60,783 bases of DNA. Origin: Verrucomicrobiia bacterium (GTDB lineage Bacteria; Verrucomicrobiota; Verrucomicrobiia; Verrucomicrobiales; Akkermansiaceae). How positions within the stretch are numbered: the first letter of the stretch is position 1; each line of letters starts with the position of its first letter. The DNA is taken from the NCBI GenBank assembly GCA_030432565.1, contig JAUIGV010000031.1:1-60783 (forward strand), given 5' to 3'. A program made the translations under genes and the position numbers. Shown piece by piece: positions 1-60,783 of this stretch. The notes beneath the pieces are model-generated. The model worked only from the letters and a program-made list of their open reading frames with translations, was not told where the DNA came from and did no database searches.

Positions 1-1392
1 GAAGAGGGATTCGTCGTTTTGGACGATCTCACGGACAAAAACAGGGGTCGGTCGGGAGCCGTTTTGTAGAATCGTGGCGTAGGCGGTGGCCAGCTCAAGA
101 GGTGAAACACTCAAGGTGCCACGGTAAAGGTCGTCTCCCTTCCCAAAGGTGCCCTCAAATCCGAACCGTTTCAAAAGCTGGATGGCGTCCTGGGCTTGAA
201 GTTGCCGTCCGGTTGAGACCGGGTTGCCCTCGATGGGCAGGTGGCCGCGCTCGAGGGCGATGGTCCCGATCAATGGCTCGATCATTGCCGGGCCGAGATC
301 GCGATGGGAATCGAGGGCCCGGTTAAAGCCCGTCGGGTTTTCTTCACGGCATCCGACGACGCCCAGGACATCACCGTTGCCTGGATCAAGGGCAATCGCA
401 GCCATTTGGCAACCTGCCGGAAGGACGGACTCCTGGACAAGTTTTTCAAGCCCCTGCTGGAGTTTGAAATCAATGGAAGTCATCACTTTCAATCCGCCCG
501 TGGTGATTTGCGTTTTGTTCAGAACAATTTCGAGAGGGCGTCGAAGAACGCGTGTGCCATGCCCGGTCTCCGGGTTTTCGGCGTCCGGGTCGCGCAATTC
601 CAGAGGTTCGGATTTGATGGTTTCGGCCTCGCTTTGAGAAATCACACCCGTTGTGACCAGTCGGGCGAGGACTTCATCCCGCTGGCGGATGGCGCCTTCG
701 AGGTTTCTCCACGGGCTGCAGGCGTGAGGGGCCCTGATGATTCCCACGAGAAGCGCGCATTGCCCTCTGGTGAGTTTAGAGGTGGGGCGGCCGAAGTAGT
801 TGAGTGAGGCTTCCTCGATGCCGTTAAATCCGGAGCCAAAGTAGATTCGATTGAGATAGGCGGTTAGAATCTCGGGTTTTGAGAACTTGGACTCGATGCG
901 ATAAGTGAGGGCGATCTCGAGAAATTTCCGGTTGAGGGATTTTTTTTCACGTAAATCGAAGGTGTTACGTGCGAGTTGCATCGAGAGGGTGGAAGCTCCT
1001 TGGGTGAAGTCGAGGTCTTTGACATTCCTCAAGGTCGCGCGGGCGAGGCCCCAAAAATCGACGCCTTCGTGGTCCATGAAGCGGGCGTCTTCCCTGGCAA
1101 AAAGGCAGCTTTGTAGAAACTCCGGGATTTCGTCGTTCTCAACGAGGCGGCGGTTGGCACCGTGGATCGTCCCTATTTCAGCTCCATGGCGGTCAATCAA
1201 GACGGTGCGCTCCGGCATGCGGGAGACTTCGGAGAGATCGAACTTGCTGGCCTGCCAGGCATACCACCCGATCACCAGAAGGATTGGAATGAGCAGGGTG
1301 AGCCCCCCTTTCCAGGCAAACTCCCAGAGCCGCCTCAGGGTGCGCGTCCATCTGCTCCAGCGCGGTTGGCGATGGTAGGAATTCCAGCTCAT
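1..1392 (-). CDS. Class A penicillin-binding protein with degenerate transpeptidase domain (3' end outside window)
   Basis: The reading frame starts at ATG 1392 (MSWNSYHRQPRW) and stays open to base 1, giving 464 codons and no stop, so the C-terminus lies outside the window. A cytoplasmic basic stretch is followed by one membrane segment (about residues 25-45). The glycosyltransferase family 51 domain is well kept: FAREDARFMDHEGVD carries the catalytic Glu, followed by GASTLSMQLARN. It should polymerise lipid II glycan strands at the outer face of the membrane. The transpeptidase part is odd. After FNRALDSHR, where family members have a GSxFKP-type SxxK motif, this protein reads GPAMIEPL, with neither Ser nor Lys, and the segment that normally carries SxN is shortened. 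It is probably glycosyltransferase-only, although the KTG region cannot be seen. It is the third gene of a minus-strand run after the IscA-like gene and a small membrane protein. Confidence 0.85.
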   Translation of the reverse strand, partial: MSWNSYHRQPRWSRWTRTLRRLWEFAWKGGLTLLIPILLVIGWYAWQASKFDLSEVSRMPERTVLIDRHGAEIGTIHGANRRLVENDEIPEFLQSCLFAREDARFMDHEGVDFWGLARATLRNVKDLDFTQGASTLSMQLARNTFDLREKKSLNRKFLEIALTYRIESKFSKPEILTAYLNRIYFGSGFNGIEEASLNYFGRPTSKLTRGQCALLVGIIRAPHACSPWRNLEGAIRQRDEVLARLVTTGVISQSEAETIKSEPLELRDPDAENPETGHGTRVLRRPLEIVLNKTQITTGGLKVMTSIDFKLQQGLEKLVQESVLPAGCQMAAIALDPGNGDVLGVVGCREENPTGFNRALDSHRDLGPAMIEPLIGTIALERGHLPIEGNPVSTGRQLQAQDAIQLLKRFGFEGTFGKGDDLYRGTLSVSPLELATAYATILQNGSRPTPVFVREIVQNDESLF

Positions 1393-1404
1393 TGTCAATC
1401 TTGG

Positions 1405-2145
1405 TTAGGGGAAGGCCGGAAGAGTGGCTTCCGGATTTGCCATTGCCGGAGGGCTGATCTTGAAAGTTGCGCCGCTTTCGGTGGTGTGCTCTACCGCAGC
1501 AAGGGGCACCACTGTCACGAATACGGTCTCTCGATCTTCAAAAACGGTCTCTCCAACATTTAGAATAGCGGCACAGTTCCGCTGTTTTTCTAGCATTAAC
1601 GTATTTCCCACCTGAAAACTTTCAGTTGTGGCGTCTTGGGACGGGAAGAGGCACTCGATAAAAACTGGGTAAGGGAGGGGATCCGCGACCGCATCGGGCC
1701 GGATCAGGGCTTGTGCTTTGACTACGATGCCGGGGCTGAGGAAATCCTCTTCGGTGAGCTTTTCGACCCCGATGACACGGTATTCGCCAGTGACGTAGGT
1801 TAGAAATTTGGGTTTCTCGAAGTTGGTCAGGTAGGCGCGGCGCAGCTCCTTGTTGAGGGCTTCGAGATCAGAGCTGCTAAAGCTTTGGAATTGAGCTTCG
1901 AGCTCCTTTGGATCGCTGTCCTTTTGGGGGACAGGGGTATCGCGGAGGGAAAACGCTTTGGGCGCTTCGAGGCGGCCCACTTTCATCATGAGCTTGTAGC
2001 TGGTCGGGTTGGTGGGATCCCGAAAGAGGTTGAGGCAAACGATCCACGAAGTGATGGCGAAAGTGATGGCGAGAATATTGGCAAGGAACCACCAAAAAAG
2101 CGGGGGCCGCTTTTTGGGGAGATCATCGAAGTCCGACCGGGCCAT
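1405..2145 (-). CDS. Hypothetical single-pass membrane protein, 246 aa
   Basis: No family was recognised. The N-terminus MARSDFDDLPKKRPPLFWW is charged and leads into one hydrophobic helix (about residues 17-40). A soluble, presumably extracytoplasmic region of about 200 residues follows. That region is rich in acidic residues and ends in short beta-like segments (VFVTVVPLAAVEH). The gene sits 8 bases after the iscA-like gene and 12 bases before the penicillin-binding protein gene on the same strand. Co-transcription with the glycosyltransferase suggests a role at the cell envelope, but that rests on position alone. Confidence 0.7.
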   Translation of the reverse strand: MARSDFDDLPKKRPPLFWWFLANILAITFAITSWIVCLNLFRDPTNPTSYKLMMKVGRLEAPKAFSLRDTPVPQKDSDPKELEAQFQSFSSSDLEALNKELRRAYLTNFEKPKFLTYVTGEYRVIGVEKLTEEDFLSPGIVVKAQALIRPDAVADPLPYPVFIECLFPSQDATTESFQVGNTLMLEKQRNCAAILNVGETVFEDRETVFVTVVPLAAVEHTTESGATFKISPPAMANPEATLPAFP

Positions 2146-2153
2146 CTTTGGGG

Positions 2154-2534
2154 CTACTTGCAGTTGGTTCCGTCCAGAGCCGGGTCGTATTCAGGCTTTT
2201 TGCCTTCTTCGGCTGGTTCGAAGGACGTTCCGCATCCGCAAGAGCGGGAAGCGTTCGGATTGAAGATTTTAAAGCCCCTGTCCGAGAGTTCATCGGCAAA
2301 ATCAACGGTGCACCCCTCGAGGAAATCGAAGGAGTCGTGCGCCACGATGAAGCTGGTGCCGTTCAGGTTGATGATTTCATCTCCATCTTCAGGTTCTCCG
2401 ATACGCATGGTGTATGCGAGGCCGGCACAACCGCCACGTTCCACGCCGAGCCGGAGCCCGGAGCCTTCCGGCGCGTCTTTGGAGGCAAGCAGGGCGGCGA
2501 GTTCGCTGGCGGCTTTTTCGGTGACTGTGATCAT
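2154..2534 (-). CDS. HesB/IscA/ErpA-family iron-sulfur cluster carrier
   Basis: 126 aa, close to the usual length for A-type carriers plus an 18-residue tail. The three conserved cysteines are present: C36 in GGCAGL, and C99 and C101 in SCGCGTSF. These bind iron or a [2Fe-2S]/[4Fe-4S] cluster for transfer to apo-enzymes in the cytoplasm. The tail after the CGC motif (EEGKKPEYDPALDGTNCK) adds a further Cys near the C-terminus, which is not typical. No isc or suf scaffold or desulfurase gene lies nearby. It heads the minus-strand run ending in the penicillin-binding protein. Whether it is IscA, ErpA or SufA cannot be decided from sequence alone. Confidence 0.9.
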   Translation of the reverse strand: MITVTEKAASELAALLASKDAPEGSGLRLGVERGGCAGLAYTMRIGEPEDGDEIINLNGTSFIVAHDSFDFLEGCTVDFADELSDRGFKIFNPNASRSCGCGTSFEPAEEGKKPEYDPALDGTNCK

Positions 2535-2661
2535 GGCTCTTCGCGAGGAAGGTATGAGTGGAAAGTGAGTTCTTCCAGTGTTCTTTTGTCAAAGACCGTG
2601 AAAGAAGAGGAGATGGTGAAGGTGAATCCGTGTTCCCGGAGTTCCCCCTTGGCCCGGTGAA

Positions 2662-3423
2662 GTGAGTCAATTTTCGGGATCTGCTTTGAGAAATGTGATC
2701 CGGCACTGGATGATGTCTTGTGAATGGTTTATGACCGCCGGCGTGGCCGCTGATCAGGAAATTCGCACCTCATGGAAAGCCCGCGTGAGCGGTATCCTTG
2801 GCGGGTGGTTGATTCGCTTGCTTGGCATGACTTTGCGCCGCGAAGTGACCGGCAATGTCAGCGAGCGAAATGCCAGTGAACGCCCCATCATTCATGTGTT
2901 GTGGCACAACCAGATTTTGGTTTCTCCCTACCTCTGGAGAAAAATGTATCCGAAGCGCGAGTGCGTGGTTTTAACGAGTGCAAGCAAGGATGGGGTGGTG
3001 TTGGCATCAGCGGTGAAGGTTTTTAAGGTGGGCGCGGTGCATGGCTCGAGCAGTCGGCGCGGCGCGGCGGCAATCGTGGCGCTCAGGCGGGCGGCCCGAA
3101 GTGGCAAGGATCTCGTTATTACTCCCGATGGCCCCCGGGGGCCTCGTTATCACCTTCAACCCGGAGTGATCAAAATTGCCCAAACGACCGGTCTTGTCGT
3201 GGTTCCCATGAGGATCGAGTATCTTTCGTGCTGGACTCTGAAAAGCTGGGATCGTTTCAGGATTCCGAAGCCATTCAGCAAAGTGAAGATCACGCTTGAG
3301 GAACCGATGATGGTCCCACGCCAACTTGATGCCGGTGAATTCGAGAATGAGCGGCTTAGGCTTGAGAATTGCCTGTTGAAAGGTATTACGGACCGCGAAG
3401 AAAACCATGGCAACGATCATTGA
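2662..3423 (+). CDS. DUF374 lysophospholipid acyltransferase-like protein
   Basis: 253 aa from a GTG at 2662. Internal ATGs at 2710 and 2731 are equally possible and none has a good ribosome-binding site. The DUF374/LPLAT motifs are clear: WHNQ (residues 81-84), SKDG (108-111), GSSSRRG (128-134) and TPDGPRGPR (154-162). Members of this family resemble acyltransferases of lipid A or phospholipid synthesis at the inner membrane; the exact substrate is not known here. The 3' end overlaps folD by 17 bases, so the two are almost certainly co-transcribed and possibly translationally coupled. The gene is divergent from the iscA-like gene, with a 127-base gap holding both promoters. Confidence 0.85.
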
Positions 3424-4276
3424 TGGCAAAAAAGTGGCAGAGGAAGTTCTCGCCGAGTGTTCCCGTGAAATCGCGGAGCTGAAGGCCTCCGGAATCACTC
3501 CGGGTTTGGCGGTGGTTTTGGTGGGGGAAGATCCGGCCAGCCAGGTCTATGTGAATTCAAAAGTCAGGAAGTGTGCCGACTTGGGGCTGCATTCGGAAAA
3601 AATCGTGCTCTCAAAAGACGCGAGCCAGGAGGAGGTGCTGGCCGTCGTGAAACGGCTCAATGAAGATGCTGCGATTCACGGGATTTTGGTGCAATCACCA
3701 CCGCCGCCACAGATTGATGAAGAGGCAATTGTGCGGGCGATTGATCCAGCCAAGGATGTGGACGGATTTCATCCCGAGAATGTCGCCAAACTGGCGCTGG
3801 AAGATCCCTCAGGATTCGTGCCGTGCACTCCGGCGGGATGTATGAGACTTCTCGAAGCCAGCGGAATTGAGACTTCCGGGGCCGAAGCAGTGGTGGTGGG
3901 CCGAAGTATGATCGTGGGAAAGCCGATGGCGCTTTTGCTCATGGCGCGTGGAAGTGATGCCACGGTGACGGTGGCTCATTCCCGGACCAAGGATCTGGCC
4001 GCAGTTTGCCGGCGTGCGGATATCATCGTGGCTGCCGTTGGAATTCCCGAGTTCATCAAAGATGGTTTTGTGAAGGACGGGGCAACGATTATTGATGTTG
4101 GGATCAATCGTGTGGAAGATCCGGCTGCGAAACGCGGCTACCGCCTTTGCGGCGATGTCGCTTACCATGATGTTTTCGAAAGAGCCGGTGCGATTACCCC
4201 GGTCCCAGGTGGAGTCGGGCCAATGACGATCGCAATGCTGATGAAAAACACGATCAAGGCAGCGCGGGCGATGTAG
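3407..4276 (+). CDS. folD: Bifunctional methylenetetrahydrofolate dehydrogenase / methenyltetrahydrofolate cyclohydrolase
   Basis: 289 aa, the usual FolD length. It interconverts 5,10-methylene-THF, 5,10-methenyl-THF and 10-formyl-THF with NADP, supplying one-carbon units for purines and formyl-Met-tRNA. Visible motifs are [17 protein letters not shown] with the catalytic Lys region (residues 40-57), VQSPPPP, the nucleotide-binding stretch [16 protein letters not shown], and the C-terminal [15 protein letters not shown]. The start ATG lies inside the end of the acyltransferase gene. A strong hairpin terminator follows at 4348-4380. Identification is secure. Confidence 0.97.
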
Positions 4277-4347
4277 GTCATGGAGGGGCTCTCTCCAGCC
4301 CGCCTTCCGGCATGGTTGACGCTTTGAAGTGACTCTCTCCGGAAATC

Positions 4348-4380
4348 AAAAAAGCCGCATCCCGGAGGAGGCGGCTTTTT
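4348..4380. terminator. Bidirectional intrinsic terminator between folD and rpsI
   Basis: Ten-base arms AAAAAGCCGC and GCGGCTTTTT flank a 12-base loop. The A-run on one side and the T-run on the other let it work for folD on the plus strand and rpsI on the minus strand. Confidence 0.85.
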
Positions 4381-4405
4381 GAAAGGTTGGGTTCGTGAAA
4401 GCGGA

Positions 4406-4795
4406 TTAACGCTTCGAGAACTGGAAGCGCTTGCGGGCGCCGGGCTGTCCGGGCTTTTTACGCTCCTTGGCCCGTGGGTCGCGGCGAAGGAGGCCTGCGG
4501 CTTTGAGTGCTGGACGAAGCTCGGGATCGTGGATGATCAGGGCGCGGGCGATGGCCAGTTTGATGGCATCGGCCTGTCCGTGAAGTCCTCCGCTGCGTGA
4601 AACAGCTTTGACATCGAACTTGTTCCTCAGGTTTGTGACCTGAAGAGGTTCGAGGAGCTGACCCTGCAAGGTGAGGGTGGTGAGGACGTCCTCGAAAGGC
4701 TCGCCGTTAATTGTGATTTCTCCGGTTCCAGCGGTCAGCCAGACGCGGGCAACGGCGGTCTTGCGACGTCCGGTTGCGGTAAAAGTTTCGCTCAT
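4406..4795 (-). CDS. rpsI: 30S ribosomal protein S9
   Basis: 129 aa, normal length. It starts near TGRRKTAVARVWL and ends in the basic tail GARKRFQFSKR, whose last residues reach the P-site tRNA anticodon loop in the small subunit. It lies 25 bases downstream of rplM, the standard L13-S9 pair, and shares the rplM promoter. The transcript ends at the hairpin near 4348-4380. Identification is secure. Confidence 0.98.
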   Translation of the reverse strand: MSETFTATGRRKTAVARVWLTAGTGEITINGEPFEDVLTTLTLQGQLLEPLQVTNLRNKFDVKAVSRSGGLHGQADAIKLAIARALIIHDPELRPALKAAGLLRRDPRAKERKKPGQPGARKRFQFSKR

Positions 4796-4820
4796 GGTAT
4801 TTTAAATAATGAGTAAAGGT

Positions 4821-5249
4821 TTAGAGAGTGACAGGCTGTGGCTCCTGGGCTTCGTGCGGGTGTTCTTCACCGGCGTAAACCTTGAGCTTTTTCATCTGGG
4901 CGGCACCAAGCTTATTCTTGGGGACCATGCCTTTGACGGCCCATTCGAGGATGAGCTCGGGACGACGCTTGCGGACCTTGTTGGGAGTTTCAATGGTCTG
5001 GCCGCCAACATAACCGGAGTGGCGGGCGTAGATTTTGTGCTGCTCCTTGCTGCCGCTGAACTTGGCGTGCTCGGCGTTGATGATGACAACGAAGTCACCG
5101 GTATCGATGTGAGGCGTAAAAATCGCCTTGTGCTTTCCGCGAAGGAGACGGGCTGCCTCCACGGCGACTTTTCCGACGATCTGGTCCTTGGCATCAATGA
5201 TGTGCCATGAACGCTCGACGTCAGCTGGTTTTGCTGAAAACGTTTTCAT
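4821..5249 (-). CDS. rplM: 50S ribosomal protein L13
   Basis: 142 aa, normal length, starting MKTFSAKPADVERSWHIIDA and carrying the family block AKFSGSKEQHKIYARHSGYVGG. L13 is an early assembly protein of the large ribosomal subunit. It is the first gene of the L13-S9 operon. A well-formed sigma70 promoter lies 59-87 bases upstream of its start, leaving a leader of roughly 50 bases. That leader contains a GC-rich inverted repeat (GCCGGGGAATCCGGC type, 5275-5290), which could be a site for autogenous control, but nothing proves that. Confidence 0.98.
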   Translation of the reverse strand: MKTFSAKPADVERSWHIIDAKDQIVGKVAVEAARLLRGKHKAIFTPHIDTGDFVVIINAEHAKFSGSKEQHKIYARHSGYVGGQTIETPNKVRKRRPELILEWAVKGMVPKNKLGAAQMKKLKVYAGEEHPHEAQEPQPVTL

Positions 5250-5307
5250 TGTTTTACTGGGTTCCGTTGGGCCCGCCGGGGAATCCGGCGCGCTTTAAGG
5301 GGCGCGC

Positions 5308-5336
5308 AAGCTAGGAGGCCCGGAGTGAGGTGTCAA
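5308..5336 (-). promoter_or_regulatory. sigma70 promoter of rplM-rpsI
   Basis: Read on the minus strand, a perfect -35 box TTGACA (5336-5331), a 17-base spacer and a -10 box TAGCTT (5313-5308) lie just upstream of rplM. The promoter occupies bases that would be coding if the plus-strand neighbour began at its GTG at 5330. Confidence 0.85.
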
Positions 5337-5449
5337 CGCAATTATCAGGAAAGCGGAGCTTGCGAAATCCGACCAAAGCGGTCAGAAATCGCCGCGTGCG
5401 GGATCTCCTCAAAAATCCACTCTGGAATGCCCGGTCAATCGGTCGGCCG

Positions 5450-6868
5450 ATGCCGGATACGACTCATGCCTGTGCTGTTTCCCTGCCAACCTGGGACTCT
5501 GTGATCGGTTACGAGGAGGGACGGGACCGGGTGATGAAGAAGCTGGAGGCTGGTTATCCCCGCTTTTTTCTTCATCCACTCGTGAAGCGGGTTTTTGCGA
5601 AGGCAACCGAGGAAATCGCAGAAACAGGAAAGCGGGCTATTGTTTTCCCTCATAAAAGAGCAGCGCAGGGAGCCCAGCGGTACGTTGAGCGCAAGTTGGC
5701 GGTGGCGACGCGGATCGCGTCCTATGAGGAGGGGATGCAGGCATTAATTGTTCCGGAGACGGCGATTGGAGTGGCGATGGAGTATTGGAGGTTTTCGGGT
5801 GAAATCATTAGCAGCCGTCGGGCGGAAGATCTCCTTCAGGAGCGCGAGCCCGAGGGGGGGTCAGTGGTGATGTTGAAGCAACAGTTGTCGGAATTTTCCG
5901 GTGCAGCGCTGGATGACCACTATCTTTTTGAAAGCGGGATGTCTGGAATTTTCGCGGCTTATCGGGCGGTCATGAATCTTTTTCCGAGCAAGAAAACCCT
6001 GCAGCTTGAGTTCCCCTATGTTGATGCCTTAAAGGTGCAGGAGCGATTTGGAAACGGCGTGGTGTTTCTTTATGATGCGGACGGGGAAGATCTTGATGCA
6101 GCGGTGCGACGAATTCAGGAGGGGGAGTTTGCGGCTGTTTTTTGCGAAGTTCCCAGCAATCCGCTTTTGAGAACAATCAACCTTCCCCGGATTTCGGAGG
6201 CTTGCCGCCAGGGCGGGGTGCCACTGGTCGTGGACGATACCGTGGCGAGTTCGATCAATTTGGAGGTTTTGAAGTATGCCGACCTTGTGACGACAAGCCT
6301 GACGAAGTGGATTTCCGGAGTGGGCGATGTCATGGGCGGGATGCTCACGCTCAATGAAAACTCACCCTGGATCACCGAATTCCGCTCGTTTTTGGGCGAA
6401 GACACGGAGGGTGGGTCACGACTTTACAGCGGGGACTGCCGGGTTCTCAGCTCGAATATCAAGGGGTTTCGCAAGCGCGTTGAAAAATCAAATGAGAATG
6501 GCGAGTTGATCGCTGATTATCTCCATGAACATCCGGCGGTTGGGCGGGTCTGGTATCCCAAGTTTAACACGCCTCACGAATACCGCCTGATTCGTCGGGA
6601 GAACGGGGGATACGGCGGGTTGGTTTCGTTTACGCTAAAGCAGCCGCGCAAGATGCCCAAGGTTTACGATGCACTGGAGCTTTGCAAAGGGCCGAGCCTC
6701 GGAACGGAGTTCACCCTGGCCAGCCCTTACACGATGCTGGCACACTACTTCGAACTCGATTGGGCGGAGGCTTGTGGAGTTTCGCCGAACCTACTGCGTT
6801 TGTCGGTGGGCAATGAAGATGGGGAGATCATCATCGGGGCCCTCGCCCGTGCCCTTGATCTTGCTTAA
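5450..6868 (+). CDS. PLP-dependent cystathionine gamma-synthase-like enzyme (fungal STR2 type)
   Basis: Cys/Met-metabolism PLP enzyme of fold type I, 472 aa from ATG 5450. The frame is open back to a GTG at 5330, but that stretch is basic, lacks family character and overlaps the rplM promoter. The protein begins MPDTTHACAVSLPTWDSVIGYEEG, very like the start of fungal cystathionine gamma-synthases (STR2/MET-7 group) rather than the shorter bacterial MetB. VDDTVAS (residues 261-267) is the cofactor Asp region, and TSLTKWISGVGDVMGG carries the Schiff-base Lys at about residue 286. It probably joins an activated homoserine ester with cysteine on the way to methionine; substrate choice is inferred. 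No other met gene is adjacent. It converges with argJ, the stop regions overlapping by 4 bases. Confidence 0.82.
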   Translation: MPDTTHACAVSLPTWDSVIGYEEGRDRVMKKLEAGYPRFFLHPLVKRVFAKATEEIAETGKRAIVFPHKRAAQGAQRYVERKLAVATRIASYEEGMQALIVPETAIGVAMEYWRFSGEIISSRRAEDLLQEREPEGGSVVMLKQQLSEFSGAALDDHYLFESGMSGIFAAYRAVMNLFPSKKTLQLEFPYVDALKVQERFGNGVVFLYDADGEDLDAAVRRIQEGEFAAVFCEVPSNPLLRTINLPRISEACRQGGVPLVVDDTVASSINLEVLKYADLVTTSLTKWISGVGDVMGGMLTLNENSPWITEFRSFLGEDTEGGSRLYSGDCRVLSSNIKGFRKRVEKSNENGELIADYLHEHPAVGRVWYPKFNTPHEYRLIRRENGGYGGLVSFTLKQPRKMPKVYDALELCKGPSLGTEFTLASPYTMLAHYFELDWAEACGVSPNLLRLSVGNEDGEIIIGALARALDLA

Positions 6869-8118
6869 ACCAGACCATCGCGCTTCGCCTGCTTCCAGTA
6901 AGCGTATTCGGAGCGATTGAAATCGACGTATTCCGGTGAAAGGTCGGAGGCGTAAATCCGGTGGTCCGCGTCTCCGATCCCAAGATCAATAATGATTTTG
7001 AATTCCGTTTTGCTCACGATGTTTCGGAGGACTTCGGGATTTGTTTTTGCCTGCAAGCCACCTTTGCATGCAGGCTTGGAGTCGTAATAAATATCGACCA
7101 ACTCTTCGCGGATGCTCGCTCCGGAATAGCCGACGGCATGGATGATCCGGCCCCAGTTTGGGTCCTCGCCATTCCACGATGATTTTACCAAGGCAGAGTT
7201 GGCGACAGCCTGGGCCACCTTTCTGGCGTCGGACGGATTTCGGGCCCCCTTGACCTCAAGGGTGACAAACTTGGTGACACGCTCGCCATCCCGCACAATG
7301 GCCTTGGCCAGCTTGTTCATGACAAACTCAAGGGCATGGCTGAAGTCCCGGCACTCTTTTGTTCCCCGCCGGATCGTTTTATTTTCCGCGGCACCGTTGG
7401 CGAGGACGATGACCGAGTCATTTGTGGAAGTGTCTCCATCAATGGTGATCCGGTTAAAGGTATTCTCGACGCCATTACCAATGGCTTCCTTCAGGCAGCC
7501 TTTTCCAATGTTGGCGTCGGTGGTGATGAAGCAAAGCATGGTCGCCATGTTGGGATTGATCATGCCGGCTCCTTTGGCACAACCTCCGATACGAACCCGC
7601 TTGCCGTGGAGCTCGAATGAGATGGCAAATTCCTTCTCGTGGGTGTCACTGGTGATGATGGCACGGGCGACGTCGTTTCCGTTCTTTGGTCCCAGGCCGC
7701 GCACCAGATCCTCGTATCTCGACTCGATTCGCATCATGGGCATTGGAAGTCCGATGACTCCGGTGGAGCAAACGCCGACTTCACGTTGTCTGAGTTCAAG
7801 AAGCTTGGCGGTTTCCCTCGCCATGGTTTTGGCGTCCTGCATGCCGGTGGGCCCGGTGCAGGCGTTGGCGTTTCCGCTATTGGTAATGATCGCCCGCAGG
7901 CTTTCGGCCCGGAGGTGGCTTTGGGACACGCGCACCGGAGCGGCTTTGACGCGGTTTTGGGTAAACATCCCGGCGCTCAAGCAATCTCTTTCGGAAAAAA
8001 TGAGCGAAAGATCAAGACGGTCCGATTTCGGATCCTTGATGCCACATGAGATTGCGCTCCCGTGGAAGTCGCGGGCGGCGCAAACACCACCTTTGATTCG
8101 TGTGTAGGGAAGATCCAT
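6865..8118 (-). CDS. argJ: Bifunctional ornithine acetyltransferase / N-acetylglutamate synthase
   Basis: 417 aa. ArgJ moves the acetyl group from N-acetylornithine to glutamate, running the cyclic arginine pathway, and may also use acetyl-CoA. The self-cleavage site is visible: KGAGMINPNMATML, with the nucleophilic Thr at residue 193 splitting the proprotein into alpha and beta chains. The oxyanion-type CSTGVIG block (residues 117-123) is also present. It lies 23 bases after argC in the same direction, so argC-argJ form an operon. Whether it is mono- or bifunctional cannot be read from the sequence. Confidence 0.95.
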   Translation of the reverse strand: MDLPYTRIKGGVCAARDFHGSAISCGIKDPKSDRLDLSLIFSERDCLSAGMFTQNRVKAAPVRVSQSHLRAESLRAIITNSGNANACTGPTGMQDAKTMARETAKLLELRQREVGVCSTGVIGLPMPMMRIESRYEDLVRGLGPKNGNDVARAIITSDTHEKEFAISFELHGKRVRIGGCAKGAGMINPNMATMLCFITTDANIGKGCLKEAIGNGVENTFNRITIDGDTSTNDSVIVLANGAAENKTIRRGTKECRDFSHALEFVMNKLAKAIVRDGERVTKFVTLEVKGARNPSDARKVAQAVANSALVKSSWNGEDPNWGRIIHAVGYSGASIREELVDIYYDSKPACKGGLQAKTNPEVLRNIVSKTEFKIIIDLGIGDADHRIYASDLSPEYVDFNRSEYAYWKQAKRDGLV

Positions 8119-8141
8119 GGAGGGGAGAGAGTGTGCGATGG

Positions 8142-9182
8142 TTAGAGATTTTGCAATCCGTCAGTTGGACTATTTCCGACCAGGAGATTGAAGCTCTGGA
8201 TGGCCTGTCCAGCAGCTCCTTTGCCAAGATTATCTTCGGTGCTTTGAATGATCACGCGTCCGGTGCGAGGATCGTGATGCCAACCAATGTCGACGTAGTT
8301 TGTTCCGGTCACGTGTTTTGTGTCTGGTGAGGCTCCGGGTCCGCGGAGGCGTACAAAGGGTGCGTCTTGATAAGCCTTTTCAAGAGCAGCTCCGACACGG
8401 TCGAAATCGCCGGTCAATTTGGCAAAAGTCGTGGTGCAGATTCCGGCCGTCACCGGAATGAGGTGGGGAACAAAAGAGATCGTTACCTCTTCACCAGCGG
8501 CCTTTCCGAGTTCCTGCTCGATTTCGGAGAGATGACGGTGGCGGGGAAGACCGTAAGAGCGGACGCTTTCATTGACTTCGGCGAAGATGAGCGAGAGGTC
8601 TGCTTTGCGACCGGCGCCGCTCACTCCGCTCATGGAGGAGACGGCGATGGATGAGTGCTCAATGAGTCCCTCTTTTAGTAGTGGAATGAGAGGAAGCATG
8701 ATCGAGGTTGGGTAGCATCCGGGCGAGGCGATGAGTCGCGCGGCTCTGATTTCAGCTTCGTAAATTTCCGGGAGTCCGAAGACCGCTTCGTCGAGGAGCT
8801 CGGGGGCCGGGTGAGGGTGATCGTAGAAATCCTGATAGACGGTCGGATCGTCGAGACGAAAATCCGCGCTTAAATCGATGACCTTGAGCCCGCGATCCAG
8901 AAGGTCCCGCGCAAAAGGAGCGGCGGCTCCGTGAGGGAGGGCGAGAAAAGCGACTTCCGCGCCTGTGGCCGCAACGGCTTCCATATTTGGTTCCATGAAA
9001 CAGATTTCAGTGCCGGGGTGGCCTTCGAAACGGGGGAACACATCGGTCACTTTTTTCCCGGCATTGGCGCGGGAAGTGATGGCGACAACCTCGGCATACG
9101 GATGGCAAAAAACGAGCCGGAGGAGCTCCAGCCCGGTGTAGCCGCTGGCTCCGATGATCGCGATTTTGGTAACTCCAGACAT
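8142..9182 (-). CDS. argC: N-acetyl-gamma-glutamyl-phosphate reductase
   Basis: 346 aa, normal length. ArgC reduces N-acetylglutamyl phosphate to the semialdehyde with NADPH, the third step of arginine synthesis. The Rossmann motif IIGASGYTGLELLRL opens the protein (residues 9-23), and the catalytic Cys156 sits in IASPGCYPTS. It is first in the argC-argJ pair. The 107 bases to the divergent trypsin-fold gene at 9290 must hold its promoter. Confidence 0.96.
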   Translation of the reverse strand: MSGVTKIAIIGASGYTGLELLRLVFCHPYAEVVAITSRANAGKKVTDVFPRFEGHPGTEICFMEPNMEAVAATGAEVAFLALPHGAAAPFARDLLDRGLKVIDLSADFRLDDPTVYQDFYDHPHPAPELLDEAVFGLPEIYEAEIRAARLIASPGCYPTSIMLPLIPLLKEGLIEHSSIAVSSMSGVSGAGRKADLSLIFAEVNESVRSYGLPRHRHLSEIEQELGKAAGEEVTISFVPHLIPVTAGICTTTFAKLTGDFDRVGAALEKAYQDAPFVRLRGPGASPDTKHVTGTNYVDIGWHHDPRTGRVIIQSTEDNLGKGAAGQAIQSFNLLVGNSPTDGLQNL

Positions 9183-9289
9183 GTGGAATGGTTGTGCGAT
9201 GGAGCTTCCCGTGGGGCAAGCGCGAAAAAGTGGGAATTCCCACCCTTGAATTGTTGGCGTTTTGCGTGCACATCTTGGGGGTCGTCGTA

Positions 9290-10693
9290 ATGAAGAGCTT
9301 CGCGTTAATGATCCTCACTCTGCTAATGGTTCCAACCCTTGGGGGGACGGAGCTGGGTGAGGCTGTGAAGCCTCTCCATGAACCGACGATTGAGAATGCC
9401 AGGCTTGTGCTGGAGAAGTTGGACTCTCTGGTTGCCGGGGGTGATCCCCGCACGGTCACTCTTGGGAAAAAGATGCATCGGAGTGTGAAGCGAATTTTCA
9501 CCAAGGAGCATAAGATGAATGAAGGCCAAAAGGCGGCAGCGGAGCGGGAGGTCAAGGCCAAGCAGTATGATAAGAATGGCCGCCAGTGGCTAAAGCCGAA
9601 TATCCATGGCCGGGTCAACAAGCTGGCGGCATCCGCTGCTTTTCGTGATGCCAGGGAATTGCGCCGCGAGTCGCAATGGGCGCAGGAAGCGCATTCGAAG
9701 GAGTGGGCGGAGGAAGTCGCTGATTTTGAAAGGATGCTCGGTGATTTAAAATTTTCCAAGGAAGATGAAGCTCTTCTTACCTTGGCGGGGCTCTTGGCGA
9801 CGATCGTGAAGCGGACGGATTGGGTTGATCGTCCTTCGCTGAAGTACGATGAATCTAGGATTCAATTCATTCGCAATCTGGTCGCGAATAAAGATCGGTG
9901 GTTAACCCTGGCGACACACGCTGCCGATGCGGGTGAGCTTGAGTTATCCTACGATTTTTACCGCCGTGCCGGAAGTGACCTGGGGAGGTTTCGGGTGGGG
10001 GCGAAGTTGGCCGGTCAATTGGCCGCGGAGGGGTATCCCGGGTCCTCGATTAATTTGTGGAAAAGGCTGGGCGAGGTTGATCGTGCCGGGGAGTTGCAAA
10101 AGGAAGAGCCCGAGCTCGTTGCCGAGGATTTCAAGCCCTTGGAGGGGCTGGCGTTGAGCCGTAATGTGGCTCCGGCTTGTGTCCGGATCTCGACCGCGAA
10201 TGGGCACGAGACCGGCTTCTTTTACCAGGAGGGTGGTTACGTGATCTCCTGCAAGTGGCTCCTCTTAAACAAGGAGGGGGAGGTATTGCCGGTGACGGTG
10301 ACTCTGGAAGATGGACAGAAGTTTGTTGCGAAGGTTCTCGGTGTTTCAAAGGGGCATGACATCGCTGCTTTGAAGATTGGGCATGAGGGGCATGAGTTGC
10401 TGCCGCTTGGCGATCGCAAGGATCTTAAACCGGGGCTCGCGCTCAAACTTTTTGGGTTTTCAGGGAAGGAAAGGAATATCGCGGAGGCGGTTCCTTGCAC
10501 GGTGCTTGCACCGATGGATGCCTGGAACAACCAACCAACTTCAAGGTTGGCGCTCGATGCAAGTCAGGGGTGCCGGGGCGGGCCGGTTGTTGATCAGCGC
10601 GGGCGGGTGTTGGGGATCTTCCTGACCTCAAAAGCTGGAAACGCCCGCTCTCTCGAGGTGGGGGCGATCCATGCCTTTGTGAAGCAGTTTTAG
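9290..10693 (+). CDS. Secreted trypsin-fold protein with lost catalytic residues (pseudo-protease)
   Basis: 467 aa from ATG 9290 (MKSFALMILTLLMVPTLGG), which gives a clean signal peptide; the frame is open further upstream but adds no signal-like sequence. Residues 20-280 are charged and helical with no recognised domain. Residues about 290-467 follow the HtrA/trypsin S1C pattern. GYVISCKWLL lies where active enzymes have GxIxTNxHVV, so His is replaced by Trp. HDIAALK keeps the Asp (357). GCRGGPVVD (427-435) stands where GNSGGPLVD is expected, so the nucleophile Ser is Arg. It is probably an extracytoplasmic binding or scaffold protein, not a peptidase. It stands alone, divergent from argC and convergent with the DUF6288 gene. 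Confidence 0.75.
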   Translation: MKSFALMILTLLMVPTLGGTELGEAVKPLHEPTIENARLVLEKLDSLVAGGDPRTVTLGKKMHRSVKRIFTKEHKMNEGQKAAAEREVKAKQYDKNGRQWLKPNIHGRVNKLAASAAFRDARELRRESQWAQEAHSKEWAEEVADFERMLGDLKFSKEDEALLTLAGLLATIVKRTDWVDRPSLKYDESRIQFIRNLVANKDRWLTLATHAADAGELELSYDFYRRAGSDLGRFRVGAKLAGQLAAEGYPGSSINLWKRLGEVDRAGELQKEEPELVAEDFKPLEGLALSRNVAPACVRISTANGHETGFFYQEGGYVISCKWLLLNKEGEVLPVTVTLEDGQKFVAKVLGVSKGHDIAALKIGHEGHELLPLGDRKDLKPGLALKLFGFSGKERNIAEAVPCTVLAPMDAWNNQPTSRLALDASQGCRGGPVVDQRGRVLGIFLTSKAGNARSLEVGAIHAFVKQF

Positions 10694-10723
10694 CAGGTCC
10701 GGATCCGCGCCCGGGAGAGGTGA

Positions 10724-13204
10724 TCAGTCAACTTCCTTGGTTTCGATGTCTTCGAAAGATCTGAGTGCCTTTGGTCCTTCGGTGGCGTTTTCGATGGCGG
10801 CGATTCCTTCGTTGAGGCCCTTGAAGAATTCGTTTGTCGCCCAGGTGGGAAATTCGAGGAGCTTGCCGGGGCCGAGGTTGGCCTGATAGTAGGCCCGCGC
10901 CTTATACAATGAAGGGAGTGCTGATTTGGCTTCGGTCCCGAAGCTTTTGAGCACTTCCATGATGCGGAAGATGCGGGCCTGGGAACCGTGCGGTTTCATG
11001 GAAAGGACGTATTTAGCAGTGACGGGAACGGTCTCTTTGAAGTTGTATTTGGCGAGAAGCTTCATTCCAGTTTCACGGATCTCGGCGTTAAACATGATGC
11101 CGCTGGGCGAGGCGTTCTCGACTCCCCAGGCGATGTCGTCCCAAAGAGGGGCGAGTTGTTCGAAGCTCATTTTGTTCATTCCGTTCGCGACGAAGTTGCG
11201 GACGAGACCATCTTGGTTTCGAATGAGTCGACGAATGGCGGGGATGAGAAGTTTTTGATCAACAGCTTTCATATCGCGGCGGAGAAGGCCGCGGGGTGAA
11301 CCGTTGTATCCATCTCCCCAGAGGACGAAGGCGACGTATCGTTGGTTCATTTCGCGGGGATCATCGGCCATGGTGGTGGTCGCTGATTTGAGGAGAACCG
11401 GAACGGCCTTCTCCCGGGCGGGTTCCCCGATGGCGCAGAGGGCGCAGCCGGCACGGAAACGGATCCACTCGTCTTCGTGGGTGAGCAGAGCGACGAGGCC
11501 ATCGATGGCGGGTTCGGCTTTGGGTCCCTGGTGCTCGAGCCCGTAAATCCCTCCGAGGATAATTTCGCGGTCCATGATATCGAGCATCTTCATGAGCGTT
11601 GGGACGTGGTTGGTTGGCTTTTTGGCGAGCGATTTGGCGGCTCTGATTCGCATCGGCATGGACCAGGTGTTGAGGCGTTTGAGAAGTTCCTCGTCGGGAA
11701 GTGAGTCGAAACTGTCGGTCTTGATAAGGCCGTTGCGGTGCCAGACGTTGTAGCCTTCCCCGGCGATCATGGTGTCGGCGAGCGCTTGGCTGGTGAGGGC
11801 TTTTTCGAGCTTGAGTCCGCGTCCGGTGATTTCGAGTTTACGCAAGGACATGGCGTAGGTGAGAAGTCGGGCTCCGGTGGTGTCCCAGCCCGGGGTGGTG
11901 TGTTCCGATCCGATCATGTTGGCACCGCCTTGATAGGTGAAGCCGCCGTCCCACTGACGTTCGAGATCGTAGAACCACTGTTGTTTCTCCATGAAGGCGG
12001 CGGCTGCTTCGGGGCCGGCCCGCATCGCCCCGAGTGGTCCCCAGGCGTAGCTCCAGAAGTTGCCGGTGTGACCTTCTTCGCGTTGGCTGTATGAGGCTAC
12101 GGTCATGCGGGCAAAAAACTGGTAGGCTTCGGGATTGCCGAGAAGGTCAAAAAAGATGACGGCAAGGGAGCTGCGTCCGTTGCTGTCGTGAACTTCCCGA
12201 GGGGAGTGGTCACCGTAGGGAATGTTTCCTTTGTTGACGAAGCTGGAGAAGAAGATCTCTGATTTGCGGATGGCCTCTCCGACGACGGGATCATCAATGC
12301 CACATTTCTGGTTCAAGATGAGGGAGACGGCGCACGAGAGGGAGGGCTGGCACATCGCACCGTAGCCGAGGAGGATGCCTCCTTCCCTCGCATTGTTGTG
12401 GCCCCAGGTGCCAACGAGGCTTTGACCTCCGGCGAGGTAAAGGGCCATTTCGCGGATCTTGGGCAGCACTTCTTCGTCTTTGGTGAGCAGGTAATACTCG
12501 GAGAGAAAGATGTTCATGTAACCCATCCGCCAGGAGGACATGCTGTAAGCGTCTTTGACCTTGAGCGATCGGGCGTAGTCGCGCACCATGGGAAGGTATT
12601 CGTCGTCGCCGCTGGCGAGCAAACCGAGCGCGTTGACGTGTCCGGTGATGTCGCGGCCGATGCCGTTTTTTTCGATGTAGCGACATGCGTCTTCCATGAT
12701 CCGTGCGGTCTTGTCGCAATTAGTGGGCGAGAGCGGGCCGTAGCTTCCCATCACTTTGAGTTTCAGAGTGACGTCTTTGGTTTTCCCGTCGCGCCAGCGG
12801 AGGAGTTTGAGAGTGCCGTGGTTTTCCTTCTTTTCTGCTTCGGTGATCGCATTGCCGAAAGCAATTCGGGCGTCGCTTTCGAACTTCTTGCCGTTGATGC
12901 CAACGATGACGTCGTTCACCTTGAGGACTCCGTCGGCAGGTGAGCCGGGGTCGACCTTGGTAATGAGAATCTGGCGGGCGAAGTCCGTGCGCAGGGCCAT
13001 GCCCCACATCCAACCGCGAGCGCCGGTTGGTCCGAGGTTCCAATCGTGACGATCGTTCTTCTTACCGTCCTTGGTGAGGTCGGGGATTTCGGGGAGCTGG
13101 CGTTTGCCTTTTGGCGTGAGATCGGCGAGGCCCTTTTCAAGGTCGTCGGCGATGATCGTTGTTGGAACGGCGAGGAGACAAAGGAGTGCGATAGCTTTTT
13201 GCAT
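10724..13204 (-). CDS. DUF6288-type secreted protein with PDZ domain and HEAT-like repeats
   Basis: 826 aa with an N-terminal signal peptide (MQKAIALLCLLAVPTTIIA). A PDZ-like domain follows (about residues 65-150; ITKVDPGSPADGVLKVNDVI is the carboxylate-binding part). Residues 160-480 have the repeating helical and Trp/Tyr/Gly-rich composition of an alpha/alpha-toroid fold (GQSLVGTWGHNNAREGGILL, WAYGPLG-like blocks). Residues about 520-740 look like HEAT repeats (AEPAIDGLVALLTHEDEWIR). This matches the DUF6288 proteins of Verrucomicrobia and Planctomycetes, whose function is unknown. It is the last gene of the four-gene minus-strand operon, 20 bases after the SASA gene. The toroid fold would fit a glycan-active role, which is inference. 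Confidence 0.7.
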   Translation of the reverse strand: MQKAIALLCLLAVPTTIIADDLEKGLADLTPKGKRQLPEIPDLTKDGKKNDRHDWNLGPTGARGWMWGMALRTDFARQILITKVDPGSPADGVLKVNDVIVGINGKKFESDARIAFGNAITEAEKKENHGTLKLLRWRDGKTKDVTLKLKVMGSYGPLSPTNCDKTARIMEDACRYIEKNGIGRDITGHVNALGLLASGDDEYLPMVRDYARSLKVKDAYSMSSWRMGYMNIFLSEYYLLTKDEEVLPKIREMALYLAGGQSLVGTWGHNNAREGGILLGYGAMCQPSLSCAVSLILNQKCGIDDPVVGEAIRKSEIFFSSFVNKGNIPYGDHSPREVHDSNGRSSLAVIFFDLLGNPEAYQFFARMTVASYSQREEGHTGNFWSYAWGPLGAMRAGPEAAAAFMEKQQWFYDLERQWDGGFTYQGGANMIGSEHTTPGWDTTGARLLTYAMSLRKLEITGRGLKLEKALTSQALADTMIAGEGYNVWHRNGLIKTDSFDSLPDEELLKRLNTWSMPMRIRAAKSLAKKPTNHVPTLMKMLDIMDREIILGGIYGLEHQGPKAEPAIDGLVALLTHEDEWIRFRAGCALCAIGEPAREKAVPVLLKSATTTMADDPREMNQRYVAFVLWGDGYNGSPRGLLRRDMKAVDQKLLIPAIRRLIRNQDGLVRNFVANGMNKMSFEQLAPLWDDIAWGVENASPSGIMFNAEIRETGMKLLAKYNFKETVPVTAKYVLSMKPHGSQARIFRIMEVLKSFGTEAKSALPSLYKARAYYQANLGPGKLLEFPTWATNEFFKGLNEGIAAIENATEGPKALRSFEDIETKEVD

Positions 13205-13224
13205 AAAGTGAGAATGATTAACAA

Positions 13225-14835
13225 TTATTTTAGCCGGGTTCCTTCCCAGGCTTCGGCCATGCGTTCGCCGAGCGCGATGATGCCTTTCGTTCCAAAGAGG
13301 ACCGGTTTGTGTGGAAGGTCGGAGGTTTTGACGAACTTGAGGTTGGAATCTCTTGCGTCAAGGGCTTCGAGGTCGGCGTTGAGGTCGTAGAGTTTTTGGT
13401 CGCCGGTGATGCTTGCGGGGAGCATGGGCTGTTCGGTGAGGATCCAGGTGAGGTAGGGGCGGTCGAGGTCCTTACGGGTGGCATTCATAAAGGTTTCGAA
13501 GCGGTCGGCGTATTTGTCGGCCATCCAATTGAGGGCCCGATCATTTTCGCCACAGTGCCAGAAGACTGCGGAGATTTCACATTGATACCCTTGTTTGATG
13601 AGATCGTCGCGGCATTTTTTGATGCCGGTGATCCAGTCTTGGTAGCGATCGCGGTAGGGCTCATTGGAGCCTTCGGGAAGCCAGTCGGGTGATTGTGATC
13701 CACTGTCGGTGAACTTGTAGATGGCCAGGACTTCGTCTTTCGCCATTTTGGGGATCATTTTTTGACCAAAGCTGAGTTCGGGGCCGAAGTCTTTAAGGTG
13801 GTTGACGGGTGAAAGATACTGCCATCCGGTTGAAGTCGTGACTTTTCCAAGATTGTATTGGAAGAGGGCTGCCTGGGGGGTGGAGAGTGGAGTGTCTTTG
13901 ATGTCGGCGAGCCAAGCCTCTTCGCCTTCCATGTTGCGCTGTCCTCCGAGAACGATGAGCTTCACCTTTTTTGCTTTGGGCATAAGGATTTTTTTCCTCC
14001 TCTCAACCGGCTGGGGAAGGCTGGCTTTGGCGTAGGCTTCGCCGTGTTGCAGTTGACCGAGAGTGCCGAAGTGATAGTGGAGGCCGAAGGGACGACCGAC
14101 CTTGAAGGAGAGGTGTGAAGTGGGAACGAAGAAGGCCTTGGGGTCGGATTCGACGACGGCCATCTGGGCGTTGCGGATGAGGGTGACGTTCGCGCGGTTG
14201 TCCATACCCCAAACTCCTTTTGTGCTAATTTCTCCGATGTAGACTTTCAACTTCGGGACAGAGAGGTCTTTGCGGACGTTGGCGATGAAGTTGCGGAGGT
14301 TTTTTTCGTAGAGCTGCTTTCCTTCCGCGTTGAACATGTCGTTTTCACCCTGATGCCACATAAGGCCTTCGATCCTGTAATTGAGGCCTTCTCTCTCGAG
14401 TTCAGCGAGACGGGCCCGGACGTGGGTGATGAAGCGTTGGTAAAGCTTCTTGCTTTTTTCGTCTCCGCCATCGGGGGCCCAGTCGTTGACAAGGGTGGTG
14501 CCGCCCCAGGCGTCCTTGATGAGGGCGAGCGGGGCTTTGCTTTGTCGGCGAAAAGCGCGGGCGAAGGTGATCTCGGGGCCGAAGTTATTGGCGACAGGCT
14601 TGAGGCCGGTCCAGCCGTCAGACTTGTGATTGGCGCCGGTTTGGTAGGAATAACGAACGTCTTCGAGAGGCTCGAAAACAGTGCGGTAGGGCGGGAAGTC
14701 GGACACCAGTTTAGGATCGGTGTCGGCCCCCTCCATGTTGGATTGTCCGGCAAAGAGGAAAACGCGGACGGGTTCGGCTGCTTGCGCAGAGAATAAAAGA
14801 TACGCGAAGGCGATAAAGGAGAGAAAGGAGGTCAT
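13225..14835 (-). CDS. Tandem sialate O-acetylesterase-like (SASA) protein
   Basis: 536 aa with a signal peptide ending near AQAA (residue 20). Two SGNH-type esterase domains lie in series. The first (residues 22-270) has GQSNMEG with the nucleophile Ser32, MWHQGEND, and a C-terminal HYHFGTLGQ block. It should remove O-acyl groups from carbohydrates outside the cytoplasm. The second (residues 290-530) begins LGGQRNMEG, so Arg300 takes the place of Ser, and has FWHCGEND for WHQGEND; it is very likely inactive. The gene is 3 bases from the DUF1501 gene, suggesting tight translational coupling. Clusters of DUF1501, PSCyt1 and esterase genes are common in this phylum and are usually tied to complex-polysaccharide use. 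Confidence 0.85.
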   Translation of the reverse strand: MTSFLSFIAFAYLLFSAQAAEPVRVFLFAGQSNMEGADTDPKLVSDFPPYRTVFEPLEDVRYSYQTGANHKSDGWTGLKPVANNFGPEITFARAFRRQSKAPLALIKDAWGGTTLVNDWAPDGGDEKSKKLYQRFITHVRARLAELEREGLNYRIEGLMWHQGENDMFNAEGKQLYEKNLRNFIANVRKDLSVPKLKVYIGEISTKGVWGMDNRANVTLIRNAQMAVVESDPKAFFVPTSHLSFKVGRPFGLHYHFGTLGQLQHGEAYAKASLPQPVERRKKILMPKAKKVKLIVLGGQRNMEGEEAWLADIKDTPLSTPQAALFQYNLGKVTTSTGWQYLSPVNHLKDFGPELSFGQKMIPKMAKDEVLAIYKFTDSGSQSPDWLPEGSNEPYRDRYQDWITGIKKCRDDLIKQGYQCEISAVFWHCGENDRALNWMADKYADRFETFMNATRKDLDRPYLTWILTEQPMLPASITGDQKLYDLNADLEALDARDSNLKFVKTSDLPHKPVLFGTKGIIALGERMAEAWEGTRLK

Positions 14836-14838
14836 TTT

Positions 14839-16254
14839 TTAGGCGAGGATTTGTTTGATCACTTTGGCGGGTTCGACGCCGGTGAGGCGCATGTCGAGGC
14901 CCTGGAATTTTTTCGAGAAGCGGTGGTGGTCGATTCCCAGAAGATGAAGAAGGGTGGCGTGGAAGTCGCGGACATGGACCACATCTTTGACTGCGTTGTA
15001 GCCGAGTTCATCAGTCCCGCCATGACTGAGGCCGGGTTTCACTCCGCCTCCGGCCATCCACATGGAGAAGCCTTTGATGTGGTGGTCGCGTCCGGCTCCG
15101 CCTTTGCCCTGAAACATGGGGGTGCGACCGAATTCTCCGCCCCAGACGACGAGGGTGTCTTCGAGGAGACCGCGCTGTTTGAGGTCGGTCAGGAGGGCCC
15201 AAGTGGGTTGATCGGTGAGCTTGCTGCAGATGCCCATGTATTTTTCAAGGCCGCCGTGGTGGTCCCAGCCGCGATGGTAGAGTTGCACGAAGCGAGTTCC
15301 TTTTTCGATAAGACGTCGGGCGAGGAGGCAGTTGGAAGCGTAGGATCCGTCGCCGGGCTTTGCCCCATACATATCAAGTGTTTTTTGCGATTCGCCCGAG
15401 AGATCGGTGAGTTCGGGAACCGACGCCTGCATTCGGAATGCCATTTCGTAGGCGCTGATGCGGGTCGCGATTTCGGGGTCGTCAACGAGTTCGTTGCGTT
15501 GCGCGTCGAGCTTCTGAATCGTTTTGATGAGAGCGTTTTGGTGCTGGCGGTCAACTCCTTCTGGATTGGTGACGTAGTGCACCGGATCACCGGTGGAGTT
15601 GAATTCGACGCCCTGGAATCGGGAAGGGAGGAAGCCGGAGCCCCATTGGCGCGAAGCAATGGGTTGGGGATTGCGGCCACCGACGGAGGTAAGGACGACA
15701 AAGCCGGGAAGATTTTCGGATTCGGAGCCAAGGCCGTAGTTAATCCACGATCCCATGGACGGCCGGCCGCTGATGGCGGTCCCGGTGTTCATGAATGTGT
15801 GGGCCGGGTCGTGGTTGATTTGTTCCGTGACCATGGATCGGATGACGGTGATGTCGTCAGCCATCTTTTGGTGGTAGGGGAGGAAGTCGGAGATGTATTG
15901 TCCGGACTTGCCGTATTGTTTGAATCTGGTGAGGTGGCCCTGGACTTTGAGGGCTTTCCCTTGGAGTTGGGCGATGGGTTGTCCCTTGGTGAAGGACTCG
16001 GGCATGGCCTGGCCGTTGAGTTTGTCGAGCTGGGGCTTGTAGTCGAAGGTTTCGAGGTGTGACGGACCACCGGCCATGCAGAGAAAAATGACGCGTTTTG
16101 CCTTTGGGACGTGATGGGGGAAGCCCGAGAGACCGGGGTATTTTTCAACGAGGCCTTCCGCGCGGGCGAGTTGGGAAAGAAGGGCGGCGGAACCGAAGGA
16201 GAGGCCGGTGTTTTGGAGAAATGTACGACGGTTGATGAAATTTGCGGCGTTCAT
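14839..16254 (-). CDS. DUF1501 domain-containing protein, Tat signal
   Basis: 471 aa from ATG 16254. The open frame runs further upstream, but that part lies within the PSCyt1 gene and is Pro/Ser-rich nonsense. The N-terminus has a twin-arginine motif (NRRTFLQNTGLSFGSAALL), so the folded protein is exported. The rest matches DUF1501, a family in the alkaline phosphatase/sulfatase superfamily: FLCMAGGPSHLETFDYKP at the start, VVWGGEFGRTPMFQGKGG and GRDHHIKGFSMWMAGGGVKP near the end, with metal-binding Asp/His residues. The activity of the family is unproven. It is 4 bases downstream of the PSCyt1/DUF1549 gene, a pairing seen across Planctomycetes and Verrucomicrobia. Confidence 0.93.
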   Translation of the reverse strand: MNAANFINRRTFLQNTGLSFGSAALLSQLARAEGLVEKYPGLSGFPHHVPKAKRVIFLCMAGGPSHLETFDYKPQLDKLNGQAMPESFTKGQPIAQLQGKALKVQGHLTRFKQYGKSGQYISDFLPYHQKMADDITVIRSMVTEQINHDPAHTFMNTGTAISGRPSMGSWINYGLGSESENLPGFVVLTSVGGRNPQPIASRQWGSGFLPSRFQGVEFNSTGDPVHYVTNPEGVDRQHQNALIKTIQKLDAQRNELVDDPEIATRISAYEMAFRMQASVPELTDLSGESQKTLDMYGAKPGDGSYASNCLLARRLIEKGTRFVQLYHRGWDHHGGLEKYMGICSKLTDQPTWALLTDLKQRGLLEDTLVVWGGEFGRTPMFQGKGGAGRDHHIKGFSMWMAGGGVKPGLSHGGTDELGYNAVKDVVHVRDFHATLLHLLGIDHHRFSKKFQGLDMRLTGVEPAKVIKQILA

Positions 16255-16258
16255 GGTC

Positions 16259-18589
16259 TTAGTTTCGGGTGGTTGTTTCCGAAAGGTTGAGGATGGCGCG
16301 CGAGATGGTTGTCCAGGTTGCCAGGGTGATGGGGTCGAAATTTCCGGGTTTGGTTTGGCCGATGTTGATGAGGGAGCTTGCGGATTTGGGATTCTTTTTA
16401 AAGTCGTGCTCGGCGTAGGTGAGAAGCTGACCGAGAGTGTCGCGTTCCACATCGGACGGGAGGCGATTGAGCGCGAGTTCGAAAGCATGGTGCAGCCGGG
16501 CCAGATTTTCGGGCTTGGCTTCCTTGAGAATGCGCTCGGCAAAGACACGGGCGGCTTCGACGAAGGTAGGGTCGTTCAGGAGATTGAGGGCGGCGACGGG
16601 GGTGTTTGATTTGGGGCGCTCGGCGGTGCATTCCTCTCGGCTGGGGGCATCGAAGGCCTTGAGCATGGGATGGAGAAATTGGCGCTGCCAGTGAATGTAT
16701 AGACTGCGGCGGTAGATGCGGCGGTCGGTGTCCTGCCTGTATTTCCGCGGGGGAAAATTGAGGTGTCGATAGTAGCCGTCGGGTTGGTAGGGCTTCACGG
16801 AGGATCCGCCGAGGTCGGTGACCAGGAGGCCGGAGACTGCGAGGGCGTTATCGCGGATTATTTCGGCAGGGAGCCGGAAGCGCGCTTGTCGGGCGAAGAG
16901 TTCGTTAAAGGGATCGCGCTCGCGCAGGTTTGAGGGAACGAGCGAAGACTGGCGGTAGGCCCGCGAGGTGACGAGGGTTTTGACCATTTTTTTGATGTCC
17001 CAATTTGATTCATAAAATTCAACGGCGAGACGATCGAGGAGCTCGGGGTTGGAGGGCGGCTGTCCTTGTCCTCCGAAGTCGCCGAGGGAGCGGGAAAGGC
17101 CCGTCCCGAAGTAGAGGTAGAAGAGGCGGTTCGACATGACGCGGGCAGTGAGTCCGCCCGTGCCGTTTTTAGGATCGGTCAGCCAGTTGGCGAGGTCGAG
17201 GCGGGTTTGCCGTCCTTCCTTTTTGATTTGAGGAAGGAAGTGTGGAACGGCGGGTTGGACGATTTCGCCTGATTCGTCGAGCCAGTTTCCGCGCGGGAAG
17301 ACGCGTGAGACGCGGGGCTTCGCAAGGGCCCGCGTGATCATGGTGGGGCGGCCGCTGGCGGCGATTTTTTTTAGTTGGGTTTCTAGCTTCTTGCGTTCGG
17401 CCGGTTTGTCTGGAGGAAGCGCGGCAATTTGCCGGGTGAGCGAGTCGAGTTCTGCTTGCCGGGCTTCGGTCAGGACGCGGATCTCAGGTTCCCGGCGGGT
17501 CGGGAGGGAATTGGTGCCGTTTTTGAAGTGGGCCTCGTCGTCAATGTCCGCAAAGAATGCTCCGAGGGTGTGGAAGTCCCTGGCGGTGTAGGGGTCATAT
17601 TTGTGATCGTGGCACTGGGCGCAGCCTACGGTGGCTCCCATCCAGACCGCCGAGACGTTCCGAACGCGGTCGGCTTGATAAATGGCGCGATATTCGGCTT
17701 CTTGCAGTCCTCCTTCGTGGGTGGTTTGAAGAAGACGATTGTAGCCGGTTGCAACGAGTTGTTGTTGAGTCGGATCGGGGAGGAGGTCGCCAGCCAATTG
17801 CTCGCGGGTGAAGCGATTAAAAGGCATGTTCTCATTAAAGGCGCGAATCACGTAGTCGCGATAGGGGGAAATGTTGTGATCCTGATCGCCATGGTAGCCG
17901 ACGGTGTCGGCGTAGCGGACGAGATCGAGCCAGTAAATGGCCAGGCGCTCGCCAAAGTGGGGTGAGGTGAGGAGGCGATCGACTTCGGACTCGATAGCGG
18001 CTTGGGGATTGCTTTCGAATGACTCTTGAAAGCGATCGCGGTCGGCGGGGGTGGGCGGAAGGCCTGTGAGGTCAAAGTGAAGTCGGCGCAGGAGGGTGAC
18101 CGGATCGGCATCAGGAGACGGTGGGATGGCTTCTTTCTCGAGCCGGGAGAGGATGAAGCGGTCGACAAAGTTTACGGGCCAATCTTTGGTTCGGACCGCG
18201 GGATCAGGGTGCTTGACCGGGTTTTTATAAGTCCACGGCTCATCGTATTTCGCGCCTTCTTGAATCCACTGTTTGAGAAGTTTGAGTTCTTTGGCGGAGA
18301 CCTTTTTGTGAGTTTCCGGTGGAGGCATGATTTCGTCGGGATCTTCTTCGAGGATACGTGCGATCACCTCGGACTCGTCGGGTTTCCCGGGCTCGATTGG
18401 GACCTCAAATTCGCCTCCCTCGGTCGCTCCCTCATAGGTGTCTAGTCGAAGTTCGGCCTCGCGGGTCTCCTCGTCCGGCCCGTGGCAGTGAAAGCATTTG
18501 TCTGAGAGGATGGGGCGGATGTCGCGATTGAAATCAACGGCAGCATGTCCGGCGACGGTGAGAAGGAGTGTGAAGGCGAAGGCTTTCAT
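16259..18589 (-). CDS. Planctomycete-type cytochrome c (PSCyt1) / DUF1549 / DUF1553 protein
   Basis: 776 aa with a signal peptide (MKAFAFTLLLTVAGHA). The PSCyt1 domain (about residues 18-110) holds a heme c site, CFHCH, with distal-side motif DEIMPP. DUF1549 (about 135-345) contains a second CxxCH, GCAQCHDHKYDP. DUF1553 (about 480-740) follows, with WLTDPKNGTGGLTARVMSNR and YRQSS. It is compact for the family, whose members are often over 900 aa. It is taken to be a secreted heme protein that works with the DUF1501 partner, perhaps in redox or carbohydrate metabolism. It is first of the four-gene operon, and its leader carries the structured element at 18668-18760 and a terminator hairpin. 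Confidence 0.93.
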   Translation of the reverse strand: MKAFAFTLLLTVAGHAAVDFNRDIRPILSDKCFHCHGPDEETREAELRLDTYEGATEGGEFEVPIEPGKPDESEVIARILEEDPDEIMPPPETHKKVSAKELKLLKQWIQEGAKYDEPWTYKNPVKHPDPAVRTKDWPVNFVDRFILSRLEKEAIPPSPDADPVTLLRRLHFDLTGLPPTPADRDRFQESFESNPQAAIESEVDRLLTSPHFGERLAIYWLDLVRYADTVGYHGDQDHNISPYRDYVIRAFNENMPFNRFTREQLAGDLLPDPTQQQLVATGYNRLLQTTHEGGLQEAEYRAIYQADRVRNVSAVWMGATVGCAQCHDHKYDPYTARDFHTLGAFFADIDDEAHFKNGTNSLPTRREPEIRVLTEARQAELDSLTRQIAALPPDKPAERKKLETQLKKIAASGRPTMITRALAKPRVSRVFPRGNWLDESGEIVQPAVPHFLPQIKKEGRQTRLDLANWLTDPKNGTGGLTARVMSNRLFYLYFGTGLSRSLGDFGGQGQPPSNPELLDRLAVEFYESNWDIKKMVKTLVTSRAYRQSSLVPSNLRERDPFNELFARQARFRLPAEIIRDNALAVSGLLVTDLGGSSVKPYQPDGYYRHLNFPPRKYRQDTDRRIYRRSLYIHWQRQFLHPMLKAFDAPSREECTAERPKSNTPVAALNLLNDPTFVEAARVFAERILKEAKPENLARLHHAFELALNRLPSDVERDTLGQLLTYAEHDFKKNPKSASSLINIGQTKPGNFDPITLATWTTISRAILNLSETTTRN

Positions 18590-18626
18590 TGATGAGATCT
18601 ATGATAGGGATAAGCGGTGTTAGACA

Positions 18627-18664
18627 TAATAAAAGCGGCCCCGGAGACCAATCCGGAGCCGCTT
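18627..18664 (-). terminator. Intrinsic terminator or attenuator upstream of the PSCyt1 operon
   Basis: Read on the minus strand, a long GC-rich hairpin (outer arms GCCGCTT with AAGCGGC, inner CCGGA with TCCGG, one mismatch) ends in TTTTATTATG. It lies downstream of the ABC transporter gene and only about 40 bases before the PSCyt1 start, so it either ends the transporter transcript or attenuates the operon. Confidence 0.7.
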
Positions 18665-18667
18665 CGC

Positions 18668-18760
18668 ACAAAGCCGGCTGCTCTCCCGAGGGAGGAAAAT
18701 CCGGCAGCACCGGGGTGCTTGTTAAAAAACGTAGCCGGAAGAGAGGTTTTGTCGATGGGA
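18668..18760 (-). promoter_or_regulatory. Structured leader-like element with mutually exclusive pairings
   Basis: Three mutually complementary blocks lie in a row: GCCGG (18673-18677), TCCGGC (18700-18705) and GCCGGA (18734-18739). The middle block can pair with either neighbour. Between them sit a small hairpin AGCAC-CGGG-GTGCT (18706-18719) and CTCCC/GGGAG (18683-18694). On the minus strand the element is followed at once by the terminator hairpin, whose arms also contain CCGGA. This order (structure, terminator, start codon) is typical of attenuators and riboswitches. No known aptamer class was recognised, and the strand of action is inferred. Confidence 0.35.
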
Positions 18761-18848
18761 GACCTAAAAAAACAGCTTATTCAGGGCTGACTACACCTTG
18801 AATTTTAAAAACATTAATTCGGAGGTGCTGATGATCAGGGAGTCACGA

Positions 18849-20567
18849 CTATTTGATCGTATTGGCTAGCTCCGCAAATTTCCCGTCTTGTTTGAGGAGT
18901 TCATCGTAGGCCCCTTCCTCGATCACGCGGCCTTTTTGCAGGACGTAAATCCGATCGGCGTTCTGGATCGTCGAAAGCCGGTGGGCGATGACGATGGAGG
19001 TGCGATTTCTCATTAACTCATCGAGTGCCTGTTGAATCAGCAATTCGGTCTGATTATCAACGGAGGCGGTGGCTTCATCGAGGAGCAGGATGGGAGGGTC
19101 CTTGAGCAAAGCGCGGGCAATGGAAAGGCGTTGCTTTTCACCACCGGAGAGTTTCACGCCGCGTTCACCGACGTTCGTGTCAAGTTGCTCCGGGAGAGCG
19201 CGGACGAATTCAGCGGCCTTGGCGGCATCAAGCGCTTTCCAGAGTTCTTCATCACTGGCCTGCCGGTCTGCCAGAGAAAGGTTCTCCCGGACCGTTCCAT
19301 TGAACAGGAAGGCTTCCTGGGTCACGTAGCCGATGGCGTCACGAAGGGAGTTTTTGGCGAGGGTGTTGAGTTCCTTGCCGTCAATGAGAATAGAGCCGCT
19401 GTTATATTCGTAGAAGCGGCAGAGGAGGTTGACGATGGTGGATTTTCCGGCTCCGGTGGTGCCGGCGAGGGCGATCGTTTGCCCGGGGCGTGCGGTGATG
19501 GAAACCCCCTCAAGTGTCGGCTGATCGTCATCATAGGCGAAGTTGACTTCACGAAATTCCACCGCTCCTTTCACCGGACGGGGGAGGATTGCTCCGCTGG
19601 CGGCGTCAGGTTCCTCTTCAGAGTCGAGGATTTCGAAAACCCGGTCGGCGGCGGCCCGGGAAGAGAGAGCCATCTGGTTGAGTTGGTGGAGGTTCCTGAC
19701 AGGATCGTAAAACAGTGAAATCAGGAGGAAAAACTTGATGAGCTCTCCCTTTGTCAAGTCACCATCGATGACTGCCATGCCTCCAGTGGCAAGAACGAGG
19801 ACGTAGCCCACCATTCCAAGAAAGGACATGCCCGGGGAGTAGACAGCCCACCATTTCATGAGACGCAAAGTGGCGCTGCGGAGCTTTGACGAGCGCTGAT
19901 TGAAATTTTTGTGCTCTTCTGATTCAGCAGCGTAAGCCTTGATCTGGCGGATCCCGGCAATGTTGTCATGAAGCAGGGCATTCAGGTCGGACGCGGAATC
20001 GCGCTGGCCCTTGTAGCGATCCCTGGCGTCGTGAGAGTAGAGATAAGCTCCGAACATCAGAAAGGGGATGGGGAGGGTGGCCCAGAGCGCGACCTGCCAG
20101 TTGGTCAAATACATAACCACTCCCACCGCTCCGATCTGGATCAAGGAAACCAAGCCGAGCTCAATGCCATCGATGAGTACGCGCTCCATCGCGGTGACAT
20201 CTTCCACGACCCTGGTCATAATATCCCCGGTGCGGCGGGTGTCGAACCAGCGCAGGGGCAGACGCTGGATCTTTTTATAGAGATCGGAGCGGATGTCATA
20301 GATCACACTCTGCTCGAAGTGGTTATTTAAAAGAATGCGGAGGCAATTCAGACCGTCTTTCAAGAAGAAGCCTCCCAGGGCAAGAGCGATCCAGAAGTAG
20401 AAATCACCGTTTGCGTTCCCCGAGGGAATGACCGTGTCCATGATGTGTTCGGCAATGGACGGGAAAATGACGACCGATGCCGCCATGATGGAAGCACATA
20501 CGAACTGTGACCCTCCCAACAAGGGATATCGCTTCAAGTAACTGATGACACGTAGGACGCTCGACAC
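18849..20567 (-). CDS. ABC exporter, fused permease-ATPase (MsbA-like)
   Basis: Half-size exporter of 572 aa if it starts at GTG 20567 (VSSVLRVISYLKRYPLL). An ATG at 20696 adds 43 residues that do not look like the family, so the GTG start is preferred. Six membrane helices lie in the first 300 residues. The ATPase has Walker A GTTGAGKST, signature LSGGEKQRLSIA, Walker B ILLLDEATAS and the H-loop IAHRLST. Closest in type to MsbA and other lipid or drug exporters; the cargo cannot be stated. It is divergent from the coiled-coil pair at 20725, and the gap between them must hold both promoters. Its own terminator is probably the hairpin at 18627-18664. Confidence 0.9.
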   Translation of the reverse strand: MSSVLRVISYLKRYPLLGGSQFVCASIMAASVVIFPSIAEHIMDTVIPSGNANGDFYFWIALALGGFFLKDGLNCLRILLNNHFEQSVIYDIRSDLYKKIQRLPLRWFDTRRTGDIMTRVVEDVTAMERVLIDGIELGLVSLIQIGAVGVVMYLTNWQVALWATLPIPFLMFGAYLYSHDARDRYKGQRDSASDLNALLHDNIAGIRQIKAYAAESEEHKNFNQRSSKLRSATLRLMKWWAVYSPGMSFLGMVGYVLVLATGGMAVIDGDLTKGELIKFFLLISLFYDPVRNLHQLNQMALSSRAAADRVFEILDSEEEPDAASGAILPRPVKGAVEFREVNFAYDDDQPTLEGVSITARPGQTIALAGTTGAGKSTIVNLLCRFYEYNSGSILIDGKELNTLAKNSLRDAIGYVTQEAFLFNGTVRENLSLADRQASDEELWKALDAAKAAEFVRALPEQLDTNVGERGVKLSGGEKQRLSIARALLKDPPILLLDEATASVDNQTELLIQQALDELMRNRTSIVIAHRLSTIQNADRIYVLQKGRVIEEGAYDELLKQDGKFAELANTIK

Positions 20568-20724
20568 GTCGGCAAACTGTCTGCTTCCCCCGCAGATGCA
20601 AGTGATAGAGTCGAAAACAAGAGAGGTTTCGTCGAATAATTCATTTTTCGGTGAATTTTCTGATTGCCGGATGCCTGCCGGGGCCAGTAGCTTCATTGAA
20701 ACAACACCTTACGACACAAAACCC

Positions 20725-21516
20725 ATGGTAAACACTTTTGGCATCCTATCAGCTATCGTCCTCGCTTTCTCGGCTTTCGTGGCCTTCAAGAACAAAGAGG
20801 AGTTTGAAAAACAAGATATCGCAACCAAGGCCGAGCAGGGCCGTCTCGAAACCAATACGAAGACCTACAAGGGCCTCGTGGCCAGTATCAAGCAGCTCGA
20901 GTCTGATACTGCCGATGCCAACAAGTCTCGCGATGACTACCGCGCCAAGGTCGAGGCTCAGGACGAGAAGAATTCCACCGTTCAGGCTGAGATTGACGAT
21001 AAGGAGAAGGAGCTTGCAGCGACCAAGAAGGAAGTTGCCGATGCTCAAGAGAAGCTCAAGGAACTGGGCGATTTGGAAGAGCTTGCTCCCAAGCTTGAGC
21101 GCCTTCAGGCCTCCATTGCCGAGTTGAAAGACCAGGTTGCGATTTTGAACACGCAGATTGACCGTCTCCGTGGTGAGAAGTCCCGCACCGGTGAAGCACT
21201 CGCCGCTGCGAAAAAGAAGCAAAGCCAGATCACATCCGGTCAGTCTTTCCCAACCATGAAGACCAAGATTCGCTCAATTGATCGCCGTCTTGGAATTGTG
21301 ACTCTTGCCGCCGGAATGCGCTCCGGGGTGATCGGTGGGTCGAAGGTCGCCGTCATGCGTGGCGGAGAAAAGATCGCCGAACTGAACGTCAAGGCTGTTT
21401 CGGCCAATCTTGCGACTGCAGATGTCATTCAGAGTACTTTGAAGGAAGGTGAGAATGTTGCACCGGGAGACATCGTGATTCCGGTCGAATCCGCCACTAA
21501 AGAGAAGAAGAACTAG
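20725..21516 (+). CDS. Membrane-anchored coiled-coil protein with small C-terminal beta domain (paralogue 1)
   Basis: 263 aa from ATG 20725 (MVNTFGILSAIVLAFSAFVAF); the frame is open further upstream but the N-terminal membrane anchor marks the start. After the anchor come about 150 residues of Lys/Glu/Ala-rich coiled coil. A compact beta domain follows (residues about 175-255): IRSIDRRLGIVTLAAGMRSG, then GGSKVAVMRGGEKIAELNVK and APGDIVIPVE. It resembles the C-terminal beta domains of FlgT-like and MreC-like envelope proteins, but no assignment is made. The downstream gene repeats the whole design. The pair may form an envelope complex. No ribosome-binding site is seen. Confidence 0.75.
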   Translation: MVNTFGILSAIVLAFSAFVAFKNKEEFEKQDIATKAEQGRLETNTKTYKGLVASIKQLESDTADANKSRDDYRAKVEAQDEKNSTVQAEIDDKEKELAATKKEVADAQEKLKELGDLEELAPKLERLQASIAELKDQVAILNTQIDRLRGEKSRTGEALAAAKKKQSQITSGQSFPTMKTKIRSIDRRLGIVTLAAGMRSGVIGGSKVAVMRGGEKIAELNVKAVSANLATADVIQSTLKEGENVAPGDIVIPVESATKEKKN

Positions 21517-21560
21517 CAAGTCACATCACAAACACACCTAACCAACGAATTTCGCATCTT

Positions 21561-22358
21561 ATGAAATCACTTTTCTACTTTCTCGCCATCGCTGCCATCG
21601 GCGCGGCCGGTTTCTTTGGCTGGACTGCCAAAGAGAACTACACCGCCAAACTCGCAGAGCGGGACGGTTTGATCCAACAAAACAAAAACCTCAGTCGCGA
21701 CATCGGCATTAAGGAGACCGAGGAGGAAGCTGCTGATGCCGCCCTCAAACTTGCTCAAAAGGAAGACTCCAAGGCCAAGGCCGAGCTTGCTTCCGCCGAA
21801 GCAAAAGCAAATGAGCTTGCCAGCACGCTTGATTCAATTGGCGGCGACCTCGAGATCGCTGATGCGGAGAAGAAAAAAATCGATGACGCCATCGATTCTC
21901 TCCGCGCCAAGTTTCCCGGCATCGAGCTTGAAGAAGTTCCCCGCGTCGTGAAAGGACTGGAAGATGAGGAGAAGAAGCTCGTCGGCGAAGAGGAAGACTC
22001 AAGCTTGGTGAAGAAGCGCCTCGAGGACGAGGTTGCCAAGAATCTTGCTGAGACCAGCCGTATCGTTGAGAAAATCAATCAGAGTATTGAGCGTGTCGAA
22101 GGAAACACCTTCCAGGCAACCATCGTTGCTGTCGATAACGACTGGAACTTCGTTGTGATTGGTGCAGGGGAGAAGTCCGGCCTGACCGGCGATTCCAAGC
22201 TCTTGATTCAGCGCAATGGTCGTCTTCTTGGTAAGCTTTTGATTTCGAAACTTGAGCCGAATAGCGCAGTGGCTGACGTCGAGCCCGGCAGCCTCAAAAA
22301 CGGCGTGGCCCTCCAGCCGGGAGATCAGGTCATCCTCGAAAGTGTGCGCTCCAACTAG
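21561..22358 (+). CDS. Membrane-anchored coiled-coil protein with small C-terminal beta domain (paralogue 2)
   Basis: 265 aa, N-terminal anchor MKSLFYFLAIAAIGAAGFFGW, coiled coil to about residue 180, then a beta domain matching that of the gene before it (ATIVAVDNDWNFVVIGAGEK, GDSKLLIQRNGRLLGKLLIS, LQPGDQVILES). The two coiled coils are only loosely similar while the domain order is identical, pointing to an old duplication. The gap between them is 44 bases and a strong terminator follows at 22383-22413, so they form a two-gene operon. An extracytoplasmic scaffold role is inferred from architecture. Confidence 0.75.
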   Translation: MKSLFYFLAIAAIGAAGFFGWTAKENYTAKLAERDGLIQQNKNLSRDIGIKETEEEAADAALKLAQKEDSKAKAELASAEAKANELASTLDSIGGDLEIADAEKKKIDDAIDSLRAKFPGIELEEVPRVVKGLEDEEKKLVGEEEDSSLVKKRLEDEVAKNLAETSRIVEKINQSIERVEGNTFQATIVAVDNDWNFVVIGAGEKSGLTGDSKLLIQRNGRLLGKLLISKLEPNSAVADVEPGSLKNGVALQPGDQVILESVRSN

Positions 22359-22382
22359 AGCGAGGATTGCTTCATAATTTTC

Positions 22383-22413
22383 AAAAGGCGGCTCACCAAG
22401 AGCCGCCTTTTTT
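22383..22413 (+). terminator. Intrinsic terminator of the coiled-coil pair
   Basis: Twelve-base arms AAAAGGCGGCTC and GAGCCGCCTTTT with a 5-base loop, followed by more T. Confidence 0.9.
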
Positions 22414-22452
22414 GGTCGCTAAAAAAAAGTGCGGAATTGATTGCTCTTACCA

Positions 22453-22481
22453 TTGACGAAGGTCAATTGAGGTGTTCATAT
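22453..22481 (+). promoter_or_regulatory. sigma70 promoter of tRNA-Ser
   Basis: TTGACG (22453-22458), a 17-base spacer and TCATAT (22476-22481) lie about 20 bases before the mature tRNA. The -35 region sits in a perfect inverted repeat ATTGAC-GAAG-GTCAAT, which could bind a dimeric factor or be chance. Confidence 0.65.
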
Positions 22482-22503
22482 CCCGCCCGTTCAACCGAGC
22501 GCC

Positions 22504-22594
22504 GGACCGGTGGCTGAGTGGTTGAAAGCGCTCCCCTGCTAAGGGAGTATACGTCAAAAGCGTATCGAGGGTTCGAATCCCTCCCGGTCCGCCA
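22504..22594 (+). tRNA. tRNA-Ser (anticodon GCU)
   Basis: A 91-base class II tRNA. The acceptor arms GGACCGG and CCGGTCC pair fully, the anticodon loop CTGCTAA gives GCU (reads AGC/AGU), there is a long variable arm (TATACG...CGTATCG), the T arm is GGGTTCGAATCCC, and the CCA tail is encoded (ends GCCA). It has its own promoter and terminator. Confidence 0.97.
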
Positions 22595-22598
22595 TAAC

Positions 22599-22632
22599 CC
22601 CGCTCCAGCTTGCTGGGGCGGGATTATGTTTT
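22599..22632 (+). terminator. Intrinsic terminator of tRNA-Ser
   Basis: Eleven-base arms CCCGCTCCAGC and GCTGGGGCGGG (one G-T pair) with a 2-base gap, then ATTATGTTTTT. Confidence 0.75.
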
Positions 22633-22676
22633 TCTGAAGCAGAGCCGAAAACAAGGACTCCCGATCCGTTGATCTC

Positions 22677-22712
22677 AAAAAAGCCCCGAATTCTTTAAGA
22701 TCCCGGGGCCTT
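22677..22712 (-). terminator. Intrinsic terminator of the Gfo/Idh/MocA gene
   Basis: On the minus strand GGCCCCGGG...CGGGGCTTTTTT forms a hairpin with a run of six T, about 45 bases past the oxidoreductase stop codon. Confidence 0.8.
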
Positions 22713-22757
22713 GGTTTGAGATTGAGCCCGGCGCAGGCGGGCACTTGTTGTAATCAA

Positions 22758-23801
22758 TTAAAGAAAGACTTTCTTCCCGTCATTTTGAGCGCTCTCATAA
22801 ACGGCGGTAATCACTTCGACAGATTTGCGGGCCTCGCTTGCAGACGTTGAAGGTTCGCGTCCCTCGTTGATCGCAGTGACAACTTCTTCGAAGTTCCGTT
22901 GGTGCTGGTAGAAGTTGATCGCGGTAGGATCGTTTGCTCCCAGTCCGGCTTCCTGCCCCTTCATGAGCGTGGCTTGAATTTCGGCATCTTCCGGCTTTTC
23001 TTCGCGAAAGTCCCACATTTCAAAAGCTTCGTCGGCAAGGAAGACCGATCCGTCGGTTCCGGCGAGTTGGACCCTCGCGGGGTGTCCATCCTTCGACCAG
23101 GTGCAAGTCGAGGCCTCAATCACTCCGCGGGCTCCATTTTCAAATTCCACGATGGCAACGCAGTGGTCTTCGACTTCGATTCGCTCGTGGGCAAGGCAAA
23201 CTGTGGTGGCTTGAACACTTTTGACCGGCCCAGCGAGGTAGATTAGCGCGTCGACGGTGTGGATGGACTGGTTCATGAGGGCGCCGCCTCCGTCGAGGGC
23301 CCAGGTTCCACGCCATCCGGCGGAATCGTAATAAGCCTGGTCACGATACCATTTAATGTAGGCCGAGGCCGAGGCAAGGGTGCCGAAGCGTCCTTCGTCT
23401 GCCGCTTTTTTAAAGGCATCCATCCCGGGGTGGAAGCGGCGGTTTAGAACGGCGGCGAGGGTTTTGCCATTCTCCTTGGCTGCGGCCATCAATTCATCGG
23501 TCCGGGGGATGGTGATTTCCAGGGGTTTTTCAACGATGGCATGCTTTCCTGCTTTAAGCGCGGCCAAGGTTGGATCGAGGTGCGCTCCGCTGGGCGTGCC
23601 GACAGTCACGATTTCCAACCCGGGGTCGGCCAGGAATTCAGCCAAGTCTGAGAATGCTTTGCCTCCGTATTCGTTGGCCAGCTTTTCGGCAGCCTCCTGG
23701 CGGAGGTCGAAGACCGAGTGAAGGGTGCCGCCGGTCATGGCGGTGATGGCTTTGGCGTGGAAGTGGCCGATCATTCCGGCTCCGATGATTCCAAATTTCA
23801 T
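22758..23801 (-). CDS. Gfo/Idh/MocA-family NAD(P)-dependent oxidoreductase
   Basis: 347 aa from ATG 23801 (MKFGIIGAGMIG); a longer frame upstream has no family character. The Rossmann motif GAGMIGHFH (residues 7-15) binds NAD(P). AIVEKPLEI holds the conserved EKP, and the C-terminal alpha/beta domain has GGGALMNQSIHTVDALIYL with the usual catalytic His region. These enzymes oxidise or reduce sugars and related polyols; the substrate is not known here. The protein has no signal peptide. It is monocistronic, with its own terminator at 22677-22712, and divergent from the VIT-vWA gene. Confidence 0.92.
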   Translation of the reverse strand: MKFGIIGAGMIGHFHAKAITAMTGGTLHSVFDLRQEAAEKLANEYGGKAFSDLAEFLADPGLEIVTVGTPSGAHLDPTLAALKAGKHAIVEKPLEITIPRTDELMAAAKENGKTLAAVLNRRFHPGMDAFKKAADEGRFGTLASASAYIKWYRDQAYYDSAGWRGTWALDGGGALMNQSIHTVDALIYLAGPVKSVQATTVCLAHERIEVEDHCVAIVEFENGARGVIEASTCTWSKDGHPARVQLAGTDGSVFLADEAFEMWDFREEKPEDAEIQATLMKGQEAGLGANDPTAINFYQHQRNFEEVVTAINEGREPSTSASEARKSVEVITAVYESAQNDGKKVFL

Positions 23802-23906
23802 AATGTTGTCGGACGAGTTGAAACCATCACGGCAGGTCTGGCAAGAGTGCCTTTGGTTTACCTCCTCTTTACACACCGGAAGTGAGAGTGGGCTTATTCT
23901 ACGCCC

Positions 23907-26132
23907 ATGACACGAGGAGAATTTACAAAGCAGGCCATGCTGGCTGGGGGTGGAGCGTTGATTTGGCTTCCTGCAAAGGGACATGACGGACCCCGTCATC
24001 ATCATGCGTCTTGGTCCATGCCACATGTCAGACGCCTTCCGTCCCGTCCAGTCGAGCTGGCTGTCACGAATATTGAAGCGAACATTGGCGTGAAAGGGCA
24101 GGTTGCCACGACTGAGTTGTTGCTGAGCTTTCACAACCCTGATGGACGGGCCAAGGAAGGCAGGGCGCTGCTCCCGGTCCCGGTGGGCGCGACTTTGAAA
24201 TCCTTTGCGATGGAGGGGCCAAGCGGAAAAATTGAAGCCAAATTACTGCCTCGGGCTGAGGCCCGTCGAATTTACGACGAAATTGTGAGTCGTTTAAAAG
24301 ATCCGGCGATTCTTGAATTCGCGGGATTGGGTGCGGTTCAAACCGGAGTGTTCCCGGTTGCACCCGGCAGGACCGCAAAACTCCGTCTTGTCTACGAAGA
24401 GCTTCTCGAAGGTGATGGTGATCGGGTGGACTACGTGCTTCCACGAACCCAGGCGATTTCGAAGAATGGCCCCCATTGGAAGATCACCCTGGACTGGAAG
24501 GAGAGTTCCGGGATCCGAACTCTCTATTCGCCCTCCCATTCCATCTCGCTCACGCGGGATTCCGGCAAGCGGGTTTCTTTCAAGCTCGAAGGAGCGATTA
24601 ATCCAGGGTCACTTTTGGTTTCGATTTTAAAGAGGCGCTCGGATAGCGCGGTGGCCAGTTTTCTTTCGCATCCGGAAAAGGATGATGAAGGGTATTTTCT
24701 AATGCTTCTTTCTCCGCCCGAGCGCGCGGTTGACTCCCCGAAGTTCAAGAGGGAAGTCACCTTGGTCATGGACCGGTCTGGAAGTATGGCCGGCCAGAAG
24801 CTCTCGCAAGCCAGGGCTGCTGCCCGCCAGGTGATTGGTGGTCTGGAGGACGGCGAGCGGTTTAACCTCATTACCTATAATGAAGCGGTTGAGACTTTCG
24901 CGGAGGAACCGATTGAGTTGAATGAAAGGGTTCGTCAGAACGCCCATCAGTTTTTGAATCGTCTGCGGGTGAGCGGGGGAACGAATATTCATGCTGCTTT
25001 AACCCAGGCGCTCTCGCAGAAAACCAAAGAGGGATTTTTGCCCATGGTGCTTTTTCTCACGGATGGACTTCCGACAATCGGAGAAACTTCCGAGAGCAAA
25101 ATCCGCGAGTCAATGGCCAAGCTGAACGGAGGGAAGCGACGAATCTTTACCTTCGGGGTCGGCGTTGATGTGAACACTCCCTTGCTGTCCCGCCTTGCTG
25201 ATGACAGCCGGGCAGTCCCCACGTTCGTGCTGCCCGAAGAAGATGTGGAACTCAAGGTGGCAAAGGTTTTCCGGAGATTGGCTGGTCCGGTTTTGGGCTC
25301 GCCGAAACTGACGGTGAAGGGTGCTCCGGGGCGCATCAGTGATCTGCTACCTTCCCAATTGCCTGATCTTTTTTCCCGGGATCAAATTGTCATCGTCGGT
25401 CGCTATCACGGTCACGAAAAGCTCCGCTTTGTTCTTCGTGGAAATGATGGCCGTGATGACAAGGCTTTTGAGTTTGCCTTTCAGCCGACTTCCGGGAGGA
25501 AATCTGATTTTGTGCCCCGTCTGTGGGCAACTCGAAAAATTGCGGTTTTGACCGAGGCCCTCAGAGACCTTGGTGCTGATTCTTCGTTAATGGGGCTTAC
25601 CGGGAGTATTCCGTCATCCTCTGATTCACGGGTCAAGGAGTTGGTGGATGAAATCGTAAGGCTTTCGACAGAGCATGGGATTCTCACCGAATACACGGCC
25701 TTCCTGGCCCGTGAGGGAGAGGTTTTTAACACGCGGGCGGTTCAAAATCAGATTGCCGCTGATAATTTTGTGGGCCGCGCCTTACGTGACCGTAGTGGCA
25801 ACGCCGGGGTGAATCAGGAAATGAATATTCAGAAATCCAAGACTGCTGGATCTGTCGATAAATACAACCGGTGGGTGAATGGAGATCTGGAAGAGGAACA
25901 GGTCACACGAGTTCAACAGGTGGGTCGAAAGACCTTCTATGCAAAAGGCAGTGAGTGGATTGACGCCGATGCCACCAATGCTCCCGCGCGGGATATCACC
26001 CCGGTTGAGATTGGCAGTAAGGACTTCTTTACTCTCGTGGACCGCTTGATTGCCCTCAATCAACAAAGTGCCCTGGCGCTTGGTCCCAACACCCATCTCG
26101 TCGTGGATGGGAAACTTTATCAACTGCGCTAA
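23907..26132 (+). CDS. VIT domain plus von Willebrand factor A domain protein
   Basis: 741 aa. The N-terminal hydrophobic stretch (EFTKQAMLAGGGALIWLPA) resembles a Tat-type signal but lacks the twin Arg. A VIT domain (about residues 47-170; LLPRAEARRIYDEIV is its hallmark) is followed by a vWA domain (about 283-460) with an intact MIDAS motif DRSGSM (289-294), the Thr in SGGTNIH and the Asp in LTDGLP. The C-terminal 280 residues hold no recognised domain. VIT-vWA proteins in bacteria are extracytoplasmic and thought to bind protein ligands through a bound metal ion. It leads an operon with a second vWA protein and a two-component system, so it may sense or present an envelope signal; that link is inference. 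Confidence 0.88.
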   Translation: MTRGEFTKQAMLAGGGALIWLPAKGHDGPRHHHASWSMPHVRRLPSRPVELAVTNIEANIGVKGQVATTELLLSFHNPDGRAKEGRALLPVPVGATLKSFAMEGPSGKIEAKLLPRAEARRIYDEIVSRLKDPAILEFAGLGAVQTGVFPVAPGRTAKLRLVYEELLEGDGDRVDYVLPRTQAISKNGPHWKITLDWKESSGIRTLYSPSHSISLTRDSGKRVSFKLEGAINPGSLLVSILKRRSDSAVASFLSHPEKDDEGYFLMLLSPPERAVDSPKFKREVTLVMDRSGSMAGQKLSQARAAARQVIGGLEDGERFNLITYNEAVETFAEEPIELNERVRQNAHQFLNRLRVSGGTNIHAALTQALSQKTKEGFLPMVLFLTDGLPTIGETSESKIRESMAKLNGGKRRIFTFGVGVDVNTPLLSRLADDSRAVPTFVLPEEDVELKVAKVFRRLAGPVLGSPKLTVKGAPGRISDLLPSQLPDLFSRDQIVIVGRYHGHEKLRFVLRGNDGRDDKAFEFAFQPTSGRKSDFVPRLWATRKIAVLTEALRDLGADSSLMGLTGSIPSSSDSRVKELVDEIVRLSTEHGILTEYTAFLAREGEVFNTRAVQNQIAADNFVGRALRDRSGNAGVNQEMNIQKSKTAGSVDKYNRWVNGDLEEEQVTRVQQVGRKTFYAKGSEWIDADATNAPARDITPVEIGSKDFFTLVDRLIALNQQSALALGPNTHLVVDGKLYQLR

Positions 26133-26159
26133 CACTCCAAATCCAAACCTAAAGAAAAA

Positions 26160-27290
26160 ATGAAATACCCAAAAACACTCGTCGCGCTCTGTGGAGCTCT
26201 CTTGGTCAACTCAATCTCGGCCCAGGAAAAAGTGGAGCCCCAAAAGGGGCAGTCAAAAGTCCAACTCGCCATTCTTCTCGATACCAGTGGAAGCATGAGC
26301 GGCTTGATTGAACAGACCAAAACCCAGCTCTGGAAAGTGGTGAACACCTTCATCGGGGCCAAGCAGAATGGACAGGTTCCCTTCGTCGAAGTGGCGCTTT
26401 ATGAATATGGTTCGGGAGGCGCTCCGCATTACCTGCGGGCGATCCAGCCACTCACGCGTGATCTGGATCAAATTAGTGAGGATCTTTTTGCACTTAAGAC
26501 CAGAGGCGGAACGGAATACTGTGGAGCGGTGATTGCGGAAGCAAGCAAGCAACTGAAGTGGGACGATTCGCCGGATGTTTACAAAGCTATTTTTATCGCA
26601 GGTAACGAGCCCTTCACACAAGGCCCGATTGATCCAAGCGAAGCTTGTAAAGCGGCGATTGCGAAAGGAATTATCGTCAACACCATCCATTGCGGAGGTG
26701 AACAGGCCGGAGTTCAGGGGGGGTGGAAATCGGGAGCTCTACTGGCTGATGGAAGCTTTCTCGTGATCGATCACAACGCGGCGGTTGTGCATATTGAGGC
26801 TCCGCAAGATGCGCAAATTGTCGCTCTTAATGAAAAGCTCAACAAAACTTACATCGCTTATGGTGAAAAAGGGCGGGAAAAGGCTGTTGCCCAGACGGTT
26901 CAGGATAAAAACGCCAAAAATAATCAGAAATCGGGGGCGGCCGTGAGTCGAGCGGTGACCAAGGCGAGCCAGAACTACTGGAACGCCAGTTGGGATCTAG
27001 TCGACCGTTCCACCGAAAAAGATTTTGATTGGGCAGCGCTGAAAGATGAAGAGCTTCCCGAGGAAATGCGTAAGCTGGATCTCGAAGGGCGGAAGAAGTT
27101 CGTGGCCGATAAAAAGGCCGAGCGGGCCAGGATCACCAAAGAGATTCAGAATCTCAATGAGGCCCGTAATAAATTCGTTGCCGAAAAGCGCAAGGAAGCG
27201 GCGGGCGAGGGGACTGAGACCCTCGATACAGCGGTGACGAAAACAGTGCGAGACCAGGCGACCAAAAAAGGTTATCAGTTTGGCAAGTAA
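26160..27290 (+). CDS. Secreted von Willebrand factor A domain protein
   Basis: 376 aa with a signal peptide (MKYPKTLVALCGALLVNSISAQ). A vWA domain fills about residues 33-220 with the MIDAS motif DTSGSMSG (41-48) and GGTEYCG. A charged, helical C-terminal half follows, rich in Lys and Glu (LEGRKKFVADKKAERARITK). The start is 27 bases past the stop of the VIT-vWA gene and the stop is 6 bases before the response regulator, so it is the second gene of a four-gene operon. No function can be given beyond metal-dependent protein binding outside the cytoplasm. Confidence 0.88.
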   Translation: MKYPKTLVALCGALLVNSISAQEKVEPQKGQSKVQLAILLDTSGSMSGLIEQTKTQLWKVVNTFIGAKQNGQVPFVEVALYEYGSGGAPHYLRAIQPLTRDLDQISEDLFALKTRGGTEYCGAVIAEASKQLKWDDSPDVYKAIFIAGNEPFTQGPIDPSEACKAAIAKGIIVNTIHCGGEQAGVQGGWKSGALLADGSFLVIDHNAAVVHIEAPQDAQIVALNEKLNKTYIAYGEKGREKAVAQTVQDKNAKNNQKSGAAVSRAVTKASQNYWNASWDLVDRSTEKDFDWAALKDEELPEEMRKLDLEGRKKFVADKKAERARITKEIQNLNEARNKFVAEKRKEAAGEGTETLDTAVTKTVRDQATKKGYQFGK

Positions 27291-27296
27291 ACCCTC

Positions 27297-27986
27297 ATGT
27301 CCGTTCCCACCATACTCGTTGTCGAAGATGATTCCGCCGTGCGTCAGGGCGTCGTTGACGCTCTGACCTTTGCTGGTTACGAGGTCCTTTCGGCCTCAGA
27401 CGGGAGGGCGGGCCGCGAAGCTGCGCTTTCGGCCCGGTATGACCTCTTGTTGCTCGATTTGATTTTGCCCCACTTCACCGGCTTCGATATTCTTGAGGCT
27501 TTGCAAGAAAGCCGTGCCGGGCAGGCGGTGATTATACTCTCGGCCAAAGGTGAGGAGAATGACCGCATCAAGGGGTTGAAAATGGGGGCGGATGACTATG
27601 TCATGAAGCCATTCAGTGCCCGTGAATTGCTGGCTCGGGTGGATGCCGTACTTCGCCGAACCACCGAACGTCAGGCGCTGAGTGGTAAATACGAGGTGGC
27701 GGGCCGGGTCATTGATATCAGCGGATCTGAAATTGTTTATGAGGGAGCGCGTCATGAGCTTTCCGAAAGGGAAATCGGAGTTTTGAAATACTTGATTGCC
27801 AACCCCGGTCGCCCGGTTCCTCGTGACGAATTGCTGAGACATGTTTGGGGGATTGACCCCAATCGAATTGAAACGAGAACGGTCGATATGCATGTGGCTC
27901 ATATTCGAAAAAAACTGGGTGATCATAGTCAGGAGATACTCGAAACCGTCCGCGGCCGCGGTTATCGGCTTGCTCACACGTCATGA
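27297..27986 (+). CDS. OmpR/PhoB-family response regulator
   Basis: 229 aa. Receiver domain (residues 1-120) with the acidic pair VVEDDS, phospho-acceptor Asp54 in LLLDLILP, Thr/Ser in IILSAKGEEND, and Lys in DDYVMKPF. A winged-helix DNA-binding domain follows (about 130-228), including HELSEREIGVLKYLIANPG, ETRTVDMHVAHIRKKLGD and TVRGRGYRL. It should be phosphorylated by the kinase encoded next, with which it overlaps by 4 bases. Its targets may include its own operon. Confidence 0.95.
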   Translation: MSVPTILVVEDDSAVRQGVVDALTFAGYEVLSASDGRAGREAALSARYDLLLLDLILPHFTGFDILEALQESRAGQAVIILSAKGEENDRIKGLKMGADDYVMKPFSARELLARVDAVLRRTTERQALSGKYEVAGRVIDISGSEIVYEGARHELSEREIGVLKYLIANPGRPVPRDELLRHVWGIDPNRIETRTVDMHVAHIRKKLGDHSQEILETVRGRGYRLAHTS

Positions 27987-29797
27987 ATCGATCCTGGCTC
28001 ATCTGGTCTGTCTTGGCTGCGTGTTCGCTGCTGATACTGGGAATGTTTGCGTGGATTACGCAGCGGTCTCTCACCTCGGAGAAGGAGCGCATTGAGGCCG
28101 AGGCCAAATCTTTGAGGGGCGAGAGGATTCGTTTGTCGCTTGCCCGCATGGATGGAATTGGCTCGGACCTGATTGTTGCCGAGAATCTTAGGGCTCCCGT
28201 TTTCTATCGCTCTTATTTTTCTCCTTCAAACGTTCTGACCAATCATTTTCAGTATGTGGAGCAGGGGGTCGTACTACAGCCCTCTCCTTTGTTGGTTGAG
28301 GAATCTGAATTCATTGAACTGCACTTTGAGTTGAACGAATCCGGGAGAATATCATCGCCTCAGGTTCCTTCAGGAAACGAAAGAGAGCGGGCCCTTGCCT
28401 CCGGTCTCAGTAGTGATCGCCTGAAGGAAAAGGATTTGCGTTTTGCGGCCTTAAAAAAACAGCTCCCAGAAATTCCGGAAATTGCCTCGATGTTTGGTGA
28501 AGGGGTAAGCTTTGAGCTTGCGCAAGTCGAGGAGGACCGGGGTGCCGAGAAGTGGATGACTCAAAATGCGGCCCAGGTCGCCCAGGAAGAACCCGTCGTA
28601 AAAGAGACCTATGAAAAGAATCTCGACGCGCAGGAGCAAGCGTCTCGCTCCAGATCGATCAGCAAGAGGATTGAAAAAGCTGCGCAGAAATCTGCAAATT
28701 GGGATTACAACCGCGACCTTTCGAAAGGGGTGACGGATCCGGACGGGATCATGAGTGTTTCCCCATTTCTTCCAATTTGGAACGAAGGCGAATTGTTTTT
28801 TGTCAGAGAAGTGCGCCGAATGAGGAGTCGCAGTTTCCAGGGTTTTTGGATTGCCGGAAAGCCATTGAAAAAGGAGCTGATGTCAGAGGTTCCCTCCGAT
28901 TTGAAGGAGGCTTCTCTTGTCCGAAGTGATGAGGCACCGGCCGAAGCCGCCAGGCTGGTCTCGCTTCCCTGGGCCCTCCTGCCCGGAGAGACTCCCGAGA
29001 TTGAAATCTCAGCGTTTACTCCGCTTCGCAAAACCCTCGTGGCTGGTTGGGTGGCGGCACTCATTGCTCTCGCGGCTCTTTATTTGTTGCTCGCGGGTGT
29101 CTTGAAGTTGAGTGCTAGGAGGGCCGCCTTTGTTTCGTCGGTGACTCATGAGTTGAGAACTCCCTTAACAACCTTTCGTTTGTATTCGGAGATGCTGGCG
29201 GATGGGATGGTTACAGATGAAGAAAAAAAGCAAGACTACCTGCGAACGATGCAGGGTGAGTCCGAGCGTTTGAATCATTTGGTTGAGAATGTCCTGTCGT
29301 ATTCTCGCATTGAACGAGGGAATGCCCGTTCGAAGCTTGAATTGCTGGCTGTCCCCGACTTGGTAGAACGAATGAGGCAGGTGCTGCAGCGCCGGGTTGA
29401 TCAGGAGAATGCCGCGCTTTCCATTGAGATGGCAGACAATTTGGGGCAGGTGGAAACCGATGTGACTGCGGTGGAGCAAATCCTTTTTAACCTTATCGAC
29501 AATGCCTGTAAATACGGTCTTCCCGAAGGAGAGTCCGGTAAAGTGACTTTGAGTGTGCGAAAGGGACGTGGCGGAATTGTTTTCGAGGTCCGTGACGAAG
29601 GCCGGGGTATCGATCGCACTGAGAAGAAACGCTTGTTTCGAGCTTTTCATAAAAGCGCCCACGAAGCGGCGCACGACAAGCCAGGGGTCGGCCTTGGCCT
29701 CGCTCTTTGCCGACGTTTGGCAAGGGCCCTGGGTGGTGAGCTCAAGTTGGGTGAAGCGGGTGACAAAGGTGCCAGCTTCGTTTTGGTGATCCCATAG
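27983..29797 (+). CDS. Sensor histidine kinase with large extracytoplasmic domain
   Basis: 604 aa. One membrane helix near the N-terminus (about residues 5-27) and a second at about 349-372 enclose an extracytoplasmic domain of some 320 residues with no recognised family, so it is an unusual sensor input. There is no clear HAMP domain. The H-box is FVSSVTHELRTPL with the phospho-accepting His, and the ATPase carries the N-box LIDNACKYG, the G1 box VRDEGRGID and the G2 box KPGVGLGLALC. Start ATGA overlaps the regulator stop, so the two are translationally coupled. The genomic partner vWA proteins are plausible ligands or modulators. It converges with the first CotH gene, 10 bases away. Confidence 0.94.
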   Translation: MNRSWLIWSVLAACSLLILGMFAWITQRSLTSEKERIEAEAKSLRGERIRLSLARMDGIGSDLIVAENLRAPVFYRSYFSPSNVLTNHFQYVEQGVVLQPSPLLVEESEFIELHFELNESGRISSPQVPSGNERERALASGLSSDRLKEKDLRFAALKKQLPEIPEIASMFGEGVSFELAQVEEDRGAEKWMTQNAAQVAQEEPVVKETYEKNLDAQEQASRSRSISKRIEKAAQKSANWDYNRDLSKGVTDPDGIMSVSPFLPIWNEGELFFVREVRRMRSRSFQGFWIAGKPLKKELMSEVPSDLKEASLVRSDEAPAEAARLVSLPWALLPGETPEIEISAFTPLRKTLVAGWVAALIALAALYLLLAGVLKLSARRAAFVSSVTHELRTPLTTFRLYSEMLADGMVTDEEKKQDYLRTMQGESERLNHLVENVLSYSRIERGNARSKLELLAVPDLVERMRQVLQRRVDQENAALSIEMADNLGQVETDVTAVEQILFNLIDNACKYGLPEGESGKVTLSVRKGRGGIVFEVRDEGRGIDRTEKKRLFRAFHKSAHEAAHDKPGVGLGLALCRRLARALGGELKLGEAGDKGASFVLVIP

Positions 29798-29807
29798 CCG
29801 CAAGCGA

Positions 29808-32800
29808 TCAAGGAGCTGGGACAATGCGGATGCGATAGAATTTCAATCCTTCGGAAGGAGTCATTTCAATCGCTTCATTAACCAAGCCGTTGGCGCCCGG
29901 AGTTGGTTCCGGAAGATCAGGGTCCAGGGTAGTCCAGGCCTTAAGGTCGTCGGATGATTCAAGGCTCCATGAAACTCCGCTTGCCTGCGGATCGCGATCG
30001 AAAGTGAGGGTCAGGCCCCCTGAATGCGATTTCATCGAAACCGGGTTGGCATCGGAGATTCTCGGATTTGTTCCAAAGAAATATTCGGCAAGGTTGCTTA
30101 GACCGTCACTATCTTCGTCATCATTTGGGTTTTCTGGGATGCCTTCTTCCGCTTGCCCCGGACTGCCTCCGGAATTCCGGGATGTGGTCCAGTTTACGCT
30201 CAGCGAATGATCCGGATTGGCAAGAGGTCTCACTAACACGAGCGAGGGTCCAAGCCCGTCTGCAGCGGCAGGCCAGCCATTGCCGTCATCATATTCGAAG
30301 CTCTGAATGATCGACCCATCGTTCGCGGCAAGGGTGACTGTCTCGCCTCCATTTGAAAGACTGCTTTCAAAGTTTCCGGGAGCGAGAGTGCTGCCAAGAT
30401 CGCCGTAGGTGGACATGAACAACTCCCGATCCTTTGCGATGACAATGTGCGAGAGGGGAGGCAGGGTGACACCGGGAGGGAAAGTATACAGAACGCCATC
30501 GGTGAAGGCGACATTGGTGAGATCAAGCGAGACTTCGGGGTGAATGTTCAAGAGTTCGATGAATTCCAGTTGCTCATCGGGACCCTGGGGGTGGTACATG
30601 ATCTCGGAAATGACTAGGTTCCCGGCGGCTCCGGGAAATCCGACGATGAAATCAGCCTCACGCAAGGCAGACCACTCACCGTTGAGCAAGGTGCGGGCTT
30701 TTACGGTACCGGTTTCGGTCAAATTGACGACGTTTCCTCCAGGGCCCTGTCTTCGGGTGCTCATCGCGAGTTGCAGTCCCAGATCGGAGTCGCCCGACCT
30801 GGAGTTATGCACTTCGATTGCAAGGACGTTTTCACCTTGGAGCAACTCGCCCGGGAGGAGGGTGTGGGTGAATTCCACGGGGACGGTTTCCGAACCAGTC
30901 GGGCCGAAGTCGGAGTAGTTGACGATCTGAATCGGGAAGGCATCCCGGTAAATTTCCCGGCCATTGAGGTAGATGATCGCGGCATCGTCTCGAATGAAAT
31001 TGAAGTTTAATTCGACGACTTCATCGGGATTGTCGATCGCGAAGTATTTCCGGAAGTAGACTGTGGGGTAGGCGTTTCCAAAGGGGCCAATGTCGAAGAG
31101 TGTGTTAGGTTTTGCGATTCCCTGAATGGCGGTGGCGGTTCTACCGGCGAACGGGCCTTGTGCCCCTTGTGGGTGTTCTGCGGAATCGGGTGTCCAGGTG
31201 GCATCGTCGTAGGAAGGGTTCTTCCAGTCCCCCGGGCCGTAGCCGCCATTTCCGACAACAATGTTGCTGGCGGAGAGTGCGGTGGTGCCTGCCAGATAGG
31301 TCCATCCGAAGTCGTTGATGCCAATTGCTTCCTCTTCGATCAAGCCGCCAAAGGTGCCCGCGTCTGGATTGACAGATCCACCGTCGAGTCTTGGGTCCGA
31401 ACCATCCGTGGTGAAGTAGACGGCGCCGTCGGGAGTACTGAGCTGAAGGGGGAAATCAGTCGGGACCACTCCTCCCAGTTGCGAAAACTCAGGAGGATCA
31501 ATTGAGGGGTAAAGGTTCCGGCTTCTGAGTTCGCGGATAAATGAGCGCGATTGGTCCAGGTCGTGAAGGGTTGGAATGTAATTTGTAACGAGGTTCTCCT
31601 GCTCGACGATCCAGTGTTGCTCCCGCGTGAAATAAGGCGGGTTGTTGATGACGGGAGGGTAGGCGTCGTTCTCAATATTGGTGGAGCTCTGCACCTGGTT
31701 GCCATAAGGCGTGCTAGCTTGGACATCTCCCCACCGGGCAGATTCGGCGATGATTGCCTTGTCGATCATACCGTTGATTTCGAGAAGCTCGGCCGTGGTG
31801 TTTTCGGCGGTCAGAGCTCCGCCGTCATGCAGGTGTTTGTAGACACGATCGGCGAAGAGCATCTGGAAATCCTCATTGAGTCGAAGCCGTTGGAAGGGCC
31901 TCATCCCGGTCCCGTTGTTGTCGTAGCGGTTCCAGGTGTACTTATCGAAGGCGATTTCCTGATCCCAGACGTTGAATCGATATCTTCCGTCACCACTGAT
32001 GGCGTTTGCGGCAGCATAAGAGTTTTTGTTTGGCCAGTCTTCGGAGTCCGCATAGAGATGGAGAATAATCCAGTCGGCATAGTTAACGACATCAATTTTG
32101 GTTTTGGCAGTTTCATAAACCGCAGGACTGGTGATGGCCCCATTGAGAGTCGAGATCATGGAATTCCAGAGTGGACCGGGTGTTGCGAGGTCGGCGTTGA
32201 CCTCCCAGTCCTCTGTTTCGCCGCCCTGGTGGTCTGCATAGAAATCATCTTCAATTCTCTCGGTGAGGTTGTGCATGCCGAAGTAGGCTCCGTTGACATA
32301 GAGGTGGACAAAGTTTCCGTAGGATGTGGGTTGTCCCATATTGCCGAAAAGATTCTTCATCCAGACATCACGGGTGTAGAGGGAGTCGTTCGGGCGATAA
32401 CGGTGTGGGGCCCAGGAGGCGAGTCCCCACGAGTCGGTGAAGCAGGCGCGAAGGACGAGTTTGTTGAACTCATCGACCGGTGATTCGGGGAAAAGGTTGT
32501 AGCGAAGTTTTCCGGTGCCGACTGTGGTCGAGAAGGTAAGGCGCAGCGAGTGCTTTTGCATGCGCGAGGGCGTGCGGGAAGAGTTTCCGTGAGTCTCGAC
32601 TTTACAGTCTTCCTGAAAGCCGCGGCTGCCATCGGGAAGAATATATTCAATCGAGCAGGCTGGTTCGAAGTTACGCTCTCTGGGGGTTCCATAAAGGCTT
32701 CGGGGGAAAGTGGATGTTCCCACACGGGTTTGCACGAAATCGGTCTGCTTCAGGCTGAGTGAAACGGTGGGGATGTCGAGAAGGGCGTCGCGTAAGGTAT

Positions 32801-34103
32801 ATCCGGGACCACGCAAGTTGAGGTCGTCATTCACGACGCGGGGGTCCATGTCGTAATCGGCAGGGATGACCCTTCCGACCTGGCTGTCCCAACCCCAATT
32901 TGGAGCCCAGCCTTTTGCGACAAGGTCGGTGGCGTTTTGTTCGCCGACATCATCCACAAAAATATACGTGTGGGTATCGACGTTGGTCGGGATGAAGTCG
33001 GCAGCTTCGAGGTAGGCAATTGCCCGGACATTGGTCGTGGTGCTGATGGTGATGGGATCCGTGTAGGTCAAGCCGTTGCTCAAGGTTGGGAGTGAGCCAT
33101 CCAGAGTGTAGCGAATGGTGGCATTCGGAGTGGCGGAGGTGATGGCGAGATCAAACGGGGCGTCATAAAACCCTCGGTCCGGGCTGAAGTTGGTATCCTT
33201 CACGACTCCCGGAGAGCCTGATCCCGGATTGGCGCTGCCGGGAGTGCTGGTCGCAAAAAAGACCCTGCCTCCTCCGTTTGACGGCCGGCCGTAGGACACA
33301 TCGTTGAACTGTTCGGGATAGCCGGGGCGGATGATGTCATCAATTTGCGACGGGTCGGGTTTGACCAGGGCCAGGTATTCTCCGGATCCGGAAAGGCGAA
33401 AATTGGTATGATGGTTCCCGGCGGGGTCCGTCATGTCATCGCCCGTTGCAAAGACGATGAGGTGCTCTCTCGAGCCTATCGTGGTGGCCGGAAAGGTCCA
33501 CTTGGTCGGTTCGGCCGGATCATCAGTGAGGTGGTAGCCGGTCAGGGTAAGAGCGGAGAAATTTGGATTGTAAATCTCAATCCAGTCCGAGCGCCGCTCG
33601 TTTCCATCCTCAAGTCCGGTTTCATTACTGGCGAGAAGCTCGCTAATTTGAAGGGGGAGTTGGCCGGGAGGTCTGTCGTCGGAAGAGTTTGGATCGGTGT
33701 TGCGTTCGATTTCGATGCGGTCGTTGAAGCCATCATTGTCGCTGTCATCGTCGGTTGGATCGGTGCTTGTTTCCTCACCGTCGAGCAAGCCGTCACCATC
33801 GGTGTCGGGAACCAGAGGGTCGGTCCCCGTGTCAGCTGGGGAGTTATAGGTCCCATCACCGGATTCGACGTGGTCTGCCAATCCGTCTTCATCGGTATCG
33901 GATTTGGTGGGGTCGGTCCCAGCAGATTGCTCGGCGAGATTGTCAAGTTCATCGGAGTCCGGGTTCGCGGCACCTGTGGTGGTTTCCAGGGTCGGGAAAT
34001 AGGTCAGCTCCCACGCGTCATCAAGACCGTCCGAATCAGAATCGACGAATGCCTGGGCCTGAAGAAGGGCGAGGGCGGAGAAGGTGAGAGCGAGTCGTTT
34101 CAT
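29808..34103 (-). CDS. Giant secreted CotH-kinase / lamin-tail / chitobiase-like exoprotein
   Basis: 1431 aa, signal peptide (residues 1-18). Domains in order: thrombospondin type 3-like Ca-binding repeats (about 20-145, DTDGDGLLDGEE pattern); lamin-tail domain (152-270); chitobiase C-terminal-like domain (308-382, RYTLDGSLPT); CotH kinase-like domain (about 440-790, with WPNKNSYAAAN and RFNVWDQEIAFD); second chitobiase-like segment (878-910); galactose-binding-like domain (about 940-1115); second lamin-tail domain (1160-1280); a short Tsp3-like linker; and a C-terminal module (about 1355-1431) with SSDDLKAW and FYRIRIVP. CotH proteins phosphorylate spore coat proteins in Bacillus; here the role is extracellular and unknown. 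It lies 10 bases downstream of its 1686-aa paralogue. Confidence 0.88.
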   Translation of the reverse strand: MKRLALTFSALALLQAQAFVDSDSDGLDDAWELTYFPTLETTTGAANPDSDELDNLAEQSAGTDPTKSDTDEDGLADHVESGDGTYNSPADTGTDPLVPDTDGDGLLDGEETSTDPTDDDSDNDGFNDRIEIERNTDPNSSDDRPPGQLPLQISELLASNETGLEDGNERRSDWIEIYNPNFSALTLTGYHLTDDPAEPTKWTFPATTIGSREHLIVFATGDDMTDPAGNHHTNFRLSGSGEYLALVKPDPSQIDDIIRPGYPEQFNDVSYGRPSNGGGRVFFATSTPGSANPGSGSPGVVKDTNFSPDRGFYDAPFDLAITSATPNATIRYTLDGSLPTLSNGLTYTDPITISTTTNVRAIAYLEAADFIPTNVDTHTYIFVDDVGEQNATDLVAKGWAPNWGWDSQVGRVIPADYDMDPRVVNDDLNLRGPGYTLRDALLDIPTVSLSLKQTDFVQTRVGTSTFPRSLYGTPRERNFEPACSIEYILPDGSRGFQEDCKVETHGNSSRTPSRMQKHSLRLTFSTTVGTGKLRYNLFPESPVDEFNKLVLRACFTDSWGLASWAPHRYRPNDSLYTRDVWMKNLFGNMGQPTSYGNFVHLYVNGAYFGMHNLTERIEDDFYADHQGGETEDWEVNADLATPGPLWNSMISTLNGAITSPAVYETAKTKIDVVNYADWIILHLYADSEDWPNKNSYAAANAISGDGRYRFNVWDQEIAFDKYTWNRYDNNGTGMRPFQRLRLNEDFQMLFADRVYKHLHDGGALTAENTTAELLEINGMIDKAIIAESARWGDVQASTPYGNQVQSSTNIENDAYPPVINNPPYFTREQHWIVEQENLVTNYIPTLHDLDQSRSFIRELRSRNLYPSIDPPEFSQLGGVVPTDFPLQLSTPDGAVYFTTDGSDPRLDGGSVNPDAGTFGGLIEEEAIGINDFGWTYLAGTTALSASNIVVGNGGYGPGDWKNPSYDDATWTPDSAEHPQGAQGPFAGRTATAIQGIAKPNTLFDIGPFGNAYPTVYFRKYFAIDNPDEVVELNFNFIRDDAAIIYLNGREIYRDAFPIQIVNYSDFGPTGSETVPVEFTHTLLPGELLQGENVLAIEVHNSRSGDSDLGLQLAMSTRRQGPGGNVVNLTETGTVKARTLLNGEWSALREADFIVGFPGAAGNLVISEIMYHPQGPDEQLEFIELLNIHPEVSLDLTNVAFTDGVLYTFPPGVTLPPLSHIVIAKDRELFMSTYGDLGSTLAPGNFESSLSNGGETVTLAANDGSIIQSFEYDDGNGWPAAADGLGPSLVLVRPLANPDHSLSVNWTTSRNSGGSPGQAEEGIPENPNDDEDSDGLSNLAEYFFGTNPRISDANPVSMKSHSGGLTLTFDRDPQASGVSWSLESSDDLKAWTTLDPDLPEPTPGANGLVNEAIEMTPSEGLKFYRIRIVPAP

Positions 34104-34113
34104 TTATTTTAAA

Positions 34114-37100
34114 TTAAGGATGGGTTGCAAGTGCCCGAAGACGCCAGAACGTTTTGGGTGTTTCGGATAGATCTATCGCAAATTCCTTCGTTTGGATGGA
34201 TCCTGATAAATCGGTGACTGTCGTTTCCATGGTTGACCACGTTTCAAGGTCGTTGGAGGTCTGGAATTCGAGAGTCACTCCGCTGCGACCAATATGGCTG
34301 GTAAAGCGAACCGTTCCTTCCTCTCCCAACCGGACGAAAGAGGGAAGTTCGTCCGGAGAATTGGGATCGGTTCCTATAGCAAACTCAAGAAGGTTCGAGA
34401 GGAAGTCACCGTCGGGGTCGAGCTCTTCGGATCCCACATTATTGCTCGTCGCCCAAGTTTGATAGTTCTCGGTTTGAAGAATTCCCCCGGGGGTCGGTGA
34501 TGCGGCATTCCACGAACTTGAGAAGTTGCCAAAGTCGAGTGCTCCGTTCCGGGTCAGCGATGAGCCTCCGGTAGTCGCAGGCCAGGGAGCCGATGACTGG
34601 TAGCGAACTTCGTCGATCGTAATTTGGTCCGAGCCATCCTGACCGATTCCCTTTTGAAGTCGAACCGTGCCCATCGTATCGTTGAGTGGGCCGTCGCTCG
34701 CAGGCCCGATCAAAGTGACTGCTTCCGTGATTCCAAAGGTGTTTCGAAAATCCAGAGTTTGGGCGATATCGATCCGGGGGTCGAAGGTGACGATGACGAT
34801 TGATTCTCCGGGCGCGATGTTGTGTGACGCATTGAAGTCAAAATCGAGTCCGCCACGGAGCTTCCAGAATTCCAGTGGAATGGCAGTGTCACCGGTGTTG
34901 GTTAGCTCGACAAACTCATGCGAGTCGGATCCCGGCGGATTGTAGTGGACCTCGGAGACGAAGACCGGGCCAATGACGGGGCCACTGTTCGGAGCCTCCG
35001 GTGTGCGGGCGGTCATCGTGAAGAGGGTATCCAGACCCATGCCGTCCGGCCAACGACCCAAGGTGGTGCCCGGGGTGGCAGCAGCAAATTCCACTTGGTC
35101 GACAAAGTTAATGGGTCTGCCGGAGCTGTCGGTTTCGACAAGCCAGAGGTCGTCGCCATTTCCACCGCTATTGAGCCCGAAGGGCCGGCCGGTTCTCCAG
35201 TTGCCTTTGATGGACGCATTGTCGAGGAATGTGGCGTCGATCGAGAAATTGTTTTCATCAATGACGATGACCTCAAAGCTCTCATTGAATTGGGAGAACC
35301 CATTGTAACCTTCGATCGTGATCAGGTCACCGGTAGTCAGGCCGTGGCTTGGGCTCGTGACCGTCGTCGGGCTTGAGCCTGCGTTGCCCGCGTAATCTGT
35401 GACGGGATTGGTTGCGGGAGCCTGATATTGGCTGTCCTGGATGACGAGGTAGTCGAGCCCTCCTAGTGTTGTCGGGGGGATCTCGTACGATTGGTAAACT
35501 CGTTTGGAATCGGTGAGAAGCCAGCCACCGATATCGAGGGTGGAAGCCGTGGTGTTGTGGAGTTCGATGAAGTCCAGGCCGGCGTCGGCTGATCTTACTT
35601 CGTTAATTACCACTCTCCGATCCGAAACGGGGCCATTGGTGCCCGGCGAGCCGTGAAAGGCGACGCTGGGAGCCCAGTTGTCGGGATTGGAAAGGTCGCC
35701 TGTAAAGTCAAGGAGTTCGAGTGATGAGCCATCGCCGTCAGGGCGGGCGGGCCAGGAGCCTGCATCGTTAAAGGTGAAAGAGCTAATGACACTTCCAGAG
35801 CTATCGAGAAGGGTGAGGCTCTCGCCATCGTTATCCAGCCCTCCTGAAAAGGTCCCCGCGATCAGGCTGGAAAGACCCTGGCCATATCGCGCGAGGAAAG
35901 CGTCTTCGTCACGCACGACAAGTGCCTGTTCGCCGGGGGGGATGGCGTGCGGGGGGAGTGTGAGTGAGATTCCATCAGTGAAGGAAAGACCGGCAAGGTT
36001 GATCGCAGTGGCTCCTGTGTTGGTGAGTTCGATGAATTCGAAGAGATCCTTGTTTTCCAGATCAAGTGGCGCTGCAGACAGCTTTTCAAGCAGGGTGGCT
36101 TCGCGTGGGTGATAGTTGATCTCGCTAATCACGAGGTTCGAGGCGGTTGCTGCTTGTTCCAGCAGGAAGGTTCCTGAAATCGGGGCGGACCACTCGTCCT
36201 CCACCTTTAAGCGTGCTGTGATCAGGGCTGATTCCGGCAGGTTAATCACAGGCTCGCCGGCCGGGCGCGAAAGCGAAAGGGCAACATCCATCCCAAGATC
36301 GCTGCTATTTGCAGAGGCATTGTGAAGTTCAACGCTCAGGACGTTCGTTCCTTCAAGTAAATCTCCCGGAGCAAGAGGGATTTCCTCCTCAAGAATGGCA
36401 TCTTCATTGGCATTTCCGAGCGCGAAGTCACCATAGGCTATCACTCCGGCTGCCATGTTCTCACGAAAGACTTCCTTTCCGTTGAGGTAAACGATGACCC
36501 CATCGTCCCTGATGATTGAGAGACTGAGTGATGTGACATCGGCTGCGTCGGTCACCTCGAAACTTTTGCGGAAGTAGACGGTGGGATAGCCGCTCCCGAG
36601 GGGGCCGATATTGATGACGGTGTTTGCGTCAGCCGCGCTGATTGAGGTGGTTGTGCGCCCTCCGATCAAGCCCTGTCCTGCGTCCCAAGAACTGTCGTCA
36701 AACTGAGGGTGTTTCCAATCGTTTGAGTTGTATCCCGAGGCGGGGTTTGTCCTTACGACATTGCTGGAAGAAAGTGCCTCGGTGGAGGCTTGGTAGCGCC
36801 ACTGTTCTGATTCGAACGGGAAGACCGATTCAGTGGCCACACCGGAGAAAATTGGAAGAGCACTTGGTGAAATGCTTCCGTCCGGCAGGAGGGGGTCGGT
36901 TCCGTCGAGGGTGTAGTAGATGGTGCCGGTTTCGCCGTTGAGTGTGAGCTGGTCGTTTCCGCCCACAAATCCTCCTCCGGAGGTCTGCCCGTTGATCGCA
37001 AAGGCAGGTGATTCGACACTCGGATACAGGTTGGCACTTTTGAGCTGATTGATCACGTTGTTGGTCCGGACCGGGAAGTAGGTATTGTAGAGCCGGTTTT

Positions 37101-39174
37101 GCTCGGTCAGCCAGTCGTCACGGTCATAGGGCGTGGAACGACGGTGGTCACCCCATCGTGCGGCTTCGGCAATGATCGCCTTGTCAATGGCGTTGGCGTA
37201 TTTCTCCCATCGGGCCCGCGTTTTAGCCGGGGTCAGGGCTCCCTCACCGGTCAAATGCATGTGGGCCCGGTCCGCAAAGCGTTGACGGTATTCGGGGATC
37301 GATTCGAGGATTGTCCGAATGTTCATGGGGTCAACAGGGACGGACGAACCATTAAGGAATGTGGAAGACGTCGGAGATTCGAGGACACGTTCGCCATCCC
37401 ATGAAAAGAGTTTCCAGGGTTTCATTTCGGTGGGTGTGGAGAAAGGGCCTCCACCGGCAGCCCGCCAGTTTCCGTCGGTTTTGAGGTCCTGGTTTCCGCC
37501 GAAGCGTTGGATGATTCGGAAGTCGATGTAGTTGTCGACGTCGAGGACTTGTTGGATGTCCTCCCAGTTGCGTGAGTTGACGACCGACCGCATGGCATTC
37601 CACGCAGTTGCATTTCCTTCGACAAAGGTGTTTCCGTTCCGCGCGTCAATGAGGTCGCTGTCTCCTCCCTCGTAGTTGGCGTAGTGGGCGTTGTCCTGTC
37701 GTTCGGCAACATTGTGAAGGCCCCAGTAGAGTCCGTTGACGAAGACGTGGGCCAGGAATCCGGCACCGGCATCTTCATTGCCCATGTCACGAAGGCTTTC
37801 ACGCATCCATTGGTCGCGAATCATGGAACCACGTCCGCGTTGTCCGGCATTCCGGTGAATCCACGAGTTATTGTAGCCCGCCCGCAGAGCGATGGAATTG
37901 AAGTTGGCAACATCCACTTCCGGAAAGAGGACCTTTCGGAGTCGGCCCGCTCCATATTCCGCGCGAAAGCGAAAAGAGAGGGAGTGTTTCGGTGAAGCGC
38001 TGGGGTTGCGGCTGGCGCCTCCCTGGACTTTGAGTCCGCAGTGTTCTTGAAAGGCGGAACGTGAGTCGTTTTCGGCCGGGATAAACTCGGCGGAACAGGC
38101 TCGTTCCAGTCCATCCGACTGGGGATTGCCGTAGAGCGTGACGAAATCCGAGGATGGCATTGAGATTGAAATGGAGGGAGTCTCCTTGAATCCTTGCAGC
38201 ATGGCTTGGGCAATCGTGAGACCACCGTGTCCCGGTGACTGGGTGGTCGAGCGGGTGATTCTGGTGTCCATGTTGTAGTCGCCGGATGGAAACGAACCAT
38301 ATCCGGCGGGTTGGGTCTGCTGAAGGATGGCCGTATTCAGACCATTCGGGTCGCTGCCATTTGCGTTGGCATTGTCGATGTCAAGCAGCAGATAGGTGTG
38401 TGCTTCCCAGGAGCTTGGTGAAAGCCCGTTGGCAGTGGCGGCCGAGCGAACCACTGTGGTCTGGCTGATTGCAATGGGACTGGTGTAGACGCTTGCGCTT
38501 GCACCCGGAGCACCGGTGTTCGTCAGTGGAGGTGATCCATCCGTGGTGTAGTAAATGGTGGCGCCGGAAGTCGGAGTGGTCAGTGTGATTTGTTGGGCGC
38601 TTTGATAGAGTCCACGGGAAGGTGCGACCTCGAGGGGCGCAACCCGTGCGATTCCGTCCTCATCGTTTTCCGCGCCAGGAGTCGGGGAGTCAAAGAAGAC
38701 CACTTCATCGGTAAGCGGATGGTGGCCATAGGAAATATCGTCTGTTTGATTTGGGTAAGGACTGCCGGCAGGTCCGAACTCGGAGGCGGTGGATCCGTCA
38801 GGTGTAATCAGGGCAAGGTAGTCACCACTTTTGGAAAGCCTGAAGTTGGTATGGAGATTGTTATTGGTATCGGGAGTATCGTCGCCGGAGGCGAAGACAA
38901 CGAGGTAGCCATTGGCGGGGACGATGGCTCCGGCTGGAAAAATCCATGCGTCGGGAACATCCGGGTCATCGGTCAGACGCCAGCCCCCCAGGTCTTGCGA
39001 GGTATCGCTTGTGTTATGGAGCTCGATCCAATCATCAAATCGACCGGGAACAGAATTTGGAACGACAATCGTGTCATTGCCGGCCATGAATTCGTTGATG
39101 ATGATCGATGCCTCGCCACGGTGTGATCCGGCGGTGGCAAGGGTGAGGGCGATAAGAGAGTGTGCGGCCTTCAT
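34114..39174 (-). CDS. Giant secreted CotH-kinase exoprotein with four lamin-tail domains
   Basis: 1686 aa from ATG 39174 (MKAAHSLIALTLATAGSHRG, a signal peptide); the upstream in-frame ATG at 39225 falls in the amidase terminator. The order resembles its downstream neighbour: lamin-tail domain (about 25-150), chitobiase-like (180-260, IYYTTDGSPP), CotH kinase-like (330-680), second chitobiase-like (about 745-780, IYYTLDGTDP), galactose-binding-like (820-970), then three more lamin-tail domains (about 1015-1140, 1185-1375, 1400-1510) and the shared C-terminal module (about 1620-1686, TSNDLETWST). It lacks the N-terminal Tsp3 repeats of the neighbour but has more lamin-tail copies. The second CHB_HEX-like and galactose-binding parts are the most alike between the two, which points to duplication with domain gain and loss. 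Function is unknown. Confidence 0.88.
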   Translation of the reverse strand: MKAAHSLIALTLATAGSHRGEASIIINEFMAGNDTIVVPNSVPGRFDDWIELHNTSDTSQDLGGWRLTDDPDVPDAWIFPAGAIVPANGYLVVFASGDDTPDTNNNLHTNFRLSKSGDYLALITPDGSTASEFGPAGSPYPNQTDDISYGHHPLTDEVVFFDSPTPGAENDEDGIARVAPLEVAPSRGLYQSAQQITLTTPTSGATIYYTTDGSPPLTNTGAPGASASVYTSPIAISQTTVVRSAATANGLSPSSWEAHTYLLLDIDNANANGSDPNGLNTAILQQTQPAGYGSFPSGDYNMDTRITRSTTQSPGHGGLTIAQAMLQGFKETPSISISMPSSDFVTLYGNPQSDGLERACSAEFIPAENDSRSAFQEHCGLKVQGGASRNPSASPKHSLSFRFRAEYGAGRLRKVLFPEVDVANFNSIALRAGYNNSWIHRNAGQRGRGSMIRDQWMRESLRDMGNEDAGAGFLAHVFVNGLYWGLHNVAERQDNAHYANYEGGDSDLIDARNGNTFVEGNATAWNAMRSVVNSRNWEDIQQVLDVDNYIDFRIIQRFGGNQDLKTDGNWRAAGGGPFSTPTEMKPWKLFSWDGERVLESPTSSTFLNGSSVPVDPMNIRTILESIPEYRQRFADRAHMHLTGEGALTPAKTRARWEKYANAIDKAIIAEAARWGDHRRSTPYDRDDWLTEQNRLYNTYFPVRTNNVINQLKSANLYPSVESPAFAINGQTSGGGFVGGNDQLTLNGETGTIYYTLDGTDPLLPDGSISPSALPIFSGVATESVFPFESEQWRYQASTEALSSSNVVRTNPASGYNSNDWKHPQFDDSSWDAGQGLIGGRTTTSISAADANTVINIGPLGSGYPTVYFRKSFEVTDAADVTSLSLSIIRDDGVIVYLNGKEVFRENMAAGVIAYGDFALGNANEDAILEEEIPLAPGDLLEGTNVLSVELHNASANSSDLGMDVALSLSRPAGEPVINLPESALITARLKVEDEWSAPISGTFLLEQAATASNLVISEINYHPREATLLEKLSAAPLDLENKDLFEFIELTNTGATAINLAGLSFTDGISLTLPPHAIPPGEQALVVRDEDAFLARYGQGLSSLIAGTFSGGLDNDGESLTLLDSSGSVISSFTFNDAGSWPARPDGDGSSLELLDFTGDLSNPDNWAPSVAFHGSPGTNGPVSDRRVVINEVRSADAGLDFIELHNTTASTLDIGGWLLTDSKRVYQSYEIPPTTLGGLDYLVIQDSQYQAPATNPVTDYAGNAGSSPTTVTSPSHGLTTGDLITIEGYNGFSQFNESFEVIVIDENNFSIDATFLDNASIKGNWRTGRPFGLNSGGNGDDLWLVETDSSGRPINFVDQVEFAAATPGTTLGRWPDGMGLDTLFTMTARTPEAPNSGPVIGPVFVSEVHYNPPGSDSHEFVELTNTGDTAIPLEFWKLRGGLDFDFNASHNIAPGESIVIVTFDPRIDIAQTLDFRNTFGITEAVTLIGPASDGPLNDTMGTVRLQKGIGQDGSDQITIDEVRYQSSAPWPATTGGSSLTRNGALDFGNFSSSWNAASPTPGGILQTENYQTWATSNNVGSEELDPDGDFLSNLLEFAIGTDPNSPDELPSFVRLGEEGTVRFTSHIGRSGVTLEFQTSNDLETWSTMETTVTDLSGSIQTKEFAIDLSETPKTFWRLRALATHP

Positions 39175-39223
39175 AAACTGGTGGAACTTCGACAAGATAA
39201 GCGCAGGTTTTGGCCGGATAAAC

Positions 39224-39248
39224 AAAAAAGGGACCGATCGGCCCCTTT
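39224..39248 (-). terminator. Intrinsic terminator of the amidase gene
   Basis: On the minus strand AAAGGGGCCGATCGGTCCCT is an almost perfect palindrome followed by TTTTT, about 30 bases past the amidase stop and just before the CotH gene start, so the exoprotein genes need their own promoter. Confidence 0.8.
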
Positions 39249-39277
39249 CTCATTGGATGTTTTTGCAGCGAGGACGA

Positions 39278-40300
39278 TTAACGTTTCGCGGTTCCCACTT
39301 TCTGCATTGTTGCTTTGCGGTAGAAGACAATGGCTTCGCACATCGACTTGGCAAGAGTGCGCTGGTATGTGGGATTGTTAATCAAATACTTCTCTTTCGG
39401 GTGGCTCATGAAACCTCCTTCGAAGAGAATGGCAGGATGCTTAACGCCGGTCAAAACACTGTAACGGGCGCGGCGGATCCCACGGTCGGGGACCTCCAGT
39501 TTAGCCCGTGCCAGGAGTTGGATGCTGCTCCAGTGGACGGCGGTGGCAAGAGCGATATTTGCCGAGTCCTGGGCATTCCCCATACGTTCGATGTTGTCGG
39601 AATCCTTGAGCCCGCGCCCGTAGTGGGCGACTCCAACTGGCGAAAGGGTGAAAGTTTCAATTCCGCGCGCCTGGGAGCGGCCGCGCGATCCGGCGGAGTT
39701 GAAGTGGATGCTGATGAAAATGGCGTTCTTGTAGCTGTTGGCGAGCTTAACACGCTCCTGAAGAGTCAGGAAAACATCGTCGGTGCGGGTCATGATGACC
39801 TTGAAGCCACGCTTTTTGAGATTTTCCTGGAGCATCTTTGCAACCTTGAGATTGTATCCAGCCTCGGTGCCGAGTGAATTGACTGCGCCGGCATCCTGAC
39901 CTCCGTGTCCAGGGTCGATGATCACGGTGTCAAAGCCTTTGGCTTCCTTGATTTTGAAGGGTCGCAGGACCGGGTCGATGACCTTTTTTAGGTCTACGAT
40001 CGAGATGTGGTAGGTGCCAAGTGAAACCACGGCGTGACTAAAAATGAACTTTACGTTGTTCATCAGGACCTCCTGTCCACCAGCGCGAAACTTGAGCTCC
40101 ACATCCGAATTTCTCAAAATTATGTAGCTCCCCGACTTGGTCATGCTGGTGAGGCCGTAAAAGTCCTTCACCTGGGAAAGGGGAACATACTTATTGTTAC
40201 GATATTCCTTAACCTTCCAGCGAACCTTGGAGGCTGAGGCCGGAAGGATGGCAAGAAAGAGAAGCAGGAAGAAGCTGCGTCGGAAGTTGAAGATTCTCAT
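39278..40300 (-). CDS. N-acetylmuramoyl-L-alanine amidase (Amidase_3 family)
   Basis: 340 aa from ATG 40300 (MRIFNFRRSFFLLLFLAILP), a signal peptide; an ATG 54 bases upstream precedes it but adds nothing. Residues 24-112 form a small beta domain like the N-terminal copper amine oxidase-like domain seen in other cell-wall amidases (YVPLSQVKDFYGL). The Amidase_3 domain (about 124-335) has the zinc ligands His132 (DPGHGG), Glu146 and His199 (SIHF) and the catalytic Glu294 (FEGGF). It cleaves the bond between MurNAc and the stem peptide in the periplasm, for example during cell separation. A good sigma70 promoter lies at 40334-40362. Confidence 0.94.
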   Translation of the reverse strand: MRIFNFRRSFFLLLFLAILPASASKVRWKVKEYRNNKYVPLSQVKDFYGLTSMTKSGSYIILRNSDVELKFRAGGQEVLMNNVKFIFSHAVVSLGTYHISIVDLKKVIDPVLRPFKIKEAKGFDTVIIDPGHGGQDAGAVNSLGTEAGYNLKVAKMLQENLKKRGFKVIMTRTDDVFLTLQERVKLANSYKNAIFISIHFNSAGSRGRSQARGIETFTLSPVGVAHYGRGLKDSDNIERMGNAQDSANIALATAVHWSSIQLLARAKLEVPDRGIRRARYSVLTGVKHPAILFEGGFMSHPKEKYLINNPTYQRTLAKSMCEAIVFYRKATMQKVGTAKR

Positions 40301-40333
40301 AAGTCGATAATCCGGGCGGAGGAGGTGTTGGCC

Positions 40334-40362
40334 ATGATAGGAATTCAGGCTCAACTTGCCAA
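40334..40362 (-). promoter_or_regulatory. sigma70 promoter of the amidase gene
   Basis: On the minus strand TTGGCA (40362-40357), 17 bases, then TATCAT (40339-40334), about 34 bases before the start codon. Confidence 0.75.
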
Positions 40363-40399
40363 GGTGTAAAATACCATGGAATTCAAGTGATTGCCGAAG

Positions 40400-40861
40400 C
40401 TACTCGACCCCGGTGATCGTAAGAGCAGGACTTTCCAGTTCTGCGCCCATCTTCTTTTCGTTGAGTTCTTGATAGAGTCGTGAATCCGGAGTGATCACGG
40501 TGACGTCACAGCCGAGATAGTCTGTCATGAGCCCGCCTCCGGTGGGCGCGAGAAGGTAGAAACAAATTTCGCCCTCCTGATCGACTTCGACCAAGGCCCC
40601 TGGGCCCACTGGTTCGGTCATTTCGAAGTTTCGGGGTTCGAATCGCTTGAATATCGCGAGCGATTCCTCGGCGAGCGCCAATTGCCCGGCCTGTGCTTCG
40701 GCAAGATAAGCGGCCTCGATGGCGCGAGTGTCGTATTTTCCTTCCGATTTCGTCTCGTCACCGCTGGCGCTCTCGTTGGTTTCAGCGAGGGCCGATTTGG
40801 TGATGGTAATTTTTTCTTCCATCTGCCGGAGCAGGTTGGAGATGACGTCGTCCTTAGTCAT
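40400..40861 (-). CDS. GreA/GreB-like protein
   Basis: 153 aa from ATG 40861 (MTKDDVISNLLRQMEEKITI). The N-terminal half is helical with the motif KYDTRAIEAAYLAEAQAGQL, typical of a stand-alone Gre-like family that lacks the classical GreA length and coiled-coil tip. The C-terminal half (about residues 90-145) resembles the FKBP-like domain of Gre factors: YLLAPTGGGLMTDYLGCDV and VITPDSRLYQELNEKKMG. It may act on RNA polymerase, perhaps as a regulator rather than a cleavage factor, but this is inferred. Its start overlaps the 3' end of the DAHP synthase gene by 8 bases, so it is co-transcribed and possibly coupled with that gene. Confidence 0.75.
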   Translation of the reverse strand: MTKDDVISNLLRQMEEKITITKSALAETNESASGDETKSEGKYDTRAIEAAYLAEAQAGQLALAEESLAIFKRFEPRNFEMTEPVGPGALVEVDQEGEICFYLLAPTGGGLMTDYLGCDVTVITPDSRLYQELNEKKMGAELESPALTITGVE

Positions 40862-41915
40862 TCTTGGCACGGCGGGCTTCCACCGCTTCTGCGAAAGCTT
40901 GCAGGACTTCCTCGGTGGTTTGCCAGTTGATGCAGGCATCGGTGACCGATTGTCCGTAAACCATGTCATCCGAGATCTTTTGATTTCCCTCAACGATATT
41001 GGACTCGATCATGACAGCGGCAATGTCTTTGGCTCCGTTCGCCATTTGTTCGCAAAGATCTGCGGCCACCTTGGGTTGGTTGCGGTAGTCCTTGTTCGAG
41101 TTTCCGTGGGAGCAATCAACCATGAGTTGCTCGGGTAGCCCGATTTCACGGAGTTTTGAACTGACCGGGTCGATCTCATCACGGGTATAATTTTGACCAC
41201 TCTTGCCACCCCGGAGGATCAAGTGGCAGGCGTCATTGCCGGTGGTGGTGACGATTGCGGAGACGCCCTGCTTGGTTACGGAAAGGAAGTGGTGGGGCTT
41301 TGAGGAAGCGCCAATGGCATCGAGCGCGATTTGGATCGAGCCGCCGGTTCCGTTTTTGAAACCAACGGGCATTGAGAGCCCGGAGGCAAGTTCACGGTGG
41401 ACCTGGGATTCGGTCGTTCTCGCCCCGATGGCTCCCCAGGCAATCACATCGGCAACATATTGCGGAGAAATGGCATCGAGAAATTCCGTGCCGGCCGGAA
41501 CTCCCATTTCGGCAAGTTGCAGGAGGAGTTCACGGGCGGTCCGCAGTCCGCGGTTGATATCGAAAGAATCGTTGAGATCAGGATCATTGATGAGTCCCTT
41601 CCAGCCCACCGTGGTGCGTGGCTTCTCAAAATAAACGCGCATGATGATATGAAGGTCTTTTTTATAAAGCTCGGCCGCTCCCTTGAGCCGCGCGGCATAC
41701 TCAATGGCGGCCGAAGGATCGTGGATGGAGCAGGGACCCACTACCACAAGCAGGCGATCGTCCTCACCCTTTAAAATCGCTTCGGCTCCCTGACGGGCGG
41801 AAGAAACAAGCTGCGCGGCTGATTCGCTCAGCGGGAGTTGATAGGAAAGAACGGCCGGCGAAATAAGCGGGTCGATGCGGGCGATGCGGAGGTCGTCTGT
41901 GTTAGTGGTGGCCAC
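40854..41915 (-). CDS. aroG: 3-deoxy-7-phosphoheptulonate synthase (class I, AroG-type)
   Basis: 353 aa, the usual length of the E. coli-type enzyme. It condenses phosphoenolpyruvate with erythrose 4-phosphate, the first step of the shikimate pathway, in the cytoplasm. Motifs visible are VVVGPCSIHDPSAA, RVYFEKPRTTVGWKGLINDP, WGAIGARTTESQVHRELASG and MVDCSHGNSNKDY with metal ligands. Sensitivity to one of the aromatic amino acids is expected for this class, but the isozyme type cannot be read with confidence, so the symbol marks the family. It is first of a two-gene unit with the Gre-like gene. Confidence 0.93.
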   Translation of the reverse strand: MATTNTDDLRIARIDPLISPAVLSYQLPLSESAAQLVSSARQGAEAILKGEDDRLLVVVGPCSIHDPSAAIEYAARLKGAAELYKKDLHIIMRVYFEKPRTTVGWKGLINDPDLNDSFDINRGLRTARELLLQLAEMGVPAGTEFLDAISPQYVADVIAWGAIGARTTESQVHRELASGLSMPVGFKNGTGGSIQIALDAIGASSKPHHFLSVTKQGVSAIVTTTGNDACHLILRGGKSGQNYTRDEIDPVSSKLREIGLPEQLMVDCSHGNSNKDYRNQPKVAADLCEQMANGAKDIAAVMIESNIVEGNQKISDDMVYGQSVTDACINWQTTEEVLQAFAEAVEARRAKND

Positions 41916-41995
41916 GGGCGGAGTCTTTAAGGTTTTTTGAGAAATTCAAGAGTGGAGGTTTGTCAGATTGCAGGATTCGGTCCAGATTAATCCCC

Positions 41996-43114
41996 ATGCC
42001 CAAAAAGCGAAAACGGCAGCCGCCGCTGCACCGTGATCTCACCGCCGGAATGGTGCCGGATTTGGATTTGGTGTGCAATTACATCGATTCGACCGGGGAC
42101 AAGGAACTCGATGCGCGGATTCTGGAGCTCGCCAAGTCGGTAAGTGGAGTCGACGACTTCTGCCTGCTCGCAGAAATGATTTCCACTGCGGTTGGAATGG
42201 CCCGGGGCACCGCCGATCACGCCGATTTCAAATTGGCGAACCGCGCACTCAAGGAGATGAAGAAGTCGAGTGAGATTTTCGGACCTTTTCGTGGGAATCG
42301 TAAGGTTGCCCTTTTTGGTTCGGCGCGGACGAAGCCCGAAGAAAAGGAATATCAAACTGCGGTCAAGTTTTCGCGCCGAATGGTGGAGGAGGGATTTATG
42401 ACAATCACCGGAGCGGGTCCGGGAATCATGGCGGCCGGGAACGAAGGAGCGACTGCCGAGCACAGTTTCGGTCTCAATATCACGCTGCCTTTTGAGGCGT
42501 CGGCGAACGAGTTCATCTCCGGCGATCCCAAGCTCATCGATTACAATTACTTCTTCACCCGCAAGTTGGCTTTTGTGAAGGAGGCGGATGCCGGAGTGGG
42601 GATGCCGGGTGGAGTGGGCACGCAGGACGAGGTTTTTGAAGCCCTGACCCTCATTCAAACCGGCAAGGCCAAGCTTTATCCCATCGTGTGTCTCGATGCT
42701 CCGGGCGGAACCTACTGGAAGGCGTGGAAACAATTTGTGGAAGAGCACCTTTTTAGGCTGGGGATGATTTCCGAATCCGATTTCTCGCTCTTCAAGGTGA
42801 CTGATGATGTTGAGGAAGCCATTGCTGAAATCACCGGTTTTTATGCCAACTTCCATTCCTACCGCTATGTCGGGGATCGATTGGTAATTCGCTTGCAAAC
42901 AGCGTTGTCGGAAGCCGCGTTGAAAGATTTAAATCAGGAGTTTGCCGCAATGGTGAAGTCGGGAGAAATCAAGCAAGGACCGGCATTGAAGGAGGAAAGC
43001 AACGAACCCGAGTTGGCCGAGTTACCACGGATCGTGCTGCGTCACCGACGCTGCGACTTCGGACTCTTGCGGGAATTCATCAATGCAATCAATGAGGCCG
43101 AAGTAGAAAGCTGA
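41996..43114 (+). CDS. LOG-family nucleotide 5'-monophosphate glycosidase (PpnN/TIGR00730-like)
   Basis: 372 aa from ATG 41996 (MPKKRKRQPPLHRDLTAG). An N-terminal extension of 100 residues precedes the Rossmann-like LOG domain: ALFGSARTKPEEKEY, GAGPGIMAAGNEGA (139-152), FFTRKLAF and the hallmark PGGVGTQDE (204-212). LOG proteins remove the base from nucleoside monophosphates (PpnN in nucleotide homeostasis, LOG in cytokinin activation). Length lies between small LOG (about 200 aa) and PpnN (about 450 aa), so the exact role is open. The stop codon overlaps the tlyA start by one base. Confidence 0.88.
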   Translation: MPKKRKRQPPLHRDLTAGMVPDLDLVCNYIDSTGDKELDARILELAKSVSGVDDFCLLAEMISTAVGMARGTADHADFKLANRALKEMKKSSEIFGPFRGNRKVALFGSARTKPEEKEYQTAVKFSRRMVEEGFMTITGAGPGIMAAGNEGATAEHSFGLNITLPFEASANEFISGDPKLIDYNYFFTRKLAFVKEADAGVGMPGGVGTQDEVFEALTLIQTGKAKLYPIVCLDAPGGTYWKAWKQFVEEHLFRLGMISESDFSLFKVTDDVEEAIAEITGFYANFHSYRYVGDRLVIRLQTALSEAALKDLNQEFAAMVKSGEIKQGPALKEESNEPELAELPRIVLRHRRCDFGLLREFINAINEAEVES

Positions 43115-43842
43115 TGGCGAGGCAACGGGTGGATGCACTAATGGTGGCGCGGGGATTGTGTGATTCCCGTGAGCAGGCCAAAAGGTTGATCATGGCCGGG
43201 GAGGTCATGACCGGAACGGAGCGTGTTGCCAAGCCAAGTACGAAGCTTGATGAAGACGCTGATTTATCGGTAAAGGAAAAGCCAAAGTATGTCGGGCGTG
43301 GTGGTTTTAAGATTGAGGGGGCATTGCGGGAATTCGGGGTGGATCCGGCCGGCTGGGTCTGTGCCGACCTCGGTGCGTCCACCGGAGGGTTTACCGACTG
43401 TCTTCTCCAGCAAGGTGCGGCACGTGTTCACGCCATTGATGTCGGAACCAATCAATTGGTATGGAAGTTGCGAAGCGACGAGCGTGTGATTTCCAGGGAA
43501 CGTTTCAACGCCAGAAATCTTACCGTCGAAGACATTGGCGAGAAAGTAAAATTGGTAGTGATGGATTTGTCCTTCATTTCCCTGACCAAGGTCTTGCCCG
43601 CCGCCTTCTCCATCCTTGATGAAGGCGGTGTTATCATTCCTCTGATCAAACCGCAGTTTGAACTTTCGAGAGAGGAAGTGGGGAAGGGCGGAATCGTTCG
43701 CGAGCCGGAACTTCATCAAAAAGCAGTCGATAAGATCCGAACCTTCATCAATGAAGAATTGGGCCGCGAATGGTGCGGAGTCATCACCTCGCCCATTACG
43801 GGAACGGACGGCAACGTTGAATTTCTGGCGCAGATGAGGTAG
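43114..43842 (+). CDS. tlyA: TlyA-family rRNA 2'-O-methyltransferase
   Basis: 242 aa. An N-terminal S4 RNA-binding domain (residues 1-60: RQRVDALMVARGLCDSREQA and AGEV) is followed by a FtsJ-like SAM methyltransferase domain: YVGRGGFKIEGAL, the SAM loop ADLGASTGGFTDCLL, VMDLSFISLTKVL and the catalytic Lys in IKPQFEL. TlyA methylates C1409 of 16S rRNA and C1920 of 23S rRNA in mycobacteria and is linked to capreomycin susceptibility; the same reaction is likely here. It is coupled to the LOG gene. A terminator follows at 43846-43878. Confidence 0.92.
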   Translation: MARQRVDALMVARGLCDSREQAKRLIMAGEVMTGTERVAKPSTKLDEDADLSVKEKPKYVGRGGFKIEGALREFGVDPAGWVCADLGASTGGFTDCLLQQGAARVHAIDVGTNQLVWKLRSDERVISRERFNARNLTVEDIGEKVKLVVMDLSFISLTKVLPAAFSILDEGGVIIPLIKPQFELSREEVGKGGIVREPELHQKAVDKIRTFINEELGREWCGVITSPITGTDGNVEFLAQMR

Positions 43843-43845
43843 CCG

Positions 43846-43878
43846 AAAGTCTCAGGGGTTTTCAGCTGAACTTTTTTT
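43846..43878 (+). terminator. Intrinsic terminator of tlyA
   Basis: A stem of AAAGT-TCAG with CTGA-ACTTT (one bulged C), a 10-base loop and seven T, directly after the tlyA stop codon. Confidence 0.7.
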
Positions 43879-43881
43879 AAT

Positions 43882-44655
43882 TTAGAGGTCGATGTCGAGT
43901 GTGACGGGGCAGTGGTCGGAGCCGAGGACGTCGTCGTTGATGGAGGCGGATTTGAGTTTTGGGGCGAGTGCTTCGGAGACGACCCAGTAGTCGATGCGCC
44001 AGCCGACGTTTTTGGCGCGGGCGCCACCACGATAGCTCCACCAGGAATAGGCGTCGGTTTGGTCCGGGTGGAAGTGACGGAAGGTATCAATGAATCCCGC
44101 GTTCACCAGTTTGGTGAAGCCGGCCCGTTCCTGGGGTGAGAAACCAGCGCTTTTGTGGTTGGTTTTGGGGCGGGCAAGGTCGATTTCCTGATGGGCAACG
44201 TTGAGGTCTCCGGATGCGATGACGGGTTTGCCTTCGGCTTCGAGCGCTTTCAGGTAGTCGCGGAAGGCGATATCCCACTCGATGCGGTAGGGAAGGCGGA
44301 GGAGTTCGTTTTTGGCGTTTGGGGTGTATACGGTGACGAGAAAATAGTCGGGGAATTCGAGGGTGATGACGCGGCCTTCGCGGTCGCCTTCGGCACTTTT
44401 TTCGGAGCCGATACCGAGGCGGACCGAAAGGGGTTCGAGTTTGGTGAAGACGGCGGTTCCGGAGTAGCCGGGTTTTTCCGCAGAGTTCCAGTAGGTTTTG
44501 TATCCGGCGAGGTCGAGGGGGAGTTCGACTTGTTCGGGGCGGGCTTTCGTTTCCTGGAGGCAGAGGATGTCGGGATCGTGTGCGAGAACGAAGTCGGTGA
44601 AGTTCTTTTTAAGAACAGCGCGGATGCCATTAACGTTCCATGAGATGAGTTTCAT
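43882..44655 (-). CDS. xth: Exodeoxyribonuclease III / AP endonuclease
   Basis: 257 aa from ATG 44655 ([19 protein letters not shown]); the open frame upstream is unrelated. Endonuclease/exonuclease/phosphatase fold. CLQETKA (Glu34) binds Mg, [15 protein letters not shown] holds the Asp and Asn, and GSDHCPV near the C-terminus has the catalytic Asp-His. It cuts abasic sites and removes 3' blocks in base-excision repair. It shows no signal peptide and acts in the cytoplasm. It converges with tlyA. It has no clear ribosome-binding site, like most genes in this window. Confidence 0.94.
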
Positions 44656-44786
44656 GGAGGGAAGGTGAATAGGAATGAAGGAATGGACAATGGCGGAATG
44701 GACGAACGAACGGGTTGGCTTTGTGATTTGGTAGTTGAGACCCATGACACATCGTTCTTCTGCGAGGAGGAGGGCGTGTGTGCTCC

Positions 44787-44820
44787 AAAAAAATGGCGCC
44801 TCCGGGTGGGAGGCGCCATG
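44787..44820 (-). terminator. Intrinsic terminator of the small heat-shock operon
   Basis: On the minus strand, arms ATGGCGCCTCC and GGAGGCGCCAT close a short loop, followed by seven T. It lies 32 bases past the second sHsp stop. Confidence 0.9.
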
Positions 44821-44851
44821 TCGCACGATGCAGACACACCATGAAAAGTCT

Positions 44852-45187
44852 TTAATTGGCGAGGATGTCGATTTTTCGGGGAGCAAGTTCTTGTCGCTTC
44901 CGGAGCGACAGGGTGAGGACACCATCGCGGTGGGTGGCTTTGATGTTCTCGACATCGAGATCCTCGTGGAGTTCGACTTTGAGCTCGAAGCGGAGAGCCT
45001 CGTGCTCGCGGTTTTCGAAGTCGCCTTCGATCTCCTTTCGTTCGCCGCCGACGGTCAGGATCCGTTTTTCAAGGTTCACTTCAAGGTCTTCCTTGCCAAC
45101 ACCAGGGAGGGCAACGGCGAGTTCGAATCCGGCTTCGTGGGCGCGGGTTTTAAAGCGTGGTCTTTCGGTGGAAATTTGAGGGTTCAT
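44852..45187 (-). CDS. Small heat-shock protein (Hsp20 family), short form
   Basis: 111 aa, an alpha-crystallin domain with little else: [20 protein letters not shown] at the start and [12 protein letters not shown] at the end, followed by a very short C-terminal tail without an IxI motif (ends ILAN). It holds unfolding proteins in a refoldable state in the cytoplasm. At 26 bases from the longer Hsp20 gene it is probably co-expressed, and the two may form mixed oligomers. It is unusually short for the family, lacking a real N-terminal arm. Confidence 0.92.
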
Positions 45188-45213
45188 GATTCTATATTTT
45201 TGGAATTAAAGGG

Positions 45214-45603
45214 TTATGATATTTCGATGTTACGGACGCCCTTCTCTTCATCGGCAAGCTTCTTGAAGGTGAGGTCAAGGACGCCGTTTTCGAGCTTGGC
45301 GGTGACGCCGTTTGGGTCGATGTCCTCGGGCAGGGTGTAGGTCCGCTCGAATTCAGCATGGAAGGCGTCTTCGCGCTCGCTTTTGGCAGTCACGGAGAGT
45401 TCGCGTTTCTCAAGGGAAAGGGAGACTTCCTCGCGGGTGAAACCGGGCAGATCGAGGCGAAGCCGGTAGGAGTCCTTTTCCTCGTATCGGTAGGCTCCGG
45501 GTGCGCGGATGGCGGGAGCGGGGCCGAAGCTGCGGAGGGTTTGGCTCAGGAATTCGTCAAGATTTCCGAGGAAACGATTTGGAGTGTAGTGGGTCAGATT
45601 CAT
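45214..45603 (-). CDS. Small heat-shock protein (Hsp20 family)
   Basis: 129 aa. An N-terminal arm (MNLTHYTPNRFLGNLDEFLS) precedes an alpha-crystallin domain (about residues 38-125: YRLRLDLPGFTREEVSLSLE, LENGVLDLTFKK). The C-terminus ends RNIEIS with an IxI-like motif. An ATP-independent chaperone of the cytoplasm. It is the first of the pair. A hairpin-forming inverted repeat at 45631-45657 lies 28 bases before its start, a possible operator or RNA structure; no CIRCE element was found. Confidence 0.93.
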   Translation of the reverse strand: MNLTHYTPNRFLGNLDEFLSQTLRSFGPAPAIRAPGAYRYEEKDSYRLRLDLPGFTREEVSLSLEKRELSVTAKSEREDAFHAEFERTYTLPEDIDPNGVTAKLENGVLDLTFKKLADEEKGVRNIEIS

Positions 45604-45630
45604 TGATTGGATTTATGGTTTTTGGTTAAC

Positions 45631-45657
45631 GTCTATCCTCTATGGCAGGACGTAGAC
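45631..45657. promoter_or_regulatory. Inverted repeat upstream of the small heat-shock genes
   Basis: GTCTATCCT and AGGA-CG-TAGAC pair over nine bases with a two-base bulge and a seven-base loop. It may be an operator for a heat-shock regulator or a 5' leader hairpin. Confidence 0.4.
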
Positions 45658-45740
45658 CAATTGGCTGAAAATCAGACGAAATCCTTTAACTACGGGAGAA
45701 AACAAGAGTTTTGAGCTAACTTCATAGCAAGTATTTAGCA

Positions 45741-45767
45741 CAAAATGACGCGGTCCGGGTCATTTTG
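45741..45767 (-). terminator. Inverted repeat past pdxA, terminator-like
   Basis: Nine-base arms CAAAATGAC and GTCATTTTG flank a GC-rich nine-base loop eight bases past the pdxA stop. The T-run is short (TTTTG), so it may end transcription weakly or serve as a binding site for the heat-shock promoter region. Confidence 0.45.
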
Positions 45768-45775
45768 ACACGTCG

Positions 45776-46702
45776 TTATGACGCGGCGAGTTTTTGAGCC
45801 AATTTGGTGGCTTCCGCCAGCGAGGTGACGGAAGCAATTCCCTGGCCGGCGATGTCGAAGGCAGTGCCGTGATCGACCGAGGTGCGGACGATGGGGAGGC
45901 CGAGGGTGACGTTGACCCCGATATCGAAGGCCAGGGTTTTGAGGGGAATGAGGCCCTGGTCGTGGTAGAGGCAGACGTAGGCGTCGAGGTTTTTGCGAAT
46001 GGCGGGGAGAAAGGCGGTATCTGGTGAGAGCGGGCCGATGATATTGATCCCGAGGGTGCGCGCTTTTTCGAGGACAGGAATGATGAGTTCTATTTCCTCC
46101 CGACCGAAAAGCCCGCCTTCGCCGGCGTGGGGGTTGAGGCCGGGCATGGCAAGTCGGGCGGGGCGTCCGTGAATGGCGCTCATGGCGCGATGGGTCAGGG
46201 CGATGACCTCCAGCATGCGTTTTTCTTCAAGAAGTCCGGGCACGCTGCCGAGGGAGACGTGTGTGGTCACGAGCGAGCAGGTGATTTCAGCCGACGTGAG
46301 CATCATGGCGTGGTCGGGTGAGGAAGTCTTCTCGACGAGATATTCGGTGTGACCGGGGTAGGGTTTTCCGGCGCGATGCCAGGCTTCCTTGTGGATGGGA
46401 TTGGTGATCACGCCGGCGTAGGCGCCGCTCATGGCGCCTTCGACGGCGGCTTCCAGGCAGTCGAAGGAATGCTGTCCCGCGGTTGCGGAAATCTCGCCCA
46501 TTTTCACTGATCCTGAAAGGGGGAGATCGATGAGGTGATCATTGGGGAGGGGGAGATCAAGATGAGCGGCGACCTGTGAAAGGTGGCGGGCGCATCCGAT
46601 GATTTTGAGATTGGGGCAGGGTGGATTTGCCAGAAGTTTGAGCGCCAATTCGGGGCCGACTCCCGAGGGGTCGCCTTGAGTGATGACAAGGGGAGCGGGC
46701 AT
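45776..46702 (-). CDS. pdxA: 4-hydroxythreonine-4-phosphate dehydrogenase
   Basis: 308 aa. It oxidises 4-phosphohydroxy-L-threonine with NAD, decarboxylating to 3-amino-1-hydroxyacetone phosphate for pyridoxal phosphate synthesis. Conserved blocks are ITQGDPSGVGPELALK, the metal-binding TNPIHKEAW and PGHTEYL, GLNPHAGEGGLFGREE and YHDQGLIPLKTLAF. It follows the trypsin-like gene by 9 bases. The match is strong; close homologues with other substrates exist, so substrate is by family. Confidence 0.93.
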   Translation of the reverse strand: MPAPLVITQGDPSGVGPELALKLLANPPCPNLKIIGCARHLSQVAAHLDLPLPNDHLIDLPLSGSVKMGEISATAGQHSFDCLEAAVEGAMSGAYAGVITNPIHKEAWHRAGKPYPGHTEYLVEKTSSPDHAMMLTSAEITCSLVTTHVSLGSVPGLLEEKRMLEVIALTHRAMSAIHGRPARLAMPGLNPHAGEGGLFGREEIELIIPVLEKARTLGINIIGPLSPDTAFLPAIRKNLDAYVCLYHDQGLIPLKTLAFDIGVNVTLGLPIVRTSVDHGTAFDIAGQGIASVTSLAEATKLAQKLAAS

Positions 46703-46711
46703 GAGTGCCGA

Positions 46712-47623
46712 TTAGTCCGAGTCTTCCGGAAGCCTGGCCAGAGCCATCATGGCGCGGGCCGGAGTGGCGGAGTGCAGCGTGATTAGGGTGCGCCCTTTGT
46801 CGTTGTCCTTGCGGGAGCCTCCATTGCCCATGGTGCTGATGGTGGCGACATGGCCAATGACATTGCCGAAGGTGTCGAGCACCGCGGAGCCGCTGGAGCC
46901 CGGTGCCCAGCGGGTGCTGACGTTGAGCTTGAGGGCACCGAGAGCCTTGATGGAATTGGGATCATCACCGCGCTGGTCGCTGTCCCAGTAGAAGCGATTG
47001 ACCATTCCCTGGGAGAAGTATTGGCCTTGTTTGAGCGGGCGACTGAGGCAGAAGGCGGAGTCCCCTGGCGAGACCTGGTCGTTGAGAGGCAGAGGAGTGG
47101 TTTTGGCATCGATCTTGATGAGGGCACCGTCGATTTTGTTGTCGTTGGCCAGAATGGAGGTGACCGGGAAGACCTTGCCGGAGTGATCAACTGCGATGAG
47201 GCCGCCTTTGCGCATCTTTTTGTTGTCCATTTTAATGACGTGGGCGCAGGTGCCTAGGACGCCATCGGTCGTAAGAGCGTAGCCGCCGGCGAGGTTGATG
47301 TGCCAATTATCGCAGTTGTTGCAGAGGTAGGCCCAGCCGACGCGGTAGCCACTTGCTTTGGCCCGTGTGGCAATCTGGGTGGGAGTGAGTGCGGTTTGGT
47401 GCGCGGCGGGAAGCTCGAGCTTGGCCGCGGCGGGAGATTTGATGAGTTCGCCGGTGGCTTCGAGGCCCAAGAGCTTTCCGTCTTCGAAGAGTTTTTCGGC
47501 TTGCTTGGCGATCCGCTTTTCCTCGGCGCGCAGGCCATTCCGGGATTGTTCAAAAATGGAAACATCCGGGCTTTGGGCGGAAGCCGAAAGGATCAGGGCG
47601 AGAGCGATGAGATTGGATTTCAT
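46712..47623 (-). CDS. Secreted trypsin-like serine protease with intact triad
   Basis: 303 aa, signal peptide MKSNLIALALILSASAQ. A helical region (20-95) precedes the protease domain. The triad is complete: His128 in GTCAHVIK, Asp165 in IDGALIKID, Ser245 in APGSSGSAVLD. CNNCDNWHIN (101-110) holds a Cys pair just before the fold. It resembles the HtrA-like group but has no PDZ domain. Extracytoplasmic proteolysis is likely; the substrate is unknown. It is 9 bases upstream of pdxA. Its arrangement (secreted, helical front, trypsin fold at the end) is shared with the inactive protein at 9290, which makes a paralogous active/inactive pair possible. Confidence 0.85.
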   Translation of the reverse strand: MKSNLIALALILSASAQSPDVSIFEQSRNGLRAEEKRIAKQAEKLFEDGKLLGLEATGELIKSPAAAKLELPAAHQTALTPTQIATRAKASGYRVGWAYLCNNCDNWHINLAGGYALTTDGVLGTCAHVIKMDNKKMRKGGLIAVDHSGKVFPVTSILANDNKIDGALIKIDAKTTPLPLNDQVSPGDSAFCLSRPLKQGQYFSQGMVNRFYWDSDQRGDDPNSIKALGALKLNVSTRWAPGSSGSAVLDTFGNVIGHVATISTMGNGGSRKDNDKGRTLITLHSATPARAMMALARLPEDSD

Positions 47624-47705
47624 TTGGTGGGAAAGCGTCGCTGGTTGGTGGAGTTGTGACTAGCAATGCAATTCATTACGAGTAGGTATTTGATTCAATT
47701 AAAGC

Positions 47706-47721
47706 TGGCACGGGGGCTGCA
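47706..47721 (+). promoter_or_regulatory. Near-consensus sigma54 promoter
   Basis: TGGCACG, four bases, CTGCA: this matches the sigma54 consensus TGGCACG-N4-TTGCW at all fixed positions but one. The expected start is near 47732. No plus-strand protein gene begins within a kilobase downstream. Confidence 0.65.
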
Positions 47722-47731
47722 TTGTTTTCCT

Positions 47732-47822
47732 TCGACAAAGTCGGGTTTTTGTTTGTTGCCCTACTGTCATTGTCGATTGTGTGTGCGAAAAGGGCGGTTC
47801 TTCGGAGCCGCCCTTTTCCTAT
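47732..47822 (+). ncRNA. Candidate sigma54-dependent small RNA
   Basis: About 90 bases from the predicted sigma54 start to a strong intrinsic terminator (arms AAAAGGGCGGTTC and GAGCCGCCCTTTT). The 5' end can form a small CGAC-AAA-GTCG hairpin and is followed by a U-rich stretch. The gap has no plausible plus-strand ORF: the one open frame begins with TTG upstream of the predicted start. The terminator may also serve the minus-strand DUF6268 gene. Target is unknown. Confidence 0.4.
47787..47818. terminator. Bidirectional intrinsic terminator after the DUF6268 gene
   Basis: GGGCGG-TTC and GAGCCGCCC pair in a long stem around TTCG, flanked by AAAA and TTTT on either strand. It lies 15 bases past the DUF6268 stop codon. 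Confidence 0.85.
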
Positions 47823-47832
47823 TTTAACCGGG

Positions 47833-48717
47833 CTACCATTCATAGAGGTTAATCCCGAGGTAGCCGAAGAATCCGTTATCGAGATCCTCTTCGAAAATCG
47901 TGTTGCCATTTTGCTCGGCCCGGAGTTCGTTCGCAAAGTTGGTTCCGGCCCAAGCGGTGAGCCAAACGCCCCGGCGTAATTTAAAGTCGATCCCAAGCCC
48001 GGCGTTGTAGCTGGCGAAGCCGTAGTCGACGGAATTCCCGGCGTCATTCTCGACATTCCAGAGGCCGCCCGTTGGAAAACCTCCTCCGCGGATGATGAGG
48101 CGATCGTTGATTTTGTGGGAAAGAGTGATCCGGGGTCCCAGCAGGGTGAAGGCCCAGTCATCGGTGGGTTGCCAGGTGCAACCGAGCGCGGGAAGAACCA
48201 TGGCTTCGCCAAAGTTCCGCACGCGGGCGGCTCCAAAATTCAGCGAGAAGCTATCGGAGAACTGATATCGGGCGCCGACGCGAGCGAAGTAGTCGAAATC
48301 ATGACTGGTGATGCTGTTAAAGTCAGTGGCGAGTTGACCGGAGATTTGAGCAAAAAAAGACCAAGGTGAGTCGGAGGGGTCGTAGCTGAAAGACAGTGGG
48401 ACGATAATGTCATGCAGGTGGCCGAGATCCGCACCGGAGTGAAAACTCCCTGTGTCGATGCGGGTGAAGCGGTAATTGACTCCATAGAACATTTTGATTT
48501 CGTCGCTGAACTCTTTGTTGAGGGCAAACCCGCCCTGAAGGGTGAGTTGTTCCCAGCTAAAGTCGCTCCCACCATTTTCGGGTGATGCACCTCCAAAGAT
48601 GACTCCGAATCGCCCCGGCATTGCGGTCATGGGTGAGCGACTCTCCGGCTCGGGATCAAGATTGGCAGCTGCACTGAGGGTTGAAGCCAGCAGGGCAGAA
48701 GTGAAGGGGCGGGTCAT
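47833..48717 (-). CDS. DUF6268-type outer-membrane beta-barrel protein
   Basis: 294 aa. A signal peptide (TSALLASTLSAAANL) is followed by alternating hydrophobic beta strands with aromatic girdles, such as WSFFAQISGQLATDF, FDYFARVGARYQFSDSFSLN and VWLTAWAGTNFANEL. The C-terminus ends YLGINLYEW, an aromatic-terminal strand as in many BAM-inserted proteins. This matches the DUF6268 outer-membrane proteins of Verrucomicrobia and Planctomycetes; a porin or structural role is possible. It is monocistronic with its own terminator. Confidence 0.75.
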   Translation of the reverse strand: MTRPFTSALLASTLSAAANLDPEPESRSPMTAMPGRFGVIFGGASPENGGSDFSWEQLTLQGGFALNKEFSDEIKMFYGVNYRFTRIDTGSFHSGADLGHLHDIIVPLSFSYDPSDSPWSFFAQISGQLATDFNSITSHDFDYFARVGARYQFSDSFSLNFGAARVRNFGEAMVLPALGCTWQPTDDWAFTLLGPRITLSHKINDRLIIRGGGFPTGGLWNVENDAGNSVDYGFASYNAGLGIDFKLRRGVWLTAWAGTNFANELRAEQNGNTIFEEDLDNGFFGYLGINLYEW

Positions 48718-48868
48718 GGTCTGAATATGGTTCCAATTCCGGAATGTGAAAGAGGGGAGTGCTTATCAGGAGGAATGAGTTGATTTCTGAAAAAGTAGAA
48801 AAGGTTTTTTGCTGCCAAACCATGGCCAATTTCGGTATTTCCAAAACGTATCCGCGTCACTTCGAAAT

Positions 48869-50164
48869 ATGAAATTTAAAACGCTCATCTGTATTGCCTC
48901 AATTTCGGGATCTATTCTGCCGCAGGTCTTTGGAGGCGATCCCATCATCTCGCCCGGAGATCCGGTTCTCGCGATCGATGAGGACATTGCTTCAAACAGC
49001 AATTATCCCGTTGGCGAGGGCCCCGGATTGATTGTGGATGGCAGTGCTTCCACCAAATACCTGAACTTCGGCCGCGAAAACTCGGGCTTCATCGTGACCC
49101 CGGCATTTGGTTCGAGTGTGTTACGAAGCTTTGTCATTACGACAGCCAATGATTCGGTCGAGAGAGACCCCACCAGTGTCGTGATTTATGGGACAAACAC
49201 TGCGATTGTCTCGTCCGATAATTCCGGCGGGGCGGGCGAGTCGTGGACGAGAATTGCAGAACTGGATCTGGATCTTCCCGATCTCCGCTTTGAGCCTATG
49301 GCGGTTTTGAATGTTCCGAACGAAGCGGTGTTTTCCTCCTATAAATTCGTCTTTCCTACGATGAAGGGACCGACCCATAATTCGATGCAGATTTCCGAAG
49401 TTCAGTTTTGGGATGGCAGTAGCGGGCAGGGTTCGCCAATACTTCGGCCAAATGATCCCGTTCTGGCGATTCACGAAGCTTCGCCGGAAAGTGGGTTCCC
49501 GGGGCCCGAGGGGCCGGAGAATCTTTTCGATGAATCGTCCTCGACCAAATATCTGAATTTCGGACGTGAAAATAGTGGCTTCATCGTTACTCCCTCATCC
49601 GGTCCATCCGTAGCCGGATCTTTCATTTTGACCACGGCAAACGATTTTAACGGGCGGGATCCGATTTCATGGGAAATCTTCGGAACAAACGCAGAAATTG
49701 TCACTGAGAACAACGGAACCGGCCAAAATGAACCTTGGACTTTACTGGGTTCCGGGACGGTCGAAACTCCCTTGGCAAGATTCACGGCAGCGCCTGAAGT
49801 GTTTTTTGACAACGCGGTGAGTTACACCTCCTACAAGTTTCTGGTGACCAGTGTTAGATCTCCCTTGGGGGCCAATATCGACTCAACACAGTACTCCGAA
49901 TTCCAGCTTTTTACTTCGGACACAGCCCCCCAGGAGATCAAAATTACAAGTATTGTCCCTGACTTGCAGAATGACGAAGCCACCATTACATGGGATGCTC
50001 CCGCGGGACAGCTCTACCTTCTTCAGTCTTCGCCCGACCTTTTGGACTGGAACACTTCGGTCACCGGTGGGGCGATCGAGGTGGAGAGCGATAATCCTCT
50101 GACCTTCCAGCCTCCGGCCGGGGGCAAGGTCTTCTACCGGATCATTCGCGCGCCCATTCGTTAA
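48869..50164 (+). CDS. Secreted protein with two duplicated ligand-binding-like modules and C-terminal module
   Basis: 431 aa from ATG 48869 (MKFKTLICIASISGSILPQV, a signal peptide). Two modules of about 155 residues, 30-183 and 196-350, are clear duplicates. Both open with DPVLAI and share STKYLNFGRENSGFIVTP word for word, and both have TTAND, RDP, and FGTN or YGTN blocks. The pattern with an N-terminal strand, an early S-TKYLNF loop and SSYKF/TSYKF near the end resembles discoidin-like (F5/8 type C) galactose-binding domains. Residues 355-431 match the shared exoprotein C-terminal module (LLQSSPDLLDWNT, VFYRIIRAPIR). An adhesin or lectin-like role is inferred. Confidence 0.75.
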   Translation: MKFKTLICIASISGSILPQVFGGDPIISPGDPVLAIDEDIASNSNYPVGEGPGLIVDGSASTKYLNFGRENSGFIVTPAFGSSVLRSFVITTANDSVERDPTSVVIYGTNTAIVSSDNSGGAGESWTRIAELDLDLPDLRFEPMAVLNVPNEAVFSSYKFVFPTMKGPTHNSMQISEVQFWDGSSGQGSPILRPNDPVLAIHEASPESGFPGPEGPENLFDESSSTKYLNFGRENSGFIVTPSSGPSVAGSFILTTANDFNGRDPISWEIFGTNAEIVTENNGTGQNEPWTLLGSGTVETPLARFTAAPEVFFDNAVSYTSYKFLVTSVRSPLGANIDSTQYSEFQLFTSDTAPQEIKITSIVPDLQNDEATITWDAPAGQLYLLQSSPDLLDWNTSVTGGAIEVESDNPLTFQPPAGGKVFYRIIRAPIR

Positions 50165-50265
50165 AGCTCCGCTTGGGAGAGGCTTTAATTTGCGTCGAGA
50201 GGTCCGGTGACCAGTTTCCAGCCGGAGCCTTCGGGATCAAGATTTCTGAAGAACGATCAGGCGTT

Positions 50266-50292
50266 CCTCCGCCCGGGGAGGGGTGATTTTTT
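50266..50292 (+). terminator. Possible intrinsic terminator after the duplicated-module gene
   Basis: CCTCCGCCCGGGGAGG forms a short stem, followed by GGTGATTTTTT. The stem is short, so this is tentative. Confidence 0.35.
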
Positions 50293-50293
50293 G

Positions 50294-51097
50294 TCACTCC
50301 TTGTTGAGAACCTGTTCGGATCCTTGTCTGAGAATCCTCATGTAACGATCTCTTTCTTTCAGGGAATCGTCGACCTCCCGGTTCACAAACGGGTTGTTTT
50401 GACCATACTTGGTCCAAGGGCCGGTTTTTGGAATCCGGGTGAATTCAATGAAGCGCCAGTGGACGGTGGCCTTGTTGCCTACGCCGAGATAGTCTCGAAC
50501 AGCGGGAGAGATATCGATTCCCGCGCCTTGGTTGCTCTTGTTTTTGGGGCGCTTGTTTCCAAAGACATACTCCCAGTCATCGGTCACGAAAGGCCCGCAG
50601 TCCTCCCATTGAGCGTAACAAACCTTGCGGGTTTTAGGGCAGTAGATTTGCACCCAACGGCCTTTGCAGGTTGATTCCCCGGGTTCGCGCTCGATCCGGT
50701 TCCACCAGGGAATGACCCGGGCTGCTTCCCGCTTGTGCATGCGGTGGTTCACGCAGTCATTGTAAGGAAGGGCGACATAGAAAGGATTTTGCCCGGGGGT
50801 GAAGCCACGGGGTAGGTATCCGAGGCGGGCTTTTGGGTCGGGATTGTCGAAGCCACCGTAGTTTTTTTGCCAATTTACGTCCCACGACGACTTATTATTT
50901 GGCGTCGGGTTGTTTTGGGTTGGCTTTTCCCCGATCCAGAAGACCGTCGCGGTGATCGACTTTCTCCAAGGGTAGGAGGTGGTTTTCTGGAGCTTGAAGG
51001 GGTCTTTGGGAGCAGGCACCACGGTGATTTTGGGGCCTCGCTGCCCGAAGAGCGGCAGCGCCAGTAGAACTGCAAAAATGGATGCTTTAATTGTCAC
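50294..51097 (-). CDS. Secreted protein with double-psi beta-barrel-like (RlpA/expansin-like) domain
   Basis: 267 aa, signal peptide (MTIKASIFAVLLALPLFGQ). The central region has features of a double-psi beta barrel: ITATVFWIGE near the start, the pattern CYAQWEDCGPF (residues about 160-170) and AGIDISPAVRDYLGVG, which matches the DxGP and IDLSxAA motifs of RlpA and expansins. Several Cys residues (NDCVNH, STCKGRW, IYCPKTRKVC) could form disulfides. A role in binding or cutting cell-wall or plant-type polysaccharide is possible; none is shown. It stands alone on the minus strand. Its N-terminal 50 residues are rich in Pro, Asn and Lys. Confidence 0.6.
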   Translation of the reverse strand: MTIKASIFAVLLALPLFGQRGPKITVVPAPKDPFKLQKTTSYPWRKSITATVFWIGEKPTQNNPTPNNKSSWDVNWQKNYGGFDNPDPKARLGYLPRGFTPGQNPFYVALPYNDCVNHRMHKREAARVIPWWNRIEREPGESTCKGRWVQIYCPKTRKVCYAQWEDCGPFVTDDWEYVFGNKRPKNKSNQGAGIDISPAVRDYLGVGNKATVHWRFIEFTRIPKTGPWTKYGQNNPFVNREVDDSLKERDRYMRILRQGSEQVLNKE

Positions 51098-51202
51098 AGC
51101 GGAGAAATCTTAGCGACATTTCCTGATATTTCCAGTGATGAGTCAACCGTGGTCTGTGCTTGCAGCCCGGGCGCAGGCGCGTGAAGGTAGCCCCAGAACG
51201 AA

Positions 51203-52114
51203 ATGCGCTGCTTTTACTCATCAGAATTTTTCCTGGAATTGCCCAACGGACATCCTTTCCCGATGGACAAGTTCGAAGTCTCCAAGGACATGCTTGTAGG
51301 CAGTGGAATTGTGAAGGGAGAGGATATCATCGAGGTGGGCGAGGCCGATGGTCACGTCTTGAGGCGGGTGCACGATGAAGACTACCTTTCCAAGATCTAT
51401 TACGGTCAGTTGGACCGGAAAGAGCAGATTCTTCTCGGGTTGCCGGTCACTCCGAAGCTCTATCATCGCAGTGCGACCGAAGTGGAGGCAACCCGTCAGG
51501 CGTGTCATGCGGCTCTTCAAGATGGAGTTGCGGCCGTTCTCGCCGGCGGAACCCATCACTCCTTCCAGAACCGGGGTGAGGGATACTGTGTTTTCAATGA
51601 TGTCGCCATTGCGATTCGCGACCTGCAGGTCTATCGCCCCGGGATCAAGGTCATGGTCGTTGATACCGATGCCCACCAGGGGAACGGCACCAATAGCATT
51701 CTGGCGGATGATCCCAATGTCTTCACCTACTCGATCCATGTCGGGAAGAATTTTCCAAGCAGTAAGGTCAAAGGTTCGATGGATGTCGAAACTGTCAGAT
51801 ACGTGGAGGGGGAGATGTATCTCAAGCAACTCTTCAATACCTTGGCGGCGGCACTGGATGTTTTTTCTCCGGATCTTGTGATCTGGATTGCTGGAGCGGA
51901 TAACCATCGCAACGACCGCATGGGCCAGATGCTGCTGGATTTGAAGGACTTCATGCGGCGGGACGAGGTCATCCTCCGGGCTTTCATGGGCAATCGGATT
52001 CCGGTCGCGATCCTTTATGGCGGTGGATACAACCGACAGCCGGAATACACCGCCAAGATTCACCGCAATACCATCGCAACCGCAGCCAAAGTGGCCCGTG
52101 AATTGAAACGATGA
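51203..52114 (+). CDS. Histone deacetylase-family (acetoin utilisation / class IV type) hydrolase
   Basis: 303 aa, cytoplasmic. The zinc-dependent deacetylase site is complete: paired His118-His119 in GGTHH, D156 and H158 in DTDAHQGNGT, D233 in AGADNHRND, and the GGGY loop (YGGGYNRQPEY). These proteins remove acetyl groups from lysines, polyamines or acetoin-linked substrates; bacterial members are often annotated histone deacetylase superfamily without histones. The last 4 bases overlap the panE start, so the two form an operon. The sequence around TFPRSITVSW in the other frame is a shadow. Confidence 0.88.
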   Translation: MRCFYSSEFFLELPNGHPFPMDKFEVSKDMLVGSGIVKGEDIIEVGEADGHVLRRVHDEDYLSKIYYGQLDRKEQILLGLPVTPKLYHRSATEVEATRQACHAALQDGVAAVLAGGTHHSFQNRGEGYCVFNDVAIAIRDLQVYRPGIKVMVVDTDAHQGNGTNSILADDPNVFTYSIHVGKNFPSSKVKGSMDVETVRYVEGEMYLKQLFNTLAAALDVFSPDLVIWIAGADNHRNDRMGQMLLDLKDFMRRDEVILRAFMGNRIPVAILYGGGYNRQPEYTAKIHRNTIATAAKVARELKR

Positions 52115-53025
52115 AGAGTTTTGCGATTGTCGGAGCGGGAGCGGTGGGCAGTTACTACGGCGGTCGTCTGGCCGCCGCCGGTCATGACGTTCGTTTTTTG
52201 CTCCGCTCGGATTACGATGTCGTGAAGGAAGCGGGGCTCACTGTTGAGAGCATTGATGGTGATTTTCACCTGCCCAAAGTGACTTGCGCCAGGACGCCCG
52301 CAGAGATTGGCCCGGTCGATGTGGTGATCGTGGCCTGGAAAGCCACCTCGAACCATCGTTTTGAGGAAGTCATCCGTCCTCTGCTTCACGACGATACAGC
52401 GATTATCACTTTGCAGAATGGTCTTGGGAACACCGAGGCGTTGGGGGAGCTTTTTGGAATTGAGCGCGTGCTTGGAGCGATGTGTTTTGTCTGTATCAAC
52501 CGGATTCGGGCTGGTTTGATCCGTCACACCGGTGGGGGAATGATCGCGATGGGCGAGGCCGTTCCGGGGGTGACTGATCGTCTTCGTGGTTTGGCCGCAA
52601 TTTTTGAGGAGGCCAGGATCGTTTGCGAAATTGCCGTGAATTTTGCCGAGACCCAATGGCGCAAGTTGGTTTGGAACATTCCCTTCAACGGGCTCTGTAT
52701 CACGGAAGGCGGAATTGATACCGGTCAGCTTTTGGCTCAACCCGGTGGGGAGGATCGCGTGCGCGAACTCATGCTCGAAGTCACCAAGGCTGCTGCCGCC
52801 CTGGGATTTGAGATAAAGAAAGAATTTGTGGAGTATCAAATCGAGCGGACTTATCCGATGAAGGACTACCGGCCTTCCAGCATGATCGACTTCGTGAAAG
52901 GGTATCCAGTCGAAGTCGAGGCAATTTGGGGTGAGCCTCTTCGGCGGGCCAAGGCTGCCGGTGTCTCCACGCCGGGGATGGAAGAGCTTGATGCCCGGAT
53001 TCGCGGGATGCTGGAGCAGCGCTAG
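52111..53025 (+). CDS. panE: 2-dehydropantoate 2-reductase
   Basis: 304 aa. The Rossmann motif AIVGAGAVGSYYGGRLA (residues 5-21) binds NADPH. VVIVAWKATSN resembles the conserved Lys region, and WRKLVWNIPFN carries the catalytic Lys. It reduces ketopantoate to pantoate for coenzyme A synthesis. Close homologues exist with other ketoacid substrates, so the assignment is by family. It shares 4 bases with the HDAC-like gene upstream and converges on the LMW phosphatase, with 4 bases of shared stop region. Confidence 0.85.
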   Translation: MKSFAIVGAGAVGSYYGGRLAAAGHDVRFLLRSDYDVVKEAGLTVESIDGDFHLPKVTCARTPAEIGPVDVVIVAWKATSNHRFEEVIRPLLHDDTAIITLQNGLGNTEALGELFGIERVLGAMCFVCINRIRAGLIRHTGGGMIAMGEAVPGVTDRLRGLAAIFEEARIVCEIAVNFAETQWRKLVWNIPFNGLCITEGGIDTGQLLAQPGGEDRVRELMLEVTKAAAALGFEIKKEFVEYQIERTYPMKDYRPSSMIDFVKGYPVEVEAIWGEPLRRAKAAGVSTPGMEELDARIRGMLEQR

Positions 53026-53510
53026 GGTTGCTTGAGGCTGTTTTTCACGTGATCGAGGAGCCCGTCCGCTCCGTCCTCGATGAGATCCGCGACCAATTGA
53101 AACCCGTCGTCACCGCCGTAATAGGGGTCCGGAACTTCGCGGTGATCGTGTTGTGTGCAGAAGTCTGTGAAGTTGCGGACCTTGGCCCGCTCCTCCTCGG
53201 ACCCGGCTAAGTTCATCACGTTTTGGTAGTTCTCGTGGTCCATCGTCAGGATGAGATCAAACAATTCGAAATCCCGCCGACCAAACTGGCGGGCATGGCC
53301 GGTGACCTCGTAGCCGCGCCGACGAATGGTTTTTGACATCCGGGCATCGGGCTTCTTTCCCGAGTGCATTCCGATGGTGCCCGCGGAGTCACAGTGAATC
53401 TGTCCGGAAAGTCCCGCTTTCTTGACCACGTGCCGGAAGATGTTTTCGCCTGCCGGTGAGCGGCAGATGTTTCCCATACAAACGAAGAGCAAATTATAAC
53501 GGCTTTTCAC
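53022..53510 (-). CDS. Low-molecular-weight protein-tyrosine phosphatase
   Basis: 162 aa, normal length. The P-loop VCMGNICRSP (residues 10-19; catalytic Cys and Arg) and the general-acid motif DPYYGG near the C-terminus are intact. Substrates in bacteria are phosphotyrosine proteins, for example kinases of polysaccharide export; none is adjacent. It shows no signal peptide. It is divergent from the ABC exporter pair at 53558 with a 47-base gap. Confidence 0.93.
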   Translation of the reverse strand: MKSRYNLLFVCMGNICRSPAGENIFRHVVKKAGLSGQIHCDSAGTIGMHSGKKPDARMSKTIRRRGYEVTGHARQFGRRDFELFDLILTMDHENYQNVMNLAGSEEERAKVRNFTDFCTQHDHREVPDPYYGGDDGFQLVADLIEDGADGLLDHVKNSLKQP

Positions 53511-53557
53511 GAGACAGATGTTAGGGTCCGCCTCGTTGATTTAACAGGCGAACAATC

Positions 53558-54529
53558 ATGAGTGACTATGTTTTGGATCTATCAGGAATCCGTAAAACTT
53601 ATCGGGGCGGCGTTGAAGCTCTGAAAGGCATCGATCTGCAAGTCCCACGGGGCTGTATTTACGGGCTTCTCGGTCCCAATGGGGCTGGTAAAAGCACGAT
53701 GATCAAAATTCTCACCACCCTGATCCGGCGAACCGGCGGGGAAGGGACCATGCTCGGGAAACCGATTGGAGACCGCAGTGTCCTTCAGAAGATTGGCCTT
53801 CTCCCCGAACATGCCCAGTTCCCGGACTACCTCACCGGGCGGCAGGTTATTGAGTTCACAGCCGGCCTTCAGGATGTGTCCTCGCTGGAATGTAAGACCA
53901 GGACGGATTCCTTGTTGGACTTGGTTCAAATGACGGATGATCAAGACCGGAAAATGAAGGGATACTCGAAGGGGATGAAGCAGCGGATAGGCATCGCCCA
54001 AGCATTGGTGAACGATCCGGATATCGTATTTCTCGACGAGCCAACCGATGGAGTTGACCCAGCCGGGCGACGTGATTTCCGGGTTCTGATGAAAAAGCTT
54101 CGTGAAGAAGGGCGGACGATCTTCATCAATACTCATATTCTCTCCGAACTTGAGCCGATTGTGGATCGGGTAGCGATTATCTCCCACGGGCAGCTTCTCG
54201 GGGAAGGGGTGCTCGATGACCTAAGGTCTTCAAAACCCAGCTATCAGATCGAGTTTGAAGGCCGCCTCGCTCCCGCGAGAATCCAGGCCATGTCGGAACA
54301 AGGGTTCACGGTGGAGTCCGGACTTATCACTGCCGCGACCAGCAAGCCTGGTGACGTGCAATCGGTGATTGATCAGCTCCGTCAGGATGGAATCGTGATT
54401 GTGCGTGTCGAGAGACACACCCAGTCTCTTGAAGATCTCTTTATGGGATTTGTTGATCAAGCGAACCCCTCTGCCCCGCCGCCAATTCCCGGAGCACCTC
54501 TTCAATCTCCAGCGATTCCCCAGTCATGA
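53558..54529 (+). CDS. ABC transporter ATP-binding protein (ABC-2 type)
   Basis: 323 aa. Walker [10 protein letters not shown], signature-like [12 protein letters not shown], Walker [16 protein letters not shown] and H-loop NTHILSEL. The C-terminal third (after about residue 225) is a regulatory domain ([20 protein letters not shown]) ending in a Pro-rich tail ([12 protein letters not shown]). The stop shares 4 bases with the permease start, so this is a coupled two-gene exporter. The type is common for lipid or antibiotic export; the cargo is unknown. Confidence 0.93.
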
Positions 54530-55662
54530 AACCTTACCTGACCATTCTTCTTGATTCGTTTCGGATGCTCAAGGCGCGCACCATCTTTTGGGTGACTCTT
54601 GCAATTTCATTATTCGTGGCCTTGGTCTATCTTTCGATGGGGTTCGATGAGACTGGAACGAGCTTGTTTTTCGGCCTTAGTCATTTTGAAAGTGACATGT
54701 TCCGGGAGGGCACTTCGCAATCTGAGACACTTTACGTTTCGATCTTCACCAAGCTTATTGCTGAATACTGGTTATCTTGGATTGCCGTCCTCCTCGCCTT
54801 GATTTCTTGTGTGGCAATCTTCCCGGAGGCTTTGAAAGAGGGAACTGCCGGGATGGAACTCACTAAAAAACTTTCCCGCTTCCAGGTTTTCGCTGCGAAG
54901 TTTGTTGGGAGTCTTCTTTTCGTGACCATTCAGGTGCTGGCCTTCGTGTTGATTGTCTTTCTGGCCCTGCGATGGCGACTGGGTTCGTGGAATCCTTCGA
55001 TCTTTTGGTACGTGCCGCTGATTCTCCTGGTGTTCACCTATCTTTATTCATTCATGATGGTGATCGCGGTCAAGACGCGCTCAGTCATGACCGCCTTAGT
55101 CCTCACTCTGGTTCTATGGGCTATTTCAAGTGTCATCGGTTTTTTTGAAGGGAATCTGTATACTATGATTCAGACGTTAGAAATGTCTGAGAAGTTCGAA
55201 GCCGAGGCCCGAGAGTCAGCCAAACCCCTGGGAGTCGACCTTGAAGGTGAAGAGGGAGGTCAAATCGAGGAAGGTGCCGAAGACCAGGTGCAGGTCGACG
55301 ATCCCGAGCCACTTGAAGAGCCCTTCGTTGACAGAGATAACGGAGATACCGGGATCTTGAGCATGAAACTATGGTATCAAAGATTGCTCGCAGCTTACGC
55401 CATCTTCCCCAAAACGGGGAGAACAATGGAAATTGCTGATCGGCTCATTGTTGTGAACGGGGAGAAAGGAGGAGCTAAAGGGAGCTTTATGAGCATCATT
55501 ATGGGATTCGAAGAAGAGGAGGATCAGAACGATATGTTTATCGAGCTTTCTGAAAAAGCTGCAGATCGTCATTCAGGCACCTATGCAATAGGAACGTCAG
55601 TTCTATTCTCCCTGACGATGCTCGTATGGGCAGGTTGGATCTTTTGTCGCAAGGAGATTTAA
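54526..55662 (+). CDS. ABC-2 type transporter permease with acidic loop insertion
   Basis: 378 aa. Membrane helices lie at about 15-40, 80-105, 125-150, 160-180 and 190-210, then a last one at 355-372. Between them, residues about 220-345 form a long extracytoplasmic or cytoplasmic loop that includes an acidic, Glu-rich run (GEEGGQIEEGAEDQVQVDDP) unusual for permeases. It pairs with the ATPase gene ending four bases inside its start. The acidic loop could bind cations or a partner; this is inference. It converges with the hyi gene, 14 bases away. Confidence 0.85.
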   Translation: MKPYLTILLDSFRMLKARTIFWVTLAISLFVALVYLSMGFDETGTSLFFGLSHFESDMFREGTSQSETLYVSIFTKLIAEYWLSWIAVLLALISCVAIFPEALKEGTAGMELTKKLSRFQVFAAKFVGSLLFVTIQVLAFVLIVFLALRWRLGSWNPSIFWYVPLILLVFTYLYSFMMVIAVKTRSVMTALVLTLVLWAISSVIGFFEGNLYTMIQTLEMSEKFEAEARESAKPLGVDLEGEEGGQIEEGAEDQVQVDDPEPLEEPFVDRDNGDTGILSMKLWYQRLLAAYAIFPKTGRTMEIADRLIVVNGEKGGAKGSFMSIIMGFEEEEDQNDMFIELSEKAADRHSGTYAIGTSVLFSLTMLVWAGWIFCRKEI

Positions 55663-55676
55663 ACCGGGATCCCGAC

Positions 55677-56447
55677 TTACGAGCAGCGTTTCACCGCATC
55701 AATGAGCGCTGCTTTGTGGTCCGGCCAGGTCGGGACGAACTCGTGGGCAAGGTAGCCGGTGTAACCCGTCGATTTGATCGCTTCGATAATCGCGGGGTAG
55801 TAGAGTTCCTGCGTGGTATCGAGTTCGTTCCGCCCGGGGCATCCGGCGGTATGATAGTGCCCGAAGTACGAGGAGTGCCGTTTAATGGTTGCCATAACGT
55901 CACCTTCCATGACCTGCATGTGGTAAATGTCATAGAGCAATTTGAAACGGGGCGAGCCCAGTTTTTCGCAAAGGGCAACTCCCCAGTCACTGTGGTCACA
56001 TTGATAATCGGGGTGATCGACCTTGGAATTGAGCAGCTCCATGATCAGGGTGACGTCGTGTTCTTCCGCGAGTTTCAGGAGCGGCTCAAGTCCCCGCGCG
56101 CAGTTTTCCAGACCATGCTCGTCACTTAGGCCTTCGCGGTTTCCTGAAAAGGTGATGACGTTTGGAATGCCGGCCTCGGCAGCTTGTGGGATGAGCTCTC
56201 GATAGATCTCGAGTAGTGTTTTGTGGTGATCCGGATTATTAAAAGCCTTCTCGATACAGCCGAGTCCGCTTTGGTGTTCCGGGGCCGCCGTGACCGGACA
56301 GACCAAGCCGCGATTCTTGATATGTTCTACTTCTCCTGGATGGAGTAGGTCGATGCCTTCGATGCCAATTTCCTGACACCAATCGGCGAGTTCGGGAAGC
56401 GGGGTGTCTTCGAAGCACCAGCGGCACACGGAGTGTTTGAAGCTCAT
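55677..56447 (-). CDS. hyi: Hydroxypyruvate isomerase / xylose isomerase-like TIM barrel protein
   Basis: 256 aa, single TIM-barrel domain. Motifs: NVITFSGNREGLSDEHGLEN, TLIMELLNSKVDHPDYQCD with the metal-binding Glu, LLYDIYHMQVMEGDV with the Asp-His pair, and FGHYHTAGCPGRNELD with further His and Glu ligands. It interconverts hydroxypyruvate and tartronate semialdehyde, with glyoxylate or glycerate metabolism around it. Related epimerases cannot be excluded. It lies 14 bases before dnaB on the same strand; no glycolate genes are near. Confidence 0.85.
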   Translation of the reverse strand: MSFKHSVCRWCFEDTPLPELADWCQEIGIEGIDLLHPGEVEHIKNRGLVCPVTAAPEHQSGLGCIEKAFNNPDHHKTLLEIYRELIPQAAEAGIPNVITFSGNREGLSDEHGLENCARGLEPLLKLAEEHDVTLIMELLNSKVDHPDYQCDHSDWGVALCEKLGSPRFKLLYDIYHMQVMEGDVMATIKRHSSYFGHYHTAGCPGRNELDTTQELYYPAIIEAIKSTGYTGYLAHEFVPTWPDHKAALIDAVKRCS

Positions 56448-56461
56448 TTATTGAAAATGCT

Positions 56462-57907
56462 TTAACCGGGTTCCGGAGTAAAGGCCCGTGTCTCGAAGCG
56501 CATGAGGGCGGGGAGGAAAGTGAGGGGGACGTTTCCGGTGGGGCCGTTTCGGTTTTTGGCCAGAACCAGTTCGGCTTCGCCATCGTCTTCGTCCCGATCC
56601 TCCTGATTGTCCACGTAGTAAACCTTTCGGTAAAGAAGACCGACCATGTCGGCGTCCTGCTCTATCGATCCCGATTCGCGAAGGTCGGACATTCGTGGAA
56701 CTCCGAGCGATGAGCCGGTTCGTCCTTCAGGGCCACGGTTGAGTTGGGCGAGGACAATGACGGGAACGTTGAGCTCCTTGGCCAGGGCTTTGAGTCCACC
56801 GGAGATTTCGGCGATCTCCCGTTCTCGTGAATTCGAAGCCTGTTTCGAGGTTGATTTCATCAACTGAAGGTAATCGATCGCGATCACGCTGATGCCTTCA
56901 TCGCGGTGCTTGCGTCGTGCTTTTGCACGAAGGTCGTTGATGGAAATACCGGCAGTGTCATCGATGAAGAGTTTGGACTTTGCGACTTCCTCGGAGGCGT
57001 CTTTGATTCGCTTCAGGTCGGCCTTGTTGGGTTGGTAGCCTTTGGTCAGTTTCTGAAATTCGAACCGTGCGCGTGAGAAGACCAGACGCTGCACGATTTG
57101 AACGGTCGACATCTCGCAGGAGAAGACCATGGCGGGTTTGTCCGAGGTGATGGCAATGTGCTCGACGATATTCATCATGAACGAAGTCTTTCCCATCGAA
57201 GGACGTGCAGCGATGACGAACATGTCGGGGGCCTTCAGGCCGTTGATCATCTTGTCCAGCTCGCCGTAGCCGGTGGTCATTCCAGAGATTCCGCGGTCGC
57301 CGGCAAGAAATTCCTGAAGGTAAACCATGACTTCACCGACGGCGGTTTTTACATCCATTTCCTCGGTAGTCTCGCTGGCTTCGCGGATCTCGAGGACTTT
57401 CTGCTCCACGCTATCGAGGAACTCTTGCACGTCTTCAGGGTCATCGTAAGCCGTCGTAATGGACTCGGTGCACGACTTGATGATATTGCGCAGAATGAAC
57501 TTTTCCTTGACGATGGCGAGGTGCGAATTGAAGTGCGCAGCAGTCGGAGCGTAGGTGTAAATCTCGGTGATTGCGGAAGGCCCGCCGATGCCATCGAGAA
57601 GGTCCCGATCCATGAGGTATTGCGACAGGGCGACCAGTTCGACGGTTTTACCGGCTTCAAAGTGCTCGACCAAGACCTGAAATAATTTGCCGTGAGAGGG
57701 CATGTAGAAGTGGGCGGCGGTCAGCTGTCCTTCGATGGCCCGGCCAATGTATTCCTCGGGATCCTGGATCATCGAGCTCAGGACACTTTTTTCCGGGCCG
57801 ACGGCATGAGGAGGGGGAGTCAGCTCATCGCGCTGATCCTTTTTCCCGTCTTGAAGTCTGGGGCCGTCCTTCTTTTCAAAAGGTGGTTTATCGTCCGTGA
57901 TCGCCAT
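56462..57907 (-). CDS. dnaB: Replicative DNA helicase
   Basis: 481 aa from ATG 57907 (MAITDDKPPFEKKD). N-terminal primase-interacting domain (about residues 30-150), a linker helix, then a RecA-like ATPase (about 190-470): Walker A ARPSMGKTSF, Walker B region ISVIAIDYLQLMKS, the arginine-finger and DNA-binding blocks VPVIVLAQLNRGPEGRTG and RMSDLRESGSIEQDADMV. It is the ring helicase that unwinds the fork. It sits in a minus-strand run folC-dnaB-hyi with 72 and 14 base gaps. Identification is secure. Confidence 0.96.
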   Translation of the reverse strand: MAITDDKPPFEKKDGPRLQDGKKDQRDELTPPPHAVGPEKSVLSSMIQDPEEYIGRAIEGQLTAAHFYMPSHGKLFQVLVEHFEAGKTVELVALSQYLMDRDLLDGIGGPSAITEIYTYAPTAAHFNSHLAIVKEKFILRNIIKSCTESITTAYDDPEDVQEFLDSVEQKVLEIREASETTEEMDVKTAVGEVMVYLQEFLAGDRGISGMTTGYGELDKMINGLKAPDMFVIAARPSMGKTSFMMNIVEHIAITSDKPAMVFSCEMSTVQIVQRLVFSRARFEFQKLTKGYQPNKADLKRIKDASEEVAKSKLFIDDTAGISINDLRAKARRKHRDEGISVIAIDYLQLMKSTSKQASNSREREIAEISGGLKALAKELNVPVIVLAQLNRGPEGRTGSSLGVPRMSDLRESGSIEQDADMVGLLYRKVYYVDNQEDRDEDDGEAELVLAKNRNGPTGNVPLTFLPALMRFETRAFTPEPG

Positions 57908-57979
57908 GCGGGGACTTTGCCTCAAAAGGTTGCGACTTGGCAATCTCGGCAACCTGTGAATAACCCGAAACGCCCGTGT

Positions 57980-59170
57980 TTACTGCGATGTCTTCCGGAA
58001 TTTTTTTTCAGAAAGGAACGCCTTGGCCTCTCCCAGAAGGAAGAGGGAGCCTGTCAGAAGAGTGGCCCGGCCAGCGGTGGCCTCCAGCGCGGAAGTGAGA
58101 TCTGGATGGACGATTGACTTCACCTCGACTTCGTGGCTTTCCGGAGGAAGTCCACGCTGGGAATTGACGGGGACAAAGTGGAATTCCCCGGCAATTTCGG
58201 AAAGTTTGGAGAGAACTTCGTCGGTGGCCTTGTCCTCGACCGAACCAAAGATGATGGCAGCTTTCTTGCCGGGGAATTCACTCTGCCATGTTTCGACCAG
58301 AGCTTGCGCAGCGTGCGGATTATGAGCGGCGTCAAGAATGAGGGAGTCGGTGACTCGTTCAAAGCGGCCGGGCCATCGAACGTGCTGAAGAGAGTGTTGC
58401 ACGACATCGAATGAGAGGTGCAGTCCTGCCGCCACAATGGCCTCGCAAGCGAGCGCGGCGTTCTGTTTTTGGTGTTCGCCTGGAAGTGACAGCGAATAGC
58501 CCAACAAGGGAGCTTTGACAAAAGTGAGTGGCGCCTGGGTCTGGTTCGTGGTCTGGCGAATGGCCTTCTCGGCCTCGGGTTCCTGAGGTGCCGACAGGAT
58601 GGGTTTCCCCTTGATCGCGATGGCCGCTTTTTCCCGTGCGATTTCATCAAGGGTTGAGCCAAGCCACTTGGTGTGATCAAGTGAGATCGGAGTGAGGACA
58701 CAGACATCGGCGGGGATGGCGGTGGTCGCATCAAGCCTACCGCCCATGCCGGTTTCGAGGACGATGAGATCGCAATCGGAGTCGCGAAAATGTCTCATGC
58801 CGAGAGCGAGGGTTAGTTCAAAAAAGGTGGGGTGATGGTCCCAATCGGCAACGAGTTCTCGAAGCTCGGTGAGGAGGCGCGCGGTCTTTTCCTCGCTGAT
58901 TTCGAGACCATTGACGCGGACCCGCTCGCGATAGTCGATGAGGTGAGGGGAGGTGAAGAGGCCGCTGCGGAGGGCGAGTCCCTGGCCGAGAGCGTCAATC
59001 ATCGCGCAGGTCGACCCCTTGCCATTGGTGCCGGCCACGTGAATGACCTTGGTGCGGTGCGAGGGGAAAGCCAGGAATTCTCGCAGCAAGCGGGTTGGCC
59101 CCTCCAGCCCAAGTTTGATTCCAAAGGTCTGGGTTGAATAAAGCCAGTCGAGAGCTTCTTGATAGTTCAC
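57980..59170 (-). CDS. folC: Folylpolyglutamate synthase / dihydrofolate synthase
   Basis: 396 aa. The ATP loop VIHVAGTNGKGSTCAMIDA (residues about 42-60) and GLFTSPHLIDYRERVRVNG mark the family, with LETGMGGRLDATT and SLDHTKWLG following; a Mur-ligase-like C-terminal domain has LILDAAHNPHAAQAL. It adds glutamate to dihydropteroate or folates. The final tail (FLSEKKFRKTSQ) lies outside the core. It lies 16 bases downstream of the PhoX-like gene. Good match; bifunctionality is not readable. Confidence 0.93.
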   Translation of the reverse strand: MNYQEALDWLYSTQTFGIKLGLEGPTRLLREFLAFPSHRTKVIHVAGTNGKGSTCAMIDALGQGLALRSGLFTSPHLIDYRERVRVNGLEISEEKTARLLTELRELVADWDHHPTFFELTLALGMRHFRDSDCDLIVLETGMGGRLDATTAIPADVCVLTPISLDHTKWLGSTLDEIAREKAAIAIKGKPILSAPQEPEAEKAIRQTTNQTQAPLTFVKAPLLGYSLSLPGEHQKQNAALACEAIVAAGLHLSFDVVQHSLQHVRWPGRFERVTDSLILDAAHNPHAAQALVETWQSEFPGKKAAIIFGSVEDKATDEVLSKLSEIAGEFHFVPVNSQRGLPPESHEVEVKSIVHPDLTSALEATAGRATLLTGSLFLLGEAKAFLSEKKFRKTSQ

Positions 59171-59186
59171 GGATTCGATAAGGAGA

Positions 59187-60536
59187 TCAGGCCCGCTTTT
59201 TCCACGGGCCGGTGATTGCGAGAGTGAGTCCCTCGCCCTGCATGTTCACGAAGAGAACGGAACCATCGGGCGAGAAGCAAGAGCCCGCGAATTCCGTAGC
59301 GCTTTTGGCATTCCTGGCGAGCGAGTAGATTTTTCCTTCAGGCGTGATTCCGCGAAGGTGCGGAATGTTTCCATAATGCTCGGCGACGAGATCTTCGCAG
59401 ATGATGAGATCGCCCCAGGGCGCTGCACAGAGGTTGTCACCATTTGTGAGGAGATCGCCCGAACTCGGCTGCAGGAACAGTGAGATCTTGTCGGGTTTCC
59501 CGGGAGTGAGTTGATAAATTTGGCCCTGGCTATTCGGGCCGCCGTCGGTGCAGCAAATGAAAAAGGATCCGTCGGCAAACTGGATCCCTTCGCCCCGCGC
59601 AAATCTTGCCGCTCCCTGTTTGAAACCCTGATAGCGCAGATCGTTCGCGGGAGCTTCGTAGTCATCCAGGTCAATCCACTCGACATCCATCTCTGCGCCT
59701 TCCTCGATCTTATCCCGGCTGCCGCGATAATTGCGGAGGTCCGCCGCTGGTTTCCCTTTAACCACGAGCGCCTGAAGTTGGCCTTCGTGAAGGTTGCCTT
59801 TGACCTTGGGGATGAAACGATACAGCAAGCCGTCATTGATGTCTTCGGTCAGGTAAAGGATGCCAGTTTCGGGATCGATGGCTACTGCTTCGTGGCGGAA
59901 GCGGCCGAGTTTTTTGAGTGGGACTGCCTGTTGTAGTTTTCCATCGTCCGTGGCCTTCACCTCAAAGCAATACCCGTGGATTTTTCCTCGCTCGCTGGTG
60001 AGGTCGCTGGGTTCCTCGCAGGTCACCCAGGATCCCCACGGCATGGGCCCGCCGGCGCAATTCCGGTCGGTGCCCATGAGAGAAAGGAATTCCCTCGTGA
60101 CCGTTTTTTTCTTGAGATCGTAAACAATGGTGGTGGTTCCTCCGATGTGGGGAACTTCGCCCCGTTCTCCATGGTCGTATGATTTGGAACGGTCAAAATT
60201 GCGAGGCACCTTTCGACTGGGAAAGGCACTCAATTCCTGTGAGGTTACGCCGAGCTCGTGATTGCGAACGAGTATGATCTCGTTGCCCTTTCCAGGAAAG
60301 CAGGCCATTCCATCGGGCATCCCGGGGACAGTCATCCCGTCGTTCATTTTTGAGCCACGCCGTGAGATGATTTGGTAGGAAAAGCCCTTTGGGAGATCAA
60401 GAATTCCATCTGAATCGGCGATCAACCGACCGTAAGGCGCAATCACCCGGTTTGAAGGTGCCGCGCTCAAATATTTCTGGAGCCCGAAGAAGCCGAGCAC
60501 CGCTCCTGAAGTGGCTAGAAATGACCGTCTCTGCAT
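59187..60536 (-). CDS. PhoX-family (DUF839) phosphatase-like protein, Tat-exported
   Basis: 449 aa from ATG 60536. The longer frame to 60647 adds a non-conserved front; GAGGATG just upstream could be the ribosome-binding site. MQRRSFLATSGAVLGFFGL is a twin-arginine signal, so it is folded with cofactor before export. The rest fits DUF839/PhoX: ILVRNHELG, RNCAGGPMPWGSWVTCEE, GRFRHEAVAIDPETGILYLTEDIND, and FICCTDGGPNSQG, the latter with the metal-coordinating region. PhoX enzymes use iron and calcium to release phosphate from organic esters; whether this member is active cannot be shown. It is first of the run folC-dnaB-hyi. Confidence 0.82.
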   Translation of the reverse strand: MQRRSFLATSGAVLGFFGLQKYLSAAPSNRVIAPYGRLIADSDGILDLPKGFSYQIISRRGSKMNDGMTVPGMPDGMACFPGKGNEIILVRNHELGVTSQELSAFPSRKVPRNFDRSKSYDHGERGEVPHIGGTTTIVYDLKKKTVTREFLSLMGTDRNCAGGPMPWGSWVTCEEPSDLTSERGKIHGYCFEVKATDDGKLQQAVPLKKLGRFRHEAVAIDPETGILYLTEDINDGLLYRFIPKVKGNLHEGQLQALVVKGKPAADLRNYRGSRDKIEEGAEMDVEWIDLDDYEAPANDLRYQGFKQGAARFARGEGIQFADGSFFICCTDGGPNSQGQIYQLTPGKPDKISLFLQPSSGDLLTNGDNLCAAPWGDLIICEDLVAEHYGNIPHLRGITPEGKIYSLARNAKSATEFAGSCFSPDGSVLFVNMQGEGLTLAITGPWKKRA

Positions 60537-60660
60537 GCGGCGATCATCCTCGAAAATGCGGCCTTCGCAAGAGATCTCTGATGTCACGCGAGACGATGAG
60601 CGCATCGGGAACGGGGAGGAAGTTGTGACCGGATTAATCCCGTGCATGAAACCACACCTG

Positions 60661-60742
60661 TTGCCTCATTAAAGGAGGACACCATACGGTGACTGGATGA
60701 GCGCTCCATTGCCTCATTTACGAGGACACCGTAGCGGCTTGG
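60661..60742. repeat. Pair of imperfect direct repeats
   Basis: Two copies of a roughly 35-base unit begin at 60661 and 60709 (spacing 48). Both read TTGCCTCATT, then A/T-rich bases, then GAGGACACC and a C/G-rich end with TGG. Each holds a small palindrome CCTC...GAGG, and the first also CACC-ATAC-GGTG. The function is unknown; a dispersed repeat or a protein-binding site is possible. Confidence 0.6.
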
Positions 60743-60783
60743 TTTTTTGGTTCTTCCCTTGCTGAGGAAGGGCTGCCGGAGCG

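Follow-up and report, generated by a model that had tools for sequence, protein, structure and literature searches.

A candidate sigma-54-dependent small RNA gene conserved together with its promoter in one genus of the Akkermansiaceae

The DNA that was analysed (the window, 60,783 nucleotides; contig C40 of the 5.9-Mb genome G000 of a Verrucomicrobiia bacterium) highly probably contains a stand-alone gene for a noncoding small RNA, which would be transcribed by sigma-54 RNA polymerase under the control of an activator and would act in trans. As judged by sequence comparison, it is very likely a real regulatory RNA and a previously undescribed one. A sigma-54-driven small RNA had been proposed at this locus in a preliminary description made from the single sequence, and this reading was best supported by the comparison, with 15 copies of the RNA and with rpoN and activators in the genome, because promoter and RNA were conserved jointly, the copies lay in varied neighbourhoods, the sequence had drifted between the conserved blocks, the terminator had undergone compensatory changes and no ATG frame was common to the copies. 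The features of the locus were as follows.

46712..47623, minus strand: divergent neighbour, a Trypsin_2 protease (context, outside the RNA unit)
47665..47677, no strand assigned: imperfect palindrome AATGCAATTCATT, some 60 bp upstream of the expected start
47706..47721, plus strand: predicted sigma-54 promoter with -24 (TGGCAC) and -12 (CTGCA) elements, an exact match with the letters TGGCACGGGGGCTGCA
47732..47822, plus strand: predicted small RNA of about 90 nt, its start placed at about 47732 from the -12 element; represented by the transcript-only covariance model R1
47732..47776, plus strand: predicted 5' stem-loop, a hairpin being predicted in 15 of 15 copies
47751-47761, plus strand: core A, GTTTGTTGCCC, partly in the loop of the 5' stem-loop
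47767..47785, plus strand: core B, TCATTGTCGATTGTGTGTG, with its 3' half as an unpaired linker
47787..47818, plus strand: intrinsic terminator stem-loop of 14 pairs with a loop of 4, 55 nt past the expected start
47833..48717, minus strand: convergent beta-barrel-like neighbour, with DUF6268 above and OMP_b-brl below the cut-off (context)

The consensus of sigma-54 promoters is TGGCAC-N5-TTGCW, with GG and GC 10 bases apart. The letters at 47706-47721, TGGCACGGGGGCTGCA, correspond to TGGCACG-N4-CTGCA; position and letters of the site had been given correctly in the preliminary description, and its strong terminator about 55 bases past the start was recovered as the 14-pair stem at 47787-47818, which begins at 55 nt and is followed on its 3' side by a T-rich tail. 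An exact 12-base match is a rare event, with an expectation for the window of about 0.007 by our own arithmetic; with up to 2 mismatches allowed, 5 sites were found in the window against 4.3 expected. The relaxed pattern TGGCAYN6TGCA had 20 matches in the genome, most of them within long reading frames, against 11 for the reversed control. The site alone is therefore only suggestive and no proof, and the comparison decides. A pattern scan of contigs from many bacteria gave 18 matches, of which nine were in records of Akkermansiaceae, Verrucomicrobiales or Verrucomicrobiota and the other nine were in unrelated bacteria, close to the 11 or so that chance would give by our own arithmetic. No sigma-70 promoter overlapping that of the small RNA was found at the locus by a simple scan. 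The box around the palindrome (47661-47690), between the protease start and the promoter, had 72.5% identity in ten syntenic copies; the palindrome AATGCAATTCATT was not recognisable in G008, had another spacing in G016 and was not common to all copies, and it is possibly an activator site or an operator of the protease.

Copies of the RNA were searched for at DNA level in 97 genomes, among which 13 matched, G034 at the terminator only; the remaining 12 genomes, including that of the window, carried 13 copies. These 13 transcripts, with the promoter left out, were used to build R1, by which the 13 copies were scored at 76-106 bits in the 27 genomes of the genus and two divergent copies were added (G016, 42.3 bits; G008, 41.8 bits). 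Matches below 32 bits, whether full-length or of the terminator only, were excluded; 18 of the 27 genomes would be counted with them. By R1 score and our own reading, the RNA was thus present as 15 copies in 14 of the 27 genus genomes; of the 13 genomes with a completeness of 90% or more and a contamination of 5% or less, 7 carried it. No convincing copy was found by R1 in the other 13 of 27, several of which are incomplete, and the RNA is therefore dispensable. Each carrier had one copy except G022, in which two tandem copies (L013:2846-3095), each with its own sigma-54 site, adjoin a protease remnant; this pair is a local duplication with diverged cores. Upstream of the protease in G006 (L099:2409-2577), CTTGTGTG and a terminator were seen as a weak match with no sigma-54 site, and this stretch is perhaps a decayed copy.

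Outside the genus, R1 gave matches in 129 of 386 genomes drawn from the order (E up to 0.01), and a second model, R2, matched 40 of 260 family genomes at E up to 0.001, and 23 of these 40 belong to other genera; R2 was used only for finding copies, its automatic structure containing spurious pairs with promoter DNA. The matches that were read resembled terminator matches: a sigma-54 site in place together with the cores was seen in none of the sequences read from the R1 and R2 searches (sets of nine, seven, one and three), which covered ten of the 23 other-genus genomes with R2 matches. A scan of 36 loci (L016-L051) for sigma-54-like sites recovered the known copies plus a few sites judged unlikely; the pattern used was too strict to catch the site of G008. 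The RNA is so far known from one genus, with no convincing copy outside it among the matches read. A search of related genomes for the site plus terminator had been proposed in the preliminary description, with absence of conservation named among the results that would speak against the RNA; promoter and RNA were kept together in 15 copies, in 14 of the 27 genus genomes.

Directly upstream of the RNA, the GG-N10-GC spacing of sigma-54 sites was kept in 15 of 15 copies, and the -12 TGCA was altered to GGCA in G004 and to TGCG in G022b. The two divergent copies found by R1 had the sites TGGCACAGGCGGTGCT and GGGCATGCGGGTTGCT, which precede the match by 23 and 21 nt; the sites of G016 and G008 scored 11 and 10 of 11, respectively. 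When the window was cut into 9,342 overlapping stretches of equal length to these, a site of at least 10 of 11 was present in 14 (0.15%), some of which contain the present site itself. Block by block, the mean pairwise identity of ten syntenic copies was 100% for the -24 element TGGCA, 59% for the spacer, 95% for the -12 element TGCA, 44% for the ten bases after it, 50% for the first part of the RNA, 92% for core A, 56% for the middle, 96% for core B, 83% for the terminator and 40% past the terminator; the third codon positions of the protease had 51% (nine of the ten syntenic genomes). With all 13 aligned copies, the corresponding values were 100% (-24), 92% (-12), 87-88% (cores) and 46% (spacer). 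This joint conservation of promoter and RNA cores, with drift between the blocks, is therefore more than chance. In the terminator stem, 99.5% of the cells were paired in the 15 copies and 5 of 13 pairs were changed on both sides, with 18 such cells against 5.3 in shuffles; the stem has undergone compensatory changes.

In the predicted folds, UUUGU lay in the hairpin loop or its apical part in 13 of 15 copies (the exceptions being G016, where it is outside the hairpin, and G008, where it is changed), and the GUGUG linker before the terminator was unpaired in all 15. The fold of 47732-47824 had a z of -5.7, to which the terminator contributed most; the 5' parts alone had a mean z of -1.6 over the 15 copies (range -4.9 to -0.1), so that the 5' fold is predicted to be only modestly stable, and its long outer helix had no covariation support when compared with shuffles. 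A search with 4227 Rfam families gave nothing at the gathering score at the locus, all eight weak matches being below it; the only match at the gathering score in the window was the tRNA at 22504. With a promoter and a terminator of its own, a predicted length within 50-300 nt and no conserved ORF, the locus fits the description of a bacterial small regulatory RNA gene.

In the neighbourhood comparison (headed INDEPENDENCE), ten of the 14 carrier genomes had the protease next to the RNA; it was on another contig in G010 and G008, present as a remnant in G022 and not found in G016. The barrel gene, whose stop is 15 bases from the terminator end in the window, adjoined the RNA in the window's genome and in G003, G020, G025, G014, G023, G017, G026 and G022, was represented in G004 by a 37%-identical partial match beside the RNA, and was not found beside the RNA in G011, G010, G016 and G008. 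The order in most carriers was pdxA-protease-RNA-barrel. Other arrangements were the barrel gene replaced by a relative of the gene at 48809-50164 of the window (G011), the RNA between an HTH_25 (RodZ-like) gene and an apparent orthologue, by eye, of the window's 50294-51097 gene (G010), the order HTH_25 gene-protease remnant-two tandem RNAs-barrel (G022), an HTH_25 gene near the RNA (G016) and a methyltransferase together with cytochrome/LRR genes (G008). Five copies in four genomes sit apart from an intact protease, and the RNA is therefore a unit of its own. The protease adjoining the RNA in G023 (C9:188261-189168; L006 / L102, L108) was matched in two pieces, and it may be broken or the assembly may be in error.

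A single rpoN match was found in the window's genome, and rpoN (PF04552) was found once each in 24 of the 27 genus genomes; none of the three genomes that lacked a match is more than 80% complete. An activator match (PF00158) at E below 1e-69 was present in 27 of 27; weaker PF00158 matches were unspecific, all 14 control genomes being matched as well. The window's genome had five strong activator domains (PF00158, E below 1e-40). The carriers G003, G025, G017 and G011 had two strong activators each, one of the C68 type and one of the C49 type, and only the C68 type was found in the carrier G004. Both types were present in the non-carrier G006, and activator content therefore does not track the RNA. 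The C68 regulator has receiver, sigma-54 interaction and HTH_8 domains, follows a PAS-histidine kinase frame and did not reach the cut-off of any of the 25 NCBIfam families listed for it; the response regulator of this kinase-regulator pair is weakly favoured as the activator of the RNA. Elsewhere in the genome, a sigma-54 site lies before a Ro60/TROVE gene divergent from RtcR (L137, G000:C36:44477-44492; RtcR at 769.6 bits against an NCBIfam cut-off of 650), a locus which would be an RNA-repair regulon. Another lies about 100 bp before a PEP-CTERM-like secreted-protein gene with a Pfam match below the cut-off (L139, G000:C38:65114-65129), a sign that surface proteins of the lineage may be under sigma-54 control. 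Both sites support the motif as working in this genome.

For the targets of the RNA, the antisense of core B was searched with up to 3 mismatches in the window's own genome, where 15 matches outside the RNA, most of them inside reading frames and away from starts, were found against 2 for the reversed control, and with up to 2 mismatches in the genus, where, apart from the RNA loci themselves, 11 matches were found against 1, with 7 of the 11 in carriers and 4 in non-carriers. The reversed control differs in dinucleotide make-up and the excess is not decisive. No gene recurred among the 11 genus matches, and only at L224 and L226 did the proteins concerned share identity (28%). The start of pyruvate carboxylase in the window's genome (L187, G000:C62:45520) was complementary to both cores, with duplex energies predicted at -23 to -31 kcal/mol, and was followed in the 20 best loci, 18 of which had a readable start (11 carriers, 7 non-carriers). 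The full 9-base complement was found in 2 of the 11 carriers, and 8 of the 9 bases were kept in the non-carrier G015; pyruvate carboxylase was rejected as a target for lack of conservation across the carriers.

With the small RNA reading, a signal would lead a sigma-54 activator, most likely the C68 response regulator, to open the promoter, and transcription would yield an RNA of about 90 nt that ends at its own terminator. The RNA would then regulate in trans: most likely its loop (UUUGUUG) and linker (GAUUGUGUG) would pair with several mRNAs or, less likely, a protein would bind to the loop and linker stretches. In a rival reading, the RNA is mainly a decoy for an RNA-binding protein, which would be held by the single strands UUUGUUUGUU and GUGUG in the manner of CrcZ and Hfq-Crc, instead of pairing with mRNAs. 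The conserved stretches are indeed single-stranded in the predicted folds and no gene recurs among the 11 antisense matches, but core B exceeds, in our own judgement, the length and exactness required of a simple binding motif, and the antisense matches exceed the reversed control both in the own genome (15 against 2) and in the genus (11 against 1); the decoy is considered rather unlikely, albeit worth keeping in mind. Only slightly more doubtful is the tentative idea of a new Verrucomicrobiota family of regulatory RNAs, under sigma-54 and a two-component activator, that acts chiefly through the conserved single-stranded linker GAUUGUGUGUG, perhaps by binding to a protein so far unknown as a partner of small RNAs; a circuit of this type might be one of the first outside Proteobacteria.

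It is improbable that the sigma-54-controlled RNA regulates its own neighbours, namely the convergent beta-barrel gene or the divergent protease. The protease adjoins it in most carriers, the barrel gene does so in the window's genome and eight others, and the terminator ends close to the barrel-gene stop; function linked to neighbours was rejected in view of the copies that have different surroundings (G010, G016 and G008, with only a protease remnant in G022). A short protein-coding transcript is given very little credence: TTG or GTG frames cross the core in some copies, but 10 of the 15 copies lack an ATG in the first 70 nt, the longest frame varies in start and length, the conserved region is interrupted by gaps of 2 and of 3 bases, and the conservation of core B extends to every codon position. 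The earlier statement that no plausible ORF is present agrees with the lack of an ATG frame common to the 15 copies. Equally slight is the probability that the locus holds no small RNA and that its sigma-54-like site lies next to a shared terminator by chance. The genome does have many matches to a relaxed sigma-54 pattern (20, with 11 for the control), and on the opposite strand the terminator possibly acts for the convergent gene as well, for which reason it had been cautioned that its presence proves little. This caution is sound in that the convergent gene needs a terminator, but it leaves the conserved promoter, the two cores and the copies elsewhere unexplained, and promoter and cores were conserved jointly in 15 copies, two of which were found blind.

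The RNA is considered a new family of a kind known from Proteobacteria, found in one genus so far. In the surveyed part of the open-access literature, no sigma-54-driven small RNAs of Verrucomicrobia or Akkermansia were recognised; the available part of a start-site study including Akkermansia muciniphila (PMC4782308) mentions none, and the part seen of a survey table (PMC9029176) gives 8 distinct small RNAs for Planctomycetes-Verrucomicrobia-Chlamydiae against 345 for Proteobacteria. If true, the logic of signal, NtrC-like activator and small RNA reaches the Planctomycetes-Verrucomicrobia-Chlamydiae group, and a defined RNA of 90 nt with 15 copies and a testable promoter is a starting point.

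That sigma-54-controlled small RNAs are known in Proteobacteria, as had been stated at the outset, is borne out by GlmY, CrcZ/CrcY and Qrr in the literature. Qrr occurs in several copies in some vibrios. The Qrr RNAs of Vibrio have a sigma-54 promoter and the NtrC-family activator LuxO (PMC10162802, in part), and the present RNA is alike in being a small RNA with a sigma-54 promoter and, as predicted, an NtrC-family activator; it differs in that it has no Rfam match, belongs to another phylum and is present in one copy per genome except in G022. GlmY of Escherichia coli is activated at a -24/-12 promoter by a kinase-regulator pair (QseF/GlrR) and has an overlapping sigma-70 promoter too (excerpt of PMC7073468). 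The -24/-12 promoter and, presumably, the kinase-regulator pair are shared with the present RNA, which unlike GlmY has no sigma-70 promoter by the simple scan and again no Rfam match; no obvious rapZ was seen by eye within 4.5 kb of rpoN. CrcZ/CrcY of Azotobacter are RpoN-dependent small RNAs (CbrA/CbrB) that antagonise Hfq-Crc, and crcZ adjoins cbrB (PMC6292655, accessible part). Dependence on RpoN is the likeness predicted for the present RNA, which in the loci read does not adjoin an activator gene in the way crcZ adjoins cbrB. CrcZ is longer and has A-rich motifs, whereas the present RNA is U/G-rich and about 90 nt long.
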